Assembly (NCBI RefSeq): GCF_025127995.1
Contig: NZ_JAHLYP010000051.1
Span: 1 to 64,000 of the forward strand
Direction: 5' to 3'
Origin: Synechococcus sp. CS-1332
GTDB taxonomy: Bacteria > Cyanobacteriota > Cyanobacteriia > PCC-6307 > Cyanobiaceae
DNA length: 64,000 bases
The notes below the pieces were generated by a model that was not told the DNA's origin, ran no database searches, and worked only from the letters and a program-made list of their open reading frames with translations. This document shows positions 1-64,000 of the stretch, piece by piece; the stretch's first letter is position 1; every line of letters begins with the position of its first letter. The translations under genes were made by a program, and so were the position numbers.

Positions 1-128
1 GCCAGCAGGGTGGGGATCATCAGCACACCGAACCAACCGACGTAGAGGCGGTTGTTGGTGGAGGTGACCCACTCACAGAACTGGTTCCACACCGAAGCGC
101 CGGAGCGCTGCTGGAGAGTGGCGGTCAT
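1..128 (-). CDS. psbA: Photosystem II D1 protein, N-terminal part (cut by window edge)
   Basis: The first 42 codons of the D1 reaction-centre protein are read on the minus strand from ATG at 128 to the window edge. The start [20 protein letters not shown] and the following segment [19 protein letters not shown] are diagnostic of cyanobacterial D1, including the beginning of the first transmembrane helix. D1 binds P680, the Mn cluster ligands and the plastoquinone QB in the thylakoid membrane; those residues lie outside the window. The region 129-336 upstream should hold its light-regulated promoter, but I cannot place the -35/-10 boxes with confidence. The neighbouring aspartoacylase-type gene fits a picocyanobacterial psbA locus. 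Confidence 0.96.
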
Positions 129-336
129 GAGTGCAGAGAAGTGTGCCGTCAGGTGCAAGCGCGAGCGCGGTCACCTTTGGCGTAAGTAGTGGCGAAAAAA
201 TCGCCTGAACGGACTGTAACAGACTGTTTCGGCATGTGAGCGCCCCTTCATGAAGAAAAGCTGAGGCTCCTTCCTGGCCTGCCCCCCCTGCCGCTGCTAG
301 GAGGTGAGTGGCTCCGGTCATCTCGCCCACCCGCCG

Positions 337-699
337 ATGGTCTCGCGTTCGTCGCTCTCACCCCAACCGTGGCGTACCCCCGCCTCTCGCCTGCGCCGGC
401 TGTCCCCCGCCCTGCTGGTCCTGCCGCTGCTGGTAGGGGGTTGCCAGGGCTCGCCCAATACCGAGAGCCGCCGCATCGACCAACTTGAGCTGAAGATCCA
501 ACAGCTCGAACAGCGGCTGAACAAGCCCGACGTGCGCCCCGACACCGCCGACCCAGCCGGCAAGCCCCCAGCCGGTGTGGTCAAATCGCTGACCCTGCGC
601 ACCGACACCGAGGACGACCGGCTGCGGATCTACTGGGCTGACGGCAGCAAGACCGATCTCCCCTGCACCAAAGAACAGACCACCCTCGTTTGCGGATGA
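337..699 (+). CDS. Small predicted lipoprotein with coiled-coil segment
   Basis: A 120-residue protein starting at ATG 337; an in-frame GTG at 304 would add 11 residues. A basic N-region is followed by a hydrophobic stretch and a lipobox LPLLVGGC, so Cys36 should be lipidated. After the lipobox comes a short heptad-like segment (IDQLELKIQQLEQRLN) that could form a coiled coil, a Pro-rich linker, and a small C-terminal domain with two cysteines (PCTKEQTTLVCG). I do not recognise the family. The stop codon overlaps the next gene (ATGA), so the two are probably co-translated envelope proteins. Confidence 0.7.
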   Translation: MVSRSSLSPQPWRTPASRLRRLSPALLVLPLLVGGCQGSPNTESRRIDQLELKIQQLEQRLNKPDVRPDTADPAGKPPAGVVKSLTLRTDTEDDRLRIYWADGSKTDLPCTKEQTTLVCG

Positions 700-1097
700 C
701 CATGCCTTCGTTCCGTCTCCGGCCCCTGCTGGGCGCCCTGGCCCTGCTGCTGGCCGCCCCCCTGGCACACGTCGCCCCCGCCCGGGCCCAGATGAGCCAG
801 GAACAGGCCTTCCAGCGCGGCCGCGCCGTCAACCTGGCCCGCATGCGGGGCGAGATGATCAACGGCGGCCTGGGCGTTTACCGGCCCGCGATCTGCATGT
901 ACGAGCGCAGTGGTGGCAATTGCCTGGTGCGCTCTGACGCCGAGGGCCTGCTGTTCCGCTTCTATGGCGGAGTCCCCGGCTGGGCCCAGCTCGGCCAGCC
1001 ACCGACGGTGGAAACCGAGATCCTCATCGCCCCCGATGGTCGCAGCGTCCTGAGCGTGCTCTACAACGGTCCACCTCGGACGCAGCCAGGGGTCTGA
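696..1097 (+). CDS. Small exported protein of unknown function
   Basis: A 133-residue protein. I chose the ATG at 696 because it overlaps the preceding stop as ATGA; ATG 702 and TTG 690 are alternatives. The N-terminus is a clear Sec signal peptide with a hydrophobic core rich in Leu/Ala and a probable cleavage site after ARA. The mature part of about 100 residues holds two cysteines about nine residues apart (AICMYERSGGNC) and no motif I recognise. It forms an apparent two-gene operon with the lipoprotein before it, and its 3' end overlaps the convergent aspartoacylase gene by 37 bases. Confidence 0.7.
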   Translation: MTMPSFRLRPLLGALALLLAAPLAHVAPARAQMSQEQAFQRGRAVNLARMRGEMINGGLGVYRPAICMYERSGGNCLVRSDAEGLLFRFYGGVPGWAQLGQPPTVETEILIAPDGRSVLSVLYNGPPRTQPGV

Positions 1098-2041
1098 AGG
1101 CTCCGGGCCAGGTTTTTGAGGGCCTGGCCCCAGGCGGGCTCCACGGGCCAGGTTTCCCGGCGGGTGAGGCTGAGGGCGATGCCCTTCTCGCCATAGGCCG
1201 CCTCGTTGATGAACACGGCCCAGACGGGTCCCTCCACCTGGTCTCCCTGGGGGTGGAAAGGGATCGTGGTGCCCTCCGCAGTGAGGAAGAGGGGCTCGCC
1301 GGCGACGATCGGCCGCCAGTCACGTCCCTGGCGCTGCGGATGTACCACCGCCGCCGGGGATCCGTCGCCGTGGCGCGGCAGGTCGAGGCTGCCCAGGTGC
1401 CGGTGTACCACCAGCCGAGCAGGCTGGCGCAGAGCACCGGCCCTGGCCTCCGCCAGCACCTCCAGCGCGGCCTCCAGGGCCAGCTGGCTCTGCAGACAGA
1501 TGCTGGCCTGAATCACGCCCTGCGGCACCGGGCCCACCTCCACCACCAGCCCGCAGGGCCAGCGTTCCACCAGATAGCCGGTCTGCACCTGATCCTGCTC
1601 ATGCAGGTAGATCGGCAGCCCCAGGCGCTGCTGCATCCCTGCCGCCAGCGCCAGATCGGCCGGCCGCCGGCCGTAGACCACCAGGCTGCTGCCCATGGCG
1701 GCGGTGGTGCTGTGCAGGTCGAGGGCCACCAGGCAGGGGGCACTGCCTCCGGGCCCGTGGAGGGCCAGCAGCTCCCGGGCCCGCCGCAGTTCCCGGTCCC
1801 CCAGCGCGTCGGCGTCCAACAGGGCCGGCACGAAGCTGCGGTTGAGGTCCTGGTCCAGGTAGCGCCGGCCTGCGGCGTGGGCGGCGGGGTTACCCAGCAC
1901 CAGATCCAGGTCGAGACCATGGCGGCGCAGCAGGGCCGGGTGCTGCCGCCAGGCGTCCAGCATCCAGGGCGCGTTGCGCTCGTTGCCGTGGGTGCCCCCC
2001 ACCACCATTACCCGGCCCGCCACCATTGCCTGCTCGCTCAC
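1061..2041 (-). CDS. Aspartoacylase / succinylglutamate desuccinylase family zinc deacylase
   Basis: A 326-residue protein starting at GTG 2041 (ATG at 2026 is an alternative). The zinc-dependent carboxypeptidase-like signature is visible: VVGGTHGNE near residue 14 (His and Glu zinc ligands), LDQDLNRSF (substrate arginine region) and LDLHSTT (third zinc ligand). Family members remove acyl groups from N-acyl amino acids such as N-acetylaspartate; the true cyanobacterial substrate is not known from sequence. Length matches cyanobacterial proteins annotated as probable aspartoacylase. It runs convergent to the small exported protein and head-to-head with the GST gene, close to psbA. Confidence 0.88.
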   Translation of the reverse strand: MSEQAMVAGRVMVVGGTHGNERNAPWMLDAWRQHPALLRRHGLDLDLVLGNPAAHAAGRRYLDQDLNRSFVPALLDADALGDRELRRARELLALHGPGGSAPCLVALDLHSTTAAMGSSLVVYGRRPADLALAAGMQQRLGLPIYLHEQDQVQTGYLVERWPCGLVVEVGPVPQGVIQASICLQSQLALEAALEVLAEARAGALRQPARLVVHRHLGSLDLPRHGDGSPAAVVHPQRQGRDWRPIVAGEPLFLTAEGTTIPFHPQGDQVEGPVWAVFINEAAYGEKGIALSLTRRETWPVEPAWGQALKNLARSLQTPGCVRGGPL

Positions 2042-2088
2042 AGGGCTCCAGCCTGGCGCAGAGTCATGGCTGCAAACCGCTGATCTCC

Positions 2089-3084
2089 ATGGCCCCGCCC
2101 GCCACCTTGGTGCGCACCGCCCGGCAGCTCTGGCAGTGCCAGTGGCGGCTGCTGATGGGCGGGCTCGGTCCCGCCGACGACCAGGGCCGCTACCGCCGGC
2201 CTGCCGGGGCCTTCACCAGCCTGCCGCCGCTGCCGGAGGATGCCGCCGACCCCGGCGGCCACGTGCTGATCGTGGGCCGCAGCTGCCCGTGGGCCCACCG
2301 GGCCTGGCTCACCTGGAGCCTGCGCGGCCTGGCGCCGTCGATCGACACGGTGGTGGTGGTGCCCGATCCTGCCGCCGGCCGCTGGCGGTTCGACACGCCC
2401 TTCGTGGACTGCCAGACCCTGCTCGACCTCTACAGCCGCTGCGGTGCCGATCCCCGGGCCCGGGCCACCGTGCCGGCCCTCTATTCCCGTAGCCAGAGGC
2501 AGATTCTGGTGAACGAGAGCGCCCGCCTGATCGAGCTGCTCAACGCCTGGCCCGCGCCTGCCGAGGCTCCGGACCTGCAGCCCACGGATGATCTCCCGGC
2601 CATCGCCGCCTGGCGGGAGCGCCTGCAAGGGGATGTGAACGACGGGGTGTACCGCTGCGGCTTCGCCCGCAACCAGGCGGCCTACGACGAGGCCGAAGCG
2701 GCCCTGTTCGCCACCCTGGAGGTCCTCGAGGACAGCCTCGCCGCCCAGGGGGAGAGCGGCAGCGGCTGGCTCTGCGGCGGAGCCCACCCCAGCCTGGCGG
2801 ACGTGGTGCTGTTCCCCACCCTGATCCGGATGGAGCTGGTTTACGCCCCGCTGTTCGGCTGCAGCCGACGGCCCCTCTGGCAGCTTCCCCGGCTGTGGGA
2901 CTGGCGGCGCCGCTTCCATGGCCTGGCGGGGGTGGCCGCCACCTGCTTCCCGACGGCCTGGCGCAGCGACTACTTCGGGGCTCTGTTCCCCCTGCACCCC
3001 TCCGGCATCGTCCCGGCGGGACCGGACCTGGCCACACTGGTGGGCAACCCGCCCCCTGCCGCCCCCGGCGCCCCGACCCGATGA
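2089..3084 (+). CDS. Xi-class glutathione S-transferase (glutathionyl-hydroquinone reductase-like)
   Basis: A 331-residue protein from ATG 2089 (an upstream TTG at 2026 is unlikely). The thioredoxin-fold motif CPWAHR at residues 66-71 is the Xi-class active site; Cys66 would reduce glutathionyl-hydroquinones. The C-terminal half is the alpha-helical GST domain, with a YRCGFARNQAAYDEA segment typical of this class. Known members regenerate hydroquinones from glutathionylated adducts in the cytosol. The stop overlaps the next ATG (ATGA), starting a three-gene translationally coupled run with the DUF2301 and ABC-F genes. Confidence 0.88.
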   Translation: MAPPATLVRTARQLWQCQWRLLMGGLGPADDQGRYRRPAGAFTSLPPLPEDAADPGGHVLIVGRSCPWAHRAWLTWSLRGLAPSIDTVVVVPDPAAGRWRFDTPFVDCQTLLDLYSRCGADPRARATVPALYSRSQRQILVNESARLIELLNAWPAPAEAPDLQPTDDLPAIAAWRERLQGDVNDGVYRCGFARNQAAYDEAEAALFATLEVLEDSLAAQGESGSGWLCGGAHPSLADVVLFPTLIRMELVYAPLFGCSRRPLWQLPRLWDWRRRFHGLAGVAATCFPTAWRSDYFGALFPLHPSGIVPAGPDLATLVGNPPPAAPGAPTR

Positions 3085-3749
3085 GCAGCACCCTGGCCAC
3101 GCCGGATGGCACAGACCCCGTTTTCGAAGGGGTGTACGGCATCTTCACGATCACCGCCACCGACCGCCGCGAAGTGTTGGGCTACCGACTGGCCCTCACC
3201 GCCGTGGCCCTGGGCCAGCTGGCCCTGCTGGCCCAGTGGCGCCAGCTCGGCCCCGACCTGCTCTGGCCCTGGTTGCTGGTGATGGCGGCCGGCCTGGGCC
3301 TTGCCCTCCGCTGGATCCACATCTACCTGCGTCCCCTGCACCGGGCCCTGCAGCTGTTCTGGCTGGCCGGTTGCCTGGGCGGGCTGCTGCTCGCTCTGAA
3401 GGACGGACCGGGCCAGATGCTCCCCGCCCTGGCCCAGCAGCCCCTGTGGATCCTGGCGGTGGGGCCCTTCTTCGCTGCCCTGGCCGGGATCGGCTTCAAG
3501 GAGTTCTTCTGCTTCCAGCGCCCCGAGGCGATCGGTGTCACCCTGCTGCTGCCCCTGGCCCTGCTCGGGCGGCTGGCCGGCGTGCTGAGCCCGGCCACGA
3601 CCGCCAGCCTGCTGGCCGCAGAAGCCCTGCTGCTGCTGGTGCTCTGCCTGCGCAAGTTCCCCATGCCGGCGGCAGCCGATGTGGGCGACAAGAGCGTCTT
3701 CGCCCATCTGGAACAGCAGCGCCTGGGCCAGGGCGGCGAAACCCCATGA
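3081..3749 (+). CDS. DUF2301-type integral membrane protein
   Basis: A 222-residue, very hydrophobic protein starting at ATG 3081, overlapping the GST stop. Six or so transmembrane segments are visible (for example LALTAVALGQLALLAQW, LLWPWLLVMAAGLGLAL, LQLFWLAGCLGGLLLAL and ILAVGPFFAALAGIGF). The motif IGFKEFFCFQRPE between helices is characteristic of the DUF2301 family found in cyanobacteria and plastid-bearing algae. Function is unknown. Its own stop overlaps the ABC-F start, again as ATGA. Confidence 0.85.
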   Translation: MSSTLATPDGTDPVFEGVYGIFTITATDRREVLGYRLALTAVALGQLALLAQWRQLGPDLLWPWLLVMAAGLGLALRWIHIYLRPLHRALQLFWLAGCLGGLLLALKDGPGQMLPALAQQPLWILAVGPFFAALAGIGFKEFFCFQRPEAIGVTLLLPLALLGRLAGVLSPATTASLLAAEALLLLVLCLRKFPMPAAADVGDKSVFAHLEQQRLGQGGETP

Positions 3750-5665
3750 GCGCGATCAGCCTGGTGGGAGCCGCCAAGGACTTCGGCCTGCGCACCCTGT
3801 TCGCCGATCTCGACCTGCATGTGGGTGAACGGGACCGTCTGGGGCTGATCGGTCCCAATGGCGCCGGCAAGAGCACCCTGCTGCGGGTGCTGGCGGGCCT
3901 CGAACCGCTCGATCGGGGCGAGCGGCGCTGCCACTCCCGCACCCGGGTGGTGCTGCTCGACCAGGAGCCCCGCCTGGATCCGTCCCTGACCGTGCTGGAG
4001 CAGGTGTTCGCCGGGGATGGGGAAGCCATGGCCCTGCTGCGCGAGTACGCCGGGGTGAGCCACCAGCTGGCCAGCGGCGCCGAGGACGGCCAGCTGCTGG
4101 CCCGCCTGAGCGCTCTGCAGCACCGTATGGATGGCTGCCAGGCCTGGGACCTGGAGCGCCGCTGCCGGGAGGTGCTCGAACGCCTGGGTATCGACGCGGC
4201 CCACCAGGAGCGGACGATCGGCGAACTCTCCGGCGGCAATCGGCGCCGCGTCGCCCTGGCGGCGGCCCTTGTGGCCGAACCGGAGGTACTGCTGCTGGAT
4301 GAACCCACCAACCACCTCGACGCCGAGGGGGTGGAGTGGTTGCAGAGCTACCTGGATCGCTTCGCCGGCGCCCTGGTGCTGGTCACCCACGACCGCTACC
4401 TGCTGGATCGGGTCACTCGCCGGATCGTGGCAGTGGAGCGGGGCGAGGCCCGGCCCTACGAAGGCAACTACGGCACCTATCTGGGCCTCAAGGCGGCCGA
4501 GGAGGAGGCCGAAGCCTCCACCGCCGCCAAGCTCAAGGGGACCCTGCGGCGGGAACTGGCCTGGTTGCGCCAGGGCCCCAAGGCCCGCAGCACCAAGCAG
4601 AAGGCCCGGCTGCAACGCATCGATGCCCTGCTGGAGGCCCCCGCCCGCCAGGGGCGCACCAGCCTGGCCATGGCCGCCACCGCCCGGCGCATCGGTAAGC
4701 GGGCCATCACCGCCGAGGGGCTGGCCGTGGCCGTGGGTGATCGCACCCTGCTGCGCGACTTCAGCTACGACTTCAGCCCCGAAGACCGGGTGGGGATCAT
4801 CGGACCCAACGGGGTCGGCAAGTCCAGCCTGCTGGAGGTGATCGCCGGACGGCGCCCCCCCAGCGGCGGCCTGCTGGAGCTGGGGTCCACGGTGAAGCTG
4901 GCCTACTTCGATCAGCACAGCGACGTGCTGCTGGCCAGGGACGGCAAGCGCAAGGTGATCGAGGTGGTGCAGGAGGCCGCCAGCCGCGTACAGGTGGACG
5001 GGGTGGAGCTGACGGCCTCCCAGCTGCTGGAGCGCTTCCTGTTCCCCCCCGCCCAGCAGCACCAACCGGTGGCGAAGCTCTCCGGGGGCGAGCGGCGGCG
5101 CCTGCACCTCTGCCGGCTGCTGATCGAGGCCCCCAATGTGCTGCTGCTGGATGAACCCACCAACGACCTCGACGTGCACACCCTGAGCGTGCTGGAGGAG
5201 TTCCTCGACGATTTCCGTGGCTGTGTGGTGGTGGTCTCCCACGACCGCTGGTTCTTGGATCGCACCGTCGACCGCTTGTTCCACTTCGAAGACGGCAAGC
5301 TGGAACGCTTCGAGGGCAACTACAGCAGCTGGCTGGAGCGAGGGGCTGGGTCCCCAGTCCAAGGCATGGGCCCGAGGCGTGCGGCCGCGGCCCGGGAGCC
5401 CGCCAAGCGATCGACATCTCCAGCCCGTGTGCCAGCGGCTGGCCCGCGCCGACGCAGCTTCAAGGAGGCCAAGGAGCTGGAGCGCCTCGAAACCGAGCTG
5501 CCCCAGCTCGAACAGCAACGCCGTGAGCTGGAGCAGCACCTGGCGGCTCCCAGTGGCCCGGATTACGCCCGCCTGGAGGAACTGACCCACGATCTGGCGG
5601 CCCTGGTGGAGCGGATCCACGCGGCGGAGGAGCGCTGGCTGGTGCTGAGCGAGCTGGCCGCCTGA
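3746..5665 (+). CDS. ABC-F family ATPase (Uup/EttA-like)
   Basis: A 639-residue soluble protein with two ABC ATPase domains and no membrane segments, the ABC-F arrangement. Domain 1 has GPNGAGKST, LSGGNRRR and LLDEPTNHLD; domain 2 has GPNGVGKSS, LSGGERRR and LLDEPTNDLD. A charged linker (around residues 245-310) corresponds to the P-site tRNA interaction motif, and a Lys/Glu-rich coiled coil closes the protein (residues about 565-635), as in Uup. ABC-F proteins act on the ribosome to resolve stalled or misfolded states. Start at ATG 3746 overlaps the preceding stop. Confidence 0.93.
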   Translation: MSAISLVGAAKDFGLRTLFADLDLHVGERDRLGLIGPNGAGKSTLLRVLAGLEPLDRGERRCHSRTRVVLLDQEPRLDPSLTVLEQVFAGDGEAMALLREYAGVSHQLASGAEDGQLLARLSALQHRMDGCQAWDLERRCREVLERLGIDAAHQERTIGELSGGNRRRVALAAALVAEPEVLLLDEPTNHLDAEGVEWLQSYLDRFAGALVLVTHDRYLLDRVTRRIVAVERGEARPYEGNYGTYLGLKAAEEEAEASTAAKLKGTLRRELAWLRQGPKARSTKQKARLQRIDALLEAPARQGRTSLAMAATARRIGKRAITAEGLAVAVGDRTLLRDFSYDFSPEDRVGIIGPNGVGKSSLLEVIAGRRPPSGGLLELGSTVKLAYFDQHSDVLLARDGKRKVIEVVQEAASRVQVDGVELTASQLLERFLFPPAQQHQPVAKLSGGERRRLHLCRLLIEAPNVLLLDEPTNDLDVHTLSVLEEFLDDFRGCVVVVSHDRWFLDRTVDRLFHFEDGKLERFEGNYSSWLERGAGSPVQGMGPRRAAAAREPAKRSTSPARVPAAGPRRRSFKEAKELERLETELPQLEQQRRELEQHLAAPSGPDYARLEELTHDLAALVERIHAAEERWLVLSELAA

Positions 5666-5782
5666 GCGCCTGGGCCTTGGCCTGGGCCCTGGGTGTGCGG
5701 GAACCCACAGGAAACGGCGACGCCCCTGCCCCGACCGTATGGTGTCTGCGGTGAGTTCCGGCTCGTGAAGGCCGGTTTTTGC

Positions 5783-6001
5783 ATGAAGACGATCGACGAT
5801 CACATCGAGAAGGACAAAGTCGAGATCGAGTCGGCCAAGGCAGACGGCAATCTCGGCAAGGTGCGCCATCTCGAGGAGGAGCTCAAGGCCCTCAACGAGT
5901 ACAAGGAGCACCACCCTGAGGACAGCCACGACCCCAGCCCGCTGGAGGTCTACTGCGATCTCAACCCCGAAGCCCCCGAGTGTCGGGTCTACGACGACTG
6001 A
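5783..6001 (+). CDS. cp12: CP12 Calvin-cycle regulator, lacking the N-terminal Cys pair
   Basis: A 72-residue acidic, largely disordered protein. The C-terminus YCDLNPEAPECRVYDD is the hallmark of CP12, with the C-terminal redox Cys pair that docks on GAPDH. The central VRHLEEELKAL corresponds to the conserved helix (AWDAVEEL in canonical CP12) that contacts phosphoribulokinase. Canonical CP12 has a second Cys pair near the N-terminus; here that part contains no cysteine. CP12 assembles the dark-inactive GAPDH-CP12-PRK complex. ATG 5783 gives the usual length; an earlier in-frame ATG at 5693 would add 30 atypical residues. Confidence 0.93.
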   Translation: MKTIDDHIEKDKVEIESAKADGNLGKVRHLEEELKALNEYKEHHPEDSHDPSPLEVYCDLNPEAPECRVYDD

Positions 6002-6010
6002 GGCCCAGCG

Positions 6011-7003
6011 TCAGACGATTCCCAGCTGCTCCCAGACGGCTGACAGAAGGACGTTGAGACCCTGGGAGGCTGCGGCGGAGATCACCAGGGGGTTCTGGCC
6101 GGTGTGGGTGGCGATGGCGACCACCCGCTCCTCCAGTTCCTCGTCATCACACAGCTCCATCTTGTTGAGCACCACCAGGCGGGGGCGCTCGCTGAGTCCG
6201 TTGCCATAGGCGGCCAGCTCCTCCTCCACCACCAACAGATCCCTGAGCACGTCCTCGCCGCCGGCATCCACCAGATGCACCAGCAGTCGGGTGCGCTCGA
6301 TGTGGCGCAGGAATTCATGGCCCAGGCCGGCGCCGCGGGCGGCCCCCGCGATCAGTCCGGGGATGTCGGCAAAGACAGTGCCGTCGCCGCTTGGCCGCCG
6401 CACCACACCCAGGTTGGGCACCAGGGTGGTGAAGGGGTAGTCGGCGATCTTCGGCCGGGCGGCGGAGAGAACGGCGATCAAGGTGCTCTTGCCGGCATTG
6501 GGCAAACCGATGATTCCCACTTCGGCCAGCAGCTTGAGCTCCAGCTGCAGCTTCCATTCTTCGCCCTCCTTGCCCTCGGTGAACTTTTCCGGGGCCCGGT
6601 TGCGGTTGCTGAGGTAGTGGGCGTTGCCCAACCCGCCCCGGCCGCCGGCCGCCACCAGCAGCTCCTCGCCGGCATTGGTGAGATCGCCCAGCAGGATGCC
6701 GGTGCGGCAGTCGCGCACCTCGGTGCCGCAGGGCACCCGGATCGTCAGGGTGGAAGCGCTGGCTCCGGAGGAGCGGTTCGGGCCGCCGCGCCGGCCGTCA
6801 TCGGCGGCGAACAGACGTCGGTACTTGAAATCCAGCAGGGTCTGGAGATTGGAGTCGGCCACGAGCAGCACGTCTCCACCGCGACCCCCATCGCCACCGG
6901 ACGGCCCACCGGCGGGCACGTATTTCTCACGACGGAAGGCCACGATGCCGTCGCCGCCGCGGCCGGCGCGCACGGCTATGCGGGCCTGATCGATGAACTG
7001 CAA
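6011..7003 (-). CDS. obg: Obg/CgtA family ribosome-associated GTPase
   Basis: A 330-residue protein. The start is taken at TTG 7003, giving the canonical opening [20 protein letters not shown]; a TTG at 7099 would add 32 unrelated residues and overlap the divergent ABC gene. The Gly-rich Obg fold occupies residues 1-160 and the GTPase domain follows with GLPNAGKST (G1), DIPGLI (G3) and LNKMEL (G4). The C-terminal OCT domain seen in Bacillus is absent, as in other cyanobacteria. Obg binds the 50S subunit and links GTP level to ribosome maturation. Divergent from the MalK-like gene across about 65 bp that must hold both promoters. Confidence 0.95.
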
Positions 7004-7067
7004 GGAAGGTTTTCGGCCGGGGCTCTGATGAGGAACAACCCTAGGATCCCCCGGTTGCAGCGCTTGT

Positions 7068-8306
7068 TTGGCCGAGGTCCGCTTCCACCAGGTCGGCAAG
7101 ACCTACCCGCCCCGTCGCGGCGGCAGCCCGGTGGAGGTGCTGCGCCAGCTCGACCTGCGCATCGAAGACGGTGAATTCCTGGTGCTCGTGGGCCCGTCGG
7201 GCTGCGGCAAGAGCACCCTGCTGCGGCTGCTGGCGGGCCTGGAGGCCACCACCTCGGGCGAGATCTACGTCGGCGAGCGGCCCGTGAGCCGCCTGCGCCC
7301 CGCCCAGCGGGATGTGGCGATGGTGTTCCAGAGCTACGCCCTCTACCCCCACCTGAGCGTGGCCGACAACATCGGCTTCGGCCTGCGCCGCAGCCGCCAC
7401 CGCAGCCTGCCCCAACAGCTGCAGGACAGCTTGCACAGGGCCAGCCGCGGATTGCCGGCGGCCCTGAGGATCGCTTCTGAGCGGGAGCGCCGTATCGAAG
7501 CGCGCATCGATGAGGTGGCCGCCACCCTGGAGTTGGAGCCACTGCTGGCTCGTCGGCCCAAGGAGCTCTCCGGAGGCCAGAAGCAGCGGGTGGCGCTGGG
7601 TCGGGCCATCGCCCGCCAGCCAGCGGTGTTCCTGATGGATGAGCCCCTCAGCAACCTGGACGCCAAGCTGCGCACCGGCACCCGCACCCAGATCGTGGAG
7701 CTGCAGCGACGCCTGGGCACCACCACCCTTTACGTCACCCACGACCAGGTGGAGGCGATGACGATGGGCCACCGCATCGCCGTGCTCAACGAGGGCAGGC
7801 TGCAGCAGCTGGGCACGCCGATGCAGCTCTACCAGTGGCCCGCCAACCTGTTCGTGGCCCAGTTCATCGGCAGCCCGGCGATGAACCTGCTGCCGGTGGA
7901 GGTGGCCGGCTCCGCCCAGCTGCTGCTGGGGGGACGGCGCTTCCCGGTGGAGGGGCCGATGGCGGAGCTGCTGGGCGACTGGATCGGCCACCGGATCACC
8001 GGCGGCCTGCGTCCCGAGCACCTGCGACTGGCTCCCGCCACCAACCGCAATCTGGCGGCGGAGGTGAGCCACTGCGAGGCCCTGGGCAACGAGCAACTGG
8101 TCACCTGCCGGCTGCTGGAGGGCAGCCACCTGGTGCTGGTGCGGGCCACCCCTGACCAGAGCGTGACCGTGGGCCAGACCGTCCATCTCGACGTCGACCC
8201 CACGGGATGGCGCCTGTTCGACGGGCTCGGGTCCGCCCTGTTGCCGGCCGAGGTCACCACCCCACCGCCGCGGCAGGAACCCCAGCTGCCCGCCATCAAC
8301 CTCTGA
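7068..8306 (+). CDS. ABC transporter ATP-binding protein, MalK/UgpC/GgtA type
   Basis: A 412-residue ATPase starting at TTG 7068. Walker [11 protein letters not shown]-loop [10 protein letters not shown], signature LSGGQKQR and [11 protein letters not shown] are in order, followed by the C-terminal TOBE/OB regulatory region (residues about 240-390) that marks importers of sugars, glucosylglycerol or sn-glycerol-3-phosphate. A basic insert of roughly 35 residues lies between the Q-loop and the signature. No permease or binding protein sits beside it, so its partners must be encoded elsewhere; substrate is not decidable from the sequence. In marine and brackish picocyanobacteria such proteins often serve compatible-solute uptake. 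Confidence 0.88.
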
Positions 8307-8310
8307 GGCC

Positions 8311-10740
8311 TCACTTCACCCAGATGACGCTGCAGCCAGGGCCGCCATCGCCCTGCTCGGCATCACTCACCCGCTCCACCCAGGCCAGGCCGGAGAGCCA
8401 ATCGCGCAGGCCCCGCTTGAGCTTGCCCGTGCCGATGCCGTGGATCACCCACACCGGCCCGTTGGCCCCCCGCAGGCGCTCCTCCACCGCCGCCTCGGCC
8501 TCATGCACCCGCAGGCCGCGCACGTCCACCGTGTTCCCTTCGGTGCGCACCTCGGGGCCCCGGCTGCCGGGAGAGCGGCGACTGCGAATGCGCACCTGGG
8601 GCGGCGGCTCAGGTGGGGCGGGCTTTTCGCCATGCAGCCCTTCGATCGCGGCCAGTGCCACGGTGAGCCGCAGCACGCCGCAGCGCACCGTGAGCTCGCT
8701 GCCCTCCTCCGAGATGGCCAGCACCTCGGCGGCCTTACCCAGGGCCAACAGACGGATGCGGTCGCCCACCCTGGGCCGCCAGCCGCCATGGTCGCGCTGC
8801 TCCGGCAGGGGCCGGTGCTGCTGCTCCAGCCGGCGCAGGCGCTGGCCGGCCTGGCGGGCCGTTTCCCCCGCCACCCTTCTGCCGACGCGCACCTCCTGTC
8901 CCACCGTGCGCAGCCGCCGGATCAGGCGACGCACCTCCCCCTGCCCCTCACGGATCGACAGCTCCAGCCGCTGGCGGCGCTGTTCCTGCAGTTCCGCCGA
9001 CTGCTCCTTCTGCTGCGACCAGCGCTGCAGCAGTTCCTCGTGCAGCAGCTCGGTGCGGGCCAGCAGCACCGCCGCCGCCTCGGCCGCCTCCTGCTGGCGC
9101 TGGCGCTCCTGCTCCAGCCCCTCGATCACCCTGTTCACGTCGCCCTCGCCGCCCGGCTCCAGCTGGGCGGCGGCCGCCGCCAGCACCGTGGGGTCGAGGC
9201 CCAGCCGGGAGGCGATCGCCAGGGCATTGCTGCGGCCGGGGATGCCCCACTGCAACCGGTAGGTGGGCGAGAGGGTCTCTACATCGAAGGCCACCGAGGC
9301 GTTCTCGAAACGGGGATCGGCGTACTTGAGCGCCTTGAGCTCGCCGAAGTGGGTGGTGGCCACGGTGAGGCGGGCATGATCGGCGAGGTGGCGCAGCAGG
9401 GCGGCGGCCAGGGCGCTGCCTTCGGTGGGATCGGTGCCGGCCCCCACCTCATCAAGAAGCACCAGCGCCGCCGCAGCTTGTGGCTGCACTGCCCCCTCCG
9501 CCAGGGCCGCCAGGATGCGGGCGATACGGCGGATGTGGCCGCTGAACGTCGAGAGGTTCTGCTGCAGCGACTGCTCATCGCCGATGTCGGCCAGCACCTG
9601 GCCGCACCAGGGCAGCCGCGGGGTGCCGGTGCAGGGCAGGAACAGGCCGGCGCGGGCCATCAGGGCCGCCAGGCCGAGGCTCTTGAGGGTCACCGTCTTA
9701 CCGCCGGTGTTGGGCCCCGTGATCGCCACCACCCGCAGCTCGCGGCCCACGCTGATGGTGACGGGCACCACGGGCCGGCCGCCCTCCTTTCGCTCCTGCC
9801 AGAGCAGCAGGGGGTGGCGCAGGTCCCGCAGCTCGAACGGGGCCTCGGCCGTCTCAGCCAGCTCGGGCCGCACGGCCCCCAGCCACTGGCCGTAACGGGC
9901 CCTGGCCAAGCCGGCATCCAGGAGCACCAACACCTGCTGCAGATGGCCGAGGGCTTCTGCCTGCTCGCCCACCAGGGCACTGAGTTCGCTGCGCACCTGC
10001 CGCTCCAGCTCCCGCTCCTGACCCTCGGCGTCGCGGAGGCGATTGCCCAGGGGGATCACCGCCTGGGGCTCCACGTACACCGTGCTGCCGGAGGCGGAGC
10101 TGTCGTGCACCAGGCCGCTCACCTGGGCGGCGGCGCCGGCCTTGACCGCCAGCACCGGCCGGCCGCTGCGCTCGCTCACCACCGTGTCCTGGAGCAGGGA
10201 GGCGTAGCGGCGCACCAGCTCCTGCAGCCGCTCTCGCCGCTCGCCGCGCAGGCCCAGCAGCTGGCGCCGCACGGCCTCCAGGGAGCCGCTGGCCCGATCC
10301 GCCACCCGGCCGCCCTCCTCCAGACAGAAGTGCAGCCGCTGCTCCAACTCCGGCAGGGTGCGCAGTTCGGCCACCAGGGCGCTGGTGACGGGACGCAGCT
10401 CAGAGTCCTCGATCTGGCGCCGCAGCCGCCGGGCCGTGGCCAGCGTGGACGCCACCGCCAGCAACTCCTCACCGCCCCCGCAGCCCCCCTTGGCACAGAG
10501 GGCGACCGTGTCGGCGATGTCCCCAGCCCCCTGCAGGCTGAGACCACCCTCACAGAGCCCATCGAGGGCAAGCAGCTCGGTGGTCTCGAGCAGCAGGCGG
10601 CGGCTTTCGGCCGGATGGTCCGGCAGACCGAGCCCAGCGCAATGGCGCCGGCCGGCAGCCGTGCTGGCGAAGCCGGCCAGGTGCTCCGCCAGGCGGGGCC
10701 ACTCCAGAAGCTCCAGCGTGTCCTGATGGATCTCGCTCAC
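8311..10740 (-). CDS. mutS2: Endonuclease MutS2
   Basis: An 809-residue protein with the MutS core and lever (residues 1-300), MutS ATPase (Walker A GPNTGGKT, then LVLLDEVGAGTDPTEG), a charged coiled-coil linker (about 510-640), a KOW-like segment and a C-terminal Smr nuclease domain (VDVRGLRVHEAEAAVEE and VIHGIGTGKLKRGLRDWL). MutS2 suppresses recombination and, in some bacteria, splits collided ribosomes. It lacks the mismatch-recognition domain of MutS1. Its start overlaps the VOC gene stop by four bases, so it is the last gene of the minus-strand run hemB - VOC - mutS2. Confidence 0.95.
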   Translation of the reverse strand: MSEIHQDTLELLEWPRLAEHLAGFASTAAGRRHCAGLGLPDHPAESRRLLLETTELLALDGLCEGGLSLQGAGDIADTVALCAKGGCGGGEELLAVASTLATARRLRRQIEDSELRPVTSALVAELRTLPELEQRLHFCLEEGGRVADRASGSLEAVRRQLLGLRGERRERLQELVRRYASLLQDTVVSERSGRPVLAVKAGAAAQVSGLVHDSSASGSTVYVEPQAVIPLGNRLRDAEGQERELERQVRSELSALVGEQAEALGHLQQVLVLLDAGLARARYGQWLGAVRPELAETAEAPFELRDLRHPLLLWQERKEGGRPVVPVTISVGRELRVVAITGPNTGGKTVTLKSLGLAALMARAGLFLPCTGTPRLPWCGQVLADIGDEQSLQQNLSTFSGHIRRIARILAALAEGAVQPQAAAALVLLDEVGAGTDPTEGSALAAALLRHLADHARLTVATTHFGELKALKYADPRFENASVAFDVETLSPTYRLQWGIPGRSNALAIASRLGLDPTVLAAAAAQLEPGGEGDVNRVIEGLEQERQRQQEAAEAAAVLLARTELLHEELLQRWSQQKEQSAELQEQRRQRLELSIREGQGEVRRLIRRLRTVGQEVRVGRRVAGETARQAGQRLRRLEQQHRPLPEQRDHGGWRPRVGDRIRLLALGKAAEVLAISEEGSELTVRCGVLRLTVALAAIEGLHGEKPAPPEPPPQVRIRSRRSPGSRGPEVRTEGNTVDVRGLRVHEAEAAVEERLRGANGPVWVIHGIGTGKLKRGLRDWLSGLAWVERVSDAEQGDGGPGCSVIWVK

Positions 10741-11150
10741 CCAGCCGGCGCGAGGGAGGTGGGGGCGGGGATGGCGGCGGCCCCCACATTGGAGGGGATG
10801 CCGGCGGCGGGCTCGTAGAGCATCTCCAGCCAGTTGCCCTCCGTATCCTGCAGATAGAAGGAGGCGGTGCCGTCCCGATGGTCGTGCACCGGTCCCACCC
10901 GGTGGCCTGCCGCCTCAAGCCGCTCGTGCACGGCCTGCACCTCGGCGCGGTCGCTGAAATGGAAGGCGAAGTGGGGGCCGGCGGCGGTGTAGGCGGGGCC
11001 GAGCAGGGCGATGCCGTCGCCGTTGCCGGGCGACTGCATGTAGGCCCAGTCCTGGGCATCCCAGGTGAGGCGCAACCCCAGCTCCTCGTAGAAGCGCTTG
11101 GCACGCTCCATGTCCTGGACCCGCACCGCCACGTGGCCGAGACGCGTCAT
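10737..11150 (-). CDS. VOC superfamily (glyoxalase-like) protein
   Basis: A 137-residue protein with two beta-alpha-beta-beta-beta repeats typical of the vicinal oxygen chelate fold: MTRLGHVAVRVQDMERAKRF opens repeat one and FAFHFSDRAEVQAVHERL opens repeat two. Probable metal ligands are His6 and the glutamate in GNWLEML. It resembles lactoylglutathione lyase GloA in length but the substrate is uncertain. It sits 45 bases after hemB and overlaps mutS2, so it is likely co-transcribed with both. Confidence 0.85.
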   Translation of the reverse strand: MTRLGHVAVRVQDMERAKRFYEELGLRLTWDAQDWAYMQSPGNGDGIALLGPAYTAAGPHFAFHFSDRAEVQAVHERLEAAGHRVGPVHDHRDGTASFYLQDTEGNWLEMLYEPAAGIPSNVGAAAIPAPTSLAPAG

Positions 11151-11195
11151 GGGAAGGGGGAACGACGGTTCATCGTTCCATTCAAGCGGTGCGGC

Positions 11196-12197
11196 TCAGC
11201 CGTCGCGCAGCCACTGGGCGGCGTCGCAGGCGTGGTACGTGAGGATCAGGTCGGCGCCGGCCCGCTTGAAGCACAGCAGGGTTTCCAGCACCACCGCCCG
11301 CTCGTCGATCCAGCCCCGCTCGGCGGCGGCCTTCACCATGGCGTACTCACCGCTGACGTTGTAGGCGGCGATGGGCAGCTCGCTCTCACCCCGCAGACGG
11401 TGGATGATGTCGAGGTAGGCCAGGCCGGGCTTCACCATCAGGATGTCGGCCCCCTCCTGTTCATCGAGCAGGGCTTCGGTGAGGGCTTCACGGCCGTTGG
11501 CCGGATCCATCTGATAGGTGCTCTTGTCCTTCGGAATGGGCTTGTTGCCCACGGCCCGGGGGGCGGAATCCAGCGCCTCGCGGAAGGGGCCGTAGTAGGC
11601 GGAGGCGTACTTCGCGGTGTAGCTGATGATCCCGACGTGCTCGAAGCCTTCCTCGTCGAGGGCTTCCCGGATGGCGCCCACCCGTCCGTCCATCATGTCG
11701 CTGGGGCCGATCAGGTCCGCCCCGGCCCGGGCCTGGGCCACCGCCTGGCGGCAGAGGAGGCTGACGGTCTCGTCGTTGAGCACCACCCCCTCGTCACTCA
11801 CGATGCCGTCGTGGCCGTCGCAGGAATAGGGATCGAGGGCGACGTCGGTCATGATCGCCATCGCCGGATGCGCCTGCTTGAGGCGCCGGATCGCCCGGGG
11901 GATCAGGCCACCCTCGTTGAAGCACTCGCTGCCGTCCTCGGTCTTGAGGCCATCGGCCACCTTGGGAAACAGCACCACGCAGCGGATGCCCAGATCCCAG
12001 GCCCGGCCCACCTCCGCCACCAGGCCCTCCAGGCTCCAGCGCTGGGCGCCGGGCATGGCACCGATCGGTTCGTTGGAGGCGCCCTCGTGGACGAACAGGG
12101 GATAGATGAAATCAGCGGCGCTGAGCTGGAATTCCCGCACCATGGCCCTCAGGGCCGGCGTGCGACGCAGCCGGCGGGGCCGATAGGTGAGCTCCAT
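11196..12197 (-). CDS. hemB: Delta-aminolevulinic acid dehydratase (porphobilinogen synthase)
   Basis: A 333-residue protein. RRLRRTPALRAMVRE near the N-terminus, the Schiff-base lysine region ILMVKPGLAYLD, the second active-site lysine in KDKSTYQMDPANG, and the FPKVADGLK loop are all HemB landmarks. It condenses two molecules of 5-aminolevulinate to porphobilinogen, the committed step to chlorophyll, haem and bilins. The metal site lacks the triple-Cys zinc signature and has instead an Asp-rich type (DVALDPYSCDGHDG), as in Mg-dependent enzymes of phototrophs. Seventy bases separate it from dnaJ upstream. Confidence 0.96.
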   Translation of the reverse strand: MELTYRPRRLRRTPALRAMVREFQLSAADFIYPLFVHEGASNEPIGAMPGAQRWSLEGLVAEVGRAWDLGIRCVVLFPKVADGLKTEDGSECFNEGGLIPRAIRRLKQAHPAMAIMTDVALDPYSCDGHDGIVSDEGVVLNDETVSLLCRQAVAQARAGADLIGPSDMMDGRVGAIREALDEEGFEHVGIISYTAKYASAYYGPFREALDSAPRAVGNKPIPKDKSTYQMDPANGREALTEALLDEQEGADILMVKPGLAYLDIIHRLRGESELPIAAYNVSGEYAMVKAAAERGWIDERAVVLETLLCFKRAGADLILTYHACDAAQWLRDG

Positions 12198-12267
12198 GGG
12201 GCAGATCTGACTGGCCGGATCCTACGGAAAGCCCTTCCGGCGCTTGAAAGGCGGCCAGGTTCGGCGC

Positions 12268-13242
12268 TCAGAGCAGGGCGGCGCTGATCCAGTCCTTGCG
12301 GGGGTCGACGCTCCGGGCCTGCCGCAGTTGCTCGAGCAGATCCCGCTCCTGGGGGCTGAGGCTGTCGGGAAGTTTGAGGGTCGGCGTGAACAGCAGATCG
12401 CCCCTGCCGTCCTTCACCGGCCAGCCCTTGCCCTTGAGCCGCAGGCTGCGGCCGAGGGTCATGCCGGGGGGCACCTGGATCGTCGCTTCCCCATCGGGGG
12501 TGGCCACCCGCACCTCGCCGCCCAGGGCCAGTTCATCAAGGCTGAGGGGAAGCTCGGCCCGGAGCTGGTCGCCATCGAGACGCCAGACGGGATGGGGCTG
12601 AAGCTTGAGGGTGAGATAGAGATCGCCGCGCCGTCCGGTGCCGGGCTGCAGATTGCCCTTGCCCTTGAGTCGCAGACGGCTGCCGTCCTTGACGCCGGCG
12701 GGGATGCGGACCTGCACCCGCTCCTCGTTAACGGCAAGGGTGCGCTCGCAGCCGCGGAAGGCATCGGCCACCGGCAGGCTGATCGTCGCCTCCGCATCGA
12801 GTTGCACCTGGCTGGAGCGTTCGGCGCCGGCGCCACCGAACCCGGAGGGGAACCCCCCTGGGAAACCGCTGCCGAAGCCGAAACCTCCGGGAGCACCGCC
12901 CGCCGCTCCCCCGCCGAAGCGGCCCAGCAGATCGTTGATGAAGTCGTCGAAGTTGCCGTAACGGCCGAAATCAACATCGACGCCGGGGGCTCCGCCACCG
13001 CCGCCTACCTGGTTCCAGTACTGGCCGAACTGCTCATAGCGACGGCGCTTTTCGGGATCGGAAAGCACTTCATAGGCTTCGCTGATCTCCTTGAAACGAG
13101 ACTCGGCAGAGGCGTCGTCAGGATTGACATCCGGATGGTATTGACGGGCCAGCTTGCGGAAGGCCCGCTTGATGCCATCGGCGTCCGTGCCCCTTTCGAC
13201 GCCGAGAACCTTGAAATAGTCGCGGTACCCATTCACGCTCAT
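12268..13242 (-). CDS. DnaJ/CbpA-type co-chaperone (no zinc fingers)
   Basis: A 324-residue protein with an N-terminal J domain (residues 5-70) carrying the HPD motif in YHPDVNPDD, a Gly/Phe-rich linker (about 75-140: [18 protein letters not shown] and [12 protein letters not shown]), and C-terminal substrate-binding beta domains without the Cys-rich zinc region. That makes it a type II J protein like CbpA. It stimulates DnaK ATPase activity and delivers unfolded clients. It heads the minus-strand group with hemB, VOC and mutS2. Confidence 0.93.
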
Positions 13243-13389
13243 CTCGTCACGCTCATGTCGCCAGGGCGTCCGTCACCGTCGATCGTTGAAATTGTCCCAG
13301 TCTCGGCGCTGAATTCACAGGCCCTGGCAGGGCGGAAGCCCGAACGGGCCCGGGGATGCCGCCTAGATTTCAGGTCTTTCCGCCCGCCG

Positions 13390-13866
13390 ATGCGCTTCCC
13401 CTCCCCATCCACGAAGGCCAACCGGGCTGCGGCGCTGCGGCCGCTGCTGCTGCTGGGCGGTCTGCCGACCCTGTTGGGGTGTGCGCTGACCTTCACCGCC
13501 CCCGCCCATGGGGGCCAGGCCGGGGTCTCCACCACCCCCACGCTTGGGGAGGCCCTGGCACCGTCCGGCAGCGCCCAGCTCGAGCTGACGGAGCACCTGC
13601 GCAGCATCGGGGCGTTGTTCTACGGCGCCTGGTGGTGCCCGGCCTGCTTCAAGCAGAAAAGTCTCTTCGGCCAGCAGGCGGGCGATCGACTGCCCTACGT
13701 GGAGTGCGACAAAACCAAGGAGGGTCGCGAACGCTGCCAGGAGGCGGGCATCAAGGCCTACCCCACCTGGGTTCTGGGGACCAAGCGGGTGGAAGGGGTG
13801 CAGACGATCGAGGAGCTGAAACGCTGGAGTGGTTTCTCCCAGGCACCGGCCAAGGGCGCTCCCTGA
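13390..13866 (+). CDS. Thioredoxin-like protein with CPAC motif, membrane-anchored or exported
   Basis: A 158-residue protein from ATG 13390. An N-terminal hydrophobic segment (LRPLLLLGGLPTLLGCALTF) acts as signal or anchor and contains a possible lipobox LLGC. A thioredoxin fold follows: GAWWCPACFKQ places the redox cysteines at 83 and 86, and YPTWVLG supplies the cis-proline. This sequence is very close to the thioredoxin domain fused to VKOR in cyanobacteria and plants, suggesting a lumenal or periplasmic thiol oxidant. It is divergent from dnaJ. Confidence 0.82.
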   Translation: MRFPSPSTKANRAAALRPLLLLGGLPTLLGCALTFTAPAHGGQAGVSTTPTLGEALAPSGSAQLELTEHLRSIGALFYGAWWCPACFKQKSLFGQQAGDRLPYVECDKTKEGRERCQEAGIKAYPTWVLGTKRVEGVQTIEELKRWSGFSQAPAKGAP

Positions 13867-13961
13867 AAAGGGGGCCTTGATGCTGTGGCCCATGCAGCAC
13901 ACCTGCATCAGACAGTCTCTCTTGTGCGCAAGTCCCACGTCGACGTCATTGGATATTTTGG

Positions 13962-13967
13962 TATAGT
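13962..13967 (+). promoter_or_regulatory. Possible -10 box before the PilZ-like gene
   Basis: TATAGT lies 64 bases ahead of the ATG at 14031 in a locally AT-rich stretch. A weak -35-like GTCGAC is found 17 bases upstream. This is a sequence match only. Confidence 0.3.
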
Positions 13968-14030
13968 CATCAAACCTATTTCCGCAGAACACTGAAACCC
14001 GTCTGGAGCCAAACTTCTCACCTCAGGGCC

Positions 14031-14375
14031 ATGAAGGGATCCACACTTCCACCCCGTGAACCCAAGTTTTCAGCGCCTTTTTTCCAGATCCTCATAAAAG
14101 TCGAAGTCTTTTTTCAGGACCATTGTTATTCAGGACACCTTTGGGATGTCAGCCGTTCTGGAGCGTGTATTCGCAGCTTCCAGGAAGTGCCCATGGGGAC
14201 TCCTGCCCAGATTCGCTTCCACGATCCCTCCGATGCGGAAATCATCGAAGCAAGGGGCGAACTGATCTGGATGAACCAACTGAGGGGTGCCCACTACTCG
14301 GGGCTGAGGTTTGAAGAGGACTTCGACATTTCCAAGACGTTTCTCAGGTTGCTGATCAAATCAGATCCTTCCTGA
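14031..14375 (+). CDS. Degenerate PilZ-like domain protein
   Basis: A 114-residue protein that is essentially a single PilZ-like beta-barrel. The second c-di-GMP motif is recognisable as DVSRSGACI (consensus D/N-x-S-x-x-G), followed by PMGTPAQIRF and ARGELIWMN strands typical of the fold. The upstream RxxxR motif needed to grip c-di-GMP is not visible, so ligand binding may be lost or altered. Base composition is more AT-rich than its neighbours. It stands alone between a Trx-like gene and the repeat protein. Confidence 0.65.
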   Translation: MKGSTLPPREPKFSAPFFQILIKVEVFFQDHCYSGHLWDVSRSGACIRSFQEVPMGTPAQIRFHDPSDAEIIEARGELIWMNQLRGAHYSGLRFEEDFDISKTFLRLLIKSDPS

Positions 14376-14571
14376 GCCATGGTGCCAAAGCGCCTGCCGA
14401 ACTGCCGAACATGTTTCCAGCCATGACTGGTCCTGGCTGGAGACACATTCGGTCAAAAGCTTGTTGAACCCCAGGGACAAACGCCCATAGCCCTCGCCGG
14501 TCCCCGATCAAGCCAGGACTGAAGGCGAAGGTGGACCCATCCAATTGCGGCGGCAAGCGTTGGGCCAGGGG

Positions 14572-14949
14572 TCAGCGGCGATACATGCCAGCGCCGGGAG
14601 CCCCGTAGCCCAGGCCAGGGCGCACACCGGCTCCCGAGGCCGGCCCACCGACACCACCGGGGTTTTCCACCGGCCGCCGTTCAAGGCCAGGGCCAGCCTC
14701 GCCAAAACCAGCACCCGGCAAGACTCCAGCTCCGGAGGCGGGCCCGCCCACTCCACCGGCACCCACCCCTGGCTGCCGGTCCAGGCCAGGACCAGCCGCG
14801 CCGAACCCGGCGCCGGGAGCCACCCCCGCGCCGGAGGCCGGCCCGCCGAGACCGCCGGGATTGGGCCGGGCCCCGCTGACATTGGGGATGGCCAGGGCGA
14901 CGGCCACCGCCGCCACCGTCAGAACAACGACGTCCTTGCAGCGTTTCAT
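14572..14949 (-). CDS. Exported Gly/Pro/Ala-rich protein with three 33-residue repeats
   Basis: A 125-residue protein from ATG 14949 with a signal peptide (KRCKDVVVLTVAAVAVALA, cleavage near SGA). The mature chain is three tandem copies of a unit of about 33 residues that starts GGxGGPASGAGVxPG and continues with GFGxAGPGL and a charged tail; the last copy ends GAGMYRR. No cysteine remains after the signal. Such low-complexity Gly-rich exported proteins may be surface or matrix components. Nothing around it points to a function. Transcribed opposite to the PilZ-like gene. Confidence 0.7.
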   Translation of the reverse strand: MKRCKDVVVLTVAAVAVALAIPNVSGARPNPGGLGGPASGAGVAPGAGFGAAGPGLDRQPGVGAGGVGGPASGAGVLPGAGFGEAGPGLERRPVENPGGVGGPASGAGVRPGLGYGAPGAGMYRR

Positions 14950-15312
14950 CGCCAGGAGATGCGGAGGAGAACCTCGTCCTAGCAAGGTCGGCCCAGTACT
15001 CCGCCGATGTGCACGCCTTGTCCCGATTGGAGCCGCCAGGCCCGACACGGTGAAAACCGTGGGCGAACGAGTGCTCGTACCATGATTCTGTAATTAGGTT
15101 GATCGTGTCCCCATCGGCGCCCCAACCGCGGGTGTCCCAGGTGCCGCACGGCCCCTCCATGGAGTGAAGGCCTCCCGGCTTGATCGCCCATCGATGAAGA
15201 ACCTCTGGATCGCGGTCGAAACCAAGTACGGCATAGGCATCGCAGAGCACAACCTTCACCGGCTTCCCCCTTGACCCGCCGCCCAGCCTCACCAGCACGG
15301 TCCCTGCAGCCG
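14950..15312. other. Intergenic stretch without a supported gene
   Basis: These 363 bases separate the repeat protein from the solute-binding lipoprotein and must carry both divergent promoters. An open minus-strand frame crosses it, but it has no recognisable motif and no good start, so I do not call it. Confidence 0.4.
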
Positions 15313-16545
15313 ATGAAAGCGGCCAAAGCCTTCCTGCTGCTGACGCTGCCCCTCACGCTGCTGTCCGCCTGCGGCCTCAGCTCGAAGGACTTGAGCGGAA
15401 CGGCCTACCTCGCCATCAGCATCGAAGGTGACCAGCCGCTGACCAAAGGGATCCTGCAGGAGGAGGTCCTGCAGGCCCAGATGATTGTCGAGGCCTTTCG
15501 CCAACTGCACCCGCACGTGGCGATCGAAACAAACCTCTTCCGCGAGAGCGATTTCATCGAGGAGGTGCGCCGCCGCCAGGCCGCTGGCCTCGGCCCTGAT
15601 CTGATGCTGGTGGCTGGCTCCACCGCCCGCACCCTGGTGGAATCGGACCTGGCCCGGGACCTCACCATTCCCGAGGCCACCCGCAACCAGATGGACCCGG
15701 ACTCCCTGGCGCGACTGGAGATCACGCCGGGGACTCTGGCGGGCCTACCCATCCTGAGGCGACCGCAACTCGCTTGCTACAACCGCAGCAAGGTGGCCGC
15801 CAGCCCCGCCACCACCGTCGCTCTGATCGACCAGGCCCGCCAGGGACTTCGCGTGGGTCTGGCGGTGGAATCGCGCAGCCTCTTCTGGAGCACCGGCCCC
15901 CTGGGAGCCGATCGGGCGATCATCGCCGCCGCGGCCGGGCGCCCCCTGGAGGCCAAGCAACGCCAGGGTCTGCAGCGCTGGCTGGAGTGGCTTTCGGCCG
16001 CCAACTTCAACCAGCAGGTGTTCATCGAGCCCGACCAGGAGGCGCTGGTGCAGGGTCTGCTGGAGCGGCGTCTGGACTGGATCCCTTGCAACAGCAGCAA
16101 TCTCAGCCGGCTGCGCGCGTCCCTGGGGCCCGCCCTCGGGGTGAGCGCCCTTCCCAGCGGCCCCTACGGACCGCCCACACCGATCACGCGGCTGCGGGTG
16201 CTGGCCTTCGGCACCGGCTCCACGGCCCGGCAGCGGCGCGTGGCGGAAGCCCTGGCTGCCTTTGCCCTGAACCCCTGGATTCAGAGCACCCTGGCCACGG
16301 ACAACCAGGACATGCTGCCCACCAATCGCTTCGTGCCACCCTCGGCCCTGCACACCCCCGTGCTCAAGGCCATGCAGCGGTCCGTCGAGCAGGCCGACGC
16401 CAGCGATGCCATCTCCAAGCTGCTGCCTGCTGGCGACCCGCGCGACCGTGAGCTCAGTGGCCTCGTGTCTGCCGTGGCCTTCGGTGAGCTGACCGCGATG
16501 GACGCCACCGAGGCCGTGATCAGGGCCCTCGCTCCTGTGCCATGA
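15313..16545 (+). CDS. Extracellular solute-binding lipoprotein (family 1-like)
   Basis: A 410-residue protein from ATG 15313. A short signal ends in the lipobox LLSACG, so it is anchored outside the membrane. The first domain reads like a family 1 periplasmic binding protein: VEAFRQLHPHVAIETNLFRE and GLGPDLMLVAGSTARTLVESDLARDL. Later segments such as LAFGTGSTARQRRVAEALAAF and LATDNQDMLPTNR match the sugar-binding-protein closing helices. No ABC permease or ATPase is adjacent; instead its stop overlaps the start of an MscS channel gene, which suggests a link to osmotic or solute balance. Confidence 0.8.
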   Translation: MKAAKAFLLLTLPLTLLSACGLSSKDLSGTAYLAISIEGDQPLTKGILQEEVLQAQMIVEAFRQLHPHVAIETNLFRESDFIEEVRRRQAAGLGPDLMLVAGSTARTLVESDLARDLTIPEATRNQMDPDSLARLEITPGTLAGLPILRRPQLACYNRSKVAASPATTVALIDQARQGLRVGLAVESRSLFWSTGPLGADRAIIAAAAGRPLEAKQRQGLQRWLEWLSAANFNQQVFIEPDQEALVQGLLERRLDWIPCNSSNLSRLRASLGPALGVSALPSGPYGPPTPITRLRVLAFGTGSTARQRRVAEALAAFALNPWIQSTLATDNQDMLPTNRFVPPSALHTPVLKAMQRSVEQADASDAISKLLPAGDPRDRELSGLVSAVAFGELTAMDATEAVIRALAPVP

Positions 16546-17798
16546 ACGAGCTGTTCGGCCAGATCCTTGGCTGGTTGCCGATGCTGAGCCGGCCCCAGGT
16601 CCTCGTCCAGCTTGCCTTGGTGGCCCTGGCCGTGGTGGGAGTTCGGCTGCTGGCCAGGCGCTTCCAGCACTCGGCCCCGCACTGGGTGGTTGAACTCAGT
16701 GGCACGGTGGTAGTGGGAGGGCTGGGCTGCGGCTTGCTGGCCATGGCCCGGCAGCCGGTGACGCTGGCCTTGCTGCTGCTCACCTTCGTGGCCAGCCTGC
16801 AGGTGTCGGAGTTGGTGCTGCGCCGCAGCCAGAGCTGGCTGCCCGCCGATCAACTTCAGCCGCTTCGCTATCTGCTGATCCGCCCCTTCCTGTTCGGGGC
16901 GATGGTCTGGTCCCTGATCGAACTGCTGGACACCCGCGCCGAACTGGCTCTGATCCCCCTGGGTCGGTGGATGGGGGCGGATGTGAATGTCGGCGACCTG
17001 ACGTGGTTGGTGGTGGTGCTGTATCTGCTCATGGTCTCCTCAGGGCCACCCTCACTGGGGGTGGCCTGGCTGCTCAAGCGGGTGTTTGCCCTTGATCGGG
17101 TGAGTGTGCGCGCCATGGGGTTGATGGTGCGCTACGCGGTGATCACGCTCGGCACCGTGGCTGTGATGGAGACGATCGGTTTCAACAGCACCGCCATGCT
17201 GGCCATTGCCGGAGGGCTTTCGGTGGGCCTCGGCTTTGGCATCAAGGAGGTCTTCGGCAATTTCGTCAGCGGTCTTTGGCTGTTGTTTGAGGGCTCCCTG
17301 CGGCCCGGGGACATCGTCGCCCTTGATGGCGACTTCTGCGAAGTGCGACGTCTGGGCCTGCGGGCCACGCGACTCTGGCGCGACCGGGACAATGCCGAGC
17401 TCGTGATCCCCAACCAGACCTTCTTCAACAGCACCACGGTCGAATTCGGCGTCGGTCGCACCCGCTTTCGCACCCAGATCGCCATCAGCGTCGATGCCAA
17501 CCAACCGGTCAAGACCATCCTGGGCCTGCTGGAGGAGATCGCCGCCGCCGTGCCAGGTGTGGAGACCCATCTCCCCCCGAAGGCCTACCTGGAGGGGGTG
17601 GGGGATTGCGGCGCGGACTACGTGCTGAAGTTCTGGATTGCCAGTCCGTTCGAGAACCGGACCCGCTGCAGTGCCGTCGTCCAGTCCGTCGTGGAACGGT
17701 TCCAGACGCTGGGCATCGAGTTGCCCTACCCCCACATCGTGATCGAGCGGCCCCCCGTTCAGCCGAGCGCTCGGGGCACTGATCAGCCCGGCGACTGA
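16542..17798 (+). CDS. MscS-family mechanosensitive channel
   Basis: A 418-residue membrane protein starting at ATG 16542, four bases inside the preceding gene. Several N-terminal helices (residues about 15-180) precede the pore helix and beta domain: MLAIAGGLSVGLGFGIKEVF is the Gly/Ala-rich TM3 and pore kink, followed by LRPGDIVALDGDFCEV and the VIPNQTFFNSTTVEF signature of the family. It would open on membrane tension to release solutes during osmotic downshock. Translational coupling to a solute-binding lipoprotein is unusual. Confidence 0.92.
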   Translation: MNELFGQILGWLPMLSRPQVLVQLALVALAVVGVRLLARRFQHSAPHWVVELSGTVVVGGLGCGLLAMARQPVTLALLLLTFVASLQVSELVLRRSQSWLPADQLQPLRYLLIRPFLFGAMVWSLIELLDTRAELALIPLGRWMGADVNVGDLTWLVVVLYLLMVSSGPPSLGVAWLLKRVFALDRVSVRAMGLMVRYAVITLGTVAVMETIGFNSTAMLAIAGGLSVGLGFGIKEVFGNFVSGLWLLFEGSLRPGDIVALDGDFCEVRRLGLRATRLWRDRDNAELVIPNQTFFNSTTVEFGVGRTRFRTQIAISVDANQPVKTILGLLEEIAAAVPGVETHLPPKAYLEGVGDCGADYVLKFWIASPFENRTRCSAVVQSVVERFQTLGIELPYPHIVIERPPVQPSARGTDQPGD

Positions 17799-19075
17799 GC
17801 CTCCAGTTCGCCGTCGGCGATCGCCGCCACCAGGCGCCGGTGATCGGCGCGACTCTGCTCGGCGTAGGCCCCTGCGAAGTCGGCCAGGAGCTCATCGGCG
17901 TCCCCCATGGCCTCCAGGTGGGCGGCGATGGCCTCGCCGTCGCCGGAACGGGCATGGGCCTTGGCCAGCACCGCCGCACAGAGCTCGCCGTAGTCGGCGA
18001 GGGCGTCCTGATTCAGGTCCTCCAGCTGAACCATGGCCTTCCAGTCGCGGAATTGACGCCAGTAGCTGGCCACACCACCGGGGGCGGCCTCCACCCAGCC
18101 CAGGAAGCTGTCGCTCACCGTCTGGATCAAGCGTTGGCCGCGCACCACCCGCTCGCCCGGGGAGCCCGCCGTGCTCGGACCCAGATGGGCCTCGAGCACC
18201 GACGCCCCCGCCTCCTTGCTCTGCAGGATCAGCAGGTCGTCGTCATCGCGGCCCTGCAGGAGGGCGATGGCGCAGCGGGTGCCCACCGATCCAACGCCAA
18301 CGGTCTTGAGGGCGAAGTCGAGCACCTTGTAGCGGCCGACCAGCCACTGCATCTCCGGACGCAGGGAGGCGCGGTAGTGCTCGATGGACTGCTGCACGGA
18401 CCGACGCAGCGCCACCGGGTCGGCTCCCTGGCTGGCCAACGATTCCAGGCTCCAGAGCAGGGGCGGGTCATGGCGGAAGCGGTACACACCATCGGCGCCC
18501 CGCTGGCAGAGCTTGCGCGCTGCCCGGCGGTTGTCGTTGTGCTGGGCCTGCTCGGCGATGGCATCGAGGAACTCCCGCAGGGGCTTGTGCTTCACCCCCT
18601 CCCGCCAGGCCGCCACATCGACGCGGTGATACCAGAGGTCGAGGTGGCCGAGCTTGATCAGATCCCGGTGGGCCTGCCGGTAGCGACGGGCGCTCCGGCG
18701 CACGATCGAACGGGCGTCATCGGCGGCAATCCCCAGGCTGTCCGCGGCCAGCATCACACTGGTCAGGAGCCGTTTGAGGTCCCATTCGTAGGGGCCCGGC
18801 AGGGTCTCGTCGAAGTCGTTGACGCCGAAGACCAGTGTGCGCTCCGGGGACGCATAGAAGCCGAAGTTCATCAGGTGGGCATCCCCGCAGAGCTGGACCA
18901 TCACCCCCGAATGGGGCTGCCAGGCCAGGTCGATGGCCATCTGGGCCGCAGCGCCGCGGAAGAAGGCCAGCGGACTCTGGGCCATGCGACCGTGGCGGAT
19001 CGGCAGCAGCCACGGCAGGCGATGGGCTTCCTGCTCCCGCAGGACGGCCATGGGATCGGGGCGCTGGCTGGTCAT
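17783..19075 (-). CDS. DUF2252 family protein
   Basis: A 430-residue protein from ATG 19075. The family landmarks are RHGRMAQSPLAFFRGAA, QLCGDAHLMNFGFYASPE, FGVNDFDETLPGPYEWDLKRL and VGVGSVGTRC. The GDAHLMNFG and DFDE segments resemble the catalytic loops of kinase/aminoglycoside-phosphotransferase folds, so a phosphotransfer role is plausible, but the biochemical function is unknown. It overlaps the MscS gene 3' end by 16 bases, and its 5' side faces the left attachment repeat of the island. Confidence 0.85.
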   Translation of the reverse strand: MTSQRPDPMAVLREQEAHRLPWLLPIRHGRMAQSPLAFFRGAAAQMAIDLAWQPHSGVMVQLCGDAHLMNFGFYASPERTLVFGVNDFDETLPGPYEWDLKRLLTSVMLAADSLGIAADDARSIVRRSARRYRQAHRDLIKLGHLDLWYHRVDVAAWREGVKHKPLREFLDAIAEQAQHNDNRRAARKLCQRGADGVYRFRHDPPLLWSLESLASQGADPVALRRSVQQSIEHYRASLRPEMQWLVGRYKVLDFALKTVGVGSVGTRCAIALLQGRDDDDLLILQSKEAGASVLEAHLGPSTAGSPGERVVRGQRLIQTVSDSFLGWVEAAPGGVASYWRQFRDWKAMVQLEDLNQDALADYGELCAAVLAKAHARSGDGEAIAAHLEAMGDADELLADFAGAYAEQSRADHRRLVAAIADGELEAQSPG

Positions 19076-19130
19076 TCGAATCCCCTGCAGGTGGCCACAT
19101 CGCAAGGCTGACAGCCGCCCAGGCCGCGAC

Positions 19131-19174
19131 ACTGAAAAGGGCCCTTCCAGGCCCCATGGGTCATGTGGGTGACA
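19131..19174 (+). repeat. Left attachment repeat of the island (attL)
   Basis: 44 bases matching 42886-42929 at all but one position (G at 19165 against T at 42920). It begins ACTGAAAAGGGCCCTTCCAG and includes the inverted-repeat-plus-T terminator of the tmRNA gene. Because the right copy is the native 3' end of ssrA, this left copy is the duplicated target end. The tyrosine integrase starts about 150 bases inside it. Confidence 0.9.
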
Positions 19175-19319
19175 GAAATGAAAAAGCCTTTGCCGTCACA
19201 AGCCACCTCAGACAGGGCCTGGTATTTGGGGGAATCGCTGGGAGTACTGATTAGCATTGGGGAGCTTTTATGGTCACGCTGGTGACCATCCAGGCCACCG
19301 AGTCAACAGCAGACGCCCC

Positions 19320-20536
19320 ATGCCAGCCATCAACTCAGGTCGTCCGTGGGAGGTCGGTTTCCGTTCTGCCGTTCGAGAAGGCCGCCAGGGATGGTCCGTC
19401 ATCAACGCAAGGGGAAGAGTCCGGCTCAGGGTGCGGATCAGGGGGCCCCTGATGAGTGCGTAGTGCTCCCCGTCAAATGGGAACCAGGTGGCCAAGCGGC
19501 GGCCCTCCAGTTGATCGGCCACATCTACCGGCTCGTCGCCAGCGGCCAGCAGACGGTCAGGGGTGCCCTGCAGACGGTTGTGGAGGGAAGCGACACTATG
19601 AAGATAGGCACCGACTGGAGCGCCGCTGTGAACGGCCTCAGAACGGAACTAATGAATGGGCGTAACGAGATCCTCTATGCGACGTGGAAGACCAACTACC
19701 AGCAATACATGGAGGAAGCACTGCGGATCTTGGAGTGCCCCAATCCGCCCCACGATGGGCATGGGCTCCTCCAGCGCACTCTGGAGCGGTGGAAGGGCAA
19801 AGCGGCCAGCCGCGCGGCCTGCTGCATTGCCATCCGCAATCTGACCGATCACGCCATGGCCCGCCACCATGCTCCCGCCTGCTGGACCATCACGGCCCCG
19901 ATGGTGAAAACCCTTCGGGGCAAACCGTCCGAGAAGCGAACAAAGGCCACGCTGGCCGATCCCGAAATGCTCTATCTCATCGAGGGGGTAGAGCGCCGAA
20001 ACCCAGGCTGGGCGAATGTACTCCGCACCCTGGCGTTGTTCGGCCTGCGGCCTGTAGAGCTTCAGCACCTTGTTCCCAAGCCCGATGATCAGGGGGTGCT
20101 GAGAATGTGGTGCCGCTACCGCAAGACCTGCGGTGGCCAACTCACAGCCCCACGCTGGCTGCTGCCTGCGCCGCCTCACAACGCCATGGGTGAGCGGCAG
20201 GATTGGAACATCACCGGGGCGATGGCAGCGGGCCTTCTGGAGCTTCCAGAGGGGCGTGATGGTGGGTTCAGAGTGTTGAACGGCCACTACGTCGAACGGT
20301 TTCTACGGATCCAACCGGAATGGAAGGAGCTGAAGGCGCTACACACCGCCAGGGGGGAATGGTTGCGGCCATACACCTTCAGGGATAGTTACAGCCTGCG
20401 GTGCCATCAGCATGGGGTGGAAGTGGGGGCGGTCGCATCTGCCATGGGTCACAGCCTGGCGGTTCATGCCAGCAGCTACAGGTGGGCATCAGAGGCCACT
20501 ACGGCGGCAGCGTTTGATGCAGCCTTTACAGCGTGA
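19320..20536 (+). pseudogene. Tyrosine recombinase (island integrase), apparently frameshifted
   Basis: The catalytic part is one open frame to 20536 (usable from about 19465): the core-binding region WSAAVNGLRTELMNGRNEIL, the first catalytic arginine in LFGLRPVELQHL, then YTFRDSYSLRCHQHG, AMGHS and the tyrosine in SSYRW. It matches a cyanobacterial island integrase type. The expected N-terminal arm-binding part (WSVINARGRVRLRVRIRGP) lies upstream in a frame offset by one base, from ATG 19320 to a stop at 19463, and the continuation VVLPVKWEP is in the catalytic frame. The switch falls near a G5C4 run at about 19440. Either the gene is frameshifted, the sequence has an error, or a shorter protein starts later (ATG 19598). 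Confidence 0.75.
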
Positions 20537-20553
20537 AGGAATACCAAAGCCCC

Positions 20554-21090
20554 TCAAGTCGGCTTGCCAGTAACAGGCCGGCGATATTCCGGGTGCTGTG
20601 GATTCCACGGCTCCCCGCAGTGCCCGCACCGCCAGGGATCTTCGCCTTCGATTTCAAGCCAATCCGCCCACCATTCCCTACTGGTTGTGTCATGCACTGG
20701 AAAGTCACGGGAAATTACCTGCTCGATAGTGCCTGCAATGGCCAGCAGCTGAGCAGGTTCCAGCGGCGGCCAACCCTGATCAGCCAGCGCACGATTAACG
20801 ATTGGCGTCATGGGGCCCCACAGCCTCGACAGGAACGCTTCAAGGTCAGGGTCAGGAACAGGCTCTGGTGCTGGTTTCGGCTTCGGCTTGTTGCTGATCC
20901 GCAGCCTTGTACAAGCGGTTACGCAATCGATCAGCGGCGGCAGATCGGGCGGTGCCAGCTCCAGGAGGCGTTGACCGGTTGGAGTAGAGCGCAGGTAACC
21001 CTTGAGGGTGCCATCCTTGATTAAGCAGCACAGCTGCGCCCTGCTGTGGCCGGTGCGAAGGGCGGCTTCTGAAACTGAGTATGCGGCCAT
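20554..21090 (-). CDS. Island protein with N-terminal MerR/excisionase-like HTH and C-terminal zinc ribbon
   Basis: A 178-residue protein from ATG 21090. Residues 1-30 (AAYSVSEAALRTGHSRAQLC) read like a short winged or MerR-type HTH as in excisionases. A Lys/Pro linker (KPKPKPAPEPVPDPD) leads to a helical region, and the C-terminus holds WRCGHCGEPWNP, half of a zinc-binding knuckle, with a nearby His. It ends 17 bases after the integrase stop and is convergent with it. A role in regulating excision or integration fits its position but is inference. Confidence 0.6.
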   Translation of the reverse strand: MAAYSVSEAALRTGHSRAQLCCLIKDGTLKGYLRSTPTGQRLLELAPPDLPPLIDCVTACTRLRISNKPKPKPAPEPVPDPDLEAFLSRLWGPMTPIVNRALADQGWPPLEPAQLLAIAGTIEQVISRDFPVHDTTSREWWADWLEIEGEDPWRCGHCGEPWNPQHPEYRRPVTGKPT

Positions 21091-21237
21091 AATCTAATCG
21101 CGGACACGGGGTAGGGGTTCGTATAGCCTAATCAGGCTATTGAGCTAGCTCAATCTCATCGTTTTGGCCAGCTAAGTAGGCAACCAACGCGGATAGAATC
21201 AATCCCCTCTATGCAGCGCTCAAAGGGACCCGCTGTT

Positions 21238-21444
21238 TCATGCCAGAGGGGTGCGGCCCTCTAGCCTCTCCAGACCTTGGGCTAGCAGTGCGCGGGCAAG
21301 GGCAGCACGGGAGCAGCGCATCTTGTCCGCCCACTCCTGCAGATCAGCCGCCATTGGTGCCGGCAGCTTCAGCGGGACCGACAGCATGGGCTCACCAGGC
21401 CGGCGCATGTCCGGCAATACGAAAGGATCCAAAGAGGCCACCAA
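21238..21444 (-). CDS. Small ribbon-helix-helix-like protein
   Basis: A 68-residue protein from TTG 21444 (GTG 21441 or ATG 21387 are alternatives). The segment LSVPLKLPAPMAADLQEWAD followed by KMRCSRAALARALLAQGLE has the strand-helix-turn-helix layout of CopG/Arc-type DNA-binding proteins. It could be an antitoxin-like or copy-control repressor. It lies just downstream (in minus orientation) of the ParB-like gene. Confidence 0.55.
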   Translation of the reverse strand: MVASLDPFVLPDMRRPGEPMLSVPLKLPAPMAADLQEWADKMRCSRAALARALLAQGLERLEGRTPLA

Positions 21445-21490
21445 CGAGCACCCTTCAGGCTAGGTATCTCAAACAGGCTAGCTCCAGCGA

Positions 21491-22486
21491 TCAGCCGATT
21501 AGCGCGGCGATCGACTCCCTCAGCAGCCCCAGGTTCTCGCTCACGATCACACTGGCGGGCCGCTTCGTGGTGATCTCACCAGCCAGCAGTCCCACCAGAT
21601 CGGCCAACGGGCCAGGGTGATTGACCAGCTCTCCGAAGTAGGCAGCGCTGGTCTGCACCTTTGCCCTTGCCTGCCGGCTTCCTTCGGCGTCGATCACATT
21701 CCCGGCCGCGGCCAGAACGCTCGCCCGCTTGGGGAGCGCAGCAGCCGACAGGTCCCTGATCTCGGAGCGCAATCGGGCACGAATGGCGGCGCGAATCTCC
21801 AGCAGCGGCTCCAGGTCGCTGCTCTCCAGTAGGTCCTCACAGCCGGGCAGGCAGTTCTGGGTGAAGGGGCGAAGGTATGCAAGGCGGGCGATCTCGGCGG
21901 CTTCCCTTGCCTTCGCGGCGGTCCAGTCGTTGCGGAGGGCCAGCTGGGCCAACTGACGTTGGATCGTGTCCGGGGCACGGCTGCTGCCGATGGCGGCTGC
22001 TACCTCCAGGGGGAGCCGCCCGATCGCCGCGGCCTCGAACAGATCCGGCGGCAGGTGGGCCAGCTCCAGCGCCGTTCGCGTTGTCCGGCCATCCCGGGGC
22101 ACCCCGTAGGCGGCCAGCTCCTCGGGGCCCATGGCGGTATCCCTGAATAGCTTGGCCGCGTCGATTGCAGTGCCGCGCTCCTCTGCGATGTTCTGCAGAG
22201 CGCCGATGGTTCGGGCCTCGACGGCGGTTGCTGCAGATAGAAACCTCACCGCCACCAGTTCAACGCCACAGCGCAGGGCGAGGGCCAGCCGGTGATGGCC
22301 GTTGACAACGAACGGGCCTGGGTCTGCTCGATCGTGCCAAACAGTCAGTACGCCGGCCAGGTCAGGATTCCAGCGAGCGGCATCTTGCAGGACCGGCGTT
22401 GTACCTGCGCGGCTGGCATGGAGCTTGAACTGGAAACGCTGTGCATCAACACGAATCGACGCAGCGGGAATTGTTGTCAGCTGCAC
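21491..22486 (-). CDS. ParB/Sulfiredoxin-fold domain protein
   Basis: A 331-residue protein from GTG 22486. The N-terminal ParB-like nuclease domain is marked by VLTVWHDRADPGPFVVNGHH with RLALALRCG, the conserved NGHHR loop. The rest is helical and Arg/Ala-rich (for example LELAHLPPDLFEAAAIGRLP), as in ParB central DNA-binding regions, and ends with a charged tail. Stand-alone ParB-like proteins in mobile elements can be partition factors, CTPases or nucleases; no ParA is nearby, so partition alone is unlikely. It may form an operon with the RHH gene. Confidence 0.7.
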   Translation of the reverse strand: MQLTTIPAASIRVDAQRFQFKLHASRAGTTPVLQDAARWNPDLAGVLTVWHDRADPGPFVVNGHHRLALALRCGVELVAVRFLSAATAVEARTIGALQNIAEERGTAIDAAKLFRDTAMGPEELAAYGVPRDGRTTRTALELAHLPPDLFEAAAIGRLPLEVAAAIGSSRAPDTIQRQLAQLALRNDWTAAKAREAAEIARLAYLRPFTQNCLPGCEDLLESSDLEPLLEIRAAIRARLRSEIRDLSAAALPKRASVLAAAGNVIDAEGSRQARAKVQTSAAYFGELVNHPGPLADLVGLLAGEITTKRPASVIVSENLGLLRESIAALIG

Positions 22487-22530
22487 TAACTTCTGAGCCT
22501 CTACATCCGTACACGGAAAGTTAGGCAGGC

Positions 22531-22803
22531 TCAGACCAGCTCCAGAGGCTGGTCAGGCCGTCGGATGGGGTGCTCTCCTGCCGGTCGCCTCAGCAGCAGG
22601 CCACGGGCGCCCTCGGCACGTTCCTTGGCTGCGTCCTGGTCTAGGTACCGCTCCAGGGCGGCGAGGCTCTGGTGACCGGTCAGCTCTTCCACCTCCCGCA
22701 GGCTGTAGCCGGCGGCATGGGCGGCGGTGTGGGCGGAGTCTGGCGACGGCATCGGCCGGGGTCCGACACTGTCCGCTGAGTCTGGCGGCAGTGCGCGACC
22801 CAT
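22531..22803 (-). pseudogene. Tyrosine recombinase remnant (C-terminal fragment)
   Basis: Only the last part of a recombinase is left: SLREVEELTGHQSLAALERY includes the conserved GHxS motif and the catalytic tyrosine, followed by DQDAAKERAEGARGLLL. The arginine-bearing domains are missing. The fragment is closely similar to the C-terminus of the second broken recombinase 1 kb away (SLREVAEISGHQSLAALEKY), so they are paralogous relics of earlier integrations. Confidence 0.75.
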
Positions 22804-23173
22804 CAGAAAGCCCCAGCCGTAGCCGCGGCTCCTGGGTGCTTGAAGGGGCGCCCCATGTTGAGGGTGCCGGGGTCAGCCCCCGATCAGGGCGAGGGCAGCA
22901 GCCTCATTGTCGTGGCCAGGCTCGGGCGGAGGGTGTACAGGCTCACGTTTTATCCAGGACTATCCAGGACGCTGCAACATTCAGCGCATTGTTTTCTATG
23001 CCGCGCCGGAAGCATGCAAGCGTCATCTTTTGTAAAGCAGAAGTGATGCAGATATGCAGTGCATAATCGAAATTATTAATGGCCAGGATGTCATATGTGA
23101 AGAAGTGTAAGGGATTTTTTTGTGTCTAGATTTGCCTTGCTAACTATGTACGTGTTCCACCTTTGTTTTCCCC
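22804..23173. other. Non-coding stretch ahead of the Cys-hairpin gene
   Basis: 370 bases between the recombinase fragment and the small peptide gene. The left half is GC-rich; from about 22930 it becomes AT-rich. I see no supported gene. A promoter for the downstream peptide should lie here but no convincing -35/-10 pair stands out. Confidence 0.35.
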
Positions 23174-23437
23174 ATGACAAAATCGAAAGTACTAGCTTCT
23201 TCAGCTTGGGAAGAGTTGCCTCCTATTGCCCAGCAAGAGATTGAGAAAATCATCTCAACCTGCTTTCCTGGGCAGGAGGTTACCTTTGATACTGAAGTTT
23301 TAGATACATGTACAGACCTATGCGACGTAGCTGAACAAGTCGCAACGGCTGCCTGCGAATTGCTTGACTTTCCCGCAAACATTATTTGCAAAGCTGCCGC
23401 CAAGGCAGCGGGCAAAGCCTGCAAGAAAGCTTGCTAG
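23174..23437 (+). CDS. Small Cys-rich peptide, predicted disulfide-stapled helical hairpin
   Basis: An 87-residue protein of unknown family in AT-rich DNA. Residues 1-45 look like an acidic leader (ASSAWEELPPIAQQEIEKII). Cysteines fall at 30, 46, 50, 61, 72, 83 and 87: the last six have the mirror-symmetric pattern CX3C-X10-C-X10-C-X10-CX3C. Two helices, one acidic (CTDLCDVAEQVATAACELL) and one cationic (CKAAAKAAGKACKKAC), are joined by a Pro-containing turn, so pairs 46-87, 50-83 and 61-72 could staple a helical hairpin. No Sec signal or double-Gly leader is seen. It could be an antimicrobial or toxin peptide or a redox-sensitive scaffold; all of that is inference. Confidence 0.6.
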   Translation: MTKSKVLASSAWEELPPIAQQEIEKIISTCFPGQEVTFDTEVLDTCTDLCDVAEQVATAACELLDFPANIICKAAAKAAGKACKKAC

Positions 23438-23635
23438 GGCTTAGCCGCAGAGCTTTGGGACAGTCTGGCCTGGCTTACGTCAGGCCAGGCCTAAAACGCT
23501 GCAGGCGTAGCCGCACTGAGGGGGCGCTTAGTGGTGCCTGCAATCGAGCAAGGCCTCGGGAATGGGGAGAATCACGATTCCCTCAATTCCCGGGGCTGAT
23601 CACCTGCTACTGCTCTATCAAGATGAGGGGCAGGA

Positions 23636-24272
23636 TCACTTCAACAGCAGGCCCCGGGCGGCCTCTGCCTTCTCCTTCGCGGCGTCGGCATCGAGGTACT
23701 TCTCCAAGGCGGCGAGGCTCTGGTGGCCGCTGATCTCGGCCACCTCTCGCAGACTCAGCCCGGCGGAATGGGCAGCGGTGAGGGCGGAGCGGCGGAAGCT
23801 GTGGCTGGAGACCCCCTCGATACCCAGGCGGTCGGCCAGCTTGCTGATCGCGGTCTGCGCTCCACGGACGCTGAGCGGCTGGCTGGCGACGCCAGGAAAA
23901 ATCCAGCCCTTCTTCGTAGAGGGGCAGGCCTCCTTCCAGGCCAGCAGGTAGCGGCAGGCCACCTCGGGCAGGTTTGATGGTCCGGCCGGCGCCGGTCTTG
24001 GTGATGCCGCCGGGCACGTTGACAACGCAGGCAGCGACGTCGTTCCAGGTCAGAAGGGTGACCTCGCCGACCCGCATGGCGCCGGCCGTCATCAGGGCCA
24101 CTAGGGCGGCATCGCGAGGCCTGGCGATCTCCAACATCTGGGCGATCTGGGCGGCGTCGAGCACGGCGGCCCGCTTGACGGGGGTCGACGTCGCAGGCCG
24201 GTCCCTCAGGAGGGCGCGGTCGGCGGAGCGGCGGGAGGCGGGGGCCATGAGGGTCGTAACCGGTCTTTCCAT
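23636..24272 (-). pseudogene. Frameshifted tyrosine recombinase
   Basis: The N-terminal part from about 24272 carries the first catalytic arginine in GAMRVGEVTLLTWND and runs to GRTIK. The rest (LPEVACRYLLAWKEACPS, FPG, SSHSFRRSALTAAHSAG, ISGHQSLAALEKY) is in another frame ending at 23636. The break is near 23970. All catalytic residues (R, HxxR, H, Y) survive across the two frames, so decay is recent or a base is missing. It is a paralogue of the fragment at 22531-22803 and unlike the integrase at 19.3-20.5 kb. Confidence 0.8.
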
Positions 24273-24491
24273 AGTTGCGCCTTTTCTGCATGAGGCGCTT
24301 AGGGAGCGGGCTGGTCTAAACGGTTACTTCTAATTAACTACCACACCCCATCTGGTCGTGGGCATTGGCCGTTAAGGCCACGATTAAGCAATGAGAAGGA
24401 ATGATTTTTTTTGGCGCGACTTACTTATTGCGTCATCGTAGCTGGCCATGGCTATAAATATTCATTCTTTCACTGTTTTCGTCAATGCTTC

Positions 24492-24812
24492 TTACTCGCT
24501 AGGAGCGGATCCAGCATGTTCTTGAGCGACAGATCCAGACAACGAAGCAACCTCTGATCCGCCTAGGCCTAAAGCGGCAGCTTTCATCAAGTCATAGCAG
24601 TCGATGCAAGCAATCTTGTTATCAATATTCCAGATAACGATAAACACACTTACGATAGAAGGGAAAAGGAATAATCCAGCCCACCTTCGAATATCTTTCC
24701 AGTCAAAAGGTGCATTTCTGTAAATTATATTGTAAAACGACTTCAGTATAGATGCAATTACCGCGGCACCTATCAAATGAGAGGCTTTGCCAATGATTTC
24801 AAATTCAAACAT
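24492..24812 (-). CDS. Small two-helix membrane protein
   Basis: A 106-residue protein in AT-rich DNA. Two transmembrane segments are visible, LIGAAVIASILKSFYNIIY (near residue 13) and LFLFPSIVSVFIVIW (near residue 47), separated by a basic loop. A CX2C (CIDC) follows the second helix and the tail is Ser/Ala-rich. Size and topology resemble holin-like or toxin-like proteins but no family is recognised. It follows the winged-helix gene by 13 bases and is surely co-transcribed with it. Confidence 0.55.
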   Translation of the reverse strand: MFEFEIIGKASHLIGAAVIASILKSFYNIIYRNAPFDWKDIRRWAGLFLFPSIVSVFIVIWNIDNKIACIDCYDLMKAAALGLGGSEVASLSGSVAQEHAGSAPSE

Positions 24813-24825
24813 CTACAATTTATCC

Positions 24826-25239
24826 CTAGCCTTTTTGGGCTATTGGAGCCTCTCCGGAGATGCTATTCAGAAGAACTGATAGCAACGGTGTAGTTTCCCT
24901 GTACTTCGTTTTAGTTGTAAAAAGAGGAGCACCGTCTTCGCCAAGGTTCTTTGACTTAATATAGATGCTTCGGTTTGATAGAATCTTAATAACTTCACTT
25001 ATGTCTAGCTTAAGCTCTTCCGCAATTGAGTTGGGATTTCGCCATGTAAAACGAGAGCTGTTAATTGCGTTTTCAACTTTTTTCATACTTGATAGACCCG
25101 ATTTAACACGCCTTTGAGCCTTGGCTCGCTTTGGGATGATTTCAACAGCTGCAGAAAATCCTTGACCACCTTCTTGGCGCTGCAGCTGTTGCGAAGTAGA
25201 GGCGTTTGCCGCCCCGGTCGTTAAATTGAATATTGGCAT
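24826..25239 (-). CDS. Predicted winged-helix protein
   Basis: A 137-residue basic protein. After a disordered N-terminus, the segment SSRFTWRNPNSIAEELKLDI then SEVIKILSNRSIYIK has the helix-turn-helix-wing layout, and GAPLFTTKTKYRETTPL would be the wing plus a C-terminal helix. I know this FTWR-xxxx-IA-xEL pattern from small regulatory or adaptor domains but cannot name the family. It is the first gene of a two-gene unit with a small membrane protein and is divergent from the CHAT module. AT-rich codon use differs from the host. Confidence 0.55.
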   Translation of the reverse strand: MPIFNLTTGAANASTSQQLQRQEGGQGFSAAVEIIPKRAKAQRRVKSGLSSMKKVENAINSSRFTWRNPNSIAEELKLDISEVIKILSNRSIYIKSKNLGEDGAPLFTTKTKYRETTPLLSVLLNSISGEAPIAQKG

Positions 25240-25537
25240 TAGCCTAGAGATGAAAGGGAAGGAAATGACTGCGTTGCAAGAGATTTGGCCACAAACGGCC
25301 TTAACGGTGCGACAGTGTACTCAAAGGCACAATGCCTGCATATGAGGCACTTGCGTGGTTCTACACCATAAAACATGGCAGCGCCAAATGGCTGTGTGCA
25401 TTACCGACATTTGTTGCCGAATGAATGGCCATGCCTCTCAGCGTTTCAGTCACGTGGCGCTCGAAAGGTCTTCTCCCGAGATGAGATAAATGAATTTTTT
25501 GTTACGGACACTATAAATAGCGCGTGCCGTGAGCGCA

Positions 25538-25555
25538 TACGCTACATATAGCGTA
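25538..25555. promoter_or_regulatory. Operator-like inverted repeat
   Basis: TACGCT-ACATAT-AGCGTA: perfect 6-bp arms around an AT-rich 6-bp centre, in the divergent region between the winged-helix gene and the CHAT module. It could be a site for the winged-helix protein. Confidence 0.35.
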
Positions 25556-25862
25556 ACTCCCCTCCCCCTTGTTAGGGGTCGCACGATCTAGGGCCATTCA
25601 CTGCAGCGCATGAGGCTCATTCCCCCCCTCTCTCCTTGGGGTAGTGGGCTGGCGTCCATGTGTCCACCTTTCCAGCAGTGGCGCACCTGGTCAGCATTGG
25701 CGCCTGGATCAAAAGCACGCGAGGCAATTGCTGCGAGTTACGACATCTCTACTTTTCATCACGACACCCGGCGTTGGCCTGCTTCAGGCAGAAGCCCCTG
25801 ACGCACCGCAACCTGCACCGCCCCCCGCCTGAGGTGCTTCCTGGCCCATCGCTTCTGCATCC

Positions 25863-25995
25863 ATGCCCACCAGCTCGGCCGGCTTCTCCCTGCCGGTAGT
25901 GCTCGGCCCCCAGATGTGCACACCTCGACCACGCCGAAGACTCCCTGGGCCGTGGCCTGTGGCCCGATCTTCACTGTTCCAACCGCACTTGGGGG
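25863..25995 (+). pseudogene. Decayed copy of the small gene at 32224
   Basis: From ATG 25863 the protein starts with GFSLPVVLGPQ, like GFALLVVLGRQ in the gene at 32224, and after a frame change shows SLGRGLW like FLGRGLW. DNA identity is high in two blocks, including 19 identical bases. The copy flanks the CHAT/DUF900 module on its left as the intact gene does on its right. Confidence 0.6.
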
Positions 25996-26216
25996 TTGGG
26001 CCTCCTAGCGACCAAGCCAGTGGAGGCTGGCCTTGGCATCCCGGCACTAAGCGCTATGGTCTAATCGCTCAATCCAGTGCTCGCGAGGCACACCTCGCAT
26101 TACCGACGCCCGGCGAGCCTGACGCGCTCCCTGCGGGTCAGGAGCCCAAAAACTTGTGGCCATTTCCCACGACTCTGTTCAGGATTGAGCCTGGAGCCAG
26201 CCAAAGGCCGAACGGC

Positions 26217-29200
26217 ATGCCCGCCCATTACCAACTGCGGATCGGCCTCGACCCTTCCGGCCGCGGCGCCGACTTCCGGCTCCTGGATGCCCATGGCAGC
26301 CAGATTGACTATCACCACACCGACATCGCAGCTCTCACCGCCAGCCGGCAGCAGGGGCTCTTCGATCTGAGGCAGTATCTGCGGGACTACATCGAGGAGC
26401 AGCGCCAGGAGGAGGAGATCACCGCCATCGGTGTCTGCATCGCCCACGACCTGCTGGGGGAGAAGATCACGCAACTCCTCTGGAAACCGATCAACCAGCG
26501 CACCCTCTCCATCCAGCTGCCGACCGGTCCGCAACAGGCCCATCCCCTCGCGGCCGCTCTGGCCCGTGTCCCCTGGGAACTGACACGCCCGAGCGCCAAC
26601 CAGCAGACCCTGGCGGAGCGCAACCTGGTGGTGCGCATCGAACCCCCCTCTGATGCCCCCTGCTCGGAGCCGCTGGTGCTTGAGGCCGATGAACCCCTGC
26701 GGGTGCTGCTGGTCTTCGCGGCATCGCGGGGCTCAAGCCCCCTGGCGGCGCGCAGCGAGCGGCGTGAGTTGCTTGAACTGTTCGAGCGCGAGATCTACCC
26801 CGGCCGGAGGATCATCGCGGATGTCCTTTCCTATGGCGTCACGAAAGAGCGGCTGATCGATCAGATCCAGCGCCATGACGGCTATCACCTGATCCACTGG
26901 AGCGGCCACGGCCACCAGAACCTGCTGGAGCTCGCTGACGCCGATGGCCATCCGGATCCAATCAGTGGGGAGGAGCTGGTGGAGCTGTTCGCCGATGCCG
27001 GGGGTTTCCTGCCGCGGCTGGTGTTCCTCAGCGCCTGCCATTCCGGCGCACCGCTGATCAGGAGCTGGAGCTCGTTCCTGGCGGTGGCGCAGGGCGTAGA
27101 GCCCACCGGGACGAAGGTTGCCACCGCAGAACAGAGCACACCCTCCTTTGGCACGACCGCCCCGGGCGATCCCTCCCGCAGCGAGCCGGCCGGCTTCACC
27201 GGCACCGCCGCGGCCCTGCTCGCTGCCGGGGTGCCGACGGTGGTGGCGATGCGCTTCGCGGTCGGGGATGGCTATGCCCGCCAGCTGGCGGTGGCCTTCT
27301 ACCGCCACCTACTGGCCGACCAGGCGCCCAAGGAGGCGGCAACGGCGCTGGCGATGGCCCGCCGGCAACTGATCAATCATCCCCCGGGCGGTGCAAGCTG
27401 CGCGTGGGCGGATCACGCCACACCCCTGCTCTACGGCCAGCTGGACAGCTGCCTCCCTATCCGCCAGCTCAGCGGTCGCTCACCGGCCCGTGGGGAGACC
27501 CGCCGCCGGCTGCACAGCATCCCCGAGCTCACCGCTGCCAGCCACGATTCCTTCGTGGGGCGCACCTGGGAGTTGGCGGGCCTCGGTGCCCGTTTCCTCG
27601 GCTCCACCGGCGGAGCCGAGGTCACCCCGGTGGCGGTGATCACCGGGCTGGGCGGCATGGGCAAGAGCGCCCTGCTGAGCGAGGCGCTTGACCTATGGGA
27701 ATCCCGCTTCCAATGGCTGCTGCTTTATCAGGCCAAGCCCAGCGCCCTGAGCTTTGAGGGGACCCTGCGGGACATCCATCTCAGGCTCGCCGGGGAGGAG
27801 CAGCGCTACTACACGCATGTGCAGCAGCACCGCGCCGATGCCATCCACCGCGAGGCAAGCGAGACCTTCACAGGCCCCAAACGGCTGCAGCGGTTGATGG
27901 AAAACCTCTGCCGCGCCCTGCGCGATGAGCCCATCCTGCTGGTCCTCGACAACTTCGAGACCAACCTGCTGCCCCAGCCCGACAACGCCGATGGAGCCGA
28001 GCCCCTCTGGCGTTGCCAGGATCCGGCCTGGGACCAGTGCCTGCAGCTGCTGGCCAAGCAGCTGCAGGGCTCATCCTCAAGGGTGCTGATCACCAGCCGC
28101 CGTCCCCTGGCGGCCCAGGCCGGCGGCCGGGGGTATGGGGTGCCGCTCGGGCCGCTGCAGCGCGCCGAGGCGGCCCTGTATCTGGGCTCTCAGCCCACCT
28201 TGCGCGCGATGGCCTTCGGGGAGGATCTCAAAGAACGTCAGCTGGCGCTGCGGCTGCTGAGCGTCAGCCGCTTTCACCCCCTGCTCATGACGCGGCTGGC
28301 CAGGCTGGCGGCAGCTCCGGACCGCCGTTCCCAGCTGCTGGAGGCACTCGACACGCTCGAGCGGCAGAAGGACTTCGCAGCATTACCGGAGCTCTTCACC
28401 GGCACTGCCGCTGAACAGAACCGTGAGCTGGAGCAGAGCTACCTCCGTGACGCCCTCACCACCTCCACTGATCAGCTGATCGCCCAGGCCGGCGCCGGGG
28501 CCCGCCAGTTGCTATGGATCCTGGCCCTGGCCAATGATCCGGTCTCCCTGCGGCTGCTGGAGGGGCTGTGGAGCACTGAGAGTCATGAGGTGCAGCGAAT
28601 GCGGTTTGTCCGCAAGCTGTTGGATCTGCGGGACACCCTGCCCCCTGAGCAGCAGCGCAAACTTGATCAGATGCCCCGGGAGGACCATGAGGCGCTTCAG
28701 GCCCTGCCGAAGGCCCCGCAACGCCCCGCCCTGCAGCCGCTGCTCAGCGCCCTGATGGCGGCGGGGTTGCTCCAGGAGCGGCAGGTTCCCACCGGCAAGA
28801 AGCCGGAGCAGGCCGTCACCTTCTACAGCGTCCATGCGCTGGTGGTCGAGCGCATCGACGCTTGGATGGAGCACCACCCCGCCGAGCAAGGGGATCGCGA
28901 CGCCGCTGCGGTGCGGCGAGACTATGCCGAACACCTGATGGCCTGCTACGAGGACCTCCTGCACCAGCAGGGCAGCACGGCGCAGGAGGCTGGCCGTCAG
29001 GCGATCGTCTACTTCGTGCAGGCCGGTGCCTACGACCAGCTAGGCGGTGTCGCCGGCCAAGTGGTCACCAGCATCAAAGACCCGGTGCTACTGCAGGGCC
29101 TTCTGCCCCACCTCCATTGGGCCGTAGACACGGCACCCGCAGGCCGGCCGCGCATGACATGCCTAATCCTTCTCGCCGATGCTTTGCACAACAGCGGTGC

Positions 29201-29543
29201 TCCACGCCAGAGCCTGCCGTTCTATGAGCAGGCTGCCGACTTGGCGCGCCTGGCCATAGCAGACAGCGTGGAAGAAGACCGCGAGGGCTGGATGGTCCTG
29301 GCAGTGACCTACGCCAACTGGGGGTGTGCACTGAGGAACTTGGGGGAGCTGCAGGCCGCCCGCGACCTGCACATGCAATCTGCTGAGGCTGAGAAGAAGG
29401 CAGGCGGACCCTTGATCGGTGTGATCAACAGCGAACTGCAGGCACTGGGCATTGACATTACGCAGGGCAAATCCCGTTCGGCTCTGCCGGAAATCGAGCT
29501 GCACCTGGCGCAGGTTGACGAGTGGTGGCACCAGAGCCGCTAG
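26217..29543 (+). CDS. CHAT peptidase - STAND ATPase - TPR protein (ends at an in-frame TAG)
   Basis: From ATG 26217, 1108 residues before TAG. Residues 1-170 are an unassigned beta-rich N-domain. A CHAT caspase-like domain follows (about 180-390) with the dyad His231 in HWSGHGH and Cys274 in LSACHSG. A STAND/NB-ARC-type ATPase comes next: FVGRTWELAGL, Walker A GLGGMGKS (477-484), Walker B LLVLDNFET (Asp578), and SSRVLITSRRP. TPR-like helices begin near residue 960. The same frame continues after the stop to 30296 with more TPRs, so the ancestral protein was about 1359 residues. An NLR-like logic (TPR sensor, ATPase switch, protease output) is inference. The DUF900 hydrolase gene follows. Confidence 0.88.
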   Translation: MPAHYQLRIGLDPSGRGADFRLLDAHGSQIDYHHTDIAALTASRQQGLFDLRQYLRDYIEEQRQEEEITAIGVCIAHDLLGEKITQLLWKPINQRTLSIQLPTGPQQAHPLAAALARVPWELTRPSANQQTLAERNLVVRIEPPSDAPCSEPLVLEADEPLRVLLVFAASRGSSPLAARSERRELLELFEREIYPGRRIIADVLSYGVTKERLIDQIQRHDGYHLIHWSGHGHQNLLELADADGHPDPISGEELVELFADAGGFLPRLVFLSACHSGAPLIRSWSSFLAVAQGVEPTGTKVATAEQSTPSFGTTAPGDPSRSEPAGFTGTAAALLAAGVPTVVAMRFAVGDGYARQLAVAFYRHLLADQAPKEAATALAMARRQLINHPPGGASCAWADHATPLLYGQLDSCLPIRQLSGRSPARGETRRRLHSIPELTAASHDSFVGRTWELAGLGARFLGSTGGAEVTPVAVITGLGGMGKSALLSEALDLWESRFQWLLLYQAKPSALSFEGTLRDIHLRLAGEEQRYYTHVQQHRADAIHREASETFTGPKRLQRLMENLCRALRDEPILLVLDNFETNLLPQPDNADGAEPLWRCQDPAWDQCLQLLAKQLQGSSSRVLITSRRPLAAQAGGRGYGVPLGPLQRAEAALYLGSQPTLRAMAFGEDLKERQLALRLLSVSRFHPLLMTRLARLAAAPDRRSQLLEALDTLERQKDFAALPELFTGTAAEQNRELEQSYLRDALTTSTDQLIAQAGAGARQLLWILALANDPVSLRLLEGLWSTESHEVQRMRFVRKLLDLRDTLPPEQQRKLDQMPREDHEALQALPKAPQRPALQPLLSALMAAGLLQERQVPTGKKPEQAVTFYSVHALVVERIDAWMEHHPAEQGDRDAAAVRRDYAEHLMACYEDLLHQQGSTAQEAGRQAIVYFVQAGAYDQLGGVAGQVVTSIKDPVLLQGLLPHLHWAVDTAPAGRPRMTCLILLADALHNSGAPRQSLPFYEQAADLARLAIADSVEEDREGWMVLAVTYANWGCALRNLGELQAARDLHMQSAEAEKKAGGPLIGVINSELQALGIDITQGKSRSALPEIELHLAQVDEWWHQSR

Positions 29544-29576
29544 GGCCTGAGCGTACCGGAGGCACCGGATCTGGAA

Positions 29577-30296
29577 ATGCTCAGCCGCACCTACCTCACT
29601 GCGCTGCATGTCGCTTTTCGCGCGGACTACGACCGCATGGACTGGGTCTCGGCGCTGGCGCGTCTTGAGACCAGCTTGCAGGTGAAGCAGGCCCTGGGCC
29701 GTTCCGCCGAGGATATCGGGGGGACCCGCTTCAATCGGGCCTCGACGCTGATCGCACTCAACCGGCTGGATGAAGCACAAGAGGAACTGGTTGCCTGCCT
29801 GGAGCTGTTCACCAACGATCCATCTATGACTTCCAAAGTGCGCGGTTCCTTAGCGGCTTTGTTTCAAAACCTAGGTGATACTGAGCAGGCCATTCGCCAG
29901 GCTTGCCAGGCCCTGGCGATCACAGAGCACCTGCAGGATCCAGAGAGTCGCGCCATCTCCCACGGCAGCCTGGCGATCTACCTGCTGGACGCCCGTGATG
30001 AGCAGGCGTCCAGGGAATCCGCCCGCCACCAGCTGGCCGCCCTGCTCTATCGCCACTGCGCGGGCCTGAATCAGGGCCTGCAGAACTCCCTAGTCAACTA
30101 CGTCAAGATATTCCGGCAGGCGGAGGTGGTCGGCAGCGCTCTGGTGGTGCCCCGAGTGGCCGAGCTGCTGGCCGATCCGGCCTTCGGGCCGCTGGTCGAA
30201 TGGTTAACGCAGCTGCAGGTTGATCTGGCAGAGCTGCAACAAAGAACCGATCAGATCCTGGAGCAATGCCGCCAGCAGGCCCTCGCCGGCAACTGA
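29577..30296 (+). CDS. C-terminal TPR part of the CHAT protein, after an in-frame TAG
   Basis: This is the same reading frame as the CHAT gene, separated only by TAG at 29541-29543. From ATG 29577 it gives 239 residues of TPR-like helices (WVSALARLETSLQVKQALG, FNRASTLIALNRLDEAQEEL, VRGSLAALFQNLGDTEQAIR, AISHGSLAIYLLDARDEQAS) and a final coiled coil (LQVDLAELQQRTDQILEQC). The residues between TAG and this ATG (GLSVPEAPDLE) also look coding. It may be a separately started subunit, a readthrough extension, or the tail of a broken gene. Confidence 0.65.
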   Translation: MLSRTYLTALHVAFRADYDRMDWVSALARLETSLQVKQALGRSAEDIGGTRFNRASTLIALNRLDEAQEELVACLELFTNDPSMTSKVRGSLAALFQNLGDTEQAIRQACQALAITEHLQDPESRAISHGSLAIYLLDARDEQASRESARHQLAALLYRHCAGLNQGLQNSLVNYVKIFRQAEVVGSALVVPRVAELLADPAFGPLVEWLTQLQVDLAELQQRTDQILEQCRQQALAGN

Positions 30297-30316
30297 TCCC
30301 CTCCCCCTCTCCCGCC

Positions 30317-31645
30317 ATGACTCCCTCAGGCTCACCCGATCGCCCCATCACCGAACTGTTGGCCGAGCTGGAGGCGGCTGTGCGTCAGGGGAATGCTGCG
30401 GCCGCCGGCCAGCTCGAGCAGCTGATCCTGCAACAACTCGCCCACCAGGCAGCTGAAACCGCCGCCATCGAGCAACAGGTCCAGGGACTGATGGCGCAGC
30501 TACGCCAGCCGCCCGAGAAGCCCCGAGAGGATCTGGAGGAACTGGAGGAACTGGAGAGCTTCCTCAACCCGGAACGTGGCACACCCTCACCTCAAAGCTT
30601 CTCCTTCATCGGAGGCAGCCTTCCCTTCTCACCGGGCGCGCCCTCCGCGAGGCCTGCTGCCATCACTGGCACGGTGGTGCCGGTCTGGTTCGCCACCAAC
30701 CGAACTCCCGCCGGGGATGACTATGGAAACAGCCGCGGCGCCAGCACCTCCTACGGCCGGGCCCTAGTCCATGTGCCGGCGGGCCATCGCTTCGGGGAGA
30801 CGGGAAGAAGTTTCTGGAAGCGGCTGAAACGCTTCGATCTCCGGGACGATCGTCTCCGCCTGCAGGCCATCGAACCGCGCCAGCACGAAGCCTTCTTTGC
30901 TGAGCTACAAGCCGCTATGGATCAGGCGCGGCAGGAAGGCGCCGCTCCCCACGCCCTGATCTTTCTGCACGGTTTCAATGTCAGCTTCCAGGAAGCCGCC
31001 ATCCGCGCTGCCCAGCTTGATGTGGACCTCAACGTTCAAGGCGCCACCGCGTTCTTCAGTTGGCCGTCGCGTGGCAGCCTCACCGCCTATCCATCCGATG
31101 AGGCCACCATCGAGGCCAGTGAGGCGGCGATCACCGACTTCCTGATCGATTTCACCCGCCACTGCGGCGCCGAGACGGTTCACCTGATCGCCCACAGCAT
31201 GGGCAATCGCGGGCTACTGAGGGCCCTGCAGCGAATCGCCGCGGATACGCAAGCCCGATCTACGGTGAAATTCGGCCAGATCTTCCTGGCCGCTCCTGAT
31301 GTGGATCGTGATCTGTTCCTTGAACTGGCACGTCACTATCCCCAATTCAGCAAACGCGCCACGCTGTATGCCTCATCGGCCGATCGGGCCGTTGGCTTCT
31401 CGGCCCGTCTGCATGACGCGCCCCGAGCCGGCTACTTCTCTCCATACACCGTGGTGGAAGGTGTAGACACCGTGGCGGTGCCGAACTTCGATCTGGACTG
31501 GATCGGCCACGGGTACTTCGCCGAAGCCGAGGCGCTGCTGAATGACATGTTCGATCTCATGCGCCGCGATGAGCCACCCCAGGCCCGCCAGCGCCTAGTC
31601 GCCGACGAGCAGGACGGGGTGCAATTCTGGAGGTTCAACCGCTGA
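30317..31645 (+). CDS. DUF900-type alpha/beta hydrolase paired with the CHAT protein
   Basis: A 442-residue protein from ATG 30317, 20 bases after the TPR frame ends. Residues 10-80 are a Gln/Leu-rich helical region (LEQLILQQLAHQAAE, IEQQVQGLMAQLRQ), then an acidic linker. The hydrolase starts with VVPVWFATNRTPAGDDYG and shows LIFLHGFNVSF (oxyanion loop, near 218), nucleophile Ser294 in IAHSMGNRGLL, Asp328 in AAPDVDRD and His398 in WIGHGYF. That is the DUF900 esterase/lipase arrangement. Pairing with a CHAT/STAND protein suggests it is the executioner or the protease target; substrate is unknown. No signal peptide, so it acts inside the cell. Confidence 0.88.
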   Translation: MTPSGSPDRPITELLAELEAAVRQGNAAAAGQLEQLILQQLAHQAAETAAIEQQVQGLMAQLRQPPEKPREDLEELEELESFLNPERGTPSPQSFSFIGGSLPFSPGAPSARPAAITGTVVPVWFATNRTPAGDDYGNSRGASTSYGRALVHVPAGHRFGETGRSFWKRLKRFDLRDDRLRLQAIEPRQHEAFFAELQAAMDQARQEGAAPHALIFLHGFNVSFQEAAIRAAQLDVDLNVQGATAFFSWPSRGSLTAYPSDEATIEASEAAITDFLIDFTRHCGAETVHLIAHSMGNRGLLRALQRIAADTQARSTVKFGQIFLAAPDVDRDLFLELARHYPQFSKRATLYASSADRAVGFSARLHDAPRAGYFSPYTVVEGVDTVAVPNFDLDWIGHGYFAEAEALLNDMFDLMRRDEPPQARQRLVADEQDGVQFWRFNR

Positions 31646-32223
31646 ACACGGAGGACATCAACCGTTGAGAGCTGACCTTCGGCGGGCATCATGGGATGAG
31701 CGATATTGAGCTGGCCGCGTAAGACCGCGGCCCATTGACAGATCACTTTTTTTCTTTGCTACATTCAAGGAATGAATTGGCGGTGGCCTTGCTGCTGCAG
31801 CAACTTCAACGGTGATCGAGTGTCTATAGAGTCTTGGCCACTCCTGCAATCAGTCAATTTCGGCGAGGATGATTGTCATTCCAGGGCTGGCTACATCCCT
31901 GATCTGATTTTCCCATAATGGTTGCAGTTGGGAGTGAGGCGGCCACTAATGCGTCTTGCAAGTTGCCTTTCACATTGATTTTGGGGTCGCCCGATTTTGG
32001 ACCTTTCCCCATCGCCGCGAAGTGATGACCCCTCCCAGTACCCCCTACCGATTCCTGTTGAGTCATCTGGCGGACCAGTCCGCAACTACGAGCGCATGGG
32101 TTGCATTGCGGATGGCAACGTTTCCCGGCATCAGTGAACGCGGGACGCATCGTCCACCAGCAATTGCACCCACGCCACCGCCGACTACCTGGGTCGCTGC
32201 TAGTCCCAACGCATCCATCATCC
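31646..32223. other. Non-coding region after the DUF900 gene
   Basis: 578 bases, AT-rich near 31740-31930, with no supported gene on either strand. The last 100 bases resemble in part the sequence just ahead of the decayed copy at 25863 (for example CATCCATG at the start codon), suggesting a duplicated control region. Confidence 0.4.
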
Positions 32224-32445
32224 ATGTCCTGCACCATCACCTCCACCGGCTTCGCCCTGCTGGTTGTGCTCGGCCGCCAGCTGGCCATCCACGTCGATCG
32301 CTGCACCGAATTCCTGGGCCGTGGCCTGTGGTTCGATCGTGCCGGCGGCGCCATCAGCTGGGGGCTGGACCTAGGGCGGCTCCGGCTTCGCCTTGTGATC
32401 GATCGCGCCGAGGGTCGCCACTTCACCGGCTGGGTTCTGTTCTGA
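32224..32445 (+). CDS. Small hypothetical protein, intact copy of a duplicated gene
   Basis: A 73-residue protein from ATG 32224: TSTGFALLVVLGRQLAIHVD, FLGRGLWFDRAGG and ISWGLDLGRLRLRLVIDRAE. It looks like a small beta-rich domain. No family recognised. A degraded copy begins at 25863, so the CHAT/DUF900 module lies between two copies in the same orientation. Confidence 0.45.
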   Translation: MSCTITSTGFALLVVLGRQLAIHVDRCTEFLGRGLWFDRAGGAISWGLDLGRLRLRLVIDRAEGRHFTGWVLF

Positions 32446-32597
32446 CAGGGGCTTAGGGATGCCGGCTGGCTCCCTCACCATCGAGCATCACTGCCACGCG
32501 CACCACCACCAGCCCGTCGAGGCGGCAGCCAGGTTCGAGCCCTGGAGCTGGTCTTGCCAGCCGGACGCTCTACATTCCCGGCCGGGCGCAACCACTG

Positions 32598-32831
32598 ATG
32601 AATACCGACACCAGCGACCGGGCCGTGCTGCTGTCCCTGGTCGCAGGGGCCGCCACATTCGAGGCCCTGGCCCTGCTGATCCCACCGGCGCGTGCTCCTG
32701 CCCCTTAGGCGCTTACTCCCCAGCTGGCGGCCCTGCAGGTGCGCGAGCTGCGGAAACTGGCCCGTACTGCTGGCCACCATGCCCTGGCCTGCTCTGGCTG
32801 CCGCGCCGATCTGCTGCTGGCCCTGGCCTGA
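32598..32831 (+). pseudogene. Small gene with in-frame TAG; Rho-N/SAP-like tail
   Basis: ATG 32598 opens NTDTSDRAVLLSLVAG and runs to TAG at 32706-32708. In the same frame the sequence continues as LTPQLAALQVRELRKLARTA and CRADLLLALA to TGA at 32829. The LQVRELRKLAR...GCRADLLLAL pattern is that of the small Rho N-terminal/SAP-like nucleic-acid-binding helix bundle. One stop codon thus splits an otherwise continuous frame, as in the CHAT gene. Confidence 0.45.
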
Positions 32832-33026
32832 CCAGCGCCGCATCCACCACCACCACCGACACGCCATGACAGCCACCACCAAACGCCCAGCAGCTGTCCC
32901 GCAAACGACCGTTTCCGCTACACCGGATCGGGGACGGAACCGACCACGGAAGGCCAGGGGGTCTGCTGTCTCGCAACCCTGCCCCGTTTCGGTTGGGGAG
33001 TCCCCTCCTTTGCGGAACGGCAGGGG

Positions 33027-33089
33027 GCACGCATCGGCTACGGCCGCGTCAGCGCCATCGACCAGGACGCCCAGGCCCAGGTGCTCCGC
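33027..33089 (+). pseudogene. Serine recombinase N-terminal scrap
   Basis: About 21 codons read ARIGYGRVSAIDQDAQAQVL, the start of a resolvase/invertase catalytic domain with the nucleophile Ser in RVS. The frame then runs into the antisense of the nuclease gene, so only this tip survives. It marks a recombination junction near 33090. Confidence 0.55.
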
Positions 33090-33492
33090 CTTTGGGTAGG
33101 CGGCTGCATCGCATTTCGCGAGGTACTGGCGATACGCGAAGGCCTGGCCGGCGCGAACCATCCTCAGGTTGATGCTCTGCCCATTGCGCTGGATGTCGGC
33201 CACAGTGCGCCCATAGCGGTCACGGTCCTTGATGACCAGCTGAACCTTCGCCCCGATCGGTGCCAGCTCCTGCAGCAGGCGGCGGGAGGCCATGCCATAG
33301 GGCGCCTGCGCAATCTCCGGGGCATCAATGCATGACACCCGGATCGTGATGTTCCTCCCCACCATCCGCGACCCGCAGTGTGTCGCCATCACCGACTGAG
33401 ATCACAGTGGCCGCTGCGGCAGGCCCGGCAAGGAGTAGCAGTGAGGCACAGAGCGCAAAGGTGCGGCTAAGGCTTGGCGGCTTTCGCCCCAT
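33090..33492 (-). pseudogene. Staphylococcal-nuclease-like thermonuclease, frameshifted and truncated
   Basis: From ATG 33492 a signal peptide (LCASLLLLAGPAAA) leads to TVISVGDGDTLRVADGG, the first SNase strand pair. The next part RNITIRVSCIDAPEIAQAPYG continues in another frame; removing one G from the run near 33356 joins them. KDRDRYGRTVADI and INLRMVRAGQAFAYRQY supply the remaining catalytic and core motifs. The end is lost at about 33090 where recombinase-like sequence begins. A working copy would be a secreted sugar-nonspecific nuclease. Confidence 0.75.
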
Positions 33493-33691
33493 CACACTTG
33501 GCGTTCTTTTGGATCGCAGAATCGTTGGTCGACCGGCTGAGGTACTGGATGCTGCCGTTGCTTTTCTGAACCTTCTGCCAATAGAAGCCGCCGGGGCTTG
33601 ACTTCCCCTCGGCGACCACTTTCGCATCGGCCGGTAGCGAAGCCAGGGTGAGGGCGGCCAAGGTCGTTACAAGCAGGACTGGGAGGCGCAT
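33467..33691 (-). CDS. Small secreted protein
   Basis: A 74-residue protein from ATG 33691 with a signal peptide (LPVLLVTTLAALTLASLPAD, cleavage near ADA). The mature part of about 50 residues is basic with one Cys near the end (KNAKCDG) and an aromatic pair FYWQKVQ. It overlaps the start of the broken nuclease gene by 26 bases. Family unknown. Confidence 0.55.
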   Translation of the reverse strand: MRLPVLLVTTLAALTLASLPADAKVVAEGKSSPGGFYWQKVQKSNGSIQYLSRSTNDSAIQKNAKCDGAKAAKP

Positions 33692-33768
33692 TGTTCAGAA
33701 GTTGTATTGGGGGCATTCTCGCTGACTTGTCCGCCACCGGGAACCCTTTGTGCAGTCGCTCAACTTCC

Positions 33769-33873
33769 ATGCCCCGCTACCTCTGGCACCTCGATCCCGA
33801 TGGATGGCCCCTCGAACGAATCGACACCATCATCGGCGAGCACGCCCCGGTCTTCACTAGCTGGCCTGAGTAG
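33769..33873 (+). CDS. Possible 34-residue protein
   Basis: ATG 33769 gives a short acidic protein beginning MPRYLWHLDPDGWPLERID. The composition is coding-like (Trp, Asp, balanced residues) and it is divergent from the secreted protein. There is no other support. Confidence 0.3.
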   Translation: MPRYLWHLDPDGWPLERIDTIIGEHAPVFTSWPE

Positions 33874-34093
33874 TCGCCCCACATACAGGACGGATGGCGT
33901 CCCCTCGCCTGCTGCTACCCAAAGGTCACTGGGGTGGCCTCACCTCCCAAAAGCAGCTGGCTCAGTAGCAGGCATGAACAACCTGGTGGAGCAGCACAGT
34001 CATGAATCTGGGACTCAACAAGTGAACACGATATCTGTTTACCAGAGCGGTATAAGACCGTGAACAACACCATAAACTTCATTGAACGCGTTT

Positions 34094-35509
34094 CTAATTC
34101 ACTCCTGTGTATTGTCCGAGCTGAACATCGGCGACGGTCGCCTCGATACGAGGCTTTCGGTAGTAGCGCAGGATCGGGCCCCAACGCCGGACCTCTCCCG
34201 ACTCCATGATGTCCTCAACTGTATACAGGCGCAATGTGATTCCATGCTCCTCGATGTACAGCGTGGCGCCCTCTTCTGTAACGGCGGTGTATACCACCTC
34301 AGCGATAACCCTGCGATTCACTCCGGTTTCGTTTCTGAACGTCTGCTCGGCTTGTCCTGTTCTGACTGGCTCGAAAAAGTCAGAATGCTGGCTGCTGCTG
34401 GAAAGCATCAGATCGCTGACCGAGCCCGTGAGATTGGAAACCGATGCCGCGCCTCTCCAAAGTGCGGCCGTCTCGATGTCACGAAGAAATTCTTGAATGA
34501 GTGGTGTATGCACCATCCCATTTGTCATCCCTGTAGCTTCCGCTGTTATTACAGTTCCTGAGTAGAAGGCGTCGCGTAAGTTCAGTTCCGTGACTGGATC
34601 GTAGCTTTTATCGATAACCTGTCCACGAGAACCATTCGGGTATTGTGCGTCCTCTTTTATCTCCACACTGTAAAAATCTGGCCCTCCTTGAGACGATGGC
34701 CGAATCGTGACCCCAATCGAAGCCGAGGACAATGCATCAAACCACGTTCCAAGCCACTGACGCCTGGCAGGCGCCTGAACGGCGTAGTACCGCCTTTTCC
34801 GAAGCTTCTCGGAGGTGCCAAATCGAGGCAACGTTTCCGAGGTGACGGTGATGTCCACCTGGTAACGTGGCCGATGGCAACCTTCAGGTACCTCGTCAAT
34901 CGGATCCGATTCCAGTATCAGCGAGCCAACCGATTGGCCAAAGTTATCTCGGTTCCAAGGCAAGCTCCTTTTGAAGACTATTCCAGTACACTCCGGCCAG
35001 TCTGCAAAGAATGAATTTACAATCTTCTTGATGGCCTCGCCGCCAAGCCCCTTCGCCGCAGCTGCTACATAGGCAGCGAAGGTCTTGGTTGTTTCCCCAC
35101 CTAGAGCCAGCCCCGCCGCGCCCCCAGCAGCCGCCAGCCCAAGAGCTGTGACAAGCTTGGTAACTGCGTATGGGTCGTCTATACCACGGTTGTTCCAAAG
35201 CATTATTGAAACGTCCCAATTGGCGAGCGAATCATCTGGCAAGTCCACAACCAGTTCCCAATCAATATTTCGTCCGTAGCCCCAAGCGTTGTCGTCACGA
35301 ACGAGCGCAAAACTATCGCCGGGACCAAAGTGAGGATCAATCCGCGGGCCGTTGGTAATCCCAAGTGCAGACGATAGCGTCATGTCTGGAGTGGGAAAAT
35401 GCCCCGCTGGAGCGATCCAGAAAGAAACGTTCAACGTGTCGTGGTTATCGCCCGCATTTCGAGACTGCAAGCATCGTATGGTATCAAGTTTTATCCGGTA
35501 TGAAGCCAT
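34094..35509 (-). CDS. Unknown 471-residue protein with a Gly/Ala-rich hydrophobic middle
   Basis: From ATG 35509, an AT-rich gene unlike the host. Residues 1-115 form a probable beta domain (MASYRIKLDTIRC, NHDTLNVSFWIAP and DWELVVDLPDDSLANWDVSI). A hydrophobic Gly/Ala stretch follows (LGLAAAGGAAGLALGGE, near 125-145), then FAAYVAAAAKGLGGEAIKKI. The C-terminal half is beta-rich with two charged strands near the end. No signal peptide or catalytic motif is seen. The layout could suit a pore-forming or membrane-inserting effector but I cannot assign a family. The mirrored GGGTTC array lies upstream. Confidence 0.6.
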   Translation of the reverse strand: MASYRIKLDTIRCLQSRNAGDNHDTLNVSFWIAPAGHFPTPDMTLSSALGITNGPRIDPHFGPGDSFALVRDDNAWGYGRNIDWELVVDLPDDSLANWDVSIMLWNNRGIDDPYAVTKLVTALGLAAAGGAAGLALGGETTKTFAAYVAAAAKGLGGEAIKKIVNSFFADWPECTGIVFKRSLPWNRDNFGQSVGSLILESDPIDEVPEGCHRPRYQVDITVTSETLPRFGTSEKLRKRRYYAVQAPARRQWLGTWFDALSSASIGVTIRPSSQGGPDFYSVEIKEDAQYPNGSRGQVIDKSYDPVTELNLRDAFYSGTVITAEATGMTNGMVHTPLIQEFLRDIETAALWRGAASVSNLTGSVSDLMLSSSSQHSDFFEPVRTGQAEQTFRNETGVNRRVIAEVVYTAVTEEGATLYIEEHGITLRLYTVEDIMESGEVRRWGPILRYYRKPRIEATVADVQLGQYTGVN

Positions 35510-36046
35510 CTCCCTTATTCCTCAACTGATAGAAATAATGCGCAGGCACTTACTAGAGTGCATAACCAATCCTTGCAGGATCGGCATGCCCGCAATGCTT
35601 GGCTTCACATCACGCAACAAGATGCTCAATCCTCGGATCGGCGTCTGAACCCCCACTGTGCTGTACCCAGCTCGAAAGGAGGACGCCCCGGCCATCCGAT
35701 GGCCACCGTGTTGTGGATCCCCTTGATGCCGCGTTGGGATTTACTCAGCAACTAGCGATGGAGGATGCCCTGATTGAGGTGCCATCTCGCGTCGATTCAT
35801 GGAGACCGAGGCAGGGCTCGGCACTGGAGCCAAAGGTAGCGATCTCGCATGAAACTCTCCGTTTTGGTGGGTTCTTGGGTTCTCCCCTTGCACGGGAAGG
35901 GATCTGCTGGGTTCCCGTCTGGGTTCAAGACTGGGTTCACTGGGTTCTTTCCAACGACCGCCTGAACCCTAAGAACCCACTAAGAACCCAGTCTTGAACC
36001 CACCTAAACCCTTGCAGTGACTGGAAAGAACCCAAGAACCCACCTT
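35510..36046. other. Intergenic region holding a mirrored GGGTTC repeat array
   Basis: 537 bases without a supported gene. The right 180 bases hold the inverted iteron array described separately. The left part (35510-35860) shows nothing I can name and should contain the promoter for the 471-residue gene. Confidence 0.5.
35869..36041. repeat. Mirrored GGGTTC/GAACCC iteron array
   Basis: Six GGGTTC (starts 35869, 35877, 35909, 35921, 35933, 35942) face six GAACCC (starts 35964, 35973, 35984, 35996, 36028, 36036). Start-to-start spacings 8, 32, 12, 12, 9 on the left are mirrored by 9, 11, 12, 32, 8 on the right. Within it TGGGTTCAAGACTGGGTTC is repeated perfectly as its reverse complement. This layout suits a replication origin or a cooperative protein-binding site, or a large cruciform. 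Confidence 0.85.
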
Positions 36047-36367
36047 TCAACCCTCATCAACCAGATAAAGGGTCGGCCGTGAGTCGCGGATCCTCTTGAG
36101 GAATCCTTGGATCACCAGCGAGTCGCACTGCTTCCGAACCCCAACCATCTGCGACTGTTCAGGGTTGGCTCCGTAGATCACCTCAGCGATCTCCCGCACT
36201 GTCGAGCCTTTCGGTGATGCCAGCCCGCCAATGGTTTCCAGCACCTGGGTCTGCTTTTCGGAGTTGGGGACTTCGGTCTGCTTCGCTTCGGCCTTCCGCT
36301 GCTCCTGCCAGGCCGCGTGCTCAGCAAGGCGGATCCACTGGCCAGTGGCACCGGCCAGGCTGATCAC
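36047..36367 (-). CDS. Winged-helix fragment, possible C-terminus of a second replication protein
   Basis: A 106-residue frame from GTG 36367; the same frame has a TGA just upstream, and the HsdR-like gene stops at 36387, so it looks like the cut-off end of a longer protein. LAGATGQWIRLAEHAAWQEQ is helical, then KGSTVREIAEVIYG and SLVIQGFLKRIRDSRPTLYL form a winged helix. The stop is immediately followed by the GGGTTC array, the same order as the intact primase-helicase and its own iterons. A DNA-binding role is inference. Confidence 0.5.
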   Translation of the reverse strand: MISLAGATGQWIRLAEHAAWQEQRKAEAKQTEVPNSEKQTQVLETIGGLASPKGSTVREIAEVIYGANPEQSQMVGVRKQCDSLVIQGFLKRIRDSRPTLYLVDEG

Positions 36368-36386
36368 CAGTGGTTTTCAGCCTTGA

Positions 36387-37454
36387 CTAGCCGAGCTTGA
36401 GCTTCAGAGCAGCCCTGATTCGATCTGCATACTGATAAATTCCAGACGGCCCATCTAAGTCAACATTCGCCGGCTCAGCAGCATCGCATATTTCCATAGA
36501 CTTCTTCTTGCCATTGAAATATAGCCGAACAACTGCCTTCTGGCTTTTCCCGTCTAGCAGCACGTTGAAGTAGTTCTTTGTGTCTTTCTCTATAAGCCTT
36601 GAAGGGTCGATCTCAGATGCGCAGATGGCCCGAGTGATATACAGACCATCAAGCTCTTCTTGGGTTGTCACCAGCGCATTGGGGTCTTCACCGATGTCTG
36701 TTTCAACTTCCTGCGATTCTTGTGCCGACTTGCCTTCGGCTTGCATGGCACTTTTTAGACGCTCTGCAATGCGGTTATTGATATAGCTATCGATGGCGTC
36801 TGCAACGATTGGCTCAAATAGTTCCTTGACCTTTGCTGTGACTTGCTTGCCACTATGAATACGAGCCGCCATCTCCTTCACAAACCACTCGCTTGGGGTG
36901 GTTAACTCCTTCTTGATTTCTTCCTTTACGCCGCGCAAATACTTCAGCTTCTCTGCTGTCGATAGCAAAGTATCTATGTCGAACATTGCTTTCGACAGCC
37001 TTTTCACTTCTGTTATTGGTGCATTGTCCAGATCAAGAAGGTCAACTTCCGCAAAGGGAGAGTCGTCCATGACGTTTGGTGCGTCCAAGTCGGAATAGAA
37101 ATGGAAAATCCGACCGTTGCTCAAAATACCGATCCTGGCCTGTGTTGCGTGGAAGTACCGCTGAAGCTGGCCCTTTTCGGCAGTCTTTAGATTAGTTGCA
37201 TATGGTTTTGCTTCAACGAGAATCTTCGGCTCCCCATTTTCAAGGATGGCGTAATCCACACGCTCACCCTGTTTGATCATTGGAAGGTCTGCAGAGAACT
37301 CTGGCATGACCTCATTTGGGTTGAATATGTCATACCCCAATGCCTGCAAGAACGGGGCGATCAAGGCCATCTTCGTAGCTTCCTCATTTGTGAGGTTGCT
37401 GCCGGTCTGCTGAGCCCTAGCTGAAAGAGCTTGAAGATGGTCTATCAGATCCAT
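36387..37454 (-). CDS. Stand-alone HsdR-N-like nuclease domain protein
   Basis: A 355-residue protein from ATG 37454. The N-terminal half matches the type I restriction R-subunit nuclease domain: LIAPFLQALGYDIFNPNEV, then the PD-(D/E)xK residues Asp67 in GERVDYAIL and Glu81/Lys83 in ILVEAKP, and GQLQRYFHATQARIGILSNG. Motor (helicase) domains are absent. A charged helical linker leads to a C-terminal domain of about 100 residues (VLLDGKSQKAVVRLYFNGKK) common in this COG4748-like group. It may act as a defence nuclease or a repair factor. AT-rich relative to the host. Confidence 0.78.
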   Translation of the reverse strand: MDLIDHLQALSARAQQTGSNLTNEEATKMALIAPFLQALGYDIFNPNEVMPEFSADLPMIKQGERVDYAILENGEPKILVEAKPYATNLKTAEKGQLQRYFHATQARIGILSNGRIFHFYSDLDAPNVMDDSPFAEVDLLDLDNAPITEVKRLSKAMFDIDTLLSTAEKLKYLRGVKEEIKKELTTPSEWFVKEMAARIHSGKQVTAKVKELFEPIVADAIDSYINNRIAERLKSAMQAEGKSAQESQEVETDIGEDPNALVTTQEELDGLYITRAICASEIDPSRLIEKDTKNYFNVLLDGKSQKAVVRLYFNGKKKSMEICDAAEPANVDLDGPSGIYQYADRIRAALKLKLG

Positions 37455-38045
37455 TGGGTCGGGCTGGCTTGGGGCCTGGGGATGCCAACCTTAGGAGTCG
37501 CCTAGGGGTTTGGCCACCGGGGCGGCAGGGGGCAGTCAGGAGGCAGCAGGGGGCCAATGGGGGCGGTAAGAGGGAAGCCGCATAGCCCCGAAGACTTCGA
37601 GCGGATCCACATCACTCCCTGCAACCGAAGGCGGGGGAGGCGACGCCTGGAGTAGCTCCACCCGACCACGCGGGGCCGGAGCCGACCGATCAGCCGGCGG
37701 CGGTAGCAGGGAACAGCCAGGGCCAACAGCTGGACTCCAGGGTTGGGGAAAGCCTCGGGTGGAAGCTATGCCCCTCCAGTTTTCACATACGCGGCAGGGC
37801 AAGCCTGCAGAGCAGTTTTAGGACCTGGCCGCTGCGTAGATCGGCAGGGGTGGAACCGAGTTTTGCGGACGTTATGCTGACCCGGACAACATCCTCTTTG
37901 CTTGCGGGGGTCTGCACCAAATTCATGTTCTTGCAAGGGTTCCCCTCATGTCAGCTCTGCCGCCATCTGTGACTTCTACTGAAAGGGGGGCTCCATGAGG
38001 GCTATACACGGACCCGCCCATTAGTAGTTAGGCAATAAACAAGAG
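37455..38045. other. Gene-poor stretch
   Basis: 591 bases between the nuclease-like gene and the CBS-HEPN gene. The left 300 bases are GC-rich like the host and the right part AT-rich. I see no supported gene, RNA or terminator. Confidence 0.4.
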
Positions 38046-39047
38046 TTATTCAGGTCTTGGTGCTGGCTCAGGGTTGATGCAAGTCAGCAGCCTCTTTGCA
38101 CTCTGCAGCTCTTTCCTGACTTCGTTGTCAAGCCCGTCAGGATCGAAATGCATCACATCATTTCTAATCTCGCGAACTCTGTCAAGGATGCGGACGAATT
38201 CGGCGCGATCGATTGCCAGCCCCAGTCTTGACCAGTTATTCGGAGATTGTATCAGTCTGAGGTATTCACCAAAAGCTAGATCTGCTACTGTTGTGATTGT
38301 TCGGGAATCATCTCCATCCCTAACGCTCATGAGCTCCTGGTGAGTGAATCGTCCATCTATAAGCCGCCGAACCTGCTTCTCAATCTCTCCCACAAGGAGA
38401 AATGGCTCAGCTAAAGCCTGAAACTGCTCGGCAATGTCGTGAATAGTCAGTATGCCCTGGAAAGTACGATCCTGAGCCTGGACAACAACTACATCATGCA
38501 GAAGGATGCGTTGGACAACTTGGACTAAGTCGTCGTCATGATTAACAATCTCAGAATGCTCCATCGCATCTTGCACTCGAACTGGCTGTCTCCCACTTGC
38601 AAGCTCAACACCGAGAGATCGCCAACTAAACATGCCATCAATAGCCCGGGCATCGGAGCGGCCCATAATTGGTAGCTGCGAATAATTGTTCTCGAGCATT
38701 AGCGTGATTGCACGCTCTACAGTTTCAGACCTTGTTACTGATATAATCGTTCTATGAGCGGCTGCTACCGACGTAACTCTGATTACAGGATCATCCACTG
38801 TTCCGCCTCGAACAATGTCATCCTGAATGGGGCCACCGGTTCGTTTTATCTTTACGTGTTCATCGAGATAAGCGGTCTCAAAAGATGGCTCGGTCTCCAG
38901 ATTGGCCGCAGATAATGCACCATGAATTTCTGCGACGACATTGACCCCGCGACGTGTTTTTTCAAACCAGCCAAGAATATCTCTAACGGAATATTGGGGT
39001 TCAACACCCTGCTGGACTGAGTTAATCGCGTCGTGTGGTATTGCCAT
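38046..39047 (-). CDS. CBS-pair protein with HEPN-like RNase motif
   Basis: A 333-residue protein from ATG 39047. Residues 15-65 look like a winged helix (YSVRDILGWFEKTRRGVNVV). Two CBS motifs follow (about 95-215): TIISVTRSETVERAITLMLE with NNYSQLPIMG, and a second with HDDDLVQVVQRILLHDVVVV. The C-terminal helical region ends with RVREIRNDVMHFDPDG, where Arg295 and His300 form an Rx4H motif as in HEPN ribonucleases. CBS pairs bind adenosyl nucleotides, so this may be a nucleotide-gated RNase; the HEPN assignment is by motif only. It lies just beyond the predicted origin. Confidence 0.7.
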   Translation of the reverse strand: MAIPHDAINSVQQGVEPQYSVRDILGWFEKTRRGVNVVAEIHGALSAANLETEPSFETAYLDEHVKIKRTGGPIQDDIVRGGTVDDPVIRVTSVAAAHRTIISVTRSETVERAITLMLENNYSQLPIMGRSDARAIDGMFSWRSLGVELASGRQPVRVQDAMEHSEIVNHDDDLVQVVQRILLHDVVVVQAQDRTFQGILTIHDIAEQFQALAEPFLLVGEIEKQVRRLIDGRFTHQELMSVRDGDDSRTITTVADLAFGEYLRLIQSPNNWSRLGLAIDRAEFVRILDRVREIRNDVMHFDPDGLDNEVRKELQSAKRLLTCINPEPAPRPE

Positions 39048-39179
39048 CCTGATCCGGAGACCGCATCCCTTGTAGATTAAGCCTAACAGGCCCCTCGAGT
39101 GGACAGGCCACCGCACACCTTCTGCTTCGCCTCCCCAAGCACACTGCCTGCCACTCAGGGGCAGCGTTAGGCGGAGCAA

Positions 39180-39374
39180 TCTGCTTGGCTGACTTGGACT
39201 GATTCACTCTCCCACAGTTGTGTTGATTCACAGTCCTAAGTGAAGTGCTGAACGGCAATCTAGCGATCAGCGGGAGTAGTCAGGGACGGTCAGGGCCTGC
39301 AGCCGGAACGTGGGATGCAGACCAATCCAGGGCACACGGGCGACGGCGGATCGTGACTGGTTGCGGGCAAGGCC
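39180..39374. other. Short gap between the CBS-HEPN gene and the origin repeats
   Basis: About 200 bases (with 39048-39179) that should contain the promoter of the CBS-HEPN gene. Nothing else is recognised. Confidence 0.35.
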
Positions 39375-39650
39375 GGGGAAGCCATGAGGGGATTACGGAG
39401 AAGCCATGCGGAAGGCACGGGGAAGCCATTGGGGAAGCCATGTTCCAGATGGGGACAGGAGAGGGAGGCATCCGGGGCAAAAAATCAAAATCACCTCTGG
39501 CCTTGCGCGTGCGCGTGAGTGGAAATTGAGTTTGAAAAATAGGGGTGCGATGCCTCCCCCGCCTGTCATGGCCTTAAAGATGCCTTCTCCTATGCCTCCC
39601 CGATGGCTTCCCCCTGGAAGGCATATGCCTTCCCCAGATGCCTTTTCAGA
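39375..39650. other. Predicted replication origin: inverted iterons around an AT-rich core
   Basis: The left arm holds GGGGAAGCCAT at 39375, 39419 and 39431 with variants at 39397, 39410 and 39463. The right arm holds the complement type (ATGCCTCCCC, ATGCCTTCTCC, ATGGCTTCCCC) at 39550, 39580, 39592 and 39603, and a perfect palindrome GGAAGGCATATGCCTTCC at 39616-39633. Between them (about 39475-39545) the DNA is A/T-rich (GCAAAAAATCAAAATC, TTTGAAAAATA). It lies directly behind the primase-helicase gene, the same plan as SaPI origins where Rep binds flanking iterons and melts the middle. Confidence 0.75.
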
Positions 39651-42423
39651 CCAGCACGACCCCTTTAAGCAAGGCGATTCGCGTCTTCGGCGCCTTCCTG
39701 CTGGAGAGCTTCGGAAAGACAGCCTTCAGGCGGCGCTCCAGTCCGTTAGGGGTGCGAACAGGTGGATCGCCGACCATGTCTCGATCGTTCCAGCTGGGCC
39801 GGCCGTTGTTGTCAAGGTGGAGGATCTTCTGTTGCTGATACCAGCTTTCCAGCAGGTTCCAGACCTTGCGGTGCTCAATCTCGGCGGTGGGGTCAGCCTC
39901 CAGGCCGACGTCTTCTGCAAAATCGAACAGGTGGCATGAATGTCGCCGGATCGCGTCAATTGTCTGGGGTGTGCTGCGGAAGTTGATGCCGTCGCGTACG
40001 GCGAGCTGAAGCCCTTCCAGGAGCCAGTTCAGCATTGCTGGGCAGATGTTCTCCCGGATGAAACCCAGGTCATCCTTCAGTCGGGGATCAGCCTTTAGCT
40101 GGTTGGGGTCGCTCGGGTCGGGGTTGCTGCTATAGCGCTTGAGGAAGCGAACAGCATGCCAGCGCGATTGCATGGCGGCCTGTCCAGCATCCATCAGCGG
40201 GGGCTGGTTGCAATTGAACAGGAAGATCGCGTTAGGTGTGAAAGGTTGCTCTTGAACGTTCTTCTGCTCCCAACTCAGTTCTTCACCCGTGATAGCACCC
40301 TTGAGCGATTGGATCATTTCGAGCCTTGCGAAGCTGGTGTTCTCTGGGCTCCAGTTGATGCGGGCACCCCGGAGAGGGGAGATGGGAAACTTCCGGCCCT
40401 TATCGTACTGCTGAAAGTCGGAGAGGGTGCAGCCGGTCATGCCACGGGCGCCGAGTGTCAGGCTCAAGGCGCCCCGGATGGTGTCCTTGCCGTTCTCGCC
40501 ATCACCCAGGAGCAGCAAGGCACGAGGACGACCTTTCGAAGCGCGGAAACGGTCAAGCTGCAGACCAGAGCCGAGAAGCCGTTTCATGGTGTCGCGGTCC
40601 TGCGGCTCCAGAGCATCCAGGAGGCGCCACAGGTGTGCTCCATCTGCCTGCGGATCGTAGTCGTATTGCAGGCAGTAGGTGAACCGTTGCGCGGGGTCAT
40701 GGGGACCGAAGGTGAGCTCCATGCGGTCACCGTTCCAGGCCCAAGTGATGGTGCCATTCCGGCAGTTGATCGCGTTCGGGGGGTTGGAGTCAGTACATGG
40801 CAGGAGGGTCTTCCTGAACCACTCGATCGCTTCCGTAACGCGGGCGGGTCTGGCCCAGTGGTGGATGTCTTCATTGGTCTGCGTGTTGAAGTAGTAGAGG
40901 CGACTGAGTACAGGCGCAACCCGTGGTGCAAGTGCCTGATCCGGGAGGGCTTGGTAGTGGGTTCCGTTCCAGCGGTGAAGGATGCCTTCGATGTGAAGCC
41001 AACGATCAGCACCGAAGGCGAGTTTCATCACCGTGGGGAGCCAGTCGCTGTCCTTGCTGTGAAGCTTCAGCTCAGGGGCACCCCCATCGATTACCACCGA
41101 CTGAGGGAGCTTCAGTGCCTTCGCTGGCGGGACGGCTGGGGGCAGTCGCTTCGGCACTTTGTATCCATGCTGCTTTGCCAGATGGTGCAGCGATGCGATG
41201 GTTGCGGGTCTGCCGCGATTGGACTTTCCTAACGATTGCCACTTGTAAAGGCATTCTCCCTCGTCAAACCCAGCCATCGTCCTTGACCAGTCCACCCAGT
41301 TCGACAGCAAGCCGGGATCAACGGAGTGGAGCGCCATGCCGATGCGCAACCAGTTGTCGTAGTTACTGTGCTGTTCGGCGGGGATTGTCGCGAGCATCGC
41401 GACCGCCCTCTCTGCATCACCATCCTGCGGCGTGTATGGCTCAGCCTGCTTGACCTCCTGAACGGCTAGGTGCTCCAGTAGCCAATCGGGAGCCTGCGCT
41501 GGGTCGGGAATGTCCTGCGGTGAGCAGCCTTCCAGCCAGCGGTAGGAGCCTGTTTCAGGGTGCGCGCCGATGATGACCGCCTGGTGCCGGTCGCCGCGCA
41601 GCTCCCAAAGGGTGACGGGACTTTTCTGCCCTTGTTCTCCGATGGGATCACCCTCCTGCCATGGGCGGGTGAAGGGCCGACGATTGGCCAGGTGAGGCCA
41701 CCACTCGTTATCGACGGTAAATGCACGACCGGATCGCCCAGGCTTGGTTGAAGTCCACGCGATGGTCTGCGGTAAGTCCTCGATTGGATGGCCGGTGCGC
41801 TCTGCGAAGTCTTCGCGCCATCCATCTTCGTCAAGATCAAGAACAACGGAACCGGACTGCGGCCCTGATAGCAGGCCCCACGCGGGAGGCATGGTTTCCA
41901 GTTCGATCGCATCATCAGGCGATAGGCCAGGAACTGATTGCCAGTCAGCACCAATCGGCCGCTTGTCTGGGCCGACGCGAACCAGTCGCCAATCGGCGGG
42001 AAGGAATATCAGTTCTTCGCGCAGGGCATCGCCTGCGTTGCGCTCGGCCTGCATTGGCGGCTGGCGCTTGAGTTGTCGATGCAGTACGCCGCAGATTCCG
42101 CCATCAATCTTGGCGACGGCATCTTCAAAGGTCAGACCCAAGTGGCGCCGAAATAGCTCCATGTCGCTGAGCGGACCACCTTTTTGATTTGGGCCGCCGC
42201 AGTTTGAGCAATGGCCGCCATCACCGTCGTCCGTTTGACTCCAGCGGAAGGTGCCGACCGCATGGCACAGAGGGCAGTCACCGCTGCCGTTCAATAACAG
42301 ATCGCTGTCAATATCCGCGATGGAGGTAAGCAGTAAGAACCAACGGCCATACGCCTGTTCACGCCATTCCCCTTTGATAGTGGCAAGCGAGGTCAGGCCA
42401 TGGCGCACCTCTGTGGAGGCCAT
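39646..42423 (-). CDS. Satellite replication protein: zinc finger, prim-pol, D5-type SF3 helicase
   Basis: A 925-residue protein from ATG 42423. An N-terminal zinc finger (CPLCHAVGTF ... HCSNCGG, residues 50-75) leads to a primase-polymerase-like domain (VVLDLDEDGWREDF, TKPGRSGRAF), a PriCT-type segment (NYDNWLRIGMALHSVDPGL), then D5_N (near 500-600) and an SF3 helicase with Walker A GDGENGKDT and sensor-like NAIFLFNCNQPP. The C-terminal HTH (VWNLLESWYQQQ) could bind the iterons that begin just after the stop. This is the autonomous replication module of PICI/tycheposon-type satellites. Confidence 0.9.
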   Translation of the reverse strand: MASTEVRHGLTSLATIKGEWREQAYGRWFLLLTSIADIDSDLLLNGSGDCPLCHAVGTFRWSQTDDGDGGHCSNCGGPNQKGGPLSDMELFRRHLGLTFEDAVAKIDGGICGVLHRQLKRQPPMQAERNAGDALREELIFLPADWRLVRVGPDKRPIGADWQSVPGLSPDDAIELETMPPAWGLLSGPQSGSVVLDLDEDGWREDFAERTGHPIEDLPQTIAWTSTKPGRSGRAFTVDNEWWPHLANRRPFTRPWQEGDPIGEQGQKSPVTLWELRGDRHQAVIIGAHPETGSYRWLEGCSPQDIPDPAQAPDWLLEHLAVQEVKQAEPYTPQDGDAERAVAMLATIPAEQHSNYDNWLRIGMALHSVDPGLLSNWVDWSRTMAGFDEGECLYKWQSLGKSNRGRPATIASLHHLAKQHGYKVPKRLPPAVPPAKALKLPQSVVIDGGAPELKLHSKDSDWLPTVMKLAFGADRWLHIEGILHRWNGTHYQALPDQALAPRVAPVLSRLYYFNTQTNEDIHHWARPARVTEAIEWFRKTLLPCTDSNPPNAINCRNGTITWAWNGDRMELTFGPHDPAQRFTYCLQYDYDPQADGAHLWRLLDALEPQDRDTMKRLLGSGLQLDRFRASKGRPRALLLLGDGENGKDTIRGALSLTLGARGMTGCTLSDFQQYDKGRKFPISPLRGARINWSPENTSFARLEMIQSLKGAITGEELSWEQKNVQEQPFTPNAIFLFNCNQPPLMDAGQAAMQSRWHAVRFLKRYSSNPDPSDPNQLKADPRLKDDLGFIRENICPAMLNWLLEGLQLAVRDGINFRSTPQTIDAIRRHSCHLFDFAEDVGLEADPTAEIEHRKVWNLLESWYQQQKILHLDNNGRPSWNDRDMVGDPPVRTPNGLERRLKAVFPKLSSRKAPKTRIALLKGVVLV

Positions 42424-42426
42424 CGC

Positions 42427-42675
42427 TCAAGCCCTCGCCGATGCGAAGGTTTCCACCTGTGCGGGGTCTATACGCCGGAAACTGGTGAAAGCGCGTTCCG
42501 CAGCCTCGGTCTCCCACTGGAGCGGCGCCAAGGTGCTCAGCCCGCCACGGCGGAAATGGACACCCTCTCGGAAAGGAGAGAACTCACATCGACGCAGCTT
42601 TAGGAGCGTCTTCGGATGGACCCCTAGGCACAAAGCCATTTCGGGAGTCGAAATCCAGATTCCTGCCATAACCAC
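42427..42675 (-). CDS. Excisionase/AlpA-like HTH protein
   Basis: An 82-residue protein with an N-terminal HTH (ISTPEMALCLGVHPKTLLKL) followed by EFSPFREGVHFRRGG, the wing of MerR/AlpA-like excisionases. Three bases separate it from the primase-helicase start, so they are co-transcribed. In satellites such a gene controls excision and rep expression. Confidence 0.7.
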   Translation of the reverse strand: MVMAGIWISTPEMALCLGVHPKTLLKLRRCEFSPFREGVHFRRGGLSTLAPLQWETEAAERAFTSFRRIDPAQVETFASARA

Positions 42676-42885
42676 ACCAAACGAAGGACCTTGCGGGGTT
42701 GGGACCCCTGGTTCGGTGAGGTGTGGGCCTGGCTTTTGCCGGCTGCGAAGATCCTAGTCACTTCTCCGAAGGCCCTGCAACGGCCAGGCGCTCCTGGCAG
42801 GGCTCCTCAAGCAGGGATGGTCACGGAGATGGTCACGGGTGCAGATTCGGGGTTAGATCGAACCCCCAAAACCCTTGCCGTTCCT

Positions 42886-42929
42886 ACTGAAAAGGGCCCT
42901 TCCAGGCCCCATGGGTCATTTGGGTGACA
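42886..42929 (+). repeat. Right attachment repeat (attR) within the tmRNA 3' end
   Basis: 44 bases matching 19131-19174 with one mismatch. On the minus strand it contains the end of the tmRNA coding piece and its terminator (GGGGCCTGGAAGGGCCCTTTT). This copy restores the ssrA 3' end after integration. Confidence 0.9.
42890..42910 (-). terminator. Rho-independent terminator of ssrA
   Basis: On the minus strand GGGGCCTGGAAGGGCCCTTTT: a short GC stem with a TGGAA-type loop followed by T4. It ends the tmRNA transcript and is part of the duplicated attachment sequence; an identical copy lies at 19135-19155. Confidence 0.7.
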
Positions 42930-43205
42930 AGGCTGACCTCACCCCGTCTCCGTTAAGAGTGTCAGGCAGCCACGGGGGCGGCTTGACGGGAGAAACGAAC
43001 GATGTTGTTCGCTGTTACGGGTTCGCTCTTACCGAGCAGGCTTCAGTCACCCTCCTCATGCCCCGTCGAAACCATTGCAGCCCCGGGATGACGGACCGGC
43101 CGGAGCCGGTGGGCCTGGGGGAATGGAGCTGAGCGGAATCGAACCGCTGTCCGAGACACTGGTGTGGACCACCTAGTTCGTCCGAAGACGAGCTTGTTCA
43201 TCTTG
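42890..43205 (-). ncRNA. ssrA: Two-piece (circularly permuted) tmRNA
   Basis: Read on the minus strand, the acceptor piece comes first and ends GGTTCGATTCCGCTCAGCTC then CA (3' A at 43124). A spacer of about 39 bases follows, then the coding piece starting GGGGCTGCAATGGTTTCGAC at 43084; GGGGCTG pairs with CAGCTCC to form the acceptor stem. The tag frame is 43012 down to 42962, encoding ANNIVRFSRQAAPVAA and TGA. It rescues stalled ribosomes and tags their products for proteolysis. The 5' limit of the acceptor piece (about 43205) is approximate. The island is inserted at its 3' end. Confidence 0.95.
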
Positions 43206-43243
43206 CCACCTTCGGGCCGCCGGCCGGCAAGCAGCATGGGGGG

Positions 43244-44419
43244 ATGGCCACCCCCTCCCCGTTCGACGTCATCGCCGTGGTTCCTCCGGGACTGGAGGAA
43301 CCGGCGGCGGCGGAACTGTCAGCCCTCGGCGCCCTTGAGGTGCGCCCCCTGCGGCGCGCCGTGGGTCTGCGGGCCGATGCGGCCACCTTCTACCGGCTGC
43401 ATCTGCAGGCGCGGCTGCCGTTCCGCTTCCTGCGCCAGCTGGCCCGCTTCCCCTGCCGCGGCCGCGAGGAGCTCTACGACGGGGTGCAGCGGGCCGCTGA
43501 CTGGGAGCGGTGGCTACCGCCGCAGCTGAGCTTCCGGGTCGAGGCCAGCGGCAGTGTGCCGGGCCTCAATCACAGCCACTACAGCGCCCTTCAGGTGAAG
43601 AACGCCCTGGTGGACCAGCAGCGCCAGGTGTGGGGGTCCCGCTCCTCGGTGGACCTGGACGATGCCGACCTGGTGCTGCACCTGCACCTCAGCCCCGGGC
43701 GCCCCGGCGGCAGTGGCCCCGAGGCGGTGCTGAGCCTCGATGGCGGCGGCGCCAGCCTGCACCGGCGCGGTTACCGTGCTGCCATGGGCCTGGCTCCCCT
43801 CAAGGAGAACCTGGCCGCCGGACTGATCGCCCACACCGGCTGGGACGGCACGGTGCCCCTAGCCGATCCCCTCTGCGGTTCCGGCACCCTGCTGATCGAA
43901 GCCGCCTGCCACGCCCTTGGCCGCGCCCCCGGCCTGGAGCGCACGTTCAGCCTGGAGCGCTGGCCCGATTTCGATGCCCCCCTGTGGCAGCGGGAGCGGA
44001 CCGCTGCCATGGCCATGGCTCGCTCGTGCCTCCCAGGCGGCGAGCCCCTGGCCGCGGTCGTGGGCATGGAGCGGGATCCGGCCGTGCTGGCCATGGCCCG
44101 CAGCAACGCGGCCGCCGCCGGCGTGGCCGACTGGGTCGATCTGCGGGAGGGGGACTTTCGCGATTTCCATCCCCCCGAGACACCCGGTGTGCTGGTGTGC
44201 AACCCGCCCTACGGGGAGCGGGTCGGCGGCGACGACGACCTGGAGGCGCTCTACGGCGATCTGGGGCGGATGCTGAAGGAGCACTGCGGTGGCTGGACCC
44301 TGTGGCTGCTGAGCGGCAACCCCGCACTCACGGGCGCCCTGCGCATGAAGGCCAGCCGCCGGGTGCCGGTGAGCAATGGCGGCATCGACTGCCGCTGGCT
44401 CCGCTACGACATCCACTGA
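43244..44419 (+). CDS. THUMP/RlmL-type rRNA guanine-N2 methyltransferase
   Basis: A 391-residue protein. An N-terminal ferredoxin-like plus THUMP region (residues 1-160) precedes a Rossmann methyltransferase: DPLCGSGTLLIEAA (SAM-binding motif I), GMERDPAVLAMARSNA and the catalytic NPPYGER. This is the RlmL/Trm14 (UPF0020) class that makes N2-methylguanine in 23S rRNA or tRNA; sequence alone does not decide the target. It is divergent from ssrA with about 40 bases between. Confidence 0.9.
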   Translation: MATPSPFDVIAVVPPGLEEPAAAELSALGALEVRPLRRAVGLRADAATFYRLHLQARLPFRFLRQLARFPCRGREELYDGVQRAADWERWLPPQLSFRVEASGSVPGLNHSHYSALQVKNALVDQQRQVWGSRSSVDLDDADLVLHLHLSPGRPGGSGPEAVLSLDGGGASLHRRGYRAAMGLAPLKENLAAGLIAHTGWDGTVPLADPLCGSGTLLIEAACHALGRAPGLERTFSLERWPDFDAPLWQRERTAAMAMARSCLPGGEPLAAVVGMERDPAVLAMARSNAAAAGVADWVDLREGDFRDFHPPETPGVLVCNPPYGERVGGDDDLEALYGDLGRMLKEHCGGWTLWLLSGNPALTGALRMKASRRVPVSNGGIDCRWLRYDIH

Positions 44420-44486
44420 GGCCGGCTACAGCGGCTCCGGGCCAGCACTGCTAGCGGTGGGTCCTGCCTCCGCCCCGCCAGCCTCC

Positions 44487-46133
44487 ATGGCCTCACTCTT
44501 TGAAGCGCTCAAGCAGGAGGTTCTCGCCGTCGGGAGGGATCCGGCCCTCGACACCGGAACGGCGACGGTGAACTTGCTGCAGGAGTGGCTGGCCAGCCAC
44601 GAGGCCGAGATCAGCGCCCGCAAGCTGGCGTCACCGACGGAATTCAACGGCACGTTGATGCAGTGGTTCCACTGGTACAGCGATGGCGACGGCGGCCACT
44701 GGCGGCGGCTGCGGCAGGAGGCGCCGGCCCTGGCCAAGGCCGGCATCACGGCCCTGTGGCTACCGCCGGCCGGCAAGGGGGGCAGCGTGTGGGATGTGGG
44801 CTACGGCACCTACGACCTGTTCGATCTGGGCGAATTCGACCAGAAGGGCACGGTGCGCACCAAATACGGCACCAAGCAGGAGTATCTGGAAGCCGTGCAG
44901 GCCTGCCGTGAGGTCGGGATCCAGGTGTACGCCGATGTGGTGTTCAACCACAAGCTCAACGCCGACGACCAGGAGCAGTACCGGGCCACCCCCTACGACC
45001 CCGCCGACCGCAACCGGTCCCTGGGGGAGGAACGCACGATCAGCGCCTGGACCCGGTTCCGCTTCGATGGCCGCGGCGACCGCTACTCGTCGATGCAGTG
45101 GCACTGGTATCACTTCGACGCCGTGGATCACAACAGCCTGGATCCCGATTTCAAGGCCGTTTGGCGCACCCAAGGGTCCGGATTCGAGAGCAACGTCGAT
45201 CTCGAGAAGGGAAATTACGACTACCTGATGGGCAGTGATCTCAACGTGAACCACCCCGAGGTGCGCGGCGAGCTCAAACACTGGGGCTTGTGGACCCTCG
45301 ACCACGTGGGCGCGGACGGATTCCGGCTCGATGCGATCAAGCACATCGCCAGTGACTTCTTCCTCGACTGGATCAGCAGCCTGGAGGAGCATGCCCAGCG
45401 CGATCTGTTCGTGGTGGGCGAGTACTGGACCTACAACGTCGAAAGCCTGCACTGGTATGCGGCCAACACCGGCGGCCATATGAGCCTGTTCGATGCACCG
45501 CTGCACATGAATTTTCACCAGGCCAGCCGCAGCGGGGGTCACTACGACATGCGCCGGCTGCTCGACGGCACCCTGATGCAGCAGCTGCCCCTGCTGGCTG
45601 TGACCCTGGTGGACAACCACGACACCCAGCCGCTGCAATCGCTGGAATCGGTGGTGGAAGCCTGGTTCAAACCCCTGGCCTACGCGGTGATCCTGCTGCG
45701 CGACCAGGGCTATCCCTGCATCTTCCATGCCGATTACTACGGCGCCGATTACACCGAGAGCAAGAACGGCCAGGAGCACAGGATCGTTCTGCCCAGCCAC
45801 CGCTTCCTGATCGACCGCTTCCTTCTGGCCCGCAGCCACTGCGCCTACGGCCCCCAGTACGACTATCTCGACCACGTCAACAGCATCGGCTGGACCCGCC
45901 TGGGCACCCCCGGTCACCCCGGGTCCATGGCCGTGTTGATGAGCGACGGAGCGGCCGGCCACAAGTGGATGGAGGTGGGGAAGCGCCACACCACCTTCCG
46001 CGACCTCACCGGGCACATCCAGGCGCCGGTCACCACCAACGCAGACGGCTGGGCGGAATGGCACTGCCCGGGGGGGTCGGTGTCGGTGTGGGTGGAGGAG
46101 GCGGCCCTGGCGGTGATGGGGGTGACGCTCTGA
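44487..46133 (+). CDS. Cytoplasmic alpha-amylase (GH13)
   Basis: A 548-residue enzyme from ATG 44487 without a signal peptide. GTLMQWFHWY marks the barrel start (near residue 53); catalytic regions are VYADVVFNHK (region I), ADGFRLDAIKHI (nucleophile Asp), VVGEYW (acid Glu) and LVDNHDTQP (transition-state Asp). The C-terminal beta domain carries WTRLGTPGHPGSMAVLMS. This is the GH13_5 intracellular type, acting on glycogen-derived maltodextrins. An N-terminal extension of about 45 helical residues precedes the usual start. Confidence 0.93.
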   Translation: MASLFEALKQEVLAVGRDPALDTGTATVNLLQEWLASHEAEISARKLASPTEFNGTLMQWFHWYSDGDGGHWRRLRQEAPALAKAGITALWLPPAGKGGSVWDVGYGTYDLFDLGEFDQKGTVRTKYGTKQEYLEAVQACREVGIQVYADVVFNHKLNADDQEQYRATPYDPADRNRSLGEERTISAWTRFRFDGRGDRYSSMQWHWYHFDAVDHNSLDPDFKAVWRTQGSGFESNVDLEKGNYDYLMGSDLNVNHPEVRGELKHWGLWTLDHVGADGFRLDAIKHIASDFFLDWISSLEEHAQRDLFVVGEYWTYNVESLHWYAANTGGHMSLFDAPLHMNFHQASRSGGHYDMRRLLDGTLMQQLPLLAVTLVDNHDTQPLQSLESVVEAWFKPLAYAVILLRDQGYPCIFHADYYGADYTESKNGQEHRIVLPSHRFLIDRFLLARSHCAYGPQYDYLDHVNSIGWTRLGTPGHPGSMAVLMSDGAAGHKWMEVGKRHTTFRDLTGHIQAPVTTNADGWAEWHCPGGSVSVWVEEAALAVMGVTL

Positions 46134-46152
46134 ACGCTGCCGGCCCCGGCGG

Positions 46153-46656
46153 CTAACGATGCGCCCTGCGCCGCAGCAGTTGGGGCTCGATGCTCTCCAC
46201 ACCCGGCAGGTCCCGCAGCCTGTCCAGGCAGCCGAGGGCGTCGGCGATGCGGCCACTGCTGGCCCGCAACCAGGCGGCCTCAGGTGCATGGTCGGGCAGG
46301 CTGGCGATGCGGCAGCCGGCCTGCTCCAGGGCGGCGCGATGGTCCTTCGCACGTTCCCCCTGTCGGACACGCAGGAAGAGCACTCCGGTGGGGACAGCCA
46401 GCTCGTCGCTTCCGGCCTGGGCATAGACCGGGCTGATGGCCTGGCCCGGAGCCAGGGGGGCCGCAGGGGTGCCGGCCAGCACGGCGATCGCCTCGGGCTC
46501 GAAGAGCAGGATCACGTTCGCCTCCGGCAGGGGCTGCCCATGCAGGGCGTACCAGCCAGGCTTCTGCGCCAGGAGCAGCGATCCCGGCCCCCCCATGCTG
46601 ATCTGCTGGGGGAAAGCGTCGAACATCGCCGCAATGGCCCCCTGCTCCTGGCCCAT
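46153..46656 (-). CDS. Free-standing subtilase propeptide-like protein
   Basis: A 167-residue protein from ATG 46656 (GTG 46713 or ATG 46626 are alternatives). The C-terminal half, VPTGVLFLRVRQGERAKDHR then AALEQAGCRIASLPDHAPEA and LRDLPGVESIEPQLL, has the alternating strand-helix pattern of a subtilase prodomain. It parallels the propeptide of the divergent protease (LFIKFEDDAEAEACEAVLQR ... TVTLCHPELV). No protease domain is attached. It may act in trans as folding chaperone or inhibitor; this is inferred from similarity and position. Confidence 0.6.
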   Translation of the reverse strand: MGQEQGAIAAMFDAFPQQISMGGPGSLLLAQKPGWYALHGQPLPEANVILLFEPEAIAVLAGTPAAPLAPGQAISPVYAQAGSDELAVPTGVLFLRVRQGERAKDHRAALEQAGCRIASLPDHAPEAAWLRASSGRIADALGCLDRLRDLPGVESIEPQLLRRRAHR

Positions 46657-46780
46657 CGACCGGCCCCCCGCCAGTCCGCAGACGTTAGCCCCCTGCCTGT
46701 GACGGCAGATCACGTCCTGTTCCGTTGTCTTGAATTCAGAAGCCCATCGGCGGAGAGTGACAACCGCAGCCGGAAAGCCG

Positions 46781-48769
46781 ATGGTTCAGGTTCGCTATGG
46801 CGGCAAAGATGGTGTCCCCTATGCATTTGATGTCAGCGACAATCACCTCGTCGTCCGCACCCTTAGTCGCCAGGCGGTGATGCCGGCGCGGCCGTTCGAG
46901 GTGTCGCCTGTCAGCGCCGAGACCCACCGGATTCTTGACCAGTTCGAGACCCTTACCCGCTTCCGCGAGGCGGGGGTCGAGCTGTTGAGCACGAAACTCC
47001 CCCAGTCCGATGGGTCCCTGCGCGACAGCGCCCGCAACCTGCTCAAGGCCGAACCGGCGATTGACTTTGCCGGCCGAGTTCTTGTGGATGCCGGCGGTCG
47101 GCCTGTGGTCTATACGGAGAATCTGTTCATCAAGTTCGAGGACGACGCGGAAGCCGAGGCCTGTGAGGCTGTCTTGCAACGTCACGGCCTCAGCCTCAAA
47201 CGCGCTCTCACCTATGCGCGCAACGCCTATTTCGTGGCAGCTCCCGATAACAGCGGGCTCAGCGTGTTCGAGATCGCGGGCACCCTGCTGGGCGAAGAGA
47301 CCGTCACGCTCTGCCACCCGGAACTGGTGAGCCTGAGCCGGCAACGCCGGCAGGCCTTCCCCTCCGAGTGGCACCTCAAAGCCACCGCCGTCAACGGCCG
47401 GCTCGTCGATGCCCACGCCGAGGTGGAAGCGGCCTGGGCCCTCAGCGACGGCAGCGGGGCGATCATCGCGGTGGTGGATGACGGCTTCGACATCGACCAT
47501 GAGGAGTTCCGCTCCTCCGGCAAGGTCGTCGCGCCGCGGGATGTGACCCGCCAGAGCGGCGATCCCCGGCCCGGCCGCGGTGACGACCACGGCACGGCCT
47601 GTGCGGGGGTGGCCTGCGCCAACGGCCAGTTCGGTGCCACTGGCGTGGCCCCCGGCGCCCGACTGATTCCCATCCGGCTGGCCTCCGGCCTGGGCTCCCA
47701 GGCGGAAGCGGAGGCCTTCGTCTGGGCGGCCCGCAACGGCGCCGATGTGATCTCCTGCAGCTGGGGCCCGCCCGACGGCGCCTGGTGGGACCCGAACGAC
47801 CCCGCCCACCGCCAGGTGGTGCCGCTGCCGGATTCCACCCGGCTGGCGATCGACTTCGCCACCACCCAGGGCCGCAGCGGCAAGGGCTGCGTGGTGCTGT
47901 TCGCGGCAGGCAACGGCAACGAGAGCGTCGATAACGACGGCTACGCCAGCTACGCCCGGGTGATCGCGGTGGCGGCCTGCAACGACCTCTCGAAACGCAG
48001 CGCCTACAGCGACTACGGCAAGGCCGTGTGGTGCAGCTTCCCCAGCAGCGACGGCCGGCCCTCCCTCACCCCCGGCATCTGGACCACGGACCGCTCCGGC
48101 GGGCTGGGCTACAACCAGGGCAGCCCCCAGAAGGGCGACCCGGCGGGCCACTACACCAACGCCTTCGGCGGCACCTCCAGCGCCTGCCCTGGCGTGGCCG
48201 GGGTGGCGGCCCTGGTGCTGGCGCGGAACCCTGCCCTGCGCTGGGATCAGGTGCGGGAGATCCTGCGGCAGGCCTGCGTCCGGATCGACACCGCCGGTGG
48301 CAACTACGACGCCAGCGGGCGCAGCCCCTTCTACGGCTACGGGCGGGTCAGCGCCCGCAAGGCGGTGGAGCTGGCCCGCCCGCCCCAGCCGGCGGCGGCC
48401 CTGGTGTTCCAGGCGGTGCAGGATGTGCCCATCAACGACTTCCAGACCGCCAGCCTGACCCTGCCGGTGGCCGCCCCGGGCCCGTTGCAGTCGATCAAGG
48501 TGACCGTGGATCTCGACCACACCTACATCGGCGATCTGGTGCTCCGGCTGCTGCCGCCCGCCGCCCTGGGGGCCGCCCCTGTGCTGCTGCACGACCGGGC
48601 CGGTGGCGGCACCGACAACCTCAAGATCACCTACGACGCGGTGAATGCCCCCGCCCTGGCGGGCCTGAAGGGCAAAGATCCCAGCGGCACCTGGACCCTG
48701 GAGGTGTCCGACACGGCCCGCGCCGACCGGGGCACCCTGCGCAGCCTGCGGCTGGAGCTGAGCTTCTGA
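46781..48769 (+). CDS. Subtilisin-like serine protease with C-terminal P domain
   Basis: From ATG 46781, 662 residues (an in-frame TTG at 46730 is possible). The propeptide spans about 1-190. The S8 triad is Asp233 (IIAVVDDGFDIDH), His270 (GDDHGTACAGVAC) and Ser466 (FGGTSSACPGVAG). A proprotein-convertase P domain closes the protein (about 540-662: VTVDLDHTYIGDLVLRLLPP and DPSGTWTLEVSDTA). No signal peptide is seen, unusual for a P-domain protease. It is divergent from the small propeptide-like gene. Confidence 0.92.
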   Translation: MVQVRYGGKDGVPYAFDVSDNHLVVRTLSRQAVMPARPFEVSPVSAETHRILDQFETLTRFREAGVELLSTKLPQSDGSLRDSARNLLKAEPAIDFAGRVLVDAGGRPVVYTENLFIKFEDDAEAEACEAVLQRHGLSLKRALTYARNAYFVAAPDNSGLSVFEIAGTLLGEETVTLCHPELVSLSRQRRQAFPSEWHLKATAVNGRLVDAHAEVEAAWALSDGSGAIIAVVDDGFDIDHEEFRSSGKVVAPRDVTRQSGDPRPGRGDDHGTACAGVACANGQFGATGVAPGARLIPIRLASGLGSQAEAEAFVWAARNGADVISCSWGPPDGAWWDPNDPAHRQVVPLPDSTRLAIDFATTQGRSGKGCVVLFAAGNGNESVDNDGYASYARVIAVAACNDLSKRSAYSDYGKAVWCSFPSSDGRPSLTPGIWTTDRSGGLGYNQGSPQKGDPAGHYTNAFGGTSSACPGVAGVAALVLARNPALRWDQVREILRQACVRIDTAGGNYDASGRSPFYGYGRVSARKAVELARPPQPAAALVFQAVQDVPINDFQTASLTLPVAAPGPLQSIKVTVDLDHTYIGDLVLRLLPPAALGAAPVLLHDRAGGGTDNLKITYDAVNAPALAGLKGKDPSGTWTLEVSDTARADRGTLRSLRLELSF

Positions 48770-48781
48770 GCCCGGTGGGCC

Positions 48782-49147
48782 TCAGGACTTTCCGGTGAGA
48801 GCCCGGGTGGTGCGGATCAGCCCGGCGGTGGTCTGCGGCAGGTAAGGGCCCTTGAGCATCTGGCCGCCGATGCGCAGGCTGACGCCGGCCAGCACCACAT
48901 CAAGGGCCGCCACGGCCGCCGCGGCCTGCAGCCAGCTCAGGGCGAAAGCCTCCCGGATCCAGAGCAGCAGCACCAGTTCGGCCGCCACCAGCGCCAGGGT
49001 CATCAGGGTGAGGCCCATGCCCAGCATCACCCCCCCGCCCACCAGGCGCCGCTTCTCCTTGTCGGCCTCCTGCAGGGCGATGCGCACATGCAGGTCCATC
49101 ACCGAGCTGATCAGCGCCGTGACCCGGGCGAAGTTCTGGCCGCTCAT
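48782..49147 (-). CDS. Holin-superfamily-like (YqjE-type) membrane protein
   Basis: A 121-residue protein with two transmembrane segments (GVMLGMGLTLMTLALVAAEL and LQAAAAVAALDVVLAGVSL) after an amphipathic N-terminus. This is the phage-holin-family / YqjE arrangement found next to DUF883 proteins in many bacteria, thought to act in envelope stress rather than lysis. Its start overlaps the end of the DUF883 gene by four bases. Confidence 0.75.
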   Translation of the reverse strand: MSGQNFARVTALISSVMDLHVRIALQEADKEKRRLVGGGVMLGMGLTLMTLALVAAELVLLLWIREAFALSWLQAAAAVAALDVVLAGVSLRIGGQMLKGPYLPQTTAGLIRTTRALTGKS

Positions 49148-49620
49148 GCCGACCGCCGACCCGAAGACAGCAGCAGACCCACCACCAGCCCCACGCCGGC
49201 GGCGATGCCGAGGGCCATCAACGGCCGCTCCCGCACCGGCTTCTCGATCCGGGGGCGCAGGGTGGTGTTGAGGTCATCGAGCAGGTGCTCAAGCTGATCC
49301 TCCAGGGGGCGCAGCGCGTCCACCACCTGCCCCGCCTGTTCACCGGTGACATTGACCAGATCCAGCAGTTGCTGCTTGACGCCGGTGGCGGTGACGCCGC
49401 TCTGATGGCTGATCACCTCCACCACGTGATCGAAGCTGCCCCGGGTGGCCTCCAGGGTGTGGCGGGCGACCTCGGGCCACTCCTTCTGGATGGTGGGCAG
49501 CAGGCTCTCGAAGCGGTCCCGGAACTGCTTCTGCAGGCGCTGGGCCTCACCTGACCCTGTGGGTTCCGGAGCCGCGATCTGAGCGGGGTCCGTGGCGGCA
49601 TGGGTGGTATCCGTTTCCAT
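49144..49620 (-). CDS. DUF883/YqjD-like membrane-anchored protein
   Basis: A 158-residue protein from ATG 49620. A long helical region (LQKQFRDRFESLLPTIQKEW, VVDALRPLEDQLEHLLDDLN) is followed by KPVRERPLMALGIAAGVGLV, the typical C-terminal RxRP-plus-TM of the ElaB/YqjD/DUF883 family, which tethers to the inner membrane and in E. coli binds ribosomes. Coupled to the holin-like gene (ATGA) and divergent from smc. Confidence 0.75.
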   Translation of the reverse strand: METDTTHAATDPAQIAAPEPTGSGEAQRLQKQFRDRFESLLPTIQKEWPEVARHTLEATRGSFDHVVEVISHQSGVTATGVKQQLLDLVNVTGEQAGQVVDALRPLEDQLEHLLDDLNTTLRPRIEKPVRERPLMALGIAAGVGLVVGLLLSSGRRSA

Positions 49621-49713
49621 GGGGGAATCTGGTGGCGAGGCCGAGGTGGCTTCACCGTAGAGAGGGTGACTTGAGTTCGTCAGCACCTCGGCTAAAGTGC
49701 AGTCGCCTGATGC

Positions 49714-52700
49714 ATGAGCCCGTTGGTTCACATCAATCAGGTTGAGCTCACCCACTTCAAGTCTTTCGGCGGGTCGATGACCATCCCGCTGCAGGAAGGT
49801 TTCACGGTGGTCACGGGCCCTAACGGCTCCGGCAAGAGCAACATCCTTGACGCGGTGCTCTTCTGCCTGGGCCTGGCCACCAGCCGGGGCATGCGTGCTG
49901 AGCGACTTCCCGATCTGATCAACAGCGCCATGCTGCGGGAGGGGAAGGCGGCAGAAACCAGCGTCACCGTCCGCTTTGACCTCGGCGACTGGCAGCCGGA
50001 CAGCGCCGAGGAGGGGCTGGACGCTCCTGAACAGGGTCCCTGGTTGGAGCGGGGCCAGCGGGAGTGGAGTGTCACCCGGCGGCTGCGGGTGGCCCCCGGC
50101 GGCACCTACAGCAGCAGCTTCAGCGCCGATGGGGTGCCCTGCAACTTGTTGCAGCTGCAGACCCAGCTGCGGCGGCTGCGGGTCGATCCGGAGGGCAGCA
50201 ACGTCGTCATGCAGGGCGACGTGACCCGGATCGTTTCGATGAGCGCCCGCGACCGGCGCGGCATCATCGATGAGCTGGCCGGCGTGGCCCTGTTCGACTC
50301 CCGCATTGAGCAGAGCCGGGCCAAGCTCGACGAGGTGGTCGAGCGTCAGGAGCGCTGCCGCATCGTCGAGCAGGAACTGCTGGCGGCCCGCCAGAAGCTC
50401 GAGCGCGACTGCGCCAAAGCGCGCACCTACCAGGAGCTGCGCGAACGGCTGCACCACGGGCGCCTGCAGGAGCAGGTGCTGGCCTGGGAAGAGGCCCGCG
50501 CCCACGGCCTGGCCCTGGCCGGCCGGCTTGAAAGCCTCGACCGCCAGCAGGAGCAGGAGCGGGAGGCGATCGTCGCCGCCGAAGCCGAGGTGGTCGCCGC
50601 CGCCGCCGCCCTCGAGCGACTGCAGGCGGAGGTGAAGACCCTGGGCGAAGACCAGCTGCTGGCGGTACAGGCCGAACTGGCCGGTCTGGAAACCAGCGGC
50701 CGCGAACTGGCCCGCCAGGCGGAACGCCATGGCCACCAGGCCGAGGAACTGCAGCGCCGTCGCCAGGAGCTGCAGCAGAACCAGGGCGAGCTGCGTCAGC
50801 AACGCCAGGCCCTCGACGGCCAGGCCGACGACGGCGCCGTCGCCCGGGCCGAGGCCCTCTGCCGCGAGGCCGAGGCAGCGGTGGAGCTCTCCCGCAGGCG
50901 GCTCGGGGAAGTGGCCGGGCGCTCCGGCAGCTGGCTGGAGGAGCAGCAGGGCCGCAGCCGCCGGCGCCAGGAGCTGCAGGAGCAGCTCGCGCCCCTGCTG
51001 GCCGAACGGCAGCAGCTGGAGGAACGGCTGCGGCAAGCCTCCGAGCGGCTCCAGGAACTCGGCGGCGAGGAGCAGCAGGAGGACGCCGCCCATGCGGAGG
51101 GCAGCGCCTCGGTAGCGACCCTGGCGGAGCAGGAAAGAACCCTCCTGGCCAGCTTGGAAGCACGCCAGCGGCAGGCCCAGGAGCTGGCCGAGGCCCTGGC
51201 GCTGCAGCAGCGCACCCGAGCGCGGCTGGAGCAGGAGCAGACCAGCCTGGAACGGGAGATCGCCCGCCTCGACAGCCGCCGCGAGACCCTTCAGGAGAGC
51301 CGCGGCACCGGCGCCCTGCGCCTGCTGCTGGAAGCGGGGCTGGAGGGGATCCACGGCTCGGTGGCCCAGCTGGGCGAGGTGGAGGAGCGGCTGCGGGTGG
51401 CCCTGGAGGTGGCGGCGGGCGGGCGGCTGGCCCAGGTGGTGGTGGAGGACGACCGCATCGCCGCCCGGGCGATCGAGCTGCTCAAGAGCCGCCGCGCCGG
51501 CCGGCTCACCTTCCTGCCCCTCAACCGCATCCGGGGCGGCAGTGGGGGTGGCAGCGGTGCCTCGGGAGGGGCGGCCCTGCAGCGGGGCAACCCTGGTGGT
51601 GGTGCCGGTGCCGGCGGGATGGTGGGGCGGGCGGTGGATCTGATCCGCCACGAGCCCGTCTATGCCGATGTCTTCCGCTACGTCTTCGGGGACACCCTGG
51701 TGTTCGCGACCCTCGGCGACGCCCGCCGGGAATTGGGCCGCTGCCGCGCCGTGACGCTGGAGGGCGAACTGCTGGAGAAGAGCGGCGCCATGACCGGCGG
51801 CAGCCTGCAGCAGCGCTCCGGCCAGCTGGGCTTCGGCCGCAGCAGCGAGGGCGATGAGGCCGAGCCCCTGCGGCAGCGGCTGCTGGAGCTGGGGGAGAGC
51901 CTGCTGGCCTGCCGCCGCCACGAAGCCGAGCTGGGCCGTGGCCTGGAGGAAGCCCGGCCGGTCCTGCTGGAGCTGCAGCAGCGCCAGGCCGCCCTCGAGG
52001 CAGAACGAGGCGCCGCCGAGCGCACCCTGGCCCCCCGGCAGCAGCGCCGCGAGCAGGTGAGCAGCCGGCTGCAGCAGCTGCAGGAAGCGTTTCAGGCCGA
52101 TGGTCGCCGGATGCAGACCCTCGAGCAGACCCTGCCCCCCCTGCGCCAGGCCCTGGCGGAGCTGGAGGAGGCCGAGCGCCTCGCCAGCGGCAACGACGAC
52201 AGTGCCCGCTGGCAGGGGCTCCAGAGCGAGCTGGAGCGGGCGGACCAGACCCTGGTGGAGGCCCGCCGCCAGCGGGATGGCCTGGAGGCGGAGCGGCGGG
52301 AGCGGGCCCTGGGGGCGGAACGGCTGGGCAGCCAGCTGGAAGCCCTCGCCGGGGAGGAGCGGCGGCTGGTGGAGGCGGTGCAGGCCCTGGTGGGCGAACG
52401 CCAGCTCTGGAAGGAGCGGCAGCAGGTGGAGCAGGAGCGCCGCGCCGTCCTGGAGCGGCAGCAAGCCGACCTGCAGACCCGATTCGGCGAACGGCGCCGG
52501 GCCCGCGACGGGGCCGAAGCCCATCTGGCCGGCCAGCGCCAGGCCCTGCAGCAGCGCCAGTGGGAGCTGCAACGGCGCCAGGAGGAACGGTTGGCCCTGG
52601 CCGAGGAGCAGCGCAGCCACGGCCTGCGGCAGGCCCAGATGGAACGGGAACTGCCCGAGCCCCGGCCCGAGCTGCCCGAGGAGGTCCGCGACGGGGGCCT

Positions 52701-53343
52701 GGAGGCGCTGCAACAGAACCTGCGCAGCCTGCAGCAGCGCATGGAGGTCCTCGAGCCGGTCAACATGCTCGCCCTCGAGGAGCTCGAGCTGCTGGAGCAG
52801 CGGCTGGCCGACCTGGACGACCGGCTGGAGGTGCTCAGCAAGGAGCGGGAGGAACTGTTGCTGCGGATCGAAACGGTGGCGACGCTGCGCCAGGAGGCCT
52901 TCATGGAGGCCTTCCGGGCCGTGGACGGCCATTTCCAGACCATCTTCGCCGGCCTCTCCGACGGCGAGGGGCACCTGCAGCTGGAGAACCCCGACCAGCC
53001 CCTCGACGGCGGCCTGACCCTGGTGGCCCATCCCAAGGGCAAGGCGGTGCGGCGGCTGGCCTCGATGTCCGGAGGTGAGAAATCCCTGACCGCCCTGAGT
53101 TTCCTGTTCGCCCTGCAGCGCTTTCGCCCCTCGCCCTTCTACGCCCTCGACGAGGTGGACAGCTTCCTCGACGGGGTGAACGTGGAGCGGCTGGCGGCCC
53201 TGATCGCCGCCCAGGCCGACCAGGCCCAGTTCATGGTGGTCAGTCACCGCCGGCCGATGATCGCCGCGGCCACCCGCACCATCGGCGTCACCCAGGCCCG
53301 CGGCTCCCACACCCAGGTGGTCGGGTTGCCGCCGGCGGCCTGA
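49714..53343 (+). CDS. smc: Chromosome partition protein SMC
   Basis: A 1209-residue ABC-type ATPase. The N-terminal head has FKSFGG and Walker A GPNGSGKSN, long coiled coils run from about 170 to 500 and 680 to 1030, a hinge sits near 520-670 (LEAGLEGIHGSVAQLGEVEE, with a Gly/Ser-rich loop GGSGGGSGASGG), and the C-terminal head has LASMSGGEKSLTALSFLFAL and YALDEVDSFLD. SMC organises and segregates the chromosome, normally with ScpA/ScpB, which are not nearby. The high GC makes long antisense open frames here meaningless. Confidence 0.97.
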   Translation: MSPLVHINQVELTHFKSFGGSMTIPLQEGFTVVTGPNGSGKSNILDAVLFCLGLATSRGMRAERLPDLINSAMLREGKAAETSVTVRFDLGDWQPDSAEEGLDAPEQGPWLERGQREWSVTRRLRVAPGGTYSSSFSADGVPCNLLQLQTQLRRLRVDPEGSNVVMQGDVTRIVSMSARDRRGIIDELAGVALFDSRIEQSRAKLDEVVERQERCRIVEQELLAARQKLERDCAKARTYQELRERLHHGRLQEQVLAWEEARAHGLALAGRLESLDRQQEQEREAIVAAEAEVVAAAAALERLQAEVKTLGEDQLLAVQAELAGLETSGRELARQAERHGHQAEELQRRRQELQQNQGELRQQRQALDGQADDGAVARAEALCREAEAAVELSRRRLGEVAGRSGSWLEEQQGRSRRRQELQEQLAPLLAERQQLEERLRQASERLQELGGEEQQEDAAHAEGSASVATLAEQERTLLASLEARQRQAQELAEALALQQRTRARLEQEQTSLEREIARLDSRRETLQESRGTGALRLLLEAGLEGIHGSVAQLGEVEERLRVALEVAAGGRLAQVVVEDDRIAARAIELLKSRRAGRLTFLPLNRIRGGSGGGSGASGGAALQRGNPGGGAGAGGMVGRAVDLIRHEPVYADVFRYVFGDTLVFATLGDARRELGRCRAVTLEGELLEKSGAMTGGSLQQRSGQLGFGRSSEGDEAEPLRQRLLELGESLLACRRHEAELGRGLEEARPVLLELQQRQAALEAERGAAERTLAPRQQRREQVSSRLQQLQEAFQADGRRMQTLEQTLPPLRQALAELEEAERLASGNDDSARWQGLQSELERADQTLVEARRQRDGLEAERRERALGAERLGSQLEALAGEERRLVEAVQALVGERQLWKERQQVEQERRAVLERQQADLQTRFGERRRARDGAEAHLAGQRQALQQRQWELQRRQEERLALAEEQRSHGLRQAQMERELPEPRPELPEEVRDGGLEALQQNLRSLQQRMEVLEPVNMLALEELELLEQRLADLDDRLEVLSKEREELLLRIETVATLRQEAFMEAFRAVDGHFQTIFAGLSDGEGHLQLENPDQPLDGGLTLVAHPKGKAVRRLASMSGGEKSLTALSFLFALQRFRPSPFYALDEVDSFLDGVNVERLAALIAAQADQAQFMVVSHRRPMIAAATRTIGVTQARGSHTQVVGLPPAA

Positions 53344-53435
53344 GCCGACCGCGTGGGCCACAATGGGCCGACCAGGCTGTTCCAGGCCGTGAAGTCGCTC
53401 CCGTTCCCCCTGCCGTCCAGCCCCGATCTCCGGAT

Positions 53436-54668
53436 TTGACCTCCCCGATTCCCCCCTCCACCGAGCCCGCCGCCACCAGCGACCGCCTCTGGTTGCGCTC
53501 CGAATTGATGGGCACCCAGGTGATCACCCGGGACACCGGCCGCCGCCTGGGCGTCGTCGGTGAGGTGGTGGTCGACATCGACCGGCGTGAAGTGGTGGCC
53601 CTGGGCCTGCGCGACAACCCTCTCACCCGTTTCCTGCCGGGCCTGCCCCGCTGGATGCCGCTGGATCGCATCCGCCAGGTGGGGGACGTGATCCTGGTGG
53701 ACTCGGTGGATTCCCTGGCCGAGGGCTTCAATCCCGAGCGTTACAGCAAGGTCATCAACTGCCAAGTGATCACCGAGTCGGGGGAACAACTCGGCCGCGT
53801 TCTCGGCTTCAGCTTCGATATCGAAACCGGTGAGCTCACCACCCTGGTGATCGGTGCCCTGGGCGTTCCCCTGTTGGGGGAAGGGGTGCTCAGCACCTGG
53901 GAAATGCCGGTGGGGGAGGTGGTCAGCAGCGGCCCCGATCGGATCATCGTCTACGAGGGAGCCGAGGAGAAACTCAAACAGCTCGGCACCGGCCTGCTGG
54001 AAAAACTGGGGATCGGCGGCGCCAGCTGGGAGCAGGAGGAGCGGGATCGCTTCCGCACCGGGGCCGTTCCTGCCGAGAACCAGCTACCGGCCGGACAGCC
54101 CGTCGCCCAGGAGCAACGCCGGATCCAGCCAGCCACCAGCCGCAGCTTCCAACCCGCCGAGGAGCTGGAATACGTGGAGCTGGAGGAACGGCGCGAACGG
54201 GAGCCCCTGCGCCAGCGTCGCTACCTCGACGACGACCTTTCCGAGCCGCGCCAGCGCCCCGAGCCCCGCCCGGCGCCGGCAGATCCCTACGGTGGCCGGG
54301 AGAGCGGCCGGGAGAGCGGCCGGGAGAGCGGCCGGGAGAGCGGCCGAGAGAGCGGCCGAGAGAGCGGCCGAGAGAGCGGCCGAGAGAGCGGCCGGGAGAG
54401 CGACCGGCAGGAGCGGATGGCGCCCGACCGCAACCCCACCCGCTACGACAACCGCTACGACGAGGAGCGCTACGACCGGGAGCGCTATCGGGAGGAACGG
54501 GCCTTCGAGCCTGAGCCCTATGCCTCACCCTCAGAACCTCCTGAGCGGGATGTTGATGAGCCCTTGCGAGGACGGGAGCCCCTGAGGGCTGAGCGGCCCC
54601 AGGCCCCGGCCCCCCGGCCGAAGGAACCGGTGGATGTGGAGCCGGAGATCCTCGACGATCCCTGGTGA
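53436..54668 (+). CDS. PRC-barrel domain protein with (GRES)9 tract
   Basis: A 410-residue protein starting at TTG 53436. Two PRC-barrel-like beta domains fill residues 15-185 (LWLRSELMGTQVITRDTGRR and VINCQVITESGEQLGRVLGF). The rest is a charged, disordered tail: Glu/Arg-rich, nine tandem GRES units (residues 287-322), then Arg/Tyr/Asp repeats (RYDNRYDEERYDRERY). PRC barrels bind RNA-processing or photosynthetic partners. Cyanobacterial relatives lie next to smc; function unknown. Confidence 0.82.
   Translation: MTSPIPPSTEPAATSDRLWLRSELMGTQVITRDTGRRLGVVGEVVVDIDRREVVALGLRDNPLTRFLPGLPRWMPLDRIRQVGDVILVDSVDSLAEGFNPERYSKVINCQVITESGEQLGRVLGFSFDIETGELTTLVIGALGVPLLGEGVLSTWEMPVGEVVSSGPDRIIVYEGAEEKLKQLGTGLLEKLGIGGASWEQEERDRFRTGAVPAENQLPAGQPVAQEQRRIQPATSRSFQPAEELEYVELEERREREPLRQRRYLDDDLSEPRQRPEPRPAPADPYGGRESGRESGRESGRESGRESGRESGRESGRESGRESDRQERMAPDRNPTRYDNRYDEERYDRERYREERAFEPEPYASPSEPPERDVDEPLRGREPLRAERPQAPAPRPKEPVDVEPEILDDPW
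54294..54401 (+). repeat. 12-bp tandem repeat, nine copies
   Basis: Unit GGCCGGGAGAGC (with GGCCGAGAGAGC variants in the middle) repeated nine times in frame, encoding (GRES)9 in the PRC-barrel protein. Near-identical copies suggest recent slippage expansion. Confidence 0.95.
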
Positions 54669-54686
54669 ACCGGCCGATTTGCGGCC

Positions 54687-55097
54687 TCAGCCCTCCGCAA
54701 AGCGCAGCGACGCCGAATTGACGCAATAGCGCTGACCGCTGGGGGCAGGGCCGTCGTTGAAGACATGGCCGAGGTGGGCGTCACAGCGGGCGCAACGGAT
54801 CTCGGTGCGCTCCATGCCGTGGGTGCGGTCGGTGTGGGTGTTGATCGCCCCGGCCCCCACGCCCTCCCAGAAGCTGGGCCAGCCGGTGCCGGAATCGAAC
54901 TTGCTGTCGGAACTGAACAGCTCGCTGCCGCAGCAGACACAGTGGTACATCCCGGTGGCCTTGTTGTTCCAGTAGGCACCGGTGAAGGCCCGTTCGGTGC
55001 CCCCCTCGCGGGCCACCCGGTACTGCTCAGGGGTCAGCCGGGCCCGCAAGTCAGCCTCGTCGACGTGCTCAAGGGGGGTGGAATCGCTCGGCTGCAT
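54687..55097 (-). CDS. msrB: Peptide methionine (R)-S-oxide reductase
   Basis: A 136-residue protein. Zinc cysteines appear as CVCCGSELF and [15 protein letters not shown], and the catalytic Cys is in [20 protein letters not shown] is the substrate-binding loop. It repairs the R form of methionine sulfoxide using thioredoxin electrons, valuable under photo-oxidative stress. Convergent with the PRC-barrel gene. Confidence 0.96.
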
Positions 55098-55136
55098 GGT
55101 GGCGAACCCCGCAGGGGGGCAATGGTTGAAGAAATC

Positions 55137-56435
55137 CTATCCAGATTGCAATGGTCGCCCGGACCGCTCCCGCGGCGGCAGCAGGCCACGCACCATCGCC
55201 GCCACGGCCGCCACGGCCCCCGGCGCTCCCCGCAAACTGCGCAGGTCGCTGGCCATGGCCGAGAGCCGTTCGGGATGCTCCAGCCAGTCGGCCGCCTCGG
55301 CGGCGATCTGGGCCGGTTCGATCGGTCCCACCCGTTCCGGCACCACGGCGCGGCCAGCGGAGATGTTGGGCCAGGCCAGGAAGCCCCGGTGGCGCATGCG
55401 CCAGGCGGTGAGGGCCACCCCCACCAGACGCCGCAGCAGGGGCAGCCGGGCCACCAGCCCCAGCCAGCCATCCCAGGCCTGCATCACCGCCAGATGCTGG
55501 GTGGGCACCAGCACGATCATCGGCACCGCCAGGGCCCCCAGCTCGGCGGTATTGGCCCCCACCGTGGTGAGGGCCAGGGCGCACTGGCTGAGGGCGGCAT
55601 GGGCGGGATGCTGCTGCAGCAGCAGGATGCGGGTGCCTGCCGCCGTGACCAGCTCGTCGCCTTGGAGATGGGGCTCGCCGGCCCCCTGGCGCCGGTTCAG
55701 CGGGTTGGACGGCCCGCCGTAGGCCAGCAGTTCCCGCACCGAGGTGGTGGGAGCCACCGGCAGCAGGAAGCGGCAGCCCGGCCGTAACGCCGCCAGCCGG
55801 TCGGCTGTCTCGAGCAGGAATGGCACTCCCACGAGCAACTTGGCCCGCTTCGAGCCGGGCAGCAGGGCCACCCAGTCACCGGCCTGCAGGGGATCGTCCT
55901 GGCGGGCCAGGGCCGAGAGGTCCGCCATCAGGTCCCCCACCACCGTGGCCCGCTGGCGCCAGCGGGGGGCCAGGCGGCCGGCGGCGGCGGGCCCCATCAC
56001 AGCGATGCGGTCGTTCCAGCGGGGCCAGCGGGCCACCCACTCCGCATAGGTGAGGTGGCGGTAGCCCAGCCGGGCCGAGAGCAACACGGTCCAGAACTGG
56101 TCACCACCGAGGAAGACCACCACCCCCCGGGCGGGCCAGGGGCCGTGACGGCGGGGCCGCAGCAGCAGCCACCAGAAGCGGGTGGCTGGCAGCACCTGTT
56201 CGAACAGGCCCCAGCCCTGGGCCACCCGATGCTCCGCGCCGGTGGCGTTGGGGCAAGGGACCAGCACCAGCCGCAGGCTGCAGCTGGCGGCGGGATCGCG
56301 GGGCCGCAGGGGCTCCAGGCCATGGAGCTTCTCGGCCAGGGGCCGCACCCAGGTGCTCAGCTCCCCCGGGCCGTTGCTGACGAGCACGATCGCGCTCTCG
56401 GCGGCTGGAGCGGAGACCGGCGACGGCTGGGTCAA
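55137..56435 (-). CDS. LpxB-like glycosyltransferase
   Basis: A 432-residue protein taken from TTG 56435; the longer frame would run into the tRNA gene. AIVLVSNGPGELSTWVRPLA is the N-terminal Rossmann motif as in lipid-A-disaccharide synthase, and WVALLPGSKRAKL plus TVGANTAELGALAVPMIVLV mark the GT-B nucleotide-sugar half. Picocyanobacteria commonly carry this divergent relative besides, or instead of, true lpxB; acceptor unknown. Start codon is uncertain. Confidence 0.75.
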   Translation of the reverse strand: MTQPSPVSAPAAESAIVLVSNGPGELSTWVRPLAEKLHGLEPLRPRDPAASCSLRLVLVPCPNATGAEHRVAQGWGLFEQVLPATRFWWLLLRPRRHGPWPARGVVVFLGGDQFWTVLLSARLGYRHLTYAEWVARWPRWNDRIAVMGPAAAGRLAPRWRQRATVVGDLMADLSALARQDDPLQAGDWVALLPGSKRAKLLVGVPFLLETADRLAALRPGCRFLLPVAPTTSVRELLAYGGPSNPLNRRQGAGEPHLQGDELVTAAGTRILLLQQHPAHAALSQCALALTTVGANTAELGALAVPMIVLVPTQHLAVMQAWDGWLGLVARLPLLRRLVGVALTAWRMRHRGFLAWPNISAGRAVVPERVGPIEPAQIAAEAADWLEHPERLSAMASDLRSLRGAPGAVAAVAAMVRGLLPPRERSGRPLQSG

Positions 56436-56477
56436 GAGAACCCCAGGTTCCGGGGGACGGGAGCTTGAAAAGAAAAA

Positions 56478-56559
56478 TGCGGATGGCGAGACTTGAACTC
56501 GCAAGGCCGAAGCCACACGCCCCTCAAACGTGCGTGTCTACCAATTCCACCACATCCGC
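56478..56559 (-). tRNA. tRNA-Leu (anticodon GAG)
   Basis: Read on the minus strand, GCGGATG at the 5' end pairs with CATCCGC, then discriminator A. The anticodon stem CACGT/GCGTG encloses loop TTGAGGG, giving anticodon GAG (codons CUC/CUU). A class II variable arm (GGCTTCGGCC) and T arm GCGAG-TTCAAGT-CTCGC complete the cloverleaf. No CCA is encoded. Length 82. Confidence 0.95.
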
Positions 56560-56720
56560 GTGGCTGGCGCAGGCCGAAGCACCGCACCGGTTGAGCAATA
56601 TACCCATGGGCTCCCCCCACCCCCGAAGGTCCTCGCCGCCGGGGGCGCCGGTGAGCACTGATACAGTCCGCCCCGGCACGGCCGCACCCCCGCCAGCCCT
56701 TATCGCCCGGACCTGCACGG

Positions 56721-58070
<1,350 letters not shown>

Positions 58071-58089
58071 GCCCCGATAGGCGGCCGGT

Positions 58090-58419
58090 TCAGCCGATGG
58101 CCTGGCTACGCAGCAGGGCCAGGGTGAGCAGACCCTGCTGACCCACCAGCAGCTCCCGCAGCAGGCTGATCAGTCCTACCCAGACCACCGGCGTCACATC
58201 CACCCCACCGATGGGCTGGATCAGGCGCCGGGTGAGGGCCAACAGGGGCTCGGTGGGCACCCCCACCACACGCATCACCCCCCTGGTGAGGTCCACACTT
58301 GGATACCAGGTGAGAACGATCCGGAACAGGAACAACAAAGTCCAGGCCGCCAGGGCCAGCCCCAGGGCCAGGTGCAGCAGGGGCAGGGGCGCCAGTGCGG
58401 GAAAGGCCAGGGCCGTCAC
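58090..58419 (-). CDS. YGGT family membrane protein (Ycf19-like)
   Basis: A 109-residue protein with two hydrophobic halves (LALGLALAAWTLLFLFRIVL and WVGLISLLRELLVG) around the family motif FRIVLTWYPSVD and PTEPLLALTRRLIQPIGGVD. YGGT proteins, Ycf19 in plastids, affect thylakoid nucleoid or photosystem organisation. Convergent with accC. Confidence 0.88.
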   Translation of the reverse strand: MTALAFPALAPLPLLHLALGLALAAWTLLFLFRIVLTWYPSVDLTRGVMRVVGVPTEPLLALTRRLIQPIGGVDVTPVVWVGLISLLRELLVGQQGLLTLALLRSQAIG

Positions 58420-58504
58420 AAAGCTCTAAGCGTCTGAACTCCGATCGTAGGAACTCGCCCCCACTGCCTAGGATCCCCCGAGCTGTCCAGAGCGAACGCC
58501 CGCC

Positions 58505-58627
58505 ATGACCCCTTCCCTCGCCAACTTCCTCAGCAGCCTCGGCTGGGGCGCGGTCATCGTGGTGATCCCCATCGCCATCGCTCTGGTGCTGATCAGCCAG
58601 AACGACCAGCTCGACCGGCGGCTCTGA
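58505..58627 (+). CDS. psbX: Photosystem II protein PsbX
   Basis: A 40-residue single-helix protein: [19 protein letters not shown] then [19 protein letters not shown]. The NxDQLDR end after the helix is typical of PsbX, a small subunit near the QB site of photosystem II. ATG 58505, TGA 58625-58627. Followed 61 bases later by ycf66. Confidence 0.92.
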
Positions 58628-58688
58628 GGTTCCGCTGACAGCGCGGGTAGGGTCCTTAGAGTGATGGCCGTCGCCCGGGTCAACCGCC

Positions 58689-59687
58689 GTGGTCAACGCC
58701 AGCCTCAACTGGGCCAGCATCGTCGGCATCGTCCTGGCAGTCGGCGGAGCCTTCCTCTACTTCATGAGGAGCTTCAAGCCGGCCCTGGCCCGGGACTACG
58801 ACGTCTTCTTCGCCGCCATTGGTCTGCTCTGCGGCGGCATTCTCTTCTTTCAGGGCTGGCGTCTCGACCCGATCCTGCAGTTCGGCCAGTTCCTGCTCGC
58901 CGGCACCACCGTTTTCTTTGCCTATGAGAGCGTCCGCCTGCGTGGGGTGACCACCGAACAGGCCCGCCGCTCTTCCTACTTCGACGACGAGGAACCCGCC
59001 GCCGCCCCGTTCCGACCGCGGGGAGGTCTGGGCGGAGGCCGCAGCTACGACGACGAACCGGACCGCTTTGATGAGCCGGAGCCGCTGCGGCGTCGCATTC
59101 CCTCCAGAGACGAACCCGAGGACGACTTCTATCGTCCGCGCCGGCCCAGTCGGGCCGCGATCCCCGAGCGGGCCGCCAGCCGCCGAGAGGAGCCCGACTC
59201 CTGGGACAACCCCCGCTCAGAGCGTTCCTCCAGCCGGCCCGAGCGGGATCCCATCGATGACCGCCCCGAGCGTGCAGCCGGCCGCTACTCCGCCGGTGGA
59301 TCCGGCCGCTCGCAGGCCGCTGATTTCGGAGCCCGCCGCCGGGAGCGGGACAACGCCCCGGAACCTCGCCGCGGCTCACGCCCGGTGGCCGCCGCCGACA
59401 CCATCCCCCGCTCCGGTCGCCGCGGCCCGACCCCCCCAGGAACTCCAGCCCCGTCGGCCCGTGACCCCGGCCTGGGGGCACCCCAGGGAACACCCATGGG
59501 CACGCCGATTCGCCCCAGCAGCGCCCGCAGCGGAGCTGCCGACGACGTCAGTGATGCTGACTTCTCGCCCATGGCCAGCAGCCGGCCCCGGCCAGGTCCT
59601 CCCAGTGCCAGGCCACCGGCGAGCGAGCCCCCCTCCGGCCCGCCCCCCGGCTCCAGCAGGGACAACAGCTCCCGCTTCGACGATTGA
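58689..59687 (+). CDS. ycf66: Ycf66 family protein
   Basis: A 332-residue protein from GTG 58689. Three hydrophobic helices in residues 1-80 (LNWASIVGIVLAVGGAFLYF, FFAAIGLLCGGILFFQGW, LQFGQFLLAGTTVFFAYE) with the conserved YESVRLRG are the Ycf66 domain. The remaining 250 residues are a disordered Arg/Asp/Pro-rich tail, longer than in plastid Ycf66. Function unknown; a thylakoid location is expected. Confidence 0.88.
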   Translation: MVNASLNWASIVGIVLAVGGAFLYFMRSFKPALARDYDVFFAAIGLLCGGILFFQGWRLDPILQFGQFLLAGTTVFFAYESVRLRGVTTEQARRSSYFDDEEPAAAPFRPRGGLGGGRSYDDEPDRFDEPEPLRRRIPSRDEPEDDFYRPRRPSRAAIPERAASRREEPDSWDNPRSERSSSRPERDPIDDRPERAAGRYSAGGSGRSQAADFGARRRERDNAPEPRRGSRPVAAADTIPRSGRRGPTPPGTPAPSARDPGLGAPQGTPMGTPIRPSSARSGAADDVSDADFSPMASSRPRPGPPSARPPASEPPSGPPPGSSRDNSSRFDD

Positions 59688-60264
59688 GCCGCTGAGCACC
59701 CCCCCCCGGCGGCGGCCTCATCCAGGTCTTCCCTTGCTTGTGTTCGGGTTGCTGGCCCTTCTGCTCTCGGGCTGTGGCAGCTGGAGCTGGGGCCGCCGAA
59801 GCGCCGGTCCGGTCGGTTGGGGCGGGGCAGACCGCCAGGATCCGGCGCTGAGCGGCAACGGCCGGGTACTGGCCAGCGTGGTGCGCCGGGACGGCCGCGA
59901 CTCGGTGCTGCTGCAGGAGCAGCCCTCAGGGACGGTGCTGCCACTGCGCCATTTCGGCCGACTGCAGCCACACCGGTCGCCCTCCCTGAGCTGGAACGGC
60001 CGCTATCTGGCCCTGTTGGTGCAGCAGGGCCCGGAGCGCCGGGTGCTGATCGAGGACCGGACCACGGGACGCCTGCACCGCCTGCCCCTGCCCGGCGGTC
60101 TGGTGCCCGAAAGCCTCAGCCTGGCCGCCGATGGCCGGCGCATCGCCATCGCCACCGAGGGGGACGGCCGCTCGCGGGTGCAGCTCTACGACCTCACCGC
60201 CCTGCTGGAGCCGGACCTGCCCGCCGGCCTGCCGGTGCGGGGGGCGCCGGCCGCTGCCCCATGA
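59683..60264 (+). CDS. TolB-like beta-propeller lipoprotein A (start uncertain)
   Basis: The frame carries RRRPHPGLPLLVFGLLALLLSGC, split here as a basic region, a hydrophobic core and lipobox LLSGC, then two or three WD/PD40-type blades (VLASVVRRDGRDSVLLQEQP, LSWNGRYLALLVQQGPERRV, SLAADGRRIAIATEGDGRS). No ATG/GTG/TTG lies between a sensible N-terminus and the lipobox; an ATT overlapping the ycf66 stop (ATTGA, 59683) would give 193 residues. Stop overlaps the next ATG. Confidence 0.7.
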   Translation: MEPLSTPPRRRPHPGLPLLVFGLLALLLSGCGSWSWGRRSAGPVGWGGADRQDPALSGNGRVLASVVRRDGRDSVLLQEQPSGTVLPLRHFGRLQPHRSPSLSWNGRYLALLVQQGPERRVLIEDRTTGRLHRLPLPGGLVPESLSLAADGRRIAIATEGDGRSRVQLYDLTALLEPDLPAGLPVRGAPAAAP

Positions 60265-60767
60265 CACTGGGCGCCGGGAGGCTGATCCGGGCGGCTGCGG
60301 TGGCGGTGGCGGGCACCCTGCCGCTGCTGCTGACGGGCTGCCTGGCGCCCCTGCCCCAGCCCCTGGTGGGGCTGAACCAGCGCCTCGAGGCCGCCGGCCC
60401 CGCCCGGGGCCCCTCCCTCTCCGGCGACTGGCTGGCCCTGATCGTCAGTCGCGACGGCCGCGACCGGGTGCAGCTGGTGGACCTGCAGCGCCAGCAGCCG
60501 GTGCCCCTGCCGGGCCTGGAGCGGCCCGACGCCCAGCCCCTGAGCGTGGCGGTGGATGGCCGTGGCGAGCGCCTGGCCCTGGTGCGCCAACTGGAGGGGC
60601 GCACCGAGCTGGTGCTCTACCGCCGCAACCTGATGGCCCTGCAGCCGGTGCCACTGCAGCCCCCTGGCGTGCCGCGCCGGGTGGCCCTGCGGGGCGACGG
60701 CCGCGAACTGGCGGTGGAGGTGAGCCGCCAGGGCCAGTGGCAGGTGGACCTGATTGCGGTGCCCTGA
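60261..60767 (+). CDS. TolB-like beta-propeller lipoprotein B
   Basis: A 168-residue protein from ATG 60261 (ATGA overlap). Signal peptide with lipobox LLLTGC, then blades like those of its neighbour: SLSGDWLALIVSRDGRDRVQ and SVAVDGRGERLALVRQLEGR. The two are paralogues and too short for a full propeller, so they may pair. Convergent with hli. Confidence 0.78.
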   Translation: MTLGAGRLIRAAAVAVAGTLPLLLTGCLAPLPQPLVGLNQRLEAAGPARGPSLSGDWLALIVSRDGRDRVQLVDLQRQQPVPLPGLERPDAQPLSVAVDGRGERLALVRQLEGRTELVLYRRNLMALQPVPLQPPGVPRRVALRGDGRELAVEVSRQGQWQVDLIAVP

Positions 60768-60986
60768 TCAGGGCACCAGGCCCGCCCAGTGCAGGAAGGT
60801 GTCATGGCTGGAGGCCTCGACCAGCAGCACGGCGACGAAGCCGAGCATGGCGAAACGGCCGTTGACACGCTCGGCGTAGCCGCTCCAGCCGAAGGCCGGC
60901 ACCTCGGAGGTGGTGGCGCTGGTGGCGGGCGGGGTGACGGCGTCCTGGGGGACGTCGGCTGATGGAGTGGTGGAAGGGTCGCTCAT
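60768..60986 (-). CDS. hli: High-light-inducible protein (CAB/ELIP/HLIP)
   Basis: A 72-residue protein from ATG 60986. A Pro/Thr/Ser-rich N-terminus leads to the chlorophyll-binding helix ERVNGRFAMLGFVAVLLVE, with the ExxNxRxAMxG signature. HLIPs bind chlorophyll and carotenoid and protect photosystem assembly in strong light. It lies four bases after the ABC transporter gene on the same strand, a known picocyanobacterial pairing. Confidence 0.95.
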   Translation of the reverse strand: MSDPSTTPSADVPQDAVTPPATSATTSEVPAFGWSGYAERVNGRFAMLGFVAVLLVEASSHDTFLHWAGLVP

Positions 60987-60990
60987 CGGA

Positions 60991-63012
60991 TCAATCCTCG
61001 CGGCCAAAGCTATAGCCGGCTGCCGGCAGCAGGCACCAGCCGCCGTTGCCATCGAGCTCCAGCACCGTGTCGTGGTAGGCGGTGAGGGTGGGGCGGTGAC
61101 CCACGCTCACGAAGGCCATCTCCCGCTCCACCAGCAGTTCGTAGAGGGCCTTCTCGGTGGCGACATCGAGGGCGCTGGTGGCCTCGTCGAGCACCACGAA
61201 ACGGGGCGAGTTGAGCAGCAGCCTGGCGAAGGCCAAGCGCTGCTGCTCGCCGAGCGAGAGCAGGCGGGGCCAGTCCTGCTTGATATCCAGGTCCGGATAG
61301 CGATGCACCAGTTCGGGCAGGCGCACCTCCTCGAGCACATGGCGCAGCTGCTCGTCGCTGAAGCGATCGGGGGGCTGGGGGTAGCAGAGCTGCTCCCGCA
61401 GGCTGCCCAGCAGCATGTAGGGCTTCTGGGGAATGAACATCAGCTCGCCCACCGGCGGCCGCTGCACGCTGCCGGCGGCCGGTGGCCAGAGGCCGCTCAC
61501 CAGCCTCAGGAAGGAGGTCTTGCCGCAGCCCGAGGGCCCCACCACCAGCAGGCGCTGGCTGGCGGTCACCTCCAGGCTGAGATCGCGCACCAGAAGGCGG
61601 TTGGTGCGGGGCGGCACCAGGTTCACGTTGCTGACCAGGATCGATTCGGGGCGCACCGCTCCGGCACCGGCGCCCATGGCGCCACCGGCGGAGGCCTGCT
61701 CGGCGGCCACGAACTCGGCCATCTCGGCACTGATCGATTCCACCTTGCCCTGGAAGCCCTCGAGACGGCTGATGGAGGCGGAGAAGGCGGCCAGCCGATC
61801 AATGTTGTTGACGATGTAACTGACCGAGAAGAGCACCTGGGAGAAGGCGATGCTGGCCTGGCCGAAGACACCGAAGTCGACCTGCTTGGCGAAGTAGATC
61901 GGCGCGATCACCAACCAGGGCAGGAAGCGGGAGAAGTAGTCGTAGGAGCGCTGGATGACGCTGATCAGCGCCTCCCAGATGATCAGCCGGTTGTAGTTGA
62001 CGATCACCCCATCAAGACGGCGTTCCCCCTCCTTCTGCTCCTGGCGTTCACCCCGATAAAACGCGATCGATTCGGCGTTGTCGCGGATATGAACCAGGCC
62101 GTAGCGGAAATCGGCCTCCAGCTTGAGCTGCTGATAGTTCAGGTTCACCAGCTTGCGGCTGGCGAACACGATCAAGGCCGTGCCGCCCACCGAATAGCCC
62201 AGCAACCACAGGGCCAGGGTCTGGTTGATGCTCCAGAGAACGATGATGAAGCTGAAGAAGGTGAGCAGGGCGGAGATGATCTCCACCGTCACGCTCAGGC
62301 TGGTGGCGGTGAAGCTGGCCGCATCCTGGGAGATCCGCTGGTCCGGGTTGTCAATCTCCTCAACGCTTTCATCGTTGGGGTTGAGAACGTAGTAGGCCCG
62401 GTTGGTGAGGTAGCGGCCCAGCATCCGGCCGCTGAGCCACTCCCGCCACAGCAGACCCAGCTTGGGGATCAGATAGCTCTGAATGGCGCGGATCGGCAGG
62501 GCCAGCACCAGGCAGAAGGCATAGATCGCGACGATCTTCCAGAACTCCTCCGCCTTGTAGGCCACCAGGGCGTTTTCGATGTTCCGGGCAATGAAGCTGA
62601 TGCCCACGTTGATGCCGTTGATCACCAGGATCAGCAGGGCGATCACCCCGAGCAGCAACCAGGGCAGCCAGCGCCCCTGGCGCAGCTTGGCCCGCAGGCT
62701 GATGAAGGCGGCGAGGCCGGCGGCGAACAGCACCATGACCACGATGCCGATCGGCCCTTTCCAGACCGCGGCCACCTGCTCGGGCACCCCGGGCAGGAAG
62801 CGGCTGCGCAGCTCGGGGATCCAGGCGCCTGCTGCGGCGATCACGCCGGTGAGCAGCAGCAGGGTGAAACCCACCACCACCGCCAGCAGGGCCACCACCA
62901 GGAGCAGGAACTGGCCGCTGCCGCCACCGCCTTCGTCGAGGGGCAGGAAGTAGGGCTGGGCCAGGCGCTGCAGCTTGCCCAGCTGCTCGCGAAGGGCCTT
63001 CAGGGGGGTCAT
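60991..63012 (-). CDS. ABC transporter, fused permease/ATPase (BacA/ABCD type)
   Basis: A 673-residue protein. About six to eight membrane helices (residues 35-400) carry the SbmA/BacA-like segment WREWLSGRMLGRYLTNRAYY and EIDNPDQRISQD, the EAA-like motif of this subfamily. The ATPase has GPSGCGKTS, SLGEQQRLAFARLLL and VVLDEATSALD. Relatives move peptides, long-chain acyl or cofactor-like substrates; here the substrate is unknown. The hli gene follows in the same operon. Confidence 0.9.
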   Translation of the reverse strand: MTPLKALREQLGKLQRLAQPYFLPLDEGGGGSGQFLLLVVALLAVVVGFTLLLLTGVIAAAGAWIPELRSRFLPGVPEQVAAVWKGPIGIVVMVLFAAGLAAFISLRAKLRQGRWLPWLLLGVIALLILVINGINVGISFIARNIENALVAYKAEEFWKIVAIYAFCLVLALPIRAIQSYLIPKLGLLWREWLSGRMLGRYLTNRAYYVLNPNDESVEEIDNPDQRISQDAASFTATSLSVTVEIISALLTFFSFIIVLWSINQTLALWLLGYSVGGTALIVFASRKLVNLNYQQLKLEADFRYGLVHIRDNAESIAFYRGERQEQKEGERRLDGVIVNYNRLIIWEALISVIQRSYDYFSRFLPWLVIAPIYFAKQVDFGVFGQASIAFSQVLFSVSYIVNNIDRLAAFSASISRLEGFQGKVESISAEMAEFVAAEQASAGGAMGAGAGAVRPESILVSNVNLVPPRTNRLLVRDLSLEVTASQRLLVVGPSGCGKTSFLRLVSGLWPPAAGSVQRPPVGELMFIPQKPYMLLGSLREQLCYPQPPDRFSDEQLRHVLEEVRLPELVHRYPDLDIKQDWPRLLSLGEQQRLAFARLLLNSPRFVVLDEATSALDVATEKALYELLVEREMAFVSVGHRPTLTAYHDTVLELDGNGGWCLLPAAGYSFGRED

Positions 63013-63082
63013 GGCAGGGGGCGGATCGCGCCATTCTCTCCGCCAGCCCGACCTGGCGGGGGTGGCGGTGTGCGCCCGGCCA

Positions 63083-63427
63083 TCAGCCGGGCGGCCAGGC
63101 CAGCGGGCGGCCGCCGATCACGTGCAGGTGCAGGTGGAACACGGTCTGGCCGGCGCCGGCGCCGCTGTTGATCACCGTGCGCCAGCTTTCGAGCCCCTCC
63201 AGCCGGGCCACCTTGGCGGCCACCAGCAGCAGGTGTCCCAGCAGTTCCTGATGCTCGGCCGTGGCCTCACCCAGCTGGGCGACCGGTTCGCGGGGAATCA
63301 CCAGCACGTGCACCGGCGCCTGGGGGTTCACATCCCGGAAGGCCAGGCAGAGGTCATCGGCGTAGACCTCCTGGCAGGGGATCTCGCCGCTCAGGATGCG
63401 GCCGAAGATGGTGTCGCTGCTGGCCAT
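63083..63427 (-). CDS. HIT family protein (HinT-like)
   Basis: A 114-residue protein from ATG 63427. SDTIFGRILSGEIPCQEVYA and the catalytic triad motif FHLHLHVIGGR (HxHxH) are diagnostic of histidine-triad nucleotide hydrolases that split AMP-lysine or similar phosphoramidates. Divergent from the ComM-like gene. Confidence 0.95.
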   Translation of the reverse strand: MASSDTIFGRILSGEIPCQEVYADDLCLAFRDVNPQAPVHVLVIPREPVAQLGEATAEHQELLGHLLLVAAKVARLEGLESWRTVINSGAGAGQTVFHLHLHVIGGRPLAWPPG

Positions 63428-63482
63428 GGGACGCCGGGAGTGGTCGGGAGGTGGCACTGAACGGGCAGTGGGCTCCAAAGGG

Positions 63483-64000
63483 ATGTTGGCACGGTGCAGC
63501 AGTGGGGCCCTGCGGGGCCTGGAGGCCCTGCCGGTGACGGTGGAGGTGGACATCGCGCCGGGTCTGCCGGGGCTGCGGGTGGTGGGCCTGGCCGATACGG
63601 CGGCCCAGGAATCGCGGGAACGGGTGCGCGGGGCGCTGCGCAACGGCGGCCTGAGGGTGCCCCTCACCCGGGTGGTGGTCAACCTGGCCCCCGCCGACCT
63701 GCCCAAGGCCGGCCCTGGCTTCGATCTGCCCATCGCCCTGGGGCTGCTGGTGGCCAGCCAGCAGCTGGCGGCCGCCGAGGTGGAAGGGGTCTGGAGCGCG
63801 GGAGAGCTGGGCCTCGACGGGCGGTTGCGGGCGATCCGAGGGGTGCTGGCCCTGGCTCTGGCCGCCCGGCGGCACGGGGCCCGAGCCCTGGTGGTGCCGG
63901 CGGCCAATGCCACGGAGGCCGCCCTGGTGGAGGGGCTCGCCGTCTGGGGGGCCGACCATCTGGTGGAGGTGGTGGCCCTGCTGCGGGATCCGGGGCGAGC
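63483..64000 (+). CDS. ComM/YifB Mg-chelatase-like AAA+ protein, N-terminal part (cut by window edge)
   Basis: The first 172 codons from ATG 63483: LARCSSGALRGLEALPVTVE, then LPGLRVVGLADTAAQESRER and VVVNLAPADLPKAGPGFDLP, the ChlI-like N-domain of ComM/YifB. The AAA+ core with Walker motifs lies beyond the edge. ComM helps branch migration during natural transformation, relevant to competent cyanobacteria. Confidence 0.93.
   Translation, partial: MLARCSSGALRGLEALPVTVEVDIAPGLPGLRVVGLADTAAQESRERVRGALRNGGLRVPLTRVVVNLAPADLPKAGPGFDLPIALGLLVASQQLAAAEVEGVWSAGELGLDGRLRAIRGVLALALAARRHGARALVVPAANATEAALVEGLAVWGADHLVEVVALLRDPGR

Follow-up and report, generated by a model that had tools for sequence, protein, structure and literature searches.

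A CHAT-STAND gene beside a DUF900 hydrolase gene on a tmRNA-inserted island of Synechococcus sp. CS-1332: a candidate NLR-like cell-death module

Described Systems Pairing Caspase-Like Proteases with Hydrolases

The pairing of a caspase-superfamily protease with an alpha/beta hydrolase is already known from another bacterial conflict system. According to Kaur et al. (2020; PMC7159879), the caspase-superfamily domains of VMAP systems always have a neighboring alpha/beta hydrolase, and the corresponding subtype of these ternary systems (vWA-MoxR-VMAP) resembles the locus described below, which lies in a 64,000-nucleotide stretch of Synechococcus sp. CS-1332 (hereafter, the window). The first-pass annotation had found no named system for such a combination; this no longer holds for the pair itself, while the wiring to an NLR-like sensor differs here, the protease of the window being fused to a STAND NTPase. 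The ordered VMAP, MoxR, and vWA genes of the ternary systems were not found in the 64-kb window: tblastn with seven queries detected none of the three (the same seven match the control locus L081, although of VMAP_L091 just the N-terminal 80 residues align), and Pfam showed none of these families in 20 ORFs of the window.

Similar parts are also found in other systems. In the EAD/bDLD effector networks, caspase effectors occur in operons with STAND-clade AP-ATPases, and alpha/beta hydrolases are predicted membrane-lipid-hydrolyzing effectors (Kaur et al., 2021; PMC8195603), as in the window; however, the proteins of the window gave no match to death-like or EAD domains, and DUF900 and CHAT-hydrolase pairs are unnamed in the consulted sections of that paper. 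CARD-NLR/bacterial gasdermin defense likewise combines an NTPase switch with a protease, and its death effectors can include phospholipases, whereas its LypA has CARD-like and trypsin-like domains in place of CHAT and DUF900 (PMC13236601, in part); no gasdermin or CARD match is present among the 20 ORFs scanned with Pfam. The TPR-CHAT protein of the type III-E Craspase, which partners gRAMP (Cas7-11), is a CHAT protease with TPRs under sensor control (PMC9729208, in part), but its CHAT domain follows the TPRs, while that of the window is N-terminal and fused to the STAND NTPase. PADLOC detected no Cas effector among the 10 window ORFs scanned, save a weak CARF/Csm6-like match of the DS-11 protein of the island (E 0.011).

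For DUF900 itself, a survey of alpha-proteobacterial members, one of them lipoprotein-like, gives their function as unknown and, in the sections seen, draws no link to CHAT (PMC11878206). They share the Pfam family and the fold with the hydrolase of the window, which is CHAT-linked and in which no signal peptide was seen by eye.

An Integrated Island at the tmRNA Gene

The island (19131–42929) sits at the tmRNA gene of this picocyanobacterium. It is bounded by 44-nt att repeats with 98% identity, the distal copy at 19131–19174 and the other at 42886–42929, inside the tmRNA gene (42871–43213, minus strand). In the relative L205, both flanks meet at one att copy, an empty site that bears out the ssrA insertion proposed in the first-pass annotation. 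Next to the distal repeat, an integrase-like ORF (19346–20536, plus strand) matches phrog_1 integrase weakly (E 6.7e-4) and has no Pfam match. An integrase fragment also lies at 23607–24272. A primase/helicase of the element is encoded at 39646–42423 on the minus strand (PriCT_2, Prim-Pol, and D5_N by Pfam; phrog_1156). The suggested defense context is supported to the extent that the same island encodes a DS-11 family CBS-HEPN anti-phage protein (38046–39179, minus strand; NF053863, 337.8 bits against a cut-off of 260, E 5.1e-101). A scan for promoters and terminators gave about chance level.

The island that carries the module is integrated and sporadic. Of 201 family genomes, one has a full-length DUF900 like P0003, the hydrolase of the window, and six have any match; for the CHAT-STAND ORF, one of 42 genus genomes has a full-length match and three have any. 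HetF-type CHAT proteins of cyanobacteria offer a model for a housekeeping, non-immune role. It is improbable that the module serves proteolysis or lipid turnover in this manner: CHAT proteins are indeed common in cyanobacteria, each of the 13 cyanobacterial genomes searched having between 2 and 53 matches, and 61 of the 76 strong DUF900s (E<1e-30) have no CHAT or caspase link, but both the insertion in a mobile island and the rarity of the full-length genes argue against a housekeeping function.

A Sensor Gene Apparently Split by a Stop Codon

The CHAT-STAND ORF (25863–29543, plus strand; likely start at 26217) scores 76.7 bits against CHAT (PF12770; cut-off 24) over residues 198–515 and 38.7 bits against AAA_16 (cut-off 32.6) over residues 564–710, while the NB-ARC profile stays below its cut-off. 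The profile match, together with the His/Cys dyad (H349 in SGHG and C392 in SACHSG), places it in the CHAT protease family, and the Walker A (GLGGMGKS, 595–602) and Walker B (LVLDNFE, at 693) motifs behind this effector domain give it the P-loop NTPase arrangement of STAND/NLR-like proteins. Counted from the start at 26217, these residues are the His231/Cys274 and the Walker A at 477–484 of the first-pass annotation. No significant relative was found among PDB sequences.

In place of the two adjacent genes assumed earlier, there are three ORFs. The CHAT-STAND ORF ends at an in-frame TAG (29541–29543), and the reading frame is open before and after this stop; it resumes downstream as a TPR ORF in the same frame (29577–30296, plus strand), whose ATG is 33 nt past the TAG and which is open over 239 codons. 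TPRs are present as annotated, but those in the CHAT-STAND ORF are below cut-off and the clear ones are located only downstream of the stop (PF13181, 26.0 bits against 25.7). To judge from the reading frame, the TPR ORF probably belongs to the CHAT-STAND protein as its C-terminal part, and the sensor gene appears split, possibly broken. Searches for homologues spanning the TAG gave no plasmid match. In another phylum, 4 of 180 genomes did match, but with generic TPR alignments that do not establish continuity.

Alternatively, the stop may be no damage at all, the CHAT-STAND and TPR parts being translated separately and assembling with the hydrolase. The ATG close behind the stop and the TPR profile matches of the downstream ORF by itself fit such a two-polypeptide sensor, yet we consider it quite unlikely: the shared frame with no other stop suggests one ancestral gene, no split relative was seen, and the read-through TPR part, folded from its sequence alone, reached a mean pLDDT of 45, too poor to judge continuity.

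The DUF900 Hydrolase

The third ORF (30266–31645, plus strand; start at 30266 or 30317) encodes an alpha/beta hydrolase, and its longest form overlaps the end of the TPR ORF at 30296. DUF900 (PF05990) covers residues 223–425 with 144 bits (cut-off 20.5), and the triad S311/D345/H415, which is the previously annotated Ser294/Asp328/His398 if translation starts at 30317, is invariant in 15 of 15 sequences of alignment A1 and 16 of 16 of alignment A3, window included; profile and triad together make it a member of the family. There was no significant relative among PDB sequences. The predicted fold is lipase/esterase-like, similar to PhaZ7 (Z 14.4, 227 aligned, rmsd 4.0) and Bacillus subtilis LipA (Z 13.1, 168–169 aligned, rmsd 2.9). 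The N-terminal part, earlier described as a helical region with an acidic linker, was modeled as a long helix (28–80), a short helix (90–100), and a linker of low confidence (99–131).

Two DUF900 Clades Linked to CHAT and Caspases

In a quick tree without bootstrap, the hydrolase of the window falls into a clade of eight (SH-aLRT 100), seven of which are CHAT-linked, window included (six of seven in the first tree). Five are CHAT-DUF900 fusions (L078, L080, L081, L091, and L222), one adjoins a TPR-CHAT gene (L092), one is the window, and one has no CHAT nearby; L222, the last locus found, had the layout predicted from the earlier members. In L091, the fusion gene is followed by a VMAP-M14/VMAP-C gene, a MoxR-like AAA gene, and a gene for an FGE-sulfatase domain protein, the one VMAP operon confirmed by Pfam among the five fusions, so this clade is common to the window and a VMAP-type operon. 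A second clade (L101, L079, and L179; support 98 in the first tree and 94 in a later one) is linked to CHAT or caspase in three of three.

Altogether, 10 of 11 strong DUF900s in the two clades are linked and 5 of 65 of the rest (Fisher p 3e-8, the clades having been chosen after the data were seen). The rows are related and were gathered with P0003-like queries, and a tree of 75 needs seven changes of linkage state. With the window excluded, CHAT is found near DUF900 in 4 of 23 records against 0.82 expected (p 0.006). Linkage calls were made with profiles built from loci of the present analysis, not Pfam. Of 429 plasmid records, 11 were opened. The counts include L017, which is absent from the trees; left out were weak DUF900s (E >1e-30: L085–L090 and L189–L191), L181 (same as L009), matches below about 70 bits, and G1201 (73.8 bits).

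A wider claim, that cytosolic DUF900s go with caspases, was dropped. In a first count of 48 rows, with export judged by eye, 9 of 13 cytosolic-looking and 4 of 35 exported-looking DUF900s were linked (p 2e-4), and a cruder hydrophobicity score gave 11 of 19 and 2 of 29. CHAT or caspase was absent in 19 of 20 further loci (the remaining matches above 70 bits), and the final count, to which these, seven viral loci, and L222 were added, was weaker (11 of 27 vs. 4 of 45, p 0.002, with four unclear rows unlinked). Among the 19 members of a divergent cytosolic-looking branch, only L223 is linked. The link is thus no general trait of DUF900s lacking an export signal, and is rare outside the two clades. 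With the general claim weaker but the link of the window's own clade extended, our credence in the readings below was kept as it was.

Searches for a Second STAND-CHAT/DUF900 Pair

While the clade-level co-occurrence stands, the exact neighborhood was not seen again: no second STAND-CHAT gene was found beside a DUF900 in 42 genus genomes, 386 phylum genomes, and six opened loci. Relatives of the CHAT-STAND ORF in these genomes, self excluded, are distant (about 23–50% identity over parts), and profile searches detected no DUF900 in the six opened CHAT-STAND or CHAT loci (L195–L200). Searches found no relative of the CHAT-STAND ORF in plasmids at E 1e-5, no pattern match to it in viral contigs, and no DUF900 in phage records; ten DUF900 loci in IMG/VR are free of CHAT and caspase by our own profiles. 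PADLOC gave nothing significant for the CHAT-STAND (caspase, E 0.023) or DUF900 ORF and a generic TPR match for the TPR ORF, NCBIfam no named defense system for the CHAT-STAND or DUF900 ORF, and the open-licence PubMed Central literature no STAND-CHAT/DUF900 system. Furthermore, the closest hydrolase, that of L008 with 70% identity, is joined to an AbrB-like domain, with no CHAT or caspase within its 17-kb locus.

These results bear on the possibility that the locus is a decayed or captured remnant, in which a hydrolase from a VMAP-type system lies by chance beside an unrelated, already broken CHAT-STAND-TPR gene. The in-frame TAG, the integrase fragment, which suggests decay on the island, the failure to find other pairs in the genomes and loci searched, and the hydrolase of L008 without CHAT all speak for it. 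We nevertheless regard it as somewhat unlikely, since the catalytic centers of both proteins are intact, the TPR frame beyond the stop is still open, the longest hydrolase ORF overlaps it, and the clade is otherwise CHAT-linked.

A Candidate STAND-Gated Cell-Death Module

Our preferred reading, to which we give about even credence, is an NLR-like module for cell death (abortive infection) carried by a mobile island, with the VMAP-type protease-hydrolase pair placed under STAND control. The STAND NTPase with its C-terminal TPRs would sense an invader-linked cue and become active through assembly driven by nucleotide; CHAT, the cysteine protease at the N-terminus, would then cut or dock the co-encoded hydrolase, probably at its long N-terminal helix or disordered linker. 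The Ser-Asp-His site of the hydrolase may attack a lipid ester and thereby damage the membranes of the cell itself, presumably protecting against phage. The domains and intact catalytic residues of both ORFs, the predicted hydrolase fold, the CHAT linkage of the two clades with proximity above chance, and the DS-11 gene on the same island argue for the cell-death module. Against it stand the lack of a second pair, the CHAT-free locus of L008, the mostly unlinked cytosolic-looking branch, the split sensor gene, the PADLOC result, and the relatedness of the gathered DUF900s. With its TPR part severed by the stop codon, the copy in the window is possibly inactive.

More tentatively, and with our confidence short of even, the locus may represent a mobile NLR-like immune system of two genes. 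Its STAND-TPR receptor would have a CHAT protease of its own and would kill via a dedicated DUF900 lipase. Protease and lipase would form a "caspase-activated lipase" unit moving between sensor chassis, for which VMAP-MoxR-vWA, TPR-CHAT, caspase with an EAD10-NTPase neighbor, and STAND-TPR are proposed.

In Cyanobacteria, Bacteroidota, and Actinomycetota, two DUF900 clades are tied to proteases of the caspase superfamily. A family described as of unknown function (PMC11878206) thereby gains a testable role: DUF900 is a candidate for the output by which bacterial caspase-like immunity attacks membranes, a counterpart of gasdermin. In brown algae, ROCO proteins have been proposed as candidate immune receptors, and one group of them bears DUF900 at the C-terminus (PMC11378527), so the DUF900 effector may recur in eukaryotes.

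The CHAT-STAND, TPR, and DUF900 ORFs

Three ORFs follow one another on the forward strand: one with the Pfam domains CHAT and AAA_16 (25863–29543), one with a TPR match (29577–30296), and one with a DUF900 match (30266–31645). The first-pass annotation had described two genes, CHAT-STAND-TPR and DUF900. CHAT, AAA_16, and DUF900 are indeed present, but the TPR region has its own ORF; the residue numbering of that annotation is reproduced with protein starts at 26217 and 30317. The CHAT-AAA_16 ORF is closed by a TAG at 29541–29543, and the TPR ORF is a reopening of the same frame. From the sequence, CHAT-STAND-TPR is read as one gene split by this nonsense codon; no homologue proving continuity across it was found in plasmids or in 180 genomes of another phylum. 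The copy of the module in this window thus appears split and is perhaps inactive.

The Ser-Asp-His triad proposed for the hydrolase holds: S311, D345, and H415 are invariant in all 15 sequences of one alignment and all 16 of another, the window's own counted in both. In the predicted structure (mean pLDDT 79), a helix at 28–80 precedes a linker of low model quality, and the alpha/beta hydrolase domain starts near residue 133. The top solved-structure matches of this model are mostly lipases and esterases; the lipid substrate is putative, the fold alone being no proof. Among its named relatives, the hydrolase is closest to one in Synechococcus sp. BO 8801.

DUF900 Relatives and Their Linkage to CHAT

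A search of 201 genomes of the family found full-length DUF900 like that of the window in one, the genome of the window itself. PF05990 matches, many of them weak, occur in 35 of 386 phylum genomes. CHAT-DUF900 fusions are found at L078, L080, L081, a plasmid locus (L091), and, found later, L222. Pfam places CHAT above cut-off in all of L078, L080, and L091, with an N-terminal EAD7 in L078 alone; CHAT in L081 and L222 is called by a profile built in this analysis. The N-termini of L080, L081, and L091 are EAD-like, judging from their resemblance to the beginning of the gene that follows. Furthermore, L079 is a caspase-DUF900 fusion close to an EAD10-NTPase gene, a divergent TPR-CHAT gene lies 55 nt from DUF900 in Hymenobacter (L092) and 76 nt from it in Streptomyces canus (L101), and Sulfitobacter DUF900 (L094, L095) is paired with caspase and CHAT genes.

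On the Streptomyces plasmid, a caspase-NTPase-WD40 protein (L101:12168–16670, minus strand) is encoded some 3 kb away from the paired DUF900 and TPR-CHAT genes. Another protease is tied to DUF900 in Uabimicrobium, as a subtilase-DUF900 fusion (L009:6228–9179, plus strand). Three genomes of the genus have a second, distant DUF900 (L085, L086, L087) about 10–20 kb from a CHAT gene of the same contig (G005:C45, G113:C14, G000:C35).

Of 11 plasmid regions inspected, six (L093, L096–L100) had neither CHAT nor caspase within 5 kb. A DUF900 70% identical to the window's (L008:7587–8987, plus strand) is fused to an AbrB-like domain, and no CHAT was found at that locus. On putative viral contigs (L182–L188), DUF900 has signal-peptide or lipoprotein-like N-termini. 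Another genome of the genus encodes a TIR-CHAT-AAA_16 protein (L195:8148–11723, minus strand), and no DUF900 was found in that locus.

CHAT and DUF900 are associated at the clade level. In a quick 75-row tree, made without bootstrap, the window's hydrolase, L008, L078, L080, L081, L091, L092, and L222 group in a single clade (SH-aLRT 100), CHAT-linked in seven of eight members including the window; a second clade (L101, L079, L179) is linked to CHAT or caspase in 3/3. Linkage is thereby 10/11 in these two clades versus 5/65 in the remaining strong DUF900s (E < 1e-30), namely L094, L095, L165, L176, and L223 (p = 3e-8, with clades chosen post hoc and the rows related to each other). Linkage is 1/19 in a large, divergent branch of cytosolic-looking members: at one locus (L223:7534–9983), a convergent CHAT gene lies 32 nt from DUF900, and none was found at its 18 branch mates. 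Exported DUF900s are mostly unlinked (4/45 linked). Among 23 records, excluding the fusions and the window, CHAT lies within 5 kb of DUF900 in four cases versus 0.82 expected under uniform placement (p = 0.006). In a forward test of 110 genomes, part of them searched earlier, 13 matched, three strongly, and the one new strong match (L222) has the predicted layout.

The tmRNA Island

The tmRNA gene (42871–43213) matches the cyanobacterial permuted type, which, together with the BO 8801 relative of the hydrolase, suggests that the window comes from a cyanobacterium of the Synechococcus/Cyanobium kind. Two copies of a 44-nt repeat (19131–19174 and 42886–42929, the second within the tmRNA gene) enclose 23.8 kb. 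A same-genus locus (L205) has a single copy, at which the window flanks, aligning at 90% and 93%, are joined, in agreement with the ssrA-inserted island noted at first. Another genome of the genus (L208; G984:C27:17000–31300) carries two copies of this att repeat at its tmRNA gene, around a different insert about 11 kb long, so that this position resembles an integration hotspot. Beside the distal repeat of the window lies an integrase-like ORF, identified by a weak match, and a primase adjoins tmRNA.

The island also encodes a DS-11 family CBS-HEPN anti-phage protein (38046–39179, minus strand; NCBIfam), a family for which the DefensePredictor paper (PMC13092281) gives phage-defence assays and mutants, and 36387–37454 has a restriction-enzyme match (PADLOC, E = 4e-9). 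At 35866–36044 lies a 61-nt inverted repeat, 77% complementary, with a 57-nt spacer and a perfect 19-nt inverted repeat on its inner side. ORF 21491–22486 (minus strand) has a strong match to the terminal part of phrog_21, a family annotated as portal protein, but none in Pfam.

Relation to VMAP Systems

The first-pass annotation could not match the combination to a named system. According to Kaur et al. (2020; PMC7159879), however, vWA-MoxR-VMAP conflict systems with a caspase-superfamily domain always have a neighbouring alpha/beta hydrolase. In the VMAP operon of L091, checked by Pfam, this hydrolase is DUF900, as in the window, and genes with VMAP-M14 and VMAP-C, AAA ATPase, and FGE-sulfatase domains lie downstream of CHAT-DUF900. 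The L081 operon is matched by VMAP-like genes of L080 and L222, and by MoxR-like and vWA-like genes of L080 and L091. VMAP, MoxR, and vWA queries gave no match within the 64-kb window, and its module is therefore not classed among the VMAP systems, though it may work in a similar way. What is new here is the STAND-TPR chassis, found a single time. Most likely, the locus is a mobile NLR-like death module with a CHAT-DUF900 output, for which activation, cleavage, lipid damage, and phage defence are putative.
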